Shown: piece by piece, positions 1 to 35,750 of the stretch
Numbering within the stretch: position 1 is the stretch's first letter
Layout: each line of letters opens with the position of its first letter
Assembly (NCBI GenBank): GCA_003132525.1
Contig: PKXZ01000054.1
Coordinates: forward strand, 1,290 to 37,039
Origin: Candidatus Dormiibacterota bacterium
GTDB lineage: Bacteria > Chloroflexota > Dormibacteria > Aeolococcales > Aeolococcaceae
Reading direction: 5' to 3'
DNA length: 35,750 nucleotides
Notes under the pieces: generated by a model
Told to the model about the DNA's origin: nothing
Seen by the model: the letters and a program-made list of their open reading frames with translations, nothing else
The model's database searches: none
Position numbers and translations under genes: made by a program

Positions 1-535
1 ACCAGACGATCAGCCCCACGATCGGGTCAAAGAGCCAGCCCAGCCCGCCGATGTTGATCAGCGAGTTGACCCCGACCGTGGCAACCAGCGACACGACGAA
101 CAGGATGGTCATCACCAGCGCCATGGCCCGTTGCCGCAAGAAGCTCCGCTGTCGAGCCCCGATCACCATGCCGAGCGAGAACTCCATCGACGTGAACAGG
201 CTGCTGCCGCTCCAGAGCAGACCGACAACGCCCACGATGCCGAAGAGTCCCGAGTAGTGGTGAACGCTGGCGAACGCCGACTTCAGCTCAGGAGCTGCGG
301 CCTTCGGGAAGAACGCGAGGATTGCGAGCAGCACGCTGTGCTGTGCGCCCTGTGATTGGGTCGCGAACCCGAGGATCGCGAGCAGCCCCAGGATCAGGGG
401 AAACATGCTGAGGAAGGCGTTGAATGCCAGGCCCGACGCGTAGTTGCCCGCCTGGCTCGAACCGAATACTGCAATCAACCGCCCGGGATACGTGTGTCCC
501 GCCCACGTGGCGATCGATGCGATGCGTTGCTTCAC
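1..535 (-). CDS. YihY/BrkB family inner-membrane protein (C-terminus cut by window edge)
   Basis: About 178 residues are readable from a GTG at 535; the rest lies beyond the left edge. The N-terminal part has the YihY/BrkB (formerly 'ribonuclease BN') pattern: an amphipathic lead, then a hydrophobic segment at about residues 35-57 containing LAFNAFLSMFPLILGLLAIL, then further membrane segments near 95-115 and 137-156. The family is a multi-pass membrane protein group of poorly defined function; early links to tRNA processing were withdrawn. GTG 535 is the only good start, because the frame stays open into the preceding gene with no better codon. It lies 37 bases after the ThyX-like gene on the same strand, so cotranscription is possible. 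Family call is firm; function is unknown. Confidence 0.8.
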   Translation of the reverse strand, partial: MKQRIASIATWAGHTYPGRLIAVFGSSQAGNYASGLAFNAFLSMFPLILGLLAILGFATQSQGAQHSVLLAILAFFPKAAAPELKSAFASVHHYSGLFGIVGVVGLLWSGSSLFTSMEFSLGMVIGARQRSFLRQRAMALVMTILFVVSLVATVGVNSLINIGGLGWLFDPIVGLIVW

Positions 536-572
536 GCGATCAGATTGACATGAGGTACCGGACGGCGCGACG

Positions 573-2156
573 CTAATCGGTCGCTGCGGTGCTCGCGGCT
601 TCCGCGACATAGCGCGGGAGGTGCACGTCGTCCGAGCCCGCAAATCGCATCGCGCCGGCGACCAGGTGATGGCCGGCGACCTCGTCGATGAGCCGGAGCA
701 TCTCCTGGCAGATCTGCCGGTAGCTCGGGTGACCCTGTGGCGATGTGCGCAGCTCGACCATGTGCATCGCCTCGCGCGCGTTGAGCTTGATCAGATAACG
801 CATGCGGTGACCAAGGGTCACGAGGTAGCCGGCCTGCTGCGGGAAGGCATCGACGATCTCGCGGTATGCGGCTTCGGCCTCGCGAACGGCGACATGCCAT
901 CGCTCTCCGAGCCCTGCGTCGACGATCGCGTCCGGCACCTCATAGCCGAGTGACGGGGTCAGCTCCTGCCACTGCACCGTGAGCATGCGATGGCGTTGCA
1001 GGTCGCGGAACGCGCCGTAGTCGGAGATGACCTCGAAGGTGTAGTCGCAGTGCTCGAAGCCGCGTCCGGGACGATGCCGCCGGTTGCCTCGATGCCCGAC
1101 CGCGGCGGTGAACAGCGCCGCCCGGCGCGAGTCCGACAGGGGTCGCACCGCGGCGAGCAGGCGCTCCTCCGACGCGTGCGAGTACGGGAAGAGGGCGGAG
1201 GCAAGGATGCGCTCCTCGCCATCCCCGTCCCAGTCGACCAGGGTCACACCGGGTGGCCCCCACTCGGTCTCGGGCGCAAGAAGGTCGGCGTCACTCACGA
1301 GCGAGGCTGCGGTCTCACGCAGGTAGTCGACCCACACGCCACCTCGATCGGGGCGGTCGAGCCGGGTCAGGAACTCGGGGATCAACTTCTGCAGCTCGCT
1401 GTTGACCAGCTCCGCGTATGCCCGGGCCTCGGGCAGGGGATGAGCGCGCAGACGGAGGACGAGCTGCTCGTACGCCTGCGGCGAGGCGAACATGCCGACG
1501 TTGCTCACCGTCCCCGCCGGCAGCAGGCCCCGCATCAGGTCGAGCGCCAGCGCCCGGATCGCTCTTTTGCGCGCGCCGGCGTCTGCCTCCGCCGGCAGGG
1601 TCTCGTCGAGGTGCCTGGTGAGCGGCTCGCGCAACTCCGTGTAGGTGTCAAAGAGCATGTCCATCGCCCTGACGTAGGTCGCCCCGAGCGGCGACGCAAG
1701 CACGTCGCGATCACGGAGGTAGCGGTAGTGGCCGTCACGGCGGTCCGTGTAGGGGATGTAGCGCGTCGACTGTTCCAGGTAGGCCGCGAGCCGCCCCCAC
1801 TCGATTGCCTTGGCAAGCGGCTGGGAGACCTGCTCGCAGGCGAGGTGCACTCCCGCCAGCTGCGCGACCGAGTCGTCGCCATACTCGGCGAGCACGCGGC
1901 CGAACAGATCCGACGCGCGTGCGCGACCGGCGTCTGCGGCGGTCGCCTCGATTGGGCCGGTGCCGGTGAGGAACTCGTCGACGAGGAGCCGGCGCAGGCT
2001 CTTCGAGCTGCGGCTGTATCGCGCGAACAGCGCCGCTGCGGTCACCTGGGGAAGATTGGTGAGGGCGAACACAGGACGATCGAGGTTGGTGACATGCGGT
2101 GCGAGCAGCTGCTGCTCCTCCGCGGTGAAGGGTTCGACGTAGTAGTCCGCGATCAT
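573..2156 (-). CDS. Tandem-domain ThyX-like protein (FAD-dependent thymidylate synthase family)
   Basis: 527 residues, about twice the length of an ordinary ThyX, and read here as two ThyX-like halves (about 1-270 and 310-520). ThyX makes dTMP from dUMP with methylenetetrahydrofolate, FAD and NADPH; its signature is RHR, seven residues, then S-x-R-Y. The first half keeps the tail (EQSTRY at 128-133) but has W-G-R where RHR should be. The second half keeps RHR (388-390) but has Glu398 where the Ser should be. One complete site per chain is therefore doubtful; the two halves may complement each other, or the protein may have another role. Start ATG 2156 is chosen because a TAGAGT hexamer ends 7 bases upstream; the open frame extends further but only across the divergent promoter and gene. 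No thyA is visible in the window. Confidence 0.75.
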   Translation of the reverse strand: MIADYYVEPFTAEEQQLLAPHVTNLDRPVFALTNLPQVTAAALFARYSRSSKSLRRLLVDEFLTGTGPIEATAADAGRARASDLFGRVLAEYGDDSVAQLAGVHLACEQVSQPLAKAIEWGRLAAYLEQSTRYIPYTDRRDGHYRYLRDRDVLASPLGATYVRAMDMLFDTYTELREPLTRHLDETLPAEADAGARKRAIRALALDLMRGLLPAGTVSNVGMFASPQAYEQLVLRLRAHPLPEARAYAELVNSELQKLIPEFLTRLDRPDRGGVWVDYLRETAASLVSDADLLAPETEWGPPGVTLVDWDGDGEERILASALFPYSHASEERLLAAVRPLSDSRRAALFTAAVGHRGNRRHRPGRGFEHCDYTFEVISDYGAFRDLQRHRMLTVQWQELTPSLGYEVPDAIVDAGLGERWHVAVREAEAAYREIVDAFPQQAGYLVTLGHRMRYLIKLNAREAMHMVELRTSPQGHPSYRQICQEMLRLIDEVAGHHLVAGAMRFAGSDDVHLPRYVAEAASTAATD

Positions 2157-2163
2157 CGACGCA

Positions 2164-2169
2164 ACTCTA
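2164..2169 (-). promoter_or_regulatory. Putative -10 element (TAGAGT) for the ThyX-like gene
   Basis: TAGAGT on the minus strand ends 7 bases before ATG 2156, the spacing expected if transcription starts at or next to the start codon (leaderless mRNA). No Shine-Dalgarno sequence and no convincing -35 are seen. Confidence 0.4.
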
Positions 2170-2219
2170 CGGATCGGCGCGGTCAGCCAGCGCCCGGTGG
2201 AGCGGTCCGCGATCTCGTC

Positions 2220-2225
2220 TACAAT
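2220..2225 (+). promoter_or_regulatory. Putative -10 element (TACAAT) for the GlcF-like gene
   Basis: TACAAT, one mismatch from TATAAT, ends 9 bases before ATG 2235. There is no Shine-Dalgarno sequence in the 78-base divergent intergenic region, so a leaderless or very short-leader transcript is likely. No clear -35. Confidence 0.5.
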
Positions 2226-2234
2226 CCGGGCCCA

Positions 2235-3545
2235 ATGGCCGGTGCCGCCGTCCCGACCCCCCGCTTCCTTGCTGACGTCTACGAGGCGGCAAGCGAGTGC
2301 AACAAGTGCTCGCTCTGCCAGGCTACGTGCCCCGCCTACGTCGTCAATCCCGTGGAATGGGAAACGGCCCGCGGGCGCATCGCGCTGATCCGCGACGCGA
2401 TGGAGGGCCGCCTCGAGCTGCGCGACATCGCCGACGGGCCGCTCTCCACCTGCCTCACCTGCGACAACTGCGTCGCCGCCTGCGCACCGCGCGTTCCCAC
2501 CGGGCACATCGTGAGTCGCGCGCGCCAGGAGCTCCACGCGCAGGAGGGGTACCCCTGGGCGCAGTCCTTCGCGCTGCGCACCGTGCTCCCGCGACCAGGC
2601 GCGCTGCGTGCGCTCCACGGGTTCGCGCGCTTCACACGGCGCACTGGGCTGTACGGTCTCGCCCGCCGCACCGGGCTGCTCTCATGGCTCGGCACCGTCG
2701 GCGCGCTCGCCGAGCAGGGCGGCCCACCGCCGGACCGCACTGTCTACCAGATGCTCGGTGACCTGCCCGAGCCCGCCCAGCCGGTTCGCGGAACCGTGGC
2801 GATGCTGGTGTGCTGCCTGTCGAATCTCACGGCACCCGAGGCGACCGAGGCGACGATTCGCGTGCTCCTCGCGTCGGGGTACGACGTCCATGTCCCCCAA
2901 CTCGGGTGCAGCGGTCTGCCCGCGCGCACGCTCGGCGACCGCGACGCGATGGTGGACATGGCAATCAAGAACACTGCCGTGCTGAACACGCTCGAGGTCG
3001 ATGCGTACATCGGCGACACCGCGTCCTGCACCGAGCACTACCGCGAATACGGGAGCATCGCCGGAGACGATCGTCAGGTCGGCCCGCGTGCCCGGGAGAT
3101 CGCGCACCACACCGCGCTGGCGAGTGATTTCCTCGATCGCAACGGGGTGCGCGGCGCACTCGGTCCGCTGCGCTGGCGCGTCACCATCGACGAGCCGTGC
3201 GCGCTGCCGATCGACGGTCCCGAGCGCGGCGCGATGCTGCGCCTGCTCGAGCAGATCCCGCACCTCGAGGTCGCGCCGCTGAATGAACGCGCGATGTGCT
3301 GTGGCGGCGCGGGCACATACTTCGCCCGTCAGCCGGAGCGCAGCGAGACGATCCTGCGTCGCAAGTTCGAGAACATCCGGGCAAGCGGCGCGGAGATCGT
3401 GGTCACCGAGAACATCTCGTGCCTGCTGCAACTTCGCGCCGGCGCCGCGCGGTACGCACCGGACGTCAAGGTGATGCACATCATGGAGGTCATGCTCGCC
3501 TCCCTCCAGGGTGCCGAGCGCCGCCGCGCAGTGCTCACCGCCTAA
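2235..3545 (+). CDS. GlcF-like (Fe-S)-binding oxidoreductase subunit
   Basis: 436 residues. Two 4Fe-4S motifs of the CxxCxxCxxxC type lie at C22/C25/C28/C32 and C73/C76/C79/C83. They are followed by two heterodisulfide-reductase-type CCG domains. The second is canonical (DEPCALP, MCCGGAGTYFA, then TENISCLLQL). In the first, the usual CCG is altered to GCSG (QLGCSGLP), so its cluster or cofactor binding may differ. The layout matches GlcF, the iron-sulfur subunit that takes electrons from a flavin-linked glycolate, lactate or similar 2-hydroxy-acid dehydrogenase at the membrane. No GlcD/GlcE-type partner lies within the window, so the substrate cannot be assigned. ATG 2235 is selected by the TACAAT box and by family alignment. 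The gene meets hemQ tail to tail with a 4-base overlap at the stops. Confidence 0.85.
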   Translation: MAGAAVPTPRFLADVYEAASECNKCSLCQATCPAYVVNPVEWETARGRIALIRDAMEGRLELRDIADGPLSTCLTCDNCVAACAPRVPTGHIVSRARQELHAQEGYPWAQSFALRTVLPRPGALRALHGFARFTRRTGLYGLARRTGLLSWLGTVGALAEQGGPPPDRTVYQMLGDLPEPAQPVRGTVAMLVCCLSNLTAPEATEATIRVLLASGYDVHVPQLGCSGLPARTLGDRDAMVDMAIKNTAVLNTLEVDAYIGDTASCTEHYREYGSIAGDDRQVGPRAREIAHHTALASDFLDRNGVRGALGPLRWRVTIDEPCALPIDGPERGAMLRLLEQIPHLEVAPLNERAMCCGGAGTYFARQPERSETILRRKFENIRASGAEIVVTENISCLLQLRAGAARYAPDVKVMHIMEVMLASLQGAERRRAVLTA

Positions 3546-4291
3546 CCGAGGGCGGACAGCACCTCGTCGACGTCCATGGCGATGCAGGTGAACGACGGCA
3601 CGTCACGGACCGTGTGCGTCGAAGCCTCGCTGCCGCGCATCTCGTGCACGAGGTCGAGGAAGTCGGCCACGGAGTCGCTCTCGAACGCAACCACGAACTC
3701 CTGATCGTCGAGACCAAATGAGTACGTGGTGTTGATCTTCACGCCCGGATATTTGTGGCCCATGGCGATGTGCTCGCTCATCTGCCGCTGCCGCTCATCG
3801 GCGCTCAGCCGGTACCACGCGCGAGTTTTCACGAACGGGTATACGAACAGGTAGCGGCGGCCGGTGGGAGCGATCACCAGCCGGTTGCTCCTCCCCTCCT
3901 GGTTCTCATGCCGGTGCTTCTCGACATACATGCTCTGCTTGGTCATCGAGAAGTAGCTGTACGGCGAGTCCAGGTACGCGGCCATCCGGGTGCGGTTGAG
4001 ACGGGAGGACAACTCGTGGAGATCGTCGATCCGCTCGCTGACCAGCCAGAGCAGGAAGTCGGCGTCGCCACGCGTGCCCACCGTGCTGTACGAGCGGATA
4101 AGCACTCCCTCCCGGTCGCCGATCTCGCGAACCAGCGCAGCCACCTCCTCACGATCGGCGGCGCGCTCCGTCGCGGGTCGCAGCCGCCACTCGGGACGCA
4201 CGCGATAGAACGCGAAGCGGATGTGCTGGCGCGCAGTGGGCACCGGTGCGGTCGCATCGCGGACGGTGAGCGGCGCGGTCACCTCGGACAT
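3542..4291 (-). CDS. hemQ: Coproheme decarboxylase (chlorite dismutase family)
   Basis: 249 residues. HemQ removes two propionate carboxyls from coproheme III with H2O2, giving heme b as the last step of the coproporphyrin-dependent pathway of Gram-positive-type bacteria. Visible family features are the YPFVK segment (the Y-P-x-x-K pair holding the radical-forming Tyr and its Lys), a His within MSEHIAMGHKYPGVKINTTY where the proximal heme ligand is expected, and the following SFGLDDQEFVVAFE strand. A true chlorite dismutase is less likely given the HemQ-like Y-P-x-x-K motif and the lineage. Other heme genes are not in the window. ATG 4291 lies 9 bases after a TACGAT box, and the next gene upstream on this strand ends at 4336, so the gene seems to have its own promoter. 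Confidence 0.88.
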   Translation of the reverse strand: MSEVTAPLTVRDATAPVPTARQHIRFAFYRVRPEWRLRPATERAADREEVAALVREIGDREGVLIRSYSTVGTRGDADFLLWLVSERIDDLHELSSRLNRTRMAAYLDSPYSYFSMTKQSMYVEKHRHENQEGRSNRLVIAPTGRRYLFVYPFVKTRAWYRLSADERQRQMSEHIAMGHKYPGVKINTTYSFGLDDQEFVVAFESDSVADFLDLVHEMRGSEASTHTVRDVPSFTCIAMDVDEVLSALG

Positions 4292-4300
4292 GGCGCGGTC

Positions 4301-4306
4301 ATCGTA
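4301..4306 (-). promoter_or_regulatory. Putative -10 element (TACGAT) for hemQ
   Basis: TACGAT on the minus strand ends 9 bases before hemQ ATG 4291. No Shine-Dalgarno sequence lies between, suggesting a leaderless or near-leaderless transcript. Confidence 0.45.
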
Positions 4307-4335
4307 CCCCGCTGCATCAGCCGGGAGGATCCGGG

Positions 4336-4884
4336 TCAGTCCCCGGCGTACGAAGCCTCGGCCAGGGCGCGCTTGCGGAGCAGGCGTTGCTCCCGGCGGA
4401 CCCGGGCTTCCGCCTGGCGCCGCCGGTCTTCATCGGTGACCGCGATGACCTTGGCGACCTCGGCCGGTCTGCCATCCTGGTCGAGGCCCACGTAGACGAG
4501 GTGCGCGCTGGCCACGTGCAGCTTCTCGCCCGACGGGATCCGCTCCACATCGACGCGCACGCTGATCTCCATCGACGTGTGGTGCGCGTCGTTGACACGC
4601 GCGTGCACGGTGAGCAGGTCGCCGATGTAGACCGGGGCGAGGAAGCTCATCTCGTCCATGGTCGCGGTCACGACCCGTCGCCGCGCGTGCTTGATGGCGG
4701 CGATCCCCGCGGCGGTGTCGACGAGACGCATGATCGTCCCGCCATGCACGTAGCCCGAGTTGTTGGCATGCTCGATCTCCATCGCGACTGACAGGAGCGT
4801 CTCCGACTCCGACGTCGGTCGCGGTGTGAGATCCACGTTGCTGTACAGGCTGTGGCGGTCCTCGCGCGAGCGGATGAAGTCCAT
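4336..4884 (-). CDS. Acyl-CoA thioesterase, hotdog fold (YciA/BFIT type)
   Basis: 182 residues with one hotdog domain at about 25-135. The motif NNSGYVHGGTIMRLVDTAAG carries the HGG turn and the acidic residue on the central helix (here Asp) typical of acyl-CoA hydrolases. A second typical strand reads MDEMSFLAPVYIGDLL. The C-terminal 40 residues are a charged Arg/Glu-rich helix (RRRQAEARVRREQRLLRKRA). The family hydrolyses acyl-CoA to free acid and CoA in the cytoplasm; chain-length specificity cannot be read here. ATG 4884 shares one base with the TGA of the upstream amidohydrolase (TGATG), so translation is coupled. It is the last gene of the receiver-amidohydrolase-thioesterase operon. 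Confidence 0.85.
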   Translation of the reverse strand: MDFIRSREDRHSLYSNVDLTPRPTSESETLLSVAMEIEHANNSGYVHGGTIMRLVDTAAGIAAIKHARRRVVTATMDEMSFLAPVYIGDLLTVHARVNDAHHTSMEISVRVDVERIPSGEKLHVASAHLVYVGLDQDGRPAEVAKVIAVTDEDRRRQAEARVRREQRLLRKRALAEASYAGD

Positions 4885-6077
4885 CAGCCGAGTACGTCGA
4901 GACTGGCGCGGACGAGGGTTTCGACGCCGACCGGCAATGCCGCTTCGTCGATGTCGAAGTACGCGCTGTGATGCGGCGGCACCGGACCGCGCTCGGGGTG
5001 CCCGGCGCCCACCAGGAAGTAGCACCCCGGCGCTCGCTCGAGGAAGCAGGCGACGTCGTCGCCGACCGTGATCGGCACCGCGATGTCCACGTGATCCTCG
5101 CCGACTGTGGCCGCCGCGGCGCGATGGACGAGGTCGGCCGTCGCTGCGTCGGATACGACCGGCGGGCAGCCCGTGCCCCGCAGGAACTTGGCCTCGGCGC
5201 CGTATCCGCTGGCCACCGCAGTGGCGATCTCGCCAACTCGTTGCAGCAAACGCTCACGTTCGCTCGGATCGATGGCGCGAGTCGTGCCGAGCAACTCGGC
5301 GGAGTCGGCGATGACGTTGAAGGCAGTGCCGGCGGTCACGCGGCCGATGGTGATCACCGCAGGCGAGAACGGCGACGTCTCGCGGCTGATGATCGACTGG
5401 ATGGCGAGGATCACCTGCGCGGTGACGACCACCGGGTCGATCGTCGTGTGGGGCATGCCGCCATGGCCGCCGCGGCCCTGGATCGTCACCGAGAAGCTGT
5501 CCGCACTTCCAAAGATAACGCCAGACTTGACAGCAACTCGACCGGTCTCCAGCGGAGCCCAGAGATGGATCCCGAGCACGCGGTCGACGCCGTCGGCGGC
5601 GCCGTCGGCGATCATCGGCATCGCTCCCGACGCGATCTCCTCGGCCGGCTGGAAGCAGAGGCGCAGGCGTCCTGACCAGCTGTCGCGGAGCCCGACCAGG
5701 GCTGTCGCAGCGCCAAGTGCCACTGCGACGTGTCCATCGTGTCCGCAGGCGTGCATCACACCCTCGACCTCGGAGCGGGCCACGCGGCCGTCGCCGCGCT
5801 CGACGATGGGCAGCGCGTCCATGTCGGCGCGGAGCATCAATGTTGGACCCGCTTTCCCGCTGTCGAGGTCCGCGGTCACACCGGTCCCACCCACGCCGGC
5901 ACGCACCGTGAAACCGAGGCCTGCGCTGCGCTCGGCGACCAGCTCCGCCGTGTGGTTCTCCTCGAGTGACAGCTCGGGATGCCGGTGGAGCACGCGCCTG
6001 GTGTCGGTGACCTCCTCGCGAGTCCGGTCCACCTCGGCCCGAATGCGAGCCTCGAGGTCCACTGCGACCCCGCTCAC
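4884..6077 (-). CDS. M20 family metallo-amidohydrolase (N-acyl amino acid hydrolase type)
   Basis: 397 residues, full length for the IAA-amino acid/hippurate/N-acetyl-diaminopimelate hydrolase group. The family order of motifs is intact: RRVLHRHPE near residue 30, LRADMDALPI near 80, HACGHDGH near 110 (metal ligands), QPAEE near 145 (general base and metal ligand), an inserted dimerisation domain with GRGGHGGMPH, and a closing HHSAYFDIDE with the last metal-ligand His. These enzymes remove an acyl group from an N-acyl amino acid in the cytoplasm using two metal ions; the exact substrate is not predictable. The start is GTG 6077, overlapping the upstream TGA as GTGA, and its stop is fused to the thioesterase start, so it is the middle gene of a tightly coupled three-gene operon. 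Confidence 0.9.
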   Translation of the reverse strand: MSGVAVDLEARIRAEVDRTREEVTDTRRVLHRHPELSLEENHTAELVAERSAGLGFTVRAGVGGTGVTADLDSGKAGPTLMLRADMDALPIVERGDGRVARSEVEGVMHACGHDGHVAVALGAATALVGLRDSWSGRLRLCFQPAEEIASGAMPMIADGAADGVDRVLGIHLWAPLETGRVAVKSGVIFGSADSFSVTIQGRGGHGGMPHTTIDPVVVTAQVILAIQSIISRETSPFSPAVITIGRVTAGTAFNVIADSAELLGTTRAIDPSERERLLQRVGEIATAVASGYGAEAKFLRGTGCPPVVSDAATADLVHRAAAATVGEDHVDIAVPITVGDDVACFLERAPGCYFLVGAGHPERGPVPPHHSAYFDIDEAALPVGVETLVRASLDVLG

Positions 6078-6427
6078 GACGCGGCTGCGGAGCCTGCGCC
6101 GGATCGGAGCAGCGCGACAGACTGAATCGAACCGTTGTTGACGACGCGGGTTGCGCCCGCCGCTCGCGCCCGGCGGCGGAGCTCCAGCTCACCGTGGTGT
6201 GAGAAACCGATGATCTCGAGCCCCGGTCGCTCGCCACGCAGACGCTGGATCAGCGCGAGCCGAGGCTCGATGGCGCTGTTGAGATCGATGAAAACCACGG
6301 CCGCGTCGGGGATCGCGTCGCCCTTCACCAGCACCGCATTGCCGCCGGCGCGGCGCATCGTGGTGCTCAGCTGGCTGGCGAACATGAGGTCGTCACTGAC
6401 CAGCGCGACCGTGCCCGGTGAGCCCAT
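6074..6427 (-). CDS. Stand-alone atypical response-regulator receiver domain
   Basis: 117 residues, a single receiver-like fold with no output domain. The acidic pair (VSDDLMF) and a candidate phospho-acceptor Asp (VVFIDLNSA) are present, and Ser in IIGFSHHGE takes the Thr/Ser switch position. The conserved Lys near the last strand is not seen; the segment reads ATRVVNNGSIQ. It may therefore be a phosphorylation-independent receiver or a decoy domain. ATG 6427 is preferred over ATG 6439/6436 because a TATGAT hexamer covers those upstream codons and ends 7 bases before 6427. The gene is first in the operon with the amidohydrolase (GTGA overlap). No histidine kinase is in the window. Confidence 0.6.
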   Translation of the reverse strand: MGSPGTVALVSDDLMFASQLSTTMRRAGGNAVLVKGDAIPDAAVVFIDLNSAIEPRLALIQRLRGERPGLEIIGFSHHGELELRRRARAAGATRVVNNGSIQSVALLRSGAGSAAAS

Positions 6428-6434
6428 GCCGCCC

Positions 6435-6440
6435 ATCATA
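6435..6440 (-). promoter_or_regulatory. Putative -10 element (TATGAT) for the receiver-amidohydrolase-thioesterase operon
   Basis: TATGAT, one mismatch from consensus, ends 7 bases before ATG 6427 on the minus strand. It overlaps the in-frame ATG codons at 6439 and 6436, which argues that these are not used. No ribosome binding site is seen. Confidence 0.5.
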
Positions 6441-6514
6441 GGTGCGAGGGGCGCCCGCCCTCGGGCAGACTGCGCCACGCGGCCGGCCACCTGGTGAGAG
6501 ACCAATGCCGCGGC

Positions 6515-6521
6515 AAAGGAG
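6515..6521 (+). promoter_or_regulatory. Shine-Dalgarno site of the hydroxyacyl-CoA dehydrogenase gene
   Basis: AAAGGAG with a 6-base spacer before ATG 6528. This is one of the few strong ribosome binding sites in the window and fixes the start codon. Confidence 0.7.
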
Positions 6522-6527
6522 TGCGAC

Positions 6528-7376
6528 ATGGAGATCGGGAGCGTCGGGATCATCGGCGCCGGCCTGATGGGCTCGGGGATCGCCGAGGTGTGCGCCCGCA
6601 ATGGGATCCGGACGCTGGTGACCGAGTCCGGACCCGAGCAGCTGGCCGCGGGTCAGCGTCGGGTGAACGCATCGCTCGAGCGCGGGCGCACGACCGGGAA
6701 GCTCTCCGACGAGGACGTCGAGCGGATCAACGGACTGCTCACCTTCACGCCGCGGCTCGAGGACTTTGGTGAGTGCGATTTCTGCGTCGAGGCGATCGTC
6801 GAGCAACTGCCCGCGAAGGTCTCGCTCTTCCAGCAGCTCGACCACATCGTCTCCGAGAACGCGATTCTCACGACCAACACGTCCGCGCTTCCGATCATCG
6901 AGATCGCGCGCGCAACCCGGCGGCCCGACCGGGTCATCGGCACGCACTTTTTCAACCCCGCGCCGGTCATGAAGCTGATCGAGGTCGTGCGCAGCATCGC
7001 AACGAGCGACGAGACCCTCGAGGAAACCCGCGCGTTGGGTGAGCGCCTCGGCAAGCGAATCATCGTCGCCCAGGATCGCGGCGGCTTCATCGTCAACCTG
7101 CTCCTGATCCCGTTTCTCACGCACGCGATCCGGCTCTACGAATCGGGGTTCGCCACGCGCGAGGACATCGATGAAGGGATGCGGCTCGGCTGCGGGCATC
7201 CCATGGGTCCCCTCCAGCTGCTCGACTACATCGGTCTCGACACCGCGATGTTTGTCTGCGAATCGCTCTACGAGGAATATGCGAACAGCGACTTCGCGCC
7301 GCCGCCATTGCTGCGCCGCATGGTGTCCGCGGGTTACCTCGGCAGGAAGAGCGGGCGCGGCTTCTACGAGTACTGA
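6528..7376 (+). CDS. 3-hydroxyacyl-CoA (3-hydroxybutyryl-CoA) dehydrogenase
   Basis: 282 residues, the normal length of the short monofunctional enzyme. The NAD-binding Rossmann motif VGIIGAGLMGSGIAE opens the protein. Further family marks are TNTSALPI, the strand HFFNPAPVMKLIEVV that precedes the C-terminal domain, GFIVNLLL near residue 190, and the closing GRKSGRGFYEY. It interconverts 3-hydroxyacyl-CoA and 3-oxoacyl-CoA with NAD(P), in beta-oxidation, butyrate/PHB metabolism or phenylacetate breakdown; the window does not tell which. No thiolase or crotonase lies next to it. The upstream neighbour is divergent and the downstream neighbour convergent (18-base gap), so it is monocistronic. 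Confidence 0.92.
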   Translation: MEIGSVGIIGAGLMGSGIAEVCARNGIRTLVTESGPEQLAAGQRRVNASLERGRTTGKLSDEDVERINGLLTFTPRLEDFGECDFCVEAIVEQLPAKVSLFQQLDHIVSENAILTTNTSALPIIEIARATRRPDRVIGTHFFNPAPVMKLIEVVRSIATSDETLEETRALGERLGKRIIVAQDRGGFIVNLLLIPFLTHAIRLYESGFATREDIDEGMRLGCGHPMGPLQLLDYIGLDTAMFVCESLYEEYANSDFAPPPLLRRMVSAGYLGRKSGRGFYEY

Positions 7377-7394
7377 GCCCGGTCGATCGTTGCG

Positions 7395-7829
7395 TCAGTT
7401 GGGCCGATCGGCGGGGACGGGCGGGGGCGCCTGGCGCTCCTCGACGTTGAGGTTGACGGCGCCGATGCGGTTGCCACCGGTCCAGAACTCGACGCTGTAC
7501 ACGCCCGGCTCGCCGAACATCGGCTGGAGGACCGTGACCGTGGAGATGCTGATCTCCTGCCCGGGAACGAGCCTCGCCCCGGCCGCCTGGAACTGGAGGG
7601 TCACGGGCGCGAGCACCAGCTTGCCCTGCGCGTCGCCCAGGCGAAGCTCCACCTGGTGTGCCTGCCCGACGTCGGCTGCATTGAAGCGGAAACCGGCAAC
7701 CACCGCGAAGCCGGCCCTGCCGGGCAGCGATGCCATGGAGAGTGCGCTGAAGCCACCGCCGAGCACGTAGAGCTTCCCGTCGGGGGGAACCACGGCGCTG
7801 TCGGCAAAGAAGGCGAAGCTCAAATCCAT
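7395..7829 (-). CDS. DUF6941-like uncharacterised beta-rich protein
   Basis: 144 residues. The N-terminus MDLSFAFFADSAVVPPDGKL followed by YVLGGGF resembles a widespread family of small uncharacterised proteins that I recall as DUF6941; the name should be checked. The body alternates hydrophobic strands with polar turns (VELRLGDAQGKLV, YSVEFWTGGNRIGAVNLNV), suggesting a single all-beta domain. There is no signal peptide and no catalytic motif. The C-terminus is proline-rich. ATG 7829 is chosen from the family-like N-terminus; upstream frame is open but unlike protein. A weak GAAAG lies about 10 bases before it. It is divergent from the ferredoxin-like gene across 65 bases. Function unknown. 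Confidence 0.65.
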   Translation of the reverse strand: MDLSFAFFADSAVVPPDGKLYVLGGGFSALSMASLPGRAGFAVVAGFRFNAADVGQAHQVELRLGDAQGKLVLAPVTLQFQAAGARLVPGQEISISTVTVLQPMFGEPGVYSVEFWTGGNRIGAVNLNVEERQAPPPVPADRPN

Positions 7830-7894
7830 CGACCGGTACTTTCGCACGCGCGTACAGGGCGGAGCCGCGCCCGTGTGGGCGACCATTGAACGTG

Positions 7895-8230
7895 ATGAGC
7901 GATCCGGCGCCACGCAACCTGCACGTCTTCGTCTGCACCACGGTCGGGCGTCACCACTGCGGCGGCCAGGGATCGGAGCACATCCTCCAGCGCCTGCGCG
8001 ATGAGGTCGAGCGCCTCGAGCTGACGTGGGTGCGTACCACGCGAATGGGCTGCAACCAGCAGCATCACCAGGGACCGATCGTCATCGTCTACCCGGACGG
8101 CGTCTGGTATGGCCGCCTCCAGGTCGACGATGTCGACGAGATCATCGCCGAGCATCTCATCGGCGGCCGTCCGGTCGAGCGTCTGCGCATCGTTCCCGAC
8201 GGCCCGTGGTCCGCGACCTCGCTGACCTGA
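7895..8230 (+). CDS. Thioredoxin-like [2Fe-2S] ferredoxin family protein with one ligand replaced by His
   Basis: 111 residues of the (2Fe-2S) ferredoxin-domain family (thioredoxin-fold, NuoE-like): HVFVCTT, CGGQGSE, then GPIVIVYPDGVWYG and a DVDEIIAEHL C-terminal segment. The usual four ligands are two Cys in the N-terminal loop and two in a GCxxxC loop. Here C14, C22 and the Cys of MGC are present, but the second Cys of the last loop is His (GCNQQHHQGP). That would leave a Cys3-His cluster site or a cluster-free protein. ATG 7895 is used; in-frame GTG 7892 and TTG 7886 are possible. Partner unknown; neighbours give no pathway. Confidence 0.8.
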   Translation: MSDPAPRNLHVFVCTTVGRHHCGGQGSEHILQRLRDEVERLELTWVRTTRMGCNQQHHQGPIVIVYPDGVWYGRLQVDDVDEIIAEHLIGGRPVERLRIVPDGPWSATSLT

Positions 8231-8275
8231 AACGGGACGGCGGTGTAGGGTGAATCGCAGCATTTGATGGGCATT

Positions 8276-8280
8276 GGAGG
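8276..8280 (+). promoter_or_regulatory. Shine-Dalgarno site of the YtxH-like gene
   Basis: GGAGG with a 9-base spacer to ATG 8290. A TAGGGT hexamer at 8246-8251 could serve as a -10 about 40 bases upstream, giving a normal leader. Confidence 0.6.
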
Positions 8281-8289
8281 CGAGACGGC

Positions 8290-8559
8290 ATGGGCTACAT
8301 CCGAGGATTCATAAACGGAGCGGCGGTGGGCACCGTCATCGGGCTCTGCGTCGCACCGCAGACAGGCGACAAGACCCGCGCGCAGCTCCGCATCTGGAGC
8401 GCTGCAGCGCGTGAGGGTGCCATGACCACCGGACGCGCATTGAGCAAGGCGGGACCCATGGCGACCGGCGCCGCGCAGCTGGTGGCAACTGCGCGCCATC
8501 GCGGCGAGCACGCCGCCAACGGCACTGCTTCGGGAAAGGGAAAGCGCGCCGCCGTCTAG
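8290..8559 (+). CDS. YtxH-like small membrane-associated protein
   Basis: 89 residues. The N-terminus has a Gly/Ala-rich hydrophobic segment (about 5-25, FINGAAVGTVIGLCVAPQTG) followed by DKTRAQLR. This is the layout of YtxH/'gas vesicle protein'-like proteins, where a glycine-zipper membrane helix ends in an AP-x-x-G turn and leads into an amphipathic helix. Here the Ala/Arg-rich remainder is short and ends in a basic tail (GKGKRAAV). Such proteins are often stress-related, but no molecular role is established. The start is set by GGAGG. It is convergent with the DUF4383 gene with a 13-base gap. Confidence 0.6.
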   Translation: MGYIRGFINGAAVGTVIGLCVAPQTGDKTRAQLRIWSAAAREGAMTTGRALSKAGPMATGAAQLVATARHRGEHAANGTASGKGKRAAV

Positions 8560-8572
8560 GAACGCCGCGGCG

Positions 8573-8998
8573 TCAGGCGGACGAGCCGGCGGCCGGCGCT
8601 GAGACCGACCCGCCAAGGCCGCACAGCAACCCGAGCACCCCGGTGATGAGATCGAAGATGTTCATCACCTCTGTGAAATGCACGCCGGCGATGCTTCGTG
8701 TTGCGGTGTCGGTGTCCGGATTCAGGAACCCGATCAGCGCCAGGAGCAGGAGCACCACCCCCACCGTCAGGACGACCTCCTCGGCGACCCGCGCCGGGGC
8801 CCGGAAGCCGGCGTAGACCAGGACGCCTCCGATGACCAGGTCGAGGAGATCCCGCACATAGGTGAGGTGGAGTTCCATCGGCCCGACGTTGCCCTGCGGC
8901 AGATGGTGGACAAGGGTCCCCGCGTCCCCGGTCAGCAGGCCGCCGAAACCCACCAGCAGGAAGACGACCGCCCCGAACTGCGCGTACAGACGTGCCAT
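8573..8998 (-). CDS. DUF4383 family four-helix membrane protein
   Basis: 141 residues with four predicted membrane helices, at about 5-25, 45-65, 72-92 and 112-130. The features MARLYAQFGAVVFLLVGFGG, a middle HLTYVRDLLDLVIGGV and IAGVHFTEVMNIFDLITGVL match the DUF4383 family common in actinobacteria and relatives. No function is known. It starts 5 bases after the PP2C stop and is therefore probably the third gene of the HAD-PP2C-DUF4383 operon. The C-terminus is a short Ala/Ser tail. Confidence 0.75.
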   Translation of the reverse strand: MARLYAQFGAVVFLLVGFGGLLTGDAGTLVHHLPQGNVGPMELHLTYVRDLLDLVIGGVLVYAGFRAPARVAEEVVLTVGVVLLLLALIGFLNPDTDTATRSIAGVHFTEVMNIFDLITGVLGLLCGLGGSVSAPAAGSSA

Positions 8999-9003
8999 CG
9001 ACG

Positions 9004-9789
9004 TCAGACGTTAGCCGATGGGATGGGGAGCCAGCGAGCCGCGACCATGGTCACATTGTCGGTCCCGCCGGCTGCGAGCGCCGCGTCGCACGCACGGGTG
9101 AGCGACACGCCGAGGGGATCCGGAGCCGCCAAGATTGCCCCGAGCGCGGGATCCGAGAGCGGCTCCCAGAGACCGTCCGAGCAGAGCAGCAGGACGTCGC
9201 CCGGCGCGCCGTCGACCTCGAAGATGTCCGCCTCGACCGGGTCGCCCATCACGGCCCGCTCGATGAGGTTGCGCTTCTGGTGGTGCCGCGCCTCCTCGGC
9301 ATTGAGGAGTCCGAGCCGAACCTGACCTGCCGCCCAGGAGTGGTCGTCGGTGATCTGGGTGACCTGCGAGCCGCTGATCAGGTAGGCGCGACTGTCGCCG
9401 ACGTTGGCGACCGTGACATGGGTGCCCGTGATGATCGCCAGGACCAGCGTCGTTCCCGGGTTGCCGCCGATGGACTGGCGGGCGACGGCCACGCCGTCGT
9501 TGGCTGCGGCAACTGCCTGGCGAAGCGTCGTTGCGGCATCGGCAGCCGGGTCGGCGGTAGAGAGCACTTCCATGGCACCGCTCACGCCGGCCTCGGCCGA
9601 CTCGAGGCCGCCCTTGTGGCCGCCCATGCCATCGGCGAGGGCGAGGACGGCGGTGGCGCCGCCGAGGCCGATCCGAGCGTCCCAGACGTCCTGGTTCTGG
9701 GCGCGTACGGGTCCGCGATCGGTGATCCCGGCGATCTCCAGCGCCTCACCCTCGCCGGCGATCGACCGCTCGACGCGGTCAGCGGTCAC
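9004..9789 (-). CDS. PP2C-family serine/threonine protein phosphatase (PrpC/PstP type)
   Basis: 261 residues, one cytoplasmic PP2C domain without the membrane tail of PstP. The metal-binding and catalytic motifs are all visible: TDRGPVRAQNQD (about 23-34), LALADGMGGHKGG (about 49-61), a Thr pair in NPGTTLVLA, VANVGDSRAYLI, ITDDHS, LLLCSDGLWE and the terminal GGTDNVT with the last metal-ligand Asp. The family uses two or three Mn/Mg ions to dephosphorylate Ser/Thr in proteins, usually opposing Hanks-type kinases or acting on anti-anti-sigma factors. No kinase is in the window. GTG 9789 overlaps the HAD stop as GTGA, which fixes the start and couples the two genes. Confidence 0.92.
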   Translation of the reverse strand: MTADRVERSIAGEGEALEIAGITDRGPVRAQNQDVWDARIGLGGATAVLALADGMGGHKGGLESAEAGVSGAMEVLSTADPAADAATTLRQAVAAANDGVAVARQSIGGNPGTTLVLAIITGTHVTVANVGDSRAYLISGSQVTQITDDHSWAAGQVRLGLLNAEEARHHQKRNLIERAVMGDPVEADIFEVDGAPGDVLLLCSDGLWEPLSDPALGAILAAPDPLGVSLTRACDAALAAGGTDNVTMVAARWLPIPSANV

Positions 9790-10499
9790 GCTCCGGCCCC
9801 GGCCTCGGCAGCTGCGGGATGACCGAGCAGGCGCTGCACCACCTCATCGGCGACAGCGACGGGATCCAGGCACTGGATCGTCTGCATCCCAAGTGCATCC
9901 GCCGCCTCGACGTTGCAGAGCAGGTCGTCGATGAACAGGCAGCGCTCGGGCGCAACGCCGAGCCGGGTGCAGGTCAGCTGGTAGATCGCCGGATCAGGCT
10001 TGCGCATACCGACCTTCGACGAGTCGACCACCACGTCGAAGAGCTCATCGACGGGGAAGAGCTTGGTGAAGATCGCCTCCCCCTCCCTCGAGATGTTGGT
10101 GAGCAGCGCGGTCCTGTAGCCGGCGTCGCGAACCTGGCGGACCGCGTCGATCATCGCTCCGCACGCGACCATGCCCCGGCCGAAGATCACCTTCTGGGCC
10201 TCGCGGGGGTCCACCGGCTCGTTGCCGGCCTCGACGTAGCGGGCGATCATCCTGTTGAAGAACTCGTCGTCGGAGATCTTGCCCATCTCGAGGAGATGCA
10301 GGTCATGGACCCCGGTGGTGAGGTGGTAGTGGTCGCGGAACTCGCCGAGGAAGAACGCGATCACCGTGAAGTACTCGGGTGGGACGTCGGTGCGGTGGTG
10401 GAAAAGGGGCTCGGTCATGACCCCGCCAAGATCGAAGATCACGCCGTCGAACTCGCGACTGGTCATAGTCGGCCGGGCGGTCGCCTGGTGGTGAGTCAT
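9786..10499 (-). CDS. HAD-superfamily hydrolase (haloacid dehalogenase-like, subfamily IA)
   Basis: 237 residues from ATG 10499. HAD motifs appear in order: nucleophile Asp in GVIFDLGGV, a helical cap, the Thr of ALLTNIS, Lys in SSKVGMRKPDPAIY and the acidic pair of CLFIDDLLCNVEAA. DLGG rather than DxD resembles the YihX and epoxide-hydrolase N-domain branch. The substrate is unknown. Several starts are possible (ATG 10529, 10508, 10499, 10466). I prefer 10499 because a CACAAT hexamer ends 7 bases upstream, matching leaderless spacing elsewhere in the window; the domain itself begins only at about residue 16. First gene of the HAD-PP2C-DUF4383 operon, and divergent from the cyclodeaminase-like gene. 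Confidence 0.82.
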   Translation of the reverse strand: MTHHQATARPTMTSREFDGVIFDLGGVMTEPLFHHRTDVPPEYFTVIAFFLGEFRDHYHLTTGVHDLHLLEMGKISDDEFFNRMIARYVEAGNEPVDPREAQKVIFGRGMVACGAMIDAVRQVRDAGYRTALLTNISREGEAIFTKLFPVDELFDVVVDSSKVGMRKPDPAIYQLTCTRLGVAPERCLFIDDLLCNVEAADALGMQTIQCLDPVAVADEVVQRLLGHPAAAEAGAGA

Positions 10500-10506
10500 C
10501 GCCTCC

Positions 10507-10512
10507 ATTGTG
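10507..10512 (-). promoter_or_regulatory. Weak candidate -10 element (CACAAT) for the HAD operon
   Basis: CACAAT ends 7 bases before ATG 10499 on the minus strand. Only four of six bases match consensus; the support is the spacing shared with other leaderless starts here. Confidence 0.25.
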
Positions 10513-10523
10513 CCTAACCGTGC

Positions 10524-10529
10524 CAACAT
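10524..10529 (+). promoter_or_regulatory. Weak candidate -10 element (CAACAT) for the cyclodeaminase-like gene
   Basis: CAACAT ends 8 bases before ATG 10538. It lacks the first T of the TAnnnT pattern, so this is a spacing-based suggestion only. No Shine-Dalgarno sequence is seen. Confidence 0.2.
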
Positions 10530-10537
10530 CCCCGGTC

Positions 10538-11476
10538 ATGCTGGTGCTGAGCAGACACGACGTCGAGGGCCTGCTCTCGGCACCGGCGATGCTCGACGCG
10601 CTCGAAATCGGGTTCCGGGCGTACTCGACCGGCCAGGCGTCGGTGCCGCCCCGCACCGCCGCCCGCGCCCCCTCAGGACTGCTTGGCGCGATGCCGGGGT
10701 GGGTGACCGGTCACGGCTTTGCGCTCAAGGCGGTCAGCGTGTTCCCTGGCAATGGCGAGCGCGGGCTGCCGACCCACCAGGGTGTGATCACGCTCTTCGA
10801 CGAGCGCGAGGGGTCTCTGCTCAGCGTCATGGACGCCGAGCACCTCACCGCGATGCGCACCGGCGGTGGCGCGGCGGTATCCGTCCGGCTGCTGGCGCGT
10901 CCCGACGCCAAAACGCTCGCCATCCTTGGCGCGGGCGTGCAGGGCCACTCGCACCTAGCAACGGTGCCGCTCACCCGGGACTTCACGACCATCCGCATCT
11001 CCTCGCGTGACCGCGATCACGCCGCGGCGCTCGCAGCCACCGACCCTCGCTGTGTCGTGATCCCGAGCTTCGAAGAGGCGATCCGCGGTGCGGACGTCGT
11101 CTGCTGCTGCACTGACGCCCGAGCGCCGATCACGCGCCACGAGTGGTTCGGCCCCGGGACGCACGTCACCTCCGTGGGCGGCACCTTCGGGCCCGAGGTG
11201 GACGCCGACACGATTCGCCTTGGGCGCGTCTTCGTCGAGTGGAAAGGTGCAGCCGAAAACCCGCCACCCGCCGGAGCGCACGAGCTCCAGGGATGCGACC
11301 CGGCAAGCCTCACCGAGCTCGGTGAGGTGATCGCCGGGCTGAAGGCCGGTCGTCAGAGTGCCGCCGAGCTCACGGTCTACAAGTCGACCGGCAGCGGGTT
11401 CGAGGATGCCGTGGTGGCGCAGATCGTCTATGACGCCGCGGTCGCCGCCGGGGTGGGCACGGAAGTCGAGCTGTGA
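10538..11476 (+). CDS. Ornithine cyclodeaminase/mu-crystallin family protein
   Basis: 312 residues. The N-terminal dimerisation domain begins MLVLSRHDVEGLL; the NAD(P)-binding domain carries LAILGAGVQGHSHL near residue 130; and TSVGGTFGPEVDAD is the usual strand near 220. Members include ornithine cyclodeaminase, L-alanine dehydrogenase, ketimine reductase, SbnB, EutC and iminosuccinate reductase BhcD, so the reaction cannot be fixed by family alone. The stop TGA overlaps the GTG of the next gene, a PLP dehydratase. Such a pairing occurs for ectoine breakdown (EutB/EutC) and the beta-hydroxyaspartate cycle (BhcB/BhcD), which makes imine reduction or amino-acid deamination a more likely role than true ornithine cyclisation. 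This pathway assignment is inference. Confidence 0.85.
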   Translation: MLVLSRHDVEGLLSAPAMLDALEIGFRAYSTGQASVPPRTAARAPSGLLGAMPGWVTGHGFALKAVSVFPGNGERGLPTHQGVITLFDEREGSLLSVMDAEHLTAMRTGGGAAVSVRLLARPDAKTLAILGAGVQGHSHLATVPLTRDFTTIRISSRDRDHAAALAATDPRCVVIPSFEEAIRGADVVCCCTDARAPITRHEWFGPGTHVTSVGGTFGPEVDADTIRLGRVFVEWKGAAENPPPAGAHELQGCDPASLTELGEVIAGLKAGRQSAAELTVYKSTGSGFEDAVVAQIVYDAAVAAGVGTEVEL

Positions 11477-12402
11477 CCCCGATCGAGAAGGTCGACGCGG
11501 CAGATCTGCTCGAGATCGCGAGGCTGCTCCAGCCGCATATCCGGCGCACGCCCCTGATCCCCACGCCCGGTGGTGGCTCCCTGAAGCTGGAGTCCCAGCA
11601 GCCGACCGGGAGCTTCAAGGTGCGCGGCTTCTTCGCCGCCGCACACCTCGTGGAGCGGGAGCGAGTGGCACGAGGGCTGCTCACCGTGAGTGCGGGCAAC
11701 GCTGCGCTGGCGTGCGCATACGTTGCGCGCGCTCTCCGCGTCCCGTGCCGGGTGGTGATGTTCGACACGGCCCCGGCGCTCAAGGTGAACGGAGTGCGCG
11801 AGCTCGGCGCGGAAGTGGTACTGATGCCGCGCGATCGCCTGCTCGAATGGATCGCCGCGCGTGCCTGGGAACACGACCCGGAGGTGTTCATCCACCCGTT
11901 CGCCAACGAGGCGGTCATCAAAGGTCACTCATCGATCGTTGTCGAGATCATCGCCGACCTCCCCGATGTGGAACGTGTGCTCGTGCCGGTGGGCGGCGGC
12001 GGCTTGATCTGCGGGATCGCGCTCGGATTCGCGGCGCTCAAGCCCGATGTTCAGGTCATCGGTGTGCAGTCCGACGGATATCCATTGTGGCAGCAGGCTT
12101 TTGCCGCCAACGGACAACCCTCGCTCACACCTCGGACTATTGCTGATGGGACGTCAGCGCCCTTCGACCCGGTGATGTTCGAGCGTCTCGGTGCGCTGGT
12201 GCATGGGTGGGTCGTCGTGCCCGAACCCACGTTGCGCAAGACGATCGCGCGCTTGGCAAGCGAGGTGAAGGTGGTTGCGGAAGGAGCCGGTGCGCTGGGC
12301 TACGCCGCGATGCTCGAAGGCCGCTCCACGCCGCGCACGGTGGCGATCCTCAGCGGCGGCAACATCGATCCGTCGCTCCTCGCGGAGCTGCTCACCGAGT
12401 AA
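11473..12402 (+). CDS. PLP-dependent threonine/serine dehydratase family enzyme
   Basis: 309 residues, the catalytic domain only, with no C-terminal ACT domain. PLP-site marks are QPTGSFKVRG (the Lys forming the Schiff base, near residue 50), TVSAGNAALACAY (usually SxGNHxxG/A; the His is replaced by Ala here), the phosphate-binding VGGGGLICG and the final SGGNID. The family eliminates water from a beta-hydroxy amino acid. Candidates are threonine, serine or 3-hydroxyaspartate dehydratases and EutB-like enzymes. GTG 11473 overlaps the upstream TGA, giving strict coupling to the cyclodeaminase-family gene. The missing ACT domain and the partner argue against biosynthetic IlvA. The gene ends convergently, 15 bases from the next gene. 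Confidence 0.85.
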   Translation: MTPIEKVDAADLLEIARLLQPHIRRTPLIPTPGGGSLKLESQQPTGSFKVRGFFAAAHLVERERVARGLLTVSAGNAALACAYVARALRVPCRVVMFDTAPALKVNGVRELGAEVVLMPRDRLLEWIAARAWEHDPEVFIHPFANEAVIKGHSSIVVEIIADLPDVERVLVPVGGGGLICGIALGFAALKPDVQVIGVQSDGYPLWQQAFAANGQPSLTPRTIADGTSAPFDPVMFERLGALVHGWVVVPEPTLRKTIARLASEVKVVAEGAGALGYAAMLEGRSTPRTVAILSGGNIDPSLLAELLTE

Positions 12403-12417
12403 CGGCCCAGGGTGGGT

Positions 12418-12720
12418 TCAGGACCCGCCGGAGATTGCGACAGGTCCTCCGCTCGAGCCGTTCTGCGGTGCCTGCGCGGGCAGCACGAAGCTCGGCTGCT
12501 GTTCGACGGGCTGCTGCTGGGACGCATTCGCGGTCGGATCTGCCGCTGCCGGCGTATTCGCGGGTGGAGTGGCGCGGCCGGGCGCCGTGGTCGCGGCGAG
12601 CACCGACAGCAGCACGGTGAATCCTGCCGCTCCGATGCCGGCGTAGAGCGTGAGCCGCCGCCGCAGGAGCAGGCTCAGATCGCGACGCAGGCGCGCTGAA
12701 TCGAGTTCACCAGGGGCCAT
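12418..12720 (-). CDS. Small single-pass membrane protein with Pro/Ala/Gln-rich outer tail
   Basis: 100 residues from ATG 12720. A basic amphipathic N-terminus (RLRRDLSLLLRRR, about 10-22) leads to one membrane helix at about 25-45 (LYAGIGAAGFTVLLSVLAAT). A low-complexity tail follows with Thr/Pro/Ala, a Gln run, and a Gly/Ser end, probably outside the membrane. No family is recognised. The start is supported by a TACGAT hexamer ending 7 bases upstream, which overlaps the alternative ATG at 12729. It is divergent from the lipoprotein gene across 171 bases and convergent with the dehydratase. Codon pattern and start signal suggest a real gene; function unknown. Confidence 0.6.
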   Translation of the reverse strand: MAPGELDSARLRRDLSLLLRRRLTLYAGIGAAGFTVLLSVLAATTAPGRATPPANTPAAADPTANASQQQPVEQQPSFVLPAQAPQNGSSGGPVAISGGS

Positions 12721-12727
12721 CCCGTGC

Positions 12728-12733
12728 ATCGTA
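12728..12733 (-). promoter_or_regulatory. Putative -10 element (TACGAT) for the small membrane protein gene
   Basis: TACGAT on the minus strand ends 7 bases before ATG 12720; the same hexamer is placed 9 bases before hemQ. No Shine-Dalgarno sequence; no clear -35. Confidence 0.45.
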
Positions 12734-12875
12734 GCTGGCGAAACTTGCGCGACCGTGACCGTTCGGCCGCCGCATTCGCTCGGACGCCATTGACGAAATG
12801 CCATGCTGATGGCCCCACGGGGAGGGGTTGAAGGCGGAGCCCGGCATTGGGTGTTCGGTGTCCGTCCTGCGCAGC

Positions 12876-12881
12876 TAGAGT
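12876..12881 (+). promoter_or_regulatory. Putative -10 element (TAGAGT) for the lipoprotein/secreted-protein pair
   Basis: TAGAGT ends 10 bases before GTG 12892. The nine bases TAGAGTTGC are identical to those at the ThyX-like promoter. Confidence 0.4.
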
Positions 12882-12891
12882 TGCAGGTGAG

Positions 12892-13677
12892 GTGGTGAGG
12901 GGGCTCGCGACGACAGCGTTCACTGGTTGCTGGCTGTTTGCCGTGACCGCATGTGGCGCTTTGGCGCCCAGCCACCCCGTCGTGCCGGCGCCGGCGGTCG
13001 CCACAGCGGTCCCGTCAGCTGCAGGCGCGCCATGCGCTTCGGTGACGACGACGACGCCGATGACCCAGGTCACTCCCGCGTGTGCGACGTTGTGGGCGTC
13101 CCGAGGCGTCAATGTCGTGCCGCCACTGAACGAGCTCGCACTTGAGCGAGTCCCAGCGGCGCCGGCCGTCGTCAACATGACCGGCGGTGCGGTCGCCGAC
13201 GCCACCGCGCAGCAGTGGGCGGACGCGAGCAATCGGGACAGCGGCTGGTGGAAGTGGGCGCAGGGCCACGACCAGCTCTTCATGCTTCGCTACCTGGTTG
13301 GCCCGGCGCTGATACCGGCCGACGAGGTCGAGTCACTGCAGAACGGCGGTACCGTCGAGCAACCCGACTGCAATCTGTATCCGTTGAGCTGGAAGTTGTT
13401 CCCTGTCGGCGCCGACGGAAAGGCGTACTTTGCGCGCAAGAATCTACCGACCGACGACGCGTACACCTTCGTCGTCGTGTACTCCGGCCCTTGCAGCGAG
13501 ACGCTGCGAACCTCGTCCGGCGCGGCCACGACGATCGTCGATTTCACTGTTGACACAACGGTTTTCAGCGCCGGGGTGCTCCGGCATGATCCGGTGCTCG
13601 GTGACATCTGGTTCGCCGACGCCGGGGGTAATTGCCAGGATCCGAGCGGGCCTCCATCGGCATGGTGCGAAGGGTGA
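12892..13677 (+). CDS. Putative lipoprotein of unknown function
   Basis: 261 residues from GTG 12892 (GTG 12895 is equally possible). A short positive N-terminus and a hydrophobic stretch end in FAVTAC, an acceptable lipobox with the Cys near residue 21, so the protein is probably lipid-anchored outside the membrane. A Pro/Ala/Thr-rich linker of about 60 residues follows, then a globular part with many aromatic residues (DSGWWKWAQGHDQLF, CNLYPLSWKLFPV, YTFVVVYSGPC, GDIWFADAGGNC) and several Cys that could form disulfides. No family is recognised. The stop TGA overlaps the proposed GTG start of the next gene, which is also exported, suggesting that the two act together at the cell surface. Confidence 0.7.
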   Translation: MVRGLATTAFTGCWLFAVTACGALAPSHPVVPAPAVATAVPSAAGAPCASVTTTTPMTQVTPACATLWASRGVNVVPPLNELALERVPAAPAVVNMTGGAVADATAQQWADASNRDSGWWKWAQGHDQLFMLRYLVGPALIPADEVESLQNGGTVEQPDCNLYPLSWKLFPVGADGKAYFARKNLPTDDAYTFVVVYSGPCSETLRTSSGAATTIVDFTVDTTVFSAGVLRHDPVLGDIWFADAGGNCQDPSGPPSAWCEG

Positions 13678-14948
13678 CACGGCGTTCGCGCCGCGTCGCG
13701 CTATTCGCAGGTGCGTTGTGCGCGTTGCTCCCGAGTGTGAGTGCAATGGCTGCGGGAGGCGGTGGTGGCAGCGGCGGGAGTCAGCCCGGGCCGTCGAGCC
13801 AGGGCACGGGCGCACTCACCCATGGCAAGCTCGTCGCCGGTGCGGGGGGCACGTATTTCCCGATCATTCCGACGAATATCGCGCCAGGTGGCTCCGACCC
13901 GCGCAACCCACTTGAGATCCCGCCTCCGGGAGTCAATCCGCAGGGGATGACGTGCCCGCAGTCGCATCTCTTCCACGTCGGCCCGGGCTCGCCTGCGCCA
14001 GGCGGTGGGATCGTCGCAGCAATCTCGATCCTTCCGGCGTTCACGAAGAACGCAGCCGGTGGCTACGACGGCGCGGACCCTCGGTTCGCCTACGCGATCG
14101 CGGGCGCGATTCCAGCCGGCGGCAACGCTGCCGACACCGCTCCGGGCAGTCTCGCGACCGCCGCCAATGTCGGCGGACACATCGTTGCCGTCACGGCGTT
14201 TCTGCGCACGCGCGGCTCATGGGTTGACGCGCAGCCGGTCGCCCCGTTCGGAGGGAGCTGCCAGGGCGCGACGTTCTCCTTCAGCCAGCCGTATCTCGCT
14301 GGTGACGCGCCAGCACCGAAGCCACCGGTGAGCGTGCTGGAAACGCCACCCTTTCCCACCGGTGCGGATCTCGCCGCCGCGCTGACCAGGTCATGGACCG
14401 TTGGTACCGTCGAGATGATCCCAGGACCCTTGACGACGTCGCGTACCTGGGTGCACGTGCCCACCTGCGTCTGGACCGATTCGACGGTGCCGGCCGCCCC
14501 CGATCCGTCTCACGCGCTGACCTCAACAGTCGTCGACGGTTACACGCTCTTCCTCCTCTACGACGTCACCGTGACGCCCGGTACGGTCGCGTGGAGCTGG
14601 GGAGACGGCACCAACAGCGTTGCGCCCGGCCCGGTCGAGAATGGACCGGCAAGCCTCCCGACGTACGACCCGTCGAGGCAACGGTGGACCGATCCCTGCG
14701 CTGTGAGCCACGACTACGCGGCTGTCTCGGCGGGCGCGACCATCACGGCGACGGAGACGTTCACCGTCACCATCACCGTCAGCTGGAGCGACGGCGTGGC
14801 AACCCACGTCCAAGCGGTCGCCTGCGACGAGGGCAGCGGAGGAGCGTGCCGGATCACCCTCGGTCCAGGCGACGGATGGCAGACCGGCCCGCATCCGGTC
14901 GACCAGATCGAGCCCGTTCCCTACCAGCCACCATCGCCAACGCCGTGA
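13674..14948 (+). CDS. Secreted protein with a PKD-like domain
   Basis: 424 residues. A classical signal peptide is visible (TRRSRRVALFAGALCALLPS followed by VSAMA, cleavage after it), then a Gly/Ser-rich spacer. The middle is unrecognised. The C-terminal third (about 275-400) reads like a PKD domain: VAWSWGDGT, then a His near SHDYAAVSAGA and the strand FTVTITVSWSDG. PKD domains are extracellular beta-sandwiches that mediate binding. There is no LPXTG-type anchor. The start is ambiguous: ATG 13662, GTG 13665 and GTG 13674 are in frame. I take 13674 because it makes the 4-base GTGA overlap seen at many junctions here. It forms an operon with the lipoprotein gene and ends 12 bases from the convergent gpmI stop. 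Confidence 0.7.
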   Translation: MTRRSRRVALFAGALCALLPSVSAMAAGGGGGSGGSQPGPSSQGTGALTHGKLVAGAGGTYFPIIPTNIAPGGSDPRNPLEIPPPGVNPQGMTCPQSHLFHVGPGSPAPGGGIVAAISILPAFTKNAAGGYDGADPRFAYAIAGAIPAGGNAADTAPGSLATAANVGGHIVAVTAFLRTRGSWVDAQPVAPFGGSCQGATFSFSQPYLAGDAPAPKPPVSVLETPPFPTGADLAAALTRSWTVGTVEMIPGPLTTSRTWVHVPTCVWTDSTVPAAPDPSHALTSTVVDGYTLFLLYDVTVTPGTVAWSWGDGTNSVAPGPVENGPASLPTYDPSRQRWTDPCAVSHDYAAVSAGATITATETFTVTITVSWSDGVATHVQAVACDEGSGGACRITLGPGDGWQTGPHPVDQIEPVPYQPPSPTP

Positions 14949-14960
14949 TCCGCGCCCCGA

Positions 14961-16496
14961 TCAGCGACTGAGCAGCGACCTCCCGGTCATCGCCGTCGGC
15001 ACGGGAATTCCCATCGCGTCGAGCACGGTCGGTGCGATATCGCGCAGGCCACCGCCGTCACGCAAAGGCTCGTCGCCGGCGCCGCAGACGATCACGGGCA
15101 CCGGGCTGGTGGTGTGCGCCGTGAGCACCGATCCGTCGCGGCGGTCGATCTTGTACTCCGCGTTGCCGTGATCAGCGGTGATGAGCATCCCGCCGTGCGC
15201 GGCGTCGACAGCACGTGCGATCCGGCCAAGACAGGTGTCCACGGTCTCGACCGCACGAACCGTCGCATCGAAAACGCCTGTGTGCCCGACCATGTCGGCG
15301 TTGGCGTAGTTGGCGATGATGAGTGCGTCATCGCCCTGCTCCAGATGCGCGACCACTGCATCGGTGATCCCCGCAGCGCTCATCTCCGGCACGGTGTCGT
15401 ACGTCGCCACCCGCTGCGACGGGACCAGCAAACGGTCCTCGCAGTCAAAGGGGGCCTCGCGTCCGCCGTTGATGAAGTACGTCACGTGCGCGTACTTCTC
15501 GGTCTCGGCGACATGGAACTGGCTCAGCCCGGCGGCGCTCACCTCCTCGGCGAGCGTGTGCAGCACGTCCTCGCGAGGGAACGCCACGCGCGCATCGAGG
15601 TCGCGTTCGTACTCGGTGAACGTGACCAGGTCGAGATCGCGAAGCACCCGTGATCGGTTGAAGCCGTCGAAGTCCGCGTCGACGAGGGCGTGGGACAGCT
15701 CGCGCGCGCGATCCGGGCGGAAGTTGAAGAAGATGATGGAATCGCCGTCCTCGATGCGGACCCGCTGGCCATCGTGCAGGATCGACACGGGAGGCACGAA
15801 TTCGTCAGTGACATCCAGCACGTACTGCGTCTCGACGTAGGCAATCGCGTCGGCGGCGATGCCCTCGCCGTCTCCGGCGATGACCTCGTAGGCGCGAGCG
15901 ACACGGTCCCAGCGCCGGTCCCGGTCCATGGCGTAATACCGGCCGGAGACCGACGCAATCGCTCCGACGCCGACCCGGTCCAGCCCGTCCAGGAAGGTTC
16001 GAAGAAAGCCCACCGCGCTCGTCGGGGGCTCATCGCGGCCGTCGAGAAAGGCGTGAAACCAGACCGAGTGCAGACCACGCCGCCGGGCAAGCTCGGCAAG
16101 CGCGACTGCGTGGCCCTGGTGACTGTGCACGCCACCCGGAGAGATCAGCCCCAGGCAGTGCAGCGCGGCGCCGCGATCACGTGCACGATCCACCGCTTCG
16201 CACAACGCGGCATTCTCGTAGAAGCTGCCGTCATCGATGGCGCAGTTGATCGCGGCCAGCGGTTGAAAGATGAGCCGCCCGGCGCCGATGGTGAGGTGGC
16301 CGACCTCGGAGTTTCCCTGCTGCCCGGGCGGTAGCCCCACCGCCTCGCCACTGGCATCGACGGTCGTCTGCGAGCAGCGTTGCTCGAGCTTGTCGAGCTC
16401 CGGGGTCTGCGCCGCCGCGATCGCGTTGCCGTACGGGTCGGGGTTGTCGCCCCATCCATCGAGAACGACGAGCACGAAGGGCCGCACTCCGCTCAT
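14961..16496 (-). CDS. gpmI: 2,3-bisphosphoglycerate-independent phosphoglycerate mutase
   Basis: 511 residues, typical for the Mn-dependent enzyme that interconverts 3- and 2-phosphoglycerate in the cytoplasm. The alkaline-phosphatase-fold motifs are clear: VLVVLDGWGDNPDPYGNAI near residue 10, GQQGNSEVGHLTIGAGR near 60 (holding the phosphoserine), HAFLDGRDEPP near 150, YYAMDRDRRWDR near 185, NYANADMVGHTG near 400 and TADHGNAEY near 440. ATG 16496 lies 9 bases after the tpiA stop, without a Shine-Dalgarno sequence, so it is the last gene of the gap-pgk-tpiA-gpmI block. Enolase is not adjacent. Confidence 0.96.
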   Translation of the reverse strand: MSGVRPFVLVVLDGWGDNPDPYGNAIAAAQTPELDKLEQRCSQTTVDASGEAVGLPPGQQGNSEVGHLTIGAGRLIFQPLAAINCAIDDGSFYENAALCEAVDRARDRGAALHCLGLISPGGVHSHQGHAVALAELARRRGLHSVWFHAFLDGRDEPPTSAVGFLRTFLDGLDRVGVGAIASVSGRYYAMDRDRRWDRVARAYEVIAGDGEGIAADAIAYVETQYVLDVTDEFVPPVSILHDGQRVRIEDGDSIIFFNFRPDRARELSHALVDADFDGFNRSRVLRDLDLVTFTEYERDLDARVAFPREDVLHTLAEEVSAAGLSQFHVAETEKYAHVTYFINGGREAPFDCEDRLLVPSQRVATYDTVPEMSAAGITDAVVAHLEQGDDALIIANYANADMVGHTGVFDATVRAVETVDTCLGRIARAVDAAHGGMLITADHGNAEYKIDRRDGSVLTAHTTSPVPVIVCGAGDEPLRDGGGLRDIAPTVLDAMGIPVPTAMTGRSLLSR

Positions 16497-16505
16497 GCGA
16501 CAGTG

Positions 16506-17306
16506 CTAGACGCGGTCACGAGTTCCGCTGCGTGCCTCTGCAGCAGCGGCGACGATGACGCCGAATTCCTCGGCCCGCAGGCTGACACCACCAACCAGCG
16601 CGCCATCGATATCGGGCTCCGCGAACAGCGATGCGGCGTTGGCAGCGGTGACGCTTCCGCCATAGAGCACGCGCGGCGATCCGTCCAGGTATCGCGCGCG
16701 CACGTGCTGCTTGATGTGGGCGACGACCTCCTGCGCCTGCTCCGGTGTTGCGGTCCGTCCGGTGCCGATCGCCCACACCGGTTCGTACGCGATCACCCAG
16801 TCGTCGTTGGATGGCGGGCTCTCCAGCTCTGCAAAGACCGCGTCGAGCTGACGGTCCACCACTGCGAAGGTGCTGCCGGCGTCGCGCTCGTCGCTGGTCT
16901 CCCCCACCGCGACGATCACCTGGAGGCCGTGCGCCAGCGACGCGACGAACTTCCTGCCGACCTCGTCGTCATGTTCACCAAAGATGTGGCGGCGCTCGGA
17001 ATGGCCGACGAGGGTGAGGTCGCACCATCCAGCAAGCATCGGCGGCGAGATCTCGCCGGTGAAGGCGCCTGAGTCCTTCCAGTACACATCCTGCGCTCCG
17101 AGTCTGACGCCCGTGCCTTCGAGCACCGAGTGAATCGGCCACAGATGCGTGAACGGGGGGAGCACCGCGACGTCGACGCCGTCGATCCCCGAGACAGCAG
17201 CGCACACCGCTCGCGCCAGGGCAAGGCCCTCCTCCACCGTCGTGTTCATCTTCCAGTTCCCGGCGACCATCGGCCGCGACGCCGAGCCGCCCTGGGATTG
17301 GGTCAA
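16506..17306 (-). CDS. tpiA: Triosephosphate isomerase
   Basis: 266 residues, a slightly long TIM owing to about 12 extra N-terminal residues. It interconverts dihydroxyacetone phosphate and glyceraldehyde 3-phosphate. Catalytic features are VAGNWKMN (Asn and Lys of the active site), [12 protein letters not shown] (electrophilic His), and [18 protein letters not shown] (catalytic Glu and flexible loop 6), then [14 protein letters not shown] for the phosphate. The start is taken as TTG 17306, which overlaps the pgk stop as TTGA; ATG 17270 would begin directly at the VAGNWKMN strand and remove the first residues of the barrel. The gene is therefore coupled to pgk. Confidence 0.96.
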
Positions 17307-18508
17307 CGCCGGGCGACCTCGCGGTCGCGGAGCGCGGCGACGCCGGGCAGGGTTCTGCCCTCGAGGAATTCGATGGTCGCGCCGCCACCGGTACTGATAA
17401 AGCTGATCTTGTCAGCAACACCGGCGTCCTGAACGGCGGCGGCGAGGTCGCCCCCGCCGATCACGGTGGTTGCCTTGGAGGCCGCGACGGCGCGGGCAAC
17501 GTCGCGTGTCCCGGCGGCGAACGCGGAGATCTCGTAGATGCCGAGGGGGCCATTCCAGATGATCGTCCCCGCGGTCGCGCAGTCGGCGGCGATCTGAGCC
17601 ACCGTGTCCGGACCGGCGTCGACCACCATCCAGCCTTCCGGGATGGCCTTCCACGCCACGACCTGGGTCGGCGCGCCCGCCTCGACCTTCTCGACGACCA
17701 CGCCGTCGACGGGAAGTCGCAGATCCGCGCGACGCGTCGGAGCGGAGTCGAGCAACCGGCGGGCGGTTGGCACCTCATCCTCCTCGACGAGCGACGTCCC
17801 CGTGCTCTCGCCGAGCGCGCGGTAGAAGGTGCACGCCATCGCACCACCGACCCAGAGCACGTCGACACGGTCGAGAAGATGGTCGAGCACGCCGACCTTC
17901 GTCGAGATCTTCGATCCGCCCACGATCGCGAGGACGGGGGTGCGCGGATTGTCCATGACGCCTCCAAGCATCTCGAGCTCGCGGGCCATCAACGTGCCCG
18001 CGACCGCGGGGAGCAGATGCGCGACCCCCTCGGTCGACGCATGCGCACGATGCGCGGTCCCGAACGCATCGTTGACGTACACGTCTCCAAACGCGGCGAG
18101 CTGCCTCGCGAATTCGGGATCGTTCGCCTCCTCGCCCGGTTCGAAGCGGACGTTCTCGAGCATCCCGACGTCGCCGTCGCGCAGCGAGGCCACCATGCTC
18201 TGGGCGCTGTCGCCGACCACGTCCGAGGCAAGGCGCACGTCCGCACCGAGCAGGTCGCTCAGGCGAGCCGCGATCGGCCCGAGCCGCAGGCTGTCATCGA
18301 TCTTCCCCCTGGGACGCCCAAGGTGGGGGACGACGATCACGCGAGCGTTGCGGGATCGGAGCGCCTCGATGGTCGGAATCGCCTCCCGGATCCTTCGATC
18401 GTCACTGATGACACCGTCGCGCATCGGCACGTTGAGGTCCTCACGCAGGAGGACGCGTTTGCCGTGCACGTCGATATCGTCGATGGTTGCTTTGGAGACA
18501 GCGACCAT
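17303..18508 (-). CDS. pgk: Phosphoglycerate kinase
   Basis: 401 residues, full length. It transfers phosphate from 1,3-bisphosphoglycerate to ADP. Markers are the N-terminal [15 protein letters not shown] (Asp and Asn for 3-phosphoglycerate), [10 protein letters not shown] near residue 60, [18 protein letters not shown] near 120, [15 protein letters not shown] near 160, and the nucleotide-domain GGSKISTK, with [11 protein letters not shown] and VIGGGDLAA towards the end. The start lies 7 bases after the gap stop, with an AGGAAG ribosome binding site just upstream. Cotranscribed with gap and tpiA. Confidence 0.97.
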
Positions 18509-18515
18509 CGTCTTC

Positions 18516-19550
<1,035 letters not shown>

Positions 19551-20456
19551 TCAGCGCCCTGCGGCGCGCGCTTCCACCCTATCACCGCCCTCGCCTGCCG
19601 CGGCGACCAGGCGGTGGAGGCGACCGGCCATCGCGGGCCGGCTGCACCCCGCGCGCTCCGCGAGCTGCGCCAGGTCGTCGTCCGGGTAGAGGGATCGAAG
19701 CGCGGCCGCCTCCCGCAGGGCAGGCGGGAGGGCCTGCCAGCGGACCAGGTCTGCCTCGAGCACGGCGATCGACTCCAATTGACGGACGCCCGCGGCCGCG
19801 GTCCTGCGGAGGTTGGCGGTCTCGGCGTTGAGGCGGCGGTTCACGCCACTGCGGACCTCGCGGATCACCCGCCCGGACTCGAAGGCGAGGCGGCCGGCCT
19901 GCGCACCGATGGAGCTCAGCGCCGCTCCGACCGCCGGCCCCGACCGGACGGTGACCACCCAACGCCCGCGCCGGCGCCTCGTGCGCGCGAGGACTCCGAG
20001 CACTGCGAAATCATCGACGAGTTGCTCGGCGCCCGGCTCGCCGTCGCAGCCGATCTCGAGATATGGCTCACCGTCAGGGCGCACCAGACGTCCAGCGCCG
20101 AGAAACGCACCCCGAAGGCGGCTTCTCCGGCAGCAGGATCGCTCCGACGGCGGCTCCAGGGTCGACGCATCGACACCCACGACCCAGTATTGCGTGCGCC
20201 TCGCGGCAACGACACGAGAGACGTGGGCGGGCACGCCGTCCGCATGCAGTGCCTGTATCGCGGCGCGCACCGCAACCGGGCGGGTCGTCGCGATCGATCC
20301 CGAAGCGGCAGTGGCGATCGCAAGACCCTCGACCAACGAGCGCCGGCAGCACGGGAGCAGCGGTGTGTACGGCGCGAGCTCCGCCACCACGCGCTGCGTG
20401 AACGAGAAGGCCGGGTCCGCTCCGGACTTCAAGTGCGCTCGGCGTCGCTGCGGCAT
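19551..20456 (-). CDS. whiA: WhiA sporulation/cell-division transcription factor homolog
   Basis: 301 residues. WhiA combines a degenerate LAGLIDADG homing-endonuclease-like N-terminal fold with a C-terminal helix-turn-helix. The RGAFLGAGRLVRPDG segment near residue 120, the following PYLEIGCD strand, and the C-terminal SGVNRRLNAETANLRRT with the LAERAGCSRPAMAGRLHRL helix-turn-helix are diagnostic. In actinomycetes it activates division and sporulation genes with WhiB; in Bacillus it influences chromosome segregation and Z-ring assembly. ATG 20456 shares its first base with the TGA of the cyclase gene (TGATG); an upstream frame extension exists but would overlap that gene. The usual gene order rapZ-yvcK-whiA is altered here, with a cyclase gene in the yvcK position. 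Confidence 0.92.
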   Translation of the reverse strand: MPQRRRAHLKSGADPAFSFTQRVVAELAPYTPLLPCCRRSLVEGLAIATAASGSIATTRPVAVRAAIQALHADGVPAHVSRVVAARRTQYWVVGVDASTLEPPSERSCCRRSRLRGAFLGAGRLVRPDGEPYLEIGCDGEPGAEQLVDDFAVLGVLARTRRRRGRWVVTVRSGPAVGAALSSIGAQAGRLAFESGRVIREVRSGVNRRLNAETANLRRTAAAGVRQLESIAVLEADLVRWQALPPALREAAALRSLYPDDDLAQLAERAGCSRPAMAGRLHRLVAAAGEGGDRVEARAAGR

Positions 20457-23400
20457 CAGCCTGTTGCGGGCAACGCGGCGGCCCAACTCGCTTCGACGCG
20501 CCGGACGTGCGCAACCCCGGCAGGACCTCGCTTGCTCTCGTACACCGCGACGGCGCGCCCGGACTGCTCGAAAGCGCCGGGCTTGTCGCCCGACAGGTAC
20601 AGCACTTCGGCGAGGGCGAGTATCGCCTGGGCCATCTCCATCGGCGCTTGCGTGGTTGCAGCCAGTGCCACTGCGCGCTGGGCGACGACCAGCGCCTCGT
20701 CGAAGCCGCCATCGCGAGCGAGGAGCTTGGCGCGGATACCGAGACCAAGCAGCTGGGTCAAGATATCGCCGGCGCCGCCCAGATCCAGGCCCCGCAACAC
20801 CCAGTATTCGGCCTCCTCGAGACGACCGAGCGAGTACAGAGCCTCAGCCAGCTGGCAGGCCGATGTCGAAAGCCAGGCGCGTTCGCCCAGTTGCTCGAGC
20901 TGCTCTACGCCCTGCCGGGCGGCGCGCTCCGCAGCGTCGAGATCACCGGCCAGCGTCTCGATCTGCCATCCAGCCTGCATCACGATCGCGGTACCGGTTG
21001 CCATTCCACGTTCGCCCATAGCCGCAAGGGTGTCCGCAAACAGGGAGCGGGCGTCGGCGAATTTCCCGCAATAGGCGAGAACGAACGCATTCCATACGGC
21101 GAGAAACGCCTGGAAACCGCGGTTCTCCTGCATTTCGCGGGCAAACCAGACCAGCCCGTCATCAAATGGGATCGATCCATTGGCTACCGCTGCCGCTGCA
21201 AGTGCGTGGGAGCTGGTGGTCATCCATGGCTCATCTGCTTCGCGTGCATGCTGCCTCGCACGCATCAACGCCTCGAGCGAGGCATCGAACCGGCCTCGGT
21301 AGTGCTCGACGAATGCGGCTGCGACCTCAAGCGACGCCAGGGCGCCGTGGTTGTCGCTTTGTTCGATCTCCGGCCGGGCCCGGTCAACCAGTGCACTCAT
21401 CTCGTTCTCGTACGCCTCAGGATCGACGTTCGTCCGCCATACCATCGCGATCAATCGCGCCTGCAGCGCCCGAACGCGCTGACCGGCGGACTCGAACCGC
21501 TCCGCAGCCCTGTCCGCACGTGCGATCGCGTCGTTCAGCCGGCCGGCCATGGCGAGTGCCTGCATGAGTGCTTCCTCGAGAGCGAACGCGATCTCCCGAT
21601 CGGGAAGCAGAAGTTCCGCCCGCTGCAGCAGGTTGATCGTCGCGGTGGTGTCGCCGCGGTCCAGGGCGCGCCTACCGGCTGCCTGTAGCCTCTCGGCGCC
21701 GGTCGTCGCGATTGCACGGGCCATGTCGTCGACTGGCCCCAACTCGGCGCGATATCGGAATGCCTGTTCCAGGTGATACCCCGCGATCTCGTCCAACTCC
21801 TCGAGGCCGCTACCGTGCTGGATCAGCCAGTCCGCGAACCGCGCATGCAGCTCCGCGCGCTCGGCCTTGGGCAGCGAGTCATAAGCGGCGTCGCGGATCA
21901 GCAGATGGCGGAACGTGAACGCATCCTCGCCCGCGAAGACGGCACGGTCGGGTCGCAGCAGATCCTTGCGCACGAGGGTCATGAGGTGCCCAGCCACGTC
22001 GCGCTCTTCCGGCGCCAGCACCTCGACCGCGCCGCGGTGGAACGACTGCCCCTCGATCGATCCGCGCTCGAGCACACCGCGCTCTTCGGGGCGCAGTTGA
22101 TCGAACCGTGCTGCGAGGAGCGCCTTGATGTTGGGCGGGACGATGACGTCGTCGCTCCTCGACTCCCGCATCAGGGCGACGATCTCCTCGACGAACAGCG
22201 GATTTCCGGCGGCTGTGGCGCGAACCCGGTCGCGCAAGTCAGGGGACATGCCGCCGTCCGCCGGCAGGAGTTCCTCGATCAGCGACTCGGTGTCGGCGGC
22301 GTTGAGTGGTTCGAGAAGCACCGTGGTTGCATTGAGCTTTCCCCCACCCCATCCCGGCCGCCGGTCGAGGAGTTCTGGCCGGCCCAGGCATAGCACGAGG
22401 ATCGGTGCGTCGCGGCTGAAATCGCCGATATGTTCGATGAGGTCGAGGAGAGTCGGCTCACCCCAGTGCACGTCATCGAAGACGACCACCAGCGGCTTCG
22501 CCTCCGCGGCAACCTCGAGCAGCTTACGCACGGACCAGGCGATCTCGGTTGATGACGTGGTGACACTTGCGTCGCCGAGCAGCGCTCGTATCGGTGTGAG
22601 CACCGCGCCATCACGCTCCATCAGCGCTGCCGCTTCGGCGCCGGGCAGATCGAGCAGCTGCTTCACCATCGTGATCACCGGCCAGTAGGTGATGCCCTCG
22701 CCGTAAGAGAGACAGCGTCCGCGGAGCTGGGTCGCATCGATGCCGCCCAGGAACTCGGCGGTCAGGCGGGTCTTGCCGACGCCGGCCGCCCCGAGGAGGG
22801 TGAACATGCTGCAGGACCGTCCGTCGAGGACGTTCGCAAAGGCATCGTTCAGCATGCGGAGCTGGTTGCCTCGCCCCACCATCGGCGCCCCGATGGGGTG
22901 ACGGGCGTCGCGCAACCCAGTCCCGAGCGCCACCAATCGGTATGCGGACACCGGCAGGGTCTTGCCCTTCAGCTCGAGTGGCGCGAGCGGTTCGACAGTT
23001 ACTGCGTCACGCACCAGACGCCACGTCTCGGGGCCGATGACGATGTCGCCCGGTGCAGCCGCCTGCTCGAGCCGCGCCGCCAGGTTGACCGCGTCGCCGG
23101 TGGCGAGCCGCTCCTCGGTGCCGGTGACCACCTGCCCGGTATTCACGCCGGTGCGCACAGTGACGGTGGTTCCATAGTCGCGCTCCAGCTCGCCGTTCAA
23201 GACGCCCAGGGCATCGCGCAGTCCAACGGCCGCCCGCACGGCACGCAGCGCGTCGTCCTCGTGCAGCACCGGCACGCCGAACACCGCCATCACCGCGTCA
23301 CCGATGAATTTCTCCACCGTCCCACCATGCTGCTCGATGACCTTGCGGGCGGCGTCGAAGTATCGACGCATCACATGGCGGAGGCTCTCCGGGTCGAGCC

Positions 23401-23560
23401 GCTCGCCCATCGCCGTCGAACCGGTGACGTCGCAGAAGAGCACCGTGACGGTCTTGCGCTGTGCTCTCGGGGCCGCCGCAGCCGTCAGTGGCGAGCCACA
23501 GCCGTTGCAGAAGCCCGCGTCCGCGGGGTTCTCCTTACCGCAGTTGGCGCACGTGTTCAC
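20456..23560 (-). CDS. Class III adenylate/guanylate cyclase fused to AAA-type ATPase and helical repeats
   Basis: 1034 residues. An N-terminal zinc ribbon (C4, C7, C18, C21) is followed by a class III cyclase domain at about 36-210 with metal ligands Asp44 (LFCDVTGST) and Asp88 (KFIGDAVMAVFG), base-selecting Lys84 and Asp156, and transition-state Asn159/Arg163 (TGDAVNLAARL). All catalytic positions are present, and the Lys/Asp pair favours ATP, so cAMP production is plausible. A P-loop ATPase follows (Walker A GAAGVGKT at 257-264; Walker B LVVVFDDVHWGE near 357), then about 500 residues of TPR-like helical repeats for ligand or partner binding. The GTG start overlaps the rapZ-domain stop (GTGA) and the stop overlaps whiA. 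Signal sensed unknown. Confidence 0.9.
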   Translation of the reverse strand: MNTCANCGKENPADAGFCNGCGSPLTAAAAPRAQRKTVTVLFCDVTGSTAMGERLDPESLRHVMRRYFDAARKVIEQHGGTVEKFIGDAVMAVFGVPVLHEDDALRAVRAAVGLRDALGVLNGELERDYGTTVTVRTGVNTGQVVTGTEERLATGDAVNLAARLEQAAAPGDIVIGPETWRLVRDAVTVEPLAPLELKGKTLPVSAYRLVALGTGLRDARHPIGAPMVGRGNQLRMLNDAFANVLDGRSCSMFTLLGAAGVGKTRLTAEFLGGIDATQLRGRCLSYGEGITYWPVITMVKQLLDLPGAEAAALMERDGAVLTPIRALLGDASVTTSSTEIAWSVRKLLEVAAEAKPLVVVFDDVHWGEPTLLDLIEHIGDFSRDAPILVLCLGRPELLDRRPGWGGGKLNATTVLLEPLNAADTESLIEELLPADGGMSPDLRDRVRATAAGNPLFVEEIVALMRESRSDDVIVPPNIKALLAARFDQLRPEERGVLERGSIEGQSFHRGAVEVLAPEERDVAGHLMTLVRKDLLRPDRAVFAGEDAFTFRHLLIRDAAYDSLPKAERAELHARFADWLIQHGSGLEELDEIAGYHLEQAFRYRAELGPVDDMARAIATTGAERLQAAGRRALDRGDTTATINLLQRAELLLPDREIAFALEEALMQALAMAGRLNDAIARADRAAERFESAGQRVRALQARLIAMVWRTNVDPEAYENEMSALVDRARPEIEQSDNHGALASLEVAAAFVEHYRGRFDASLEALMRARQHAREADEPWMTTSSHALAAAAVANGSIPFDDGLVWFAREMQENRGFQAFLAVWNAFVLAYCGKFADARSLFADTLAAMGERGMATGTAIVMQAGWQIETLAGDLDAAERAARQGVEQLEQLGERAWLSTSACQLAEALYSLGRLEEAEYWVLRGLDLGGAGDILTQLLGLGIRAKLLARDGGFDEALVVAQRAVALAATTQAPMEMAQAILALAEVLYLSGDKPGAFEQSGRAVAVYESKRGPAGVAHVRRVEASWAAALPATG

Positions 23561-23967
23561 AGCCGGGGATCTGGCACATCGACGTCGCGATGGGTCACGG
23601 TGACTGTGAGACCGTCATCCCGCAGTCGCTCCGCGAGCGCCTCGACAATCACCACGGATCGGTGCCTCCCACCTGTGCAGCCGACGGCGATGCTCAGACC
23701 ATCCTTGCCTCGTTCCGCGTTGCGCTGCGCGGACCACGATATCAGGGCATGAGTCCGATCGATGAGCTCGCCTGCCACCTCATCCTCGAGCACGTAGTCA
23801 CGAACCACGGGGTCGAGTCCGGTGAAGGAACGCAGCTCGGGAACCCAGAACGGGTTGCGCACCATGCGCGCGTCGACGACCCAGCCCACGTCGGCCGGGA
23901 GTCCGAACTTGAACCCGAAGGATGTCACCGACATCGCGAGATCCCCGGCCGAATCCCGCTGGCTCAC
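23557..23967 (-). CDS. Stand-alone RapZ C-terminal domain protein
   Basis: 136 residues matching only the C-terminal half of RapZ/YvcJ. Visible are SVTSFGFKFGLPADVGWVVD, DARMVRNPFWVPELR, and the highly conserved IAVGCTGGRHRSVVIVEALA, then a terminal HRDVD. Full-length RapZ (about 285 residues) has an N-terminal P-loop ATPase domain, which is absent. The C-terminal domain in E. coli binds the small RNA GlmZ and GlcN6P and recruits RNase E, so this protein keeps the sensing/RNA-binding half. The GTG start overlaps the uvrC stop as GTGA, which shows that the short form is the designed gene and not a truncation by frameshift. The downstream neighbour is the cyclase, also with a GTGA overlap. Confidence 0.88.
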   Translation of the reverse strand: MSQRDSAGDLAMSVTSFGFKFGLPADVGWVVDARMVRNPFWVPELRSFTGLDPVVRDYVLEDEVAGELIDRTHALISWSAQRNAERGKDGLSIAVGCTGGRHRSVVIVEALAERLRDDGLTVTVTHRDVDVPDPRL

Positions 23968-25982
23968 AGAAGTTCCTTGACGCGCAACGCCACCGGCCGT
24001 GGCACCACGGTGGTGAGCTGCTCGAGTGGCGCTTCACGGATGGCGTCGATGCTGCCGAAGTGTCGGAGCAGCGCGCGCCGACGAACCGGGCCGAGACCGG
24101 GCACGACGTCGAGCTTCGAACGCAGCGCGGCGCGCCCGCGGCGGGCGCGGTGATGCGTGATGGCAAAGCGGTGCGCCTCGTCGCGCACGCGCTGCACGAG
24201 GAACAGCGTCGGGCTGTCCTTCTCGATGATGATCGGCCGCGCGCGACCCGGCTTGTACAGCTCTTCGTTGCGCTTGGCGAGTCCGAACACCGGCACCTTC
24301 GTGAGCCCTGCTTCGCGCAGCGCCTTGACCGCCGCGCTCAATTGGCCCTTGCCGCCGTCGATGAGGATGAGGTCGGGCAGCACTGAGAAGCTCATGTCGG
24401 CGTCATCGCCGCCGCCACGGGGTGCTCGACGCGGCCGCTCATTGGTGCCGTTCGCGCCCGCCGGGTCGAGCAGTGGAAGATCCGCATCCGGGCCGTCGTC
24501 GCGGGCGAGCCTGCGAAAGCGCCGGCGCAACGTCTCCTCGATGGAGGCGAAATCGTTGGAGCCCTCGACGGTTTTGATCCCGAAGTGCCGGTAGCTCGCG
24601 GGTGCCGGCCGGCCCTCCTCGAACACCACCATCGAACCGACCGAGTTGGTGCCCATGGTGTTGCTGATGTCGTAGCACTCGATCCGTTGCGGTGGCGCGG
24701 GGAGCCGCAATCGGGTTGCGAGATCGTCGAGCAGCGCCTCGGTCTTGGCGGCGTCGTAGTCGTCGACGATGCGCTGCTGGCGGAGCGCGACGAGCGCCGT
24801 CTCGGCTGCCTGGGCGACCAACTGACGCGCGTCGCCGCGTTTGGGGACGTGCACCTCGACAGGACCGCCCCGCTGCTCCGCGAGGAACTCCTCGAACACC
24901 GCACGATCCTCGATCTCGTCCGACACCAGGAGACGTCGTGGAACGGACGTCACGTTGGCGTAATACTGAGGAAGAAAAGCCCCGAGGCACGCGGCCGCAT
25001 CAAGATCAGCGACGCCCTCGAGCTCGTGCGTCTCCATCGCCATCACGCGCCCCTGGCGGATGCTGAGCACGGCAGCCATGGCGCGCCCCGCCTCGACGGC
25101 AACCGCGATGCAGTCCTCGTCGGATCGAGCCCCGCGCAGCACCGTCTGCCGTTCGCTGATGCGCTCGATCGCGCGCAGCCGGTCGCGGAAGCGCGCGGCC
25201 AGCTCATAGTCGCGGTTGTCGGCGGCAGCGTCCATCTGATCGCGCAGCTCATCGTGGAGCGTGTCCGACCGGCCCTCCATGAACTCCTGGACCTGCTCGA
25301 GGATCTCCGCGTAGTCCGGCGCGTCGATCCTTCCCTCGCAGGGCCCCGAGCACCGTTTGATGTGGTAGTCGAGACACACGTGACCGCGACGGAAGATCTC
25401 GTCGCTGCAGGTGCGGAAGGGAAAGATGGTGCGCAGTGAGCGGACGGTGGTGCGCAAGGACTGAGCGCTCGTGTACGGCCCGAAGTAGCGGGCACCGTCG
25501 CGGATCACCTTGCGCGTGTAGTACGGCCTCGGAAACTCGGTCGCCCCTTCGGCGCTCTTGCCGCGCGGTTTGCGGACCTCCTCGCGCGCCGTCCCCGGGG
25601 CCACCGCGTCATGGACGCCGGGGCGGGGGATCTTGAGGTAGAGGTAGCTCTTGTCGTCCTTGAGGCGCACGTTGAAGCGCGGACGGTGCTGCTTGATGAG
25701 CGAGTTCTCGAGCACCAGGGCCTCGTGCTCGCTCTGGCACGCGATCACCTCGAAATCGAAGACGCTCGCGATCATCTGGTGCGTACGCGCCTGGAGCGCA
25801 TCGATGCCCGAGAACCACGACCGCAACCGGTTCCGCACGTTCGAAGCCTTGCCGACGTAGATGACCCGCGCATCCAGACCACGCATGACATACACGCCGG
25901 GCCCGTCCGGCGAGGCGCGCAGGCGCGCTCGGAGCTGCGCCTTGTCATCGAGGAGGCGCTCTGCGCGCCGCGGGGCCGCCAT
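23964..25982 (-). CDS. uvrC: Excinuclease ABC subunit C
   Basis: 672 residues from ATG 25982. UvrC makes both incisions around a lesion held by UvrB. Domains in order: GIY-YIG nuclease (GVYVMRG near 29, IYVGKASNVRNRLRSWF near 41-57), a Cys-rich segment (HVCLDYHIKRCSGPCEG, four Cys), UVR motif (about 230-265, RDYELAARFRDRLRAIE), RNase-H-like nuclease (IECYDISNTMGTNSVGSMVV; LILIDGGKGQLSAA) and C-terminal helix-hairpin-helix (LDVVPGLGPVRRRALLRHFG). Two charged low-complexity insertions, near 130-145 and before the LILIDGGKG motif, look lineage-specific. An in-frame GTG at 25991 is an alternative start; neither has a Shine-Dalgarno sequence. It follows ligA by 17-26 bases. Confidence 0.95.
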   Translation of the reverse strand: MAAPRRAERLLDDKAQLRARLRASPDGPGVYVMRGLDARVIYVGKASNVRNRLRSWFSGIDALQARTHQMIASVFDFEVIACQSEHEALVLENSLIKQHRPRFNVRLKDDKSYLYLKIPRPGVHDAVAPGTAREEVRKPRGKSAEGATEFPRPYYTRKVIRDGARYFGPYTSAQSLRTTVRSLRTIFPFRTCSDEIFRRGHVCLDYHIKRCSGPCEGRIDAPDYAEILEQVQEFMEGRSDTLHDELRDQMDAAADNRDYELAARFRDRLRAIERISERQTVLRGARSDEDCIAVAVEAGRAMAAVLSIRQGRVMAMETHELEGVADLDAAACLGAFLPQYYANVTSVPRRLLVSDEIEDRAVFEEFLAEQRGGPVEVHVPKRGDARQLVAQAAETALVALRQQRIVDDYDAAKTEALLDDLATRLRLPAPPQRIECYDISNTMGTNSVGSMVVFEEGRPAPASYRHFGIKTVEGSNDFASIEETLRRRFRRLARDDGPDADLPLLDPAGANGTNERPRRAPRGGGDDADMSFSVLPDLILIDGGKGQLSAAVKALREAGLTKVPVFGLAKRNEELYKPGRARPIIIEKDSPTLFLVQRVRDEAHRFAITHHRARRGRAALRSKLDVVPGLGPVRRRALLRHFGSIDAIREAPLEQLTTVVPRPVALRVKELL

Positions 25983-26008
25983 GGTGGTCACAGCTTCAGT
26001 ATCGCCGG

Positions 26009-30268
<4,260 letters not shown>

Positions 30269-30272
<4 letters not shown>

Positions 30273-31144
30273 GCGTGCGCCCCGGTCGTGGGCGCCGCCC
30301 GCCCGGCCGATGCGTGATACGCATCAGGTCGCCGATCGGTGTGCAGGTGGTTGCGCGGCGTGCGACGTCGCGCCTGTTCGACGGAGTCGAGATCGACGTC
30401 GGCGATGAGCAATTCCTCCGCATCCTTGCTCGCCGGGCCGGACACCGGCCATCCATCGGCGCCGACGATGATCGACGCGCCGATGAAGGTGACCCCGCGC
30501 TCGACGCCGATGCGATCCGCGCAGGCCATGACCACGCCGTTCTGGGCGGACGTCGCCATCGCGACGTAGTCGCCCTGGCAGTACCCGCGGTCGTCCCAGA
30601 CGGTGCGCTTGAACGACGCAACCCAGTTGGTCGGCACCGCGATGATCTCCGCGCCTGCGAGGGCAAGCGCCCGGGCGGGCTCGGGGAACCAGAGGTCGAA
30701 GCAGATGATCATGCCGACGCGGCCGAAAGGAAGATCGACGATCGGCAGCTCATCACCCGGTTGAAACCACGACTGCTCGTCGTAGTACAGATGCAGCTTG
30801 CGGTACGTCGCCATGCGACCGGATGCGCCGACGAGCACCGCGCTGTTGTGTCTGCAATCGCGGTCGCGCTCGTTGATGCCGGCGACGATGTAACAGTCGT
30901 GCGTGGTGCAGATCTCTCGCAGCTCGCGGACGGTCGGTCCATCGTCGGGATCCTCTGCAGCGCGCTGCGCCTCGGCTTCATCACCAAACACGTAGCCGCT
31001 CGACGCAAGCTCGGGGAGCACGATCAGGTTCGCTCCCTGGTTGGCTGCCGCCGTCGCCCAGAGCACCGCCTGCGAGCGGTTGTGCTCGAGGTCACCGACG
31101 TGCGGCTCGTACTGGGCGACAGCGATGCGAACGGAGCGGCTCAC
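30269..31144 (-). CDS. Carbon-nitrogen hydrolase (nitrilase superfamily)
   Basis: 291 residues. The Glu-Lys-Cys catalytic triad is visible as Glu45 (LPELASSGY), Lys116 (YRKLHLYYDE) and Cys148 (IICFDLWFPE). The family hydrolyses amides or N-carbamoyl groups, less often nitriles. The closeness to aliphatic amidase, N-carbamoylputrescine amidase or omega-amidase cannot be settled by eye. The last 40 residues are Arg/His-rich and probably disordered. GTG 31144 starts 4 bases after the alr stop and fits the family N-terminus (VRIAVAQYEPHVGD); the longer open frame upstream overlaps alr and is not used. The stop overlaps the pcrA start. Its position after AsnB-like and Alr genes suggests a role in amide or D-amino acid chemistry (inference). 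Confidence 0.87.
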
Positions 31145-31148
31145 ATGC

Positions 31149-32279
31149 TCACGGTAGCGCAGCAGGCGTCGCCCCAGGACGACGCGGGATGCCCTCCGGG
31201 ATGCCGCAGAGAATCTCGTGCGGGAGGGTCCCGGTGAGCTCGCCGACCTCGTCCGCGCCGATGCGGATTCCGCCGTGCTCGCCGATGAACATCGCGACAT
31301 CGCCGGGCACGACACCATCCACATCGGAGACATCGACGCCCACCTGGTCCATGCTCACGATCCCGACGATCGGGCAGCGTCGCCCCCGGATCGCCACGTG
31401 TCCGCGGTTGGACAGCGCACGGGGCAGACCCTGCCCGTAGCCGAGAGTGGCGGTGGCGATCAGACTTGCTCGTTCGGCTCGCCAGGTGCGCCCGTAACCG
31501 ACGCTCTCGCCGGCGGCGACCGTTCGCACCTGGGCGACCCGGCAGAAGACGTTCATCGCCGGCCGGAGCGATGCGGGGCCGGGCACCGGTGGATATCCGT
31601 AGAAGGCGATCCCGACGCGCACCAGGTCGTGGTGCATCGCCGGATGCCTGAGGATCGCCGCACTGCCGGAGGTGTGGAGCAGCGCCTGCGGCGCGACCGG
31701 CCGGAGGGCTTCGACGGCCTCGAGAAACAAGCCGTGCTGAGTGACCGTGAACGCCACGTCGTCGGCCGCGTCGGCGAAGTGCGTAAAGATGCCCGCCACC
31801 TCGACACGATCACCTGCCGCGCGCACCGCGTCGGCGAGCTCTCCCACCTGCTGATGGAGCGCGCCGAGCCGGTGCAGCCCGGTGTCGATCTTGAGGTGGA
31901 CCCGGGGCCGGCGACCGGTTGCAGCAGCCGCCGCCACCGCAGCGAGGCCGCCGGCATCGAGCACGCTCACGTCGACGTCCGCGGCGATCAGCGCATCGAG
32001 CGTCTCGGGTGGGCTCCAGCCCACAACGAGCATGCGTGCGTCGAACCCTGCCGCTCGGAGTCCGAGCGCCTCCTGCGGCGTGTACACGCCCAGCCAGGTG
32101 GCCCCACCGTCGAGCGCAGCCCTCGACGCGATGGCGATGCCGTGCCCATAGCCGTTCGACTTCACCATCGCCATCACCGCCGCCGGCCGCACGAGCGTGG
32201 CGATCACCTCGGCGTTGCGGGTCAGCGCGGCGACATCGACCTCCACCCAGCGGAGTTCGCCGCCGTCCCCCGAGCTCAC
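31149..32279 (-). CDS. alr: Alanine racemase
   Basis: 376 residues. This PLP enzyme makes D-alanine for peptidoglycan. The PLP-binding Lys40 sits in VMAMVKSNGYGHG; the barrel motif HLKIDTGLHRLG and the strand IFTHFADAAD follow; RVGIAFYGYPP and the C-terminal LGYGQGLPRALSNRG and PIVGIVSMDQVGVDVSD carry the second active-site region. In most Alr the segment GYADG has Asp where Gln stands here (GYGQG); the catalytic Tyr is kept. The GTG start overlaps the upstream AsnB-fusion stop as GTGA, so the two products are coupled, which is the main reason to connect the fusion protein with cell-wall precursor synthesis. Confidence 0.94.
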   Translation of the reverse strand: MSSGDGGELRWVEVDVAALTRNAEVIATLVRPAAVMAMVKSNGYGHGIAIASRAALDGGATWLGVYTPQEALGLRAAGFDARMLVVGWSPPETLDALIAADVDVSVLDAGGLAAVAAAAATGRRPRVHLKIDTGLHRLGALHQQVGELADAVRAAGDRVEVAGIFTHFADAADDVAFTVTQHGLFLEAVEALRPVAPQALLHTSGSAAILRHPAMHHDLVRVGIAFYGYPPVPGPASLRPAMNVFCRVAQVRTVAAGESVGYGRTWRAERASLIATATLGYGQGLPRALSNRGHVAIRGRRCPIVGIVSMDQVGVDVSDVDGVVPGDVAMFIGEHGGIRIGADEVGELTGTLPHEILCGIPEGIPRRPGATPAALP

Positions 32280-34948
32280 GCTCCGACCGGTACGGGCTCC
32301 GGCGCAGGCGTTGCGATACCTGCCGGGGCGACCCGGCGGACCAGGCCGAACGGCGTCTGCTCGTCCGACTGCCCCAGCGGGTTATCGGCAATCATGGCTA
32401 GAACAGCCTCGCCTTCCACGCCGACCGATGCGAAGACCTCGGCCGCCATGTCGTTGGCATCGATGATCGCGACCCCAACCCGCCGTCCGGTGCGCTGGCG
32501 CAGGTCCGCCGCGATGTGCAGCGCCGCGCCCGACGGGTCAACAGGCGATTTGGTCGCCCATTTGTCATACGGCGGAAGGTTCAGCGACGACGGCCCGTCG
32601 ATCGCGTTCACCCCATGGCCGGCAACACGGTAGAAGACGCCGCGCATCCCGAGCGGCTTGGTTGCCGCCGCTGCGGCGGCCGCCAGCAGGATCCGTCCGG
32701 CGCCGGCTTCATCGATCGCCAGTTGCATGGTGGTCGGATGGGCGAGCCCGACGCCGGTCGGCTCGTGGCTCACATAGCGCGAGAGCACGCGAGCGGTCCG
32801 CGACACCGGGATGTCGTCGATGGGATACGAGCGTCCCTGGCTGATCGCCAGTGCTTTCTCACTCACGAGCAGGACGTCGCCGTCCTCGACCTCGACGCCG
32901 TCGCCGCGGAGACGCTCGAGGCTGCCGGAGATGGCCTCGAGCAGGTCGTCGCCCGGCTTGATGAGCGTCGAGCGCAACGGAAAGCGCGCCCAGATCCGTC
33001 CCTTGTCCTCGAGGAACAGGTGACGACCCCAGTTGAGGCGGGCGCCGTCGAGCAGCGCCTCGCCGTTGGCGAGCGTCTTCGCGGTGGCGCGATCGCCGCG
33101 GCGGACGAAGCCGCCCTCGTAGCTGTTCTTGTCGAGCGAGCGCGTGCTGCCATCGATGTAGACGCGCAACCACACCTCCGCGTTGACGGCGCGCCAGAAG
33201 AACATCGATTCCTCGACCTCCCCGGCGCACGCGCGGCGGAAGTTCTCGGCAACGGCAGCCGCCTTCCAGTATGGACGGGCACGAAATGACGGGGAGCGCA
33301 TCAGGCTCTGCAGCACCGCGCGCTGGCGGCGGTACCAGCGAAACTCCGGTGTCGTGAAGCCGATCTTCTTGCGGCGTGCCTCGACCTTGCGGGGCAGGAC
33401 GCCGTGCAATGCATGGCGGACGATCGCCCTGGTCCACCCGTTGTGGATGATCGCGGTGCGCGGCAGCGTGAGGATGTAGTCCACCAGTTCCTGGTCCAGG
33501 TAGGGCAACCGGGCCTCGAGCGAATGCGCCATCGACGCGCGGTCCTCGTAGCGCAGCAGCGGCGGCAGGCTGTAGGTGCGAAAGTCCTGGAGCAGCCGGC
33601 GCTTCAAATCATCGGCGACGCGATCATCGGCGGGTGGCTTGCGACCGCGCGTGAACGACGGCGAGAGCATCGCTCCGACATCGACACGCTGACCGCGCTC
33701 GCGCAAGCGCCGGCGCACGAGCGGGGTGACGATGTCGCGAAGCAGCCATGCCTCGCGCGCGAACTCCGCATACCGGCGCTCGCGCAGCAGCTGGCGAAGC
33801 AGCACATACGGGTAGTGGTCGTATCCCGCCAGCAGCTCGTCGCCTGCCTGGCCGTCGAGCGTGACCGTCACCTGGCGCCTCGCCAGGCGCATGACCATCC
33901 ACATGGCAAAGGGCGCCGACGAGACCATCGGCTCCTCCATGTGCCAGACCCACGCCTCGAGCTCGCGGATGAAGTCCTGGTCGGTGGGCTGGACCTCGCT
34001 GTTGTCGGCGCCCGTCACCTTGAGCACGCTCTTGATGTACGAGCTCTCGTCGATGCGGTCGCCGGGGAACACCGCCGAGAAGGTCTTGAGGCGGTCGCCA
34101 AGCGACTCGGTGTCGCGGACATGATCGTGGAGCTGCTGCGCCATCACCGTGCAGATGGAGGACGAGTCGAGCCCACCGCTCAGACAGATGCCGACCGGCA
34201 CGTCGGCGATGAGCCGGCGCTGCACCGCACGCTCGAACATCGCGCGGAACGTCTCCGGGCTCGCGTCGCCATCCTCGGAAAGCCGTGGAGTCCAGTACGT
34301 CGCTTCAGAGATCGTGCTGCCCTCGATCACCGCGAACGCGGCGGCGGGCACCTGGCGAATCCCGCGAAAGAACGTGCCGTCGTTGTGATCGAAGAGCCCG
34401 AAGCGCAGGTACTCGTACATCTGCTGCTCGTCGACCTCGCGCGGGAAGGTCTCGTCCTGCAGGATCGCCTTGATCTCCGACGCGAAGACCACGCGACCGC
34501 GATGGCGCGCATAGAAGAGCGGCTTGATGCCGAAGTGGTCACGCGCCAGGACGAGCCGGGGATCCTCGGCGCGCTCGTCAAGAATCGCGAGGCCCCACAT
34601 GCCGTTGAAGCGTCGGAAGCAGTCGGTCCCCCACTCCGCATATGCGTGCAGCACGACCTCGGTATCGCAGGTGGTCTGAAACACGTGGCCGAGTGGCTCC
34701 AGCTCGGCGCGCAACTCGCGAAAGTTGTAGACCTCGCCGTTGTAGACGATTTGCAGCTTCCCGCCGTCCATCGACATCGGCTGCGCGCCATGCTCGAGGT
34801 CGATGATGCTGAGGCGGCGGAACCCGAGCGATGCGGTGGCATCTTCGAAGAACCCGTCATCGTCCGGACCGCGGTGCCGGAGCGAAAGCGTCATCCCCTC
34901 CAGCAACGCCCTGTCAGGCGGACCCCAGAAGCCGGTTATCCCGCACAC
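32276..34948 (-). CDS. Glutamine-dependent asparagine synthetase fused to an F420-0:gamma-glutamyl-ligase-like domain
   Basis: 890 residues; ordinary AsnB proteins have about 550-650. Residues 1-190 are a class II glutaminase domain with nucleophile Cys2 (MCGITGFWG, GTG start), FRRLSIIDLEHG, VYNGEVYN and TTCDTEVVL. Residues 220-600 are the AsnB synthetase domain with the ATP loop SGGLDSSS (257-264), DGQAGDELLAGY and the SLEARLPYLDQELVDY segment. Residues 654-873 resemble the CofE-like ligase family: LIKPGDDLLEAI, DGDVLLVSEKALAISQGR, MRGVFYRVAGHGVNAIDGP, AIIDANDM and DNPLGQSDEQTPFGLVR. A Pro-rich tail ends the protein. Relatives of AsnB such as LtsA amidate meso-diaminopimelate in peptidoglycan. 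Coupling to alr makes such a role conceivable; the true substrate is unknown. The start is set by the essential Cys2. Confidence 0.88.
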   Translation of the reverse strand: MCGITGFWGPPDRALLEGMTLSLRHRGPDDDGFFEDATASLGFRRLSIIDLEHGAQPMSMDGGKLQIVYNGEVYNFRELRAELEPLGHVFQTTCDTEVVLHAYAEWGTDCFRRFNGMWGLAILDERAEDPRLVLARDHFGIKPLFYARHRGRVVFASEIKAILQDETFPREVDEQQMYEYLRFGLFDHNDGTFFRGIRQVPAAAFAVIEGSTISEATYWTPRLSEDGDASPETFRAMFERAVQRRLIADVPVGICLSGGLDSSSICTVMAQQLHDHVRDTESLGDRLKTFSAVFPGDRIDESSYIKSVLKVTGADNSEVQPTDQDFIRELEAWVWHMEEPMVSSAPFAMWMVMRLARRQVTVTLDGQAGDELLAGYDHYPYVLLRQLLRERRYAEFAREAWLLRDIVTPLVRRRLRERGQRVDVGAMLSPSFTRGRKPPADDRVADDLKRRLLQDFRTYSLPPLLRYEDRASMAHSLEARLPYLDQELVDYILTLPRTAIIHNGWTRAIVRHALHGVLPRKVEARRKKIGFTTPEFRWYRRQRAVLQSLMRSPSFRARPYWKAAAVAENFRRACAGEVEESMFFWRAVNAEVWLRVYIDGSTRSLDKNSYEGGFVRRGDRATAKTLANGEALLDGARLNWGRHLFLEDKGRIWARFPLRSTLIKPGDDLLEAISGSLERLRGDGVEVEDGDVLLVSEKALAISQGRSYPIDDIPVSRTARVLSRYVSHEPTGVGLAHPTTMQLAIDEAGAGRILLAAAAAAATKPLGMRGVFYRVAGHGVNAIDGPSSLNLPPYDKWATKSPVDPSGAALHIAADLRQRTGRRVGVAIIDANDMAAEVFASVGVEGEAVLAMIADNPLGQSDEQTPFGLVRRVAPAGIATPAPEPVPVGA

Positions 34949-35071
34949 GTCAGCGGATCTCGCGCTGCGATGGTGGCCGGGACATCACCGTGGCAACGGT
35001 ACGACACCGGCGGAGGTCACGGACATCCGCGCCGGCACGCAGCCAGGGCAAAGACGAGGTGTCTGCCGACC
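34949..35071. other. Intergenic region between groEL and the AsnB fusion gene
   Basis: 123 bases, the second-largest gene-free stretch of the window. It contains a perfect short inverted repeat at 34987-35000 (ACCGT, 4-base loop, ACGGT). With a 5-base stem and no T-run it is too weak for a standard terminator, and could be an operator half-site pair or chance. A TACCGT hexamer on the minus strand overlaps the repeat and could be a -10 for the 13-gene run, giving a leader of about 35 bases. Readthrough from groEL cannot be excluded. Confidence 0.3.
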
Positions 35072-35750
35072 CTAGAAGTCCATGTCGTCGTCGTCCATGC
35101 CCATACCGCCACCGCCGTGGGAATGGCCGCCGCCCGCCGCGGCTTCCTCTTTCTCCGGCGCATCGGCGATCAGCGCGTCGGTGCTGAGCACGATGGTGGC
35201 GATCGACGTTGCATGCACCAGCGCTGACACGACAACTTTGGTGGGGTCGATGATGCCCGCCTTGGTGAGATCACCGTAGGTCTCAGTGGCGGCGTCGAAA
35301 CCGTGGTCGCCCTTGGACGCGGCGACCTCGTTGACCACGACCTGCCCCTCGAGGCCGGCGTTCTGGGCGATGATGCGGAGCGGCTCACGGAGTGCTCGGG
35401 CGACGATGTCGGCGCCGACACGTGCGGAGCCCTCGAGCTTGAGCGCCTCGACTGCGGGGATGGCACGCAGCATCGCGACCCCACCGCCGACGACCACGCC
35501 TTCCTCGATCGCCGCACGGGTGGCCGCAAGCGCGTCCTCGACGCGCGACTTGCGCTCCTTCATCTCCACTTCGGTGGCCGCGCCGACCTTGATCACCGCA
35601 ACGCCGCCGGCCAGCTTGGCCAACCGCTCCTGCAACTTCTCACGATCGTAGTCGCTGGTGGTCTTGTCAATCTGACTGCGAATTTCCTTCACACGGCCTT
35701 CGATGTCACCGTGCTTGCCCTTGCCTTCAACCAAGGTCGTGTTGTCCTTG
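35072..35750 (-). CDS. groEL: 60 kDa chaperonin GroEL, C-terminal part (N-terminus beyond window edge)
   Basis: About 225 residues of the C-terminal region (roughly 320 to the end). GroEL forms the double-ring ATP-driven folding cage with GroES. Visible are the apical/intermediate segment ([20 protein letters not shown]), the equatorial return [40 protein letters not shown] (with GGVAMLRA next), and the ATP-site region [20 protein letters not shown]. The tail is unusual: instead of a plain GGM repeat it has [20 protein letters not shown], mixing His, Gly and a run of four Asp. The gene runs off the right edge, so its promoter and any groES partner are not visible. Confidence 0.97.

Follow-up and report, generated by a model that had tools for sequence, protein, structure and literature searches.

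The window analysed here is a stretch of 35,750 nucleotides from a Candidatus Dormiibacterota bacterium. Its minus strand carries a gene in which an asparagine synthetase-like (AsnB) half is fused to a half resembling the F420 ligase CofE, with two further genes downstream:

32276..34948, minus: gene for the asnB/cofE-like fusion (890 aa), running from a GTG start to a TGA stop that overlaps alr
34457..34948, minus: GATase_7, class II glutamine amidotransferase domain, residues 1-164, nucleophile Cys2
33164..34249, minus: Asn_synthase (adenylating) domain, residues 234-595, PF00733
34163..34180, minus: SGGLDS pyrophosphate loop, residues 257-262, invariant in 24 sequences
32330..32977, minus: CofE-like amide-ligase domain, residues about 658-873, from PF01996, AlphaFold and Foldseek
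32597..32599, minus: Asp784, aligned with the metal-site Asp of the CofE GVDxSN motif
32459..32461, minus: Asp830, aligned with the Asp of the CofE SDTxGR motif
32351..32386, minus: residues 855-866, motif DNPLGQxxEQTP, in register with the MGKxxxxP segment of CofE in the alignment
31149..32279, minus: alr, alanine racemase, translationally coupled to the fusion gene (GTGA)
30269..31144, minus: CN_hydrolase amidase of the nitrilase superfamily, a neighbour in the window's lineage alone

The first-pass annotation had described an intact AsnB and a CofE-like part joined in one continuous frame, with a stop overlapping alr as GTGA, and each of these points stands. The plus strand of the region is broken by stops and the open frame is that of the minus strand. 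All three expected Pfam domains are found in the same protein: GATase_7 (PF13537, residues 44-164, 154 bits), Asn_synthase (PF00733, residues 234-595, 257 bits) and F420_ligase (PF01996, residues 658-838, 59 bits for a cut-off of 25). The last match spans profile positions 2-156 of 218 only, since part of canonical CofE is missing from this family. Cys2 and SGGLDSS are invariant across 24 aligned full-length relatives, except that the final S is T in some of them. Downstream, Pfam identifies Alr (PF01168/PF00842) and then the CN_hydrolase protein, whose start probably lies near 31144 and not at 31333, judging by its homologues, which set in at ORF residue 64. Among the relatives' loci that we compared, both genes adjoin the fusion only within the window's own lineage, so that the idea of fusion, Alr and amidase as a general module was not borne out.

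Both halves lie in one frame in 35 of the 45 related loci found, distributed over Dormibacterota/Chloroflexota, Actinomycetota and Patescibacteria, which in itself speaks against an assembly artefact. Broken frames do occur in a few metagenome-assembled relatives (L004, L008-L010), but the identical architecture in named strains of Terrabacter, Humibacillus, Stackebrandtia, Actinomyces and Schaalia leaves practically no chance that it is an assembly or frame artefact, and we reject that explanation. The AsnB/CofE-like fusion is real and conserved. In five loci from three groups the two halves are adjacent separate genes, and a split htpX-asnB-cofE-gatC-gatA arrangement (L145) parallels a fused htpX-[fusion]-gatC-gatA-gatB one (L029). 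Terrabacter and Humibacillus carry two fusion-length AsnBs. The pairing is ancient and has been fused repeatedly. Of the genomes sampled, about 38% in one Bacillota lineage and 5-7% in Actinomycetota, Patescibacteria and Chloroflexota contain the CofE-like family, and a stand-alone relative is common in Clostridia; plasmids searched with the CofE-like half gave no match.

The C-terminal half was modelled by AlphaFold with a pLDDT of 86, and the model displays the CofE fold: Foldseek returned significant matches to CofE structures only (probability 1.00, TM 0.58). We mapped the active site by sequence alignment. Asp784 is kept in 155 of 155 domains and Asp830 in 153 of 153, and the aligned residues presumably bind metal in CofE; an adjacent Thr of CofE is Ala here. 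The fold and the PF01996 match could suggest that this half adds glutamate to coenzyme F420 or to another flavin. We reject this role as very improbable, and the F420/glutamate chemistry of CofE cannot be transferred to the fusion. Many carriers possess a canonical CofE/FbiB of their own next to CofD (as PF01933 also hits YvcK-type proteins, CofD was read together with an adjacent CofE match), and in several others no canonical CofE was found. The protein scores 29.5 with the NCBIfam CofE equivalog, far under the cut-off of 180.65. The distance from the second metal Asp to the C-terminal motif is 27-29 residues in the family versus 56 in CofE. In CofE a domain-swapped hairpin contacts F420, and this hairpin would lie in the missing segment. 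With a true CofE of their own or none in most carriers, and with the presumed F420-holding segment absent (spacing 28 against 56), F420 is unlikely to be a substrate of the fusion.

In our phylogeny, the CofE-linked AsnBs form one clade (support 99/95) with all tested non-linked AsnBs outside, four of the latter coming from genomes that carry a CofE-like domain. The fused AsnBs fall into two groups within it, with the split operons L150 and L137 as tree neighbours. The mDAP-amidating AsnB of Listeria, the only mDAP reference in a tree with long branches, lies outside the clade, so the substrate of the AsnB half need not be mDAP. This half could also be regarded as the cell's ordinary asparagine synthetase with an accessory or regulatory CofE-like domain. 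The usual annotation is asnB, the TIGR01536 equivalog is exceeded (452 for a cut-off of 267) and the fusion is the sole AsnB found in ten carriers. Several observations speak against this idea, which we consider unlikely. AsnRS gave no match at E 1e-30 in 11 of 19 carriers, where free asparagine would not be needed for tRNA charging if GatCAB makes Asn-tRNA. The four non-linked AsnBs mentioned above fall outside the clade, and the alignment shows nothing equivalent to the TTIRAST segment of E. coli AsnB, which we take to contain the Arg that binds Asp. Finally, every copy of the ligase half retains its catalytic Asp residues. AsnA occurs in just one carrier, and MurT was detected in only 4 of 22 genomes, most carriers being without it.

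Another explanation is that the enzyme makes a soluble amidated peptide or osmolyte: two amino acids would be coupled by the CofE-like half, and the AsnB half would amidate what results. The parts follow the logic of N-acetylglutaminylglutamine amide (NAGGN) synthesis, where an AsnB-type amidotransferase works with a peptide synthetase, and in Azospirillum the amidotransferase gene is followed by the ngg synthetase gene. Among solved structures, the AsnB half is closest to the hydroxyamidotransferase TsnB9 (7ylz) and not to an asparagine synthetase, and the fused genes are often alone, without wall neighbours. On the other hand, the NAGGN amidotransferase also falls outside the CofE-linked clade, the protein scores 320 with TIGR03104 for a cut-off of 570, and in several lineages the stand-alone CofE-like gene accompanies Amidase_3, flippase and division genes. 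We regard a soluble product as unlikely.

These neighbours bring us to the cell wall. In a tally covering stand-alone or fused CofE-like domains, the most frequent families among 137 immediate neighbours are Amidase_3 (13) and the Polysacc_synt/MatE/MurJ families (10-11 each, counts overlapping), and Peptidase_S11 (3) and MraZ (2) also occur; these are raw counts from a phylogenetically clustered sample in which some Clostridia loci were chosen by length. MurNAc-L-Ala amidases and MurJ/SpoVB flippases are the top neighbours or fusion partners of the Clostridia relative, and elsewhere the relatives adjoin mraZ-ftsI, D,D-carboxypeptidase and MurJ. At single loci, Amidase_3 and the CofE-like domain share one chain (L110 and L114), a MurJ scoring above 250 bits is the adjacent gene (L154 and L158), mraZ-rsmH-ftsL-ftsI is present (L130/L133), and by eye an asnB-cofE pair lies beside divIVA (L150). 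Context across four bacterial groups thus points to cell-wall building and not to F420. The cell-wall link put forward in the first-pass annotation draws its support mostly from relatives and less from the window itself.

We propose that the fusion is a bifunctional enzyme modifying carboxyls of peptidoglycan precursors, a reading to which we give about an even chance. The N-terminal half would hydrolyze glutamine, channel the ammonia and amidate an adenylated carboxylate. The C-terminal half would be a metal- and nucleotide-dependent CofE-fold ligase, possibly the older and more widespread part of the enzyme, converting a carboxylate to an acyl phosphate and joining it to an amine. The likeliest substrates would be peptidoglycan precursors or muropeptides with free stem-peptide carboxyls. 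We infer catalysis by either half, the identity of the nucleotide and the substrate. This cell-wall reading is supported by the fusion in most loci, the split pairs and the dedicated AsnB clade, by the peptidoglycan genes around the CofE-like family and the conserved metal Asp pair, and by the scarcity of AsnRS, AsnA and MurT. A supporting precedent exists in AsnB homologues that amidate meso-DAP of peptidoglycan (PMC8554201). The reading is weakened by the immediate neighbours of the fusions, which are not cell-wall genes in Actinomycetota nor, alr aside, in Dormibacterota, by the position of the Listeria AsnB outside the clade, and by the Amidase_3 partners, which by eye have no obvious signal peptide, unusual for wall hydrolases. 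The peptidoglycan of Actinomyces and Schaalia is not known to contain DAP.

A more specific hypothesis, which we hold to be quite unlikely, is that the fusion is the missing enzyme that attaches an amino acid (glycine, for example) and/or its amide to the alpha-carboxyl of D-glutamate (position 2) in peptidoglycan precursors, the CofE-like family being a new class of stem-peptide ligase. We know of no enzyme for those substitutions. The host bacteria concerned mostly show no MurT. Intrasporangium calvum, which carries glycine at this carboxyl (PMC3035309), belongs to the same family as the fusion carriers Terrabacter and Humibacillus.

In the open-access papers that we searched we found no description of an AsnB/CofE-like fusion and nothing on CofE-like proteins with amidase/SpoVB. 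The family is readily labelled an F420 enzyme from its Pfam match. The genes that accompany it, for AsnB, MurNAc-L-Ala amidase, lipid II-type flippases and cell division, instead point to cell-wall precursor chemistry. The fusion may be an unrecognised route for modifying cell-wall building blocks; if so, stem-peptide substitutions would gain a gene, and a new step of relevance to antibiotics would come into view.

A parallel can be drawn with several known systems. With CofE and the N-terminal domain of FbiB, the CofE-like half shares the fold, the GDDL and xK...GR motifs, the aligned metal Asp pair and a C-terminal Gly...Pro motif. It is however about 28 residues shorter from the second metal Asp to the C-terminal motif, a gap into which the conserved WRxG..D.RG segment of CofE falls; it has AISQGR for SKAEGR and extra GIGLGxPxTMQLAIDE and RGxFY segments, and its family occurs without F420 genes. 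The LtsA/AsnB mDAP amidotransferases possess the same GATase II and Asn_synthase domains, Cys2 and SGGLDSS, and possibly act on the same kind of substrate, whereas the AsnB of the fusion belongs to a separate clade and is fused to or paired with a CofE-like ligase. In the NAGGN pair an AsnB-type amidotransferase likewise acts with a peptide ligase, but it is from another AsnB branch and its annotated partner is ngg synthetase, which we take to be an ATP-grasp/GNAT protein, not a CofE-fold ligase. TsnB9, whose chemistry yields a hydroxamate, is the nearest solved structure to the AsnB half, yet unlike the fusion it has no CofE-like half.

The fusion gene lies at the following position in the window, in an assembly of 3.2 Mb and 113 contigs:

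34948 to 32276, minus strand: asnB/cofE-like fusion gene, 890 residues, GTG start

In this one protein Pfam recognises GATase_7 (residues 44-164), Asn_synthase (234-595) and F420_ligase (658-838), and Cys2 and the SGGLDS motif are without variation in an alignment of 24 full-length relatives. Upstream lies groEL; downstream come alr, whose GTG start shares bases with the TGA stop of the fusion (GTGA), a nitrilase-type amidase gene, uvrD/pcrA and ligA. The first-pass annotation had proposed that the fusion, Alr and the amidase form a module for cell-wall precursors or another amide metabolite. The linkage holds within the window's own lineage (CofE-like loci L003 and L005-L010) and was seen in no other lineage; it offers a weak hint as to function. 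Elsewhere in the window (573-2618, minus strand), the translation of a 681-residue ORF resembles, by eye, a duplicated ThyX-type protein.

The fusion is real and old. Using its C-terminal half as query, we retrieved 45 loci, 35 of them with both halves in a single frame, from Dormibacterota/Chloroflexota, several Actinomycetota classes and Patescibacteria; genomes of named strains of Terrabacter, Humibacillus, Stackebrandtia, Actinomyces and Schaalia carry it. Five loci have the two as separate genes, with asnB immediately ahead of the cofE-like gene (L137 and L145 in Patescibacteria, L150 in Actinomycetota, L161 and L163 in Chloroflexota), and the order htpX-asnB-cofE-gatC-gatA of L145 is that of L029, where the fusion takes the middle place. 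In the AsnB tree, whose rooting is limited by long branches and few references, all 29 CofE-linked AsnBs form one group (99/95), while nine non-linked AsnBs, including ones from four genomes with a CofE-like domain, fall outside it. The fused AsnBs fall into two groups, in both cases next to a split operon (96/92 and 97/95), and the tree of 149 CofE-like domains likewise requires two changes of the fused label, which suggests that an ancestral asnB-cofE operon became fused on two or more occasions, or was fused and later split up again. Terrabacter has two different AsnB/CofE-like fusions, L255, L258 and L259 being second loci in its genomes. A full fusion frame also occurs in a record from human faeces labelled Bacteriophage sp. 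(L247, MT835656.1); it groups with actinobacterial and patescibacterial fusions, and the record looks like a mislabelled bacterial contig. We found no published description of the fusion in the open-access literature, and subscription journals may hold one.

With the general asparagine synthase model the AsnB half scores above cut-off, and its nearest solved structure is the hydroxyamidotransferase TsnB9. It is the sole AsnB found in ten carriers. A search at E 1e-30 gave no match to AsnRS in 11 of 19 carriers, absences that are soft since several genomes are draft or metagenome-assembled; one carrier only has an AsnRS above the curated cut-off, and one has AsnA. Given the missing AsnRS, Asn-tRNA would be made via GatCAB in these genomes. 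This pattern makes it more likely that the AsnB half does something other than simply supply asparagine. AsnB/LtsA enzymes amidate the meso-DAP of peptidoglycan (PMC8554201); the Listeria AsnB, of this kind, falls outside the CofE-linked clade.

Among sampled genomes, the CofE-like domain was found in 114 of 299 from the Clostridia-type phylum to which G007 belongs, where it mostly stands alone, in 17/296 of Actinomycetota, in 19/287 of Patescibacteria and in 16/301 of the window's own phylum. An Orn/Lys/Arg decarboxylase gene directly follows the stand-alone gene in nine clostridial loci (L121, L210-L215, L219, L221), and in L192-L200, also clostridial, genes resembling by eye 5-oxoprolinase/biotin-dependent carboxylase subunits lie upstream.

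When 137 immediate neighbours were scanned with Pfam, leaving out the five AsnBs and five other long ones, Amidase_3 came out as the commonest family (13), followed by the overlapping Polysacc_synt (11), MatE (11) and MurJ (10), with Peptidase_S11 (3) and MraZ (2) also present. Of 130 loci, 20 have an Amidase_3 protein and 18 a flippase within four genes of the CofE-like gene. For a handful of such genes in a genome of 2000-3000, a rough estimate puts chance adjacency at well below one per hundred loci; the loci themselves cluster by kinship. MurJ (>250 bits) adjoins the CofE-like gene in two Actinomycetota loci (L154, L158), VanW lies next door in L136, and in the patescibacterial L130 and L133 the gene is followed by mraZ and ftsI and, between these two, by genes recognised by eye as rsmH and ftsL-like; in L150, asnB-cofE is flanked by yggT-like and divIVA-like genes (by eye). 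In several Clostridia the CofE-like domain is itself fused behind an Amidase_3 domain (L110, L114). Such fusions, without an obvious signal peptide, were seen in L110, L111, L113-L115, L118, L119 and L228, usually with a SpoVB/MurJ-type flippase gene next downstream.

The partners of the family share a theme, amide and carboxyl chemistry on peptidoglycan precursors, or their transport. On this basis we read the fusion as a peptidoglycan stem-peptide modification enzyme, a proposal to which we give an even chance. The AsnB half would amidate one carboxyl of the stem peptide and the CofE-like half would join an amine to a carboxyl; here we infer activity, nucleotide, metals and substrates, and the two halves may act on one molecule. 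The main rival, production of a soluble amidated peptide in the manner of N-acetylglutaminylglutamine amide, seems unlikely to us. Within stem-peptide modification, one could think of the D-Glu alpha-carboxyl, which MurT amidates together with GatD. A search of 22 genomes found MurT in only 4, and glycine has been reported on this carboxyl in Intrasporangium calvum (PMC3035309). These two points raise the idea that the fusion places an amino acid such as glycine, and/or its amide, there, which we consider improbable. Two fusion-length AsnBs occur in the family of I. calvum, as read in Terrabacter and Humibacillus genomes.

The C-terminal half finally invites comparison with CofE. Its AlphaFold model is confident (pLDDT 86), Foldseek gave significant matches to CofE structures only (2phn, E 5e-11, probability 1.00, TM 0.58), and comparing the family profile with CofE proteins of the same genomes gave a probability of 96. 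In the joint alignment, the family keeps from CofE the GDDL motif, the Lys ahead of the GR motif, the C-terminal Gly...Pro motif, and the Asp residues of GVDxSN and SDTxGR, here Asp784 (155/155 CofE-like domains) and Asp830 (153/153). The CofE segment WRxGxVDxALG...DxRGxxDxxGxxL is, however, absent, the spacing across it being 27-29 residues against 56 in CofE, which is why the PF01996 match ends at profile position 156. In CofE, F420 is touched by a long domain-swapped hairpin (PMC10861534), which probably lies within the missing segment. The fusion also scores far under the cut-offs of the NCBIfam CofE models; a canonical CofE of their own, adjoining CofD, is present in many carriers, and in several others (Actinomyces, Schaalia, Thermoleophilia) none was found. 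We therefore reject its identification as CofE. The Streptococcus pyogenes QimC, reported as a CofE-like protein encoded in a wall-modification operon (PMC13059722), is a further hint of envelope chemistry by CofE-like folds. CofE forms an acyl phosphate that is then attacked by an amine (PMC8498797); from the shared fold and kept residues, the C-terminal half would in all likelihood work in the same way, yet without being CofE.
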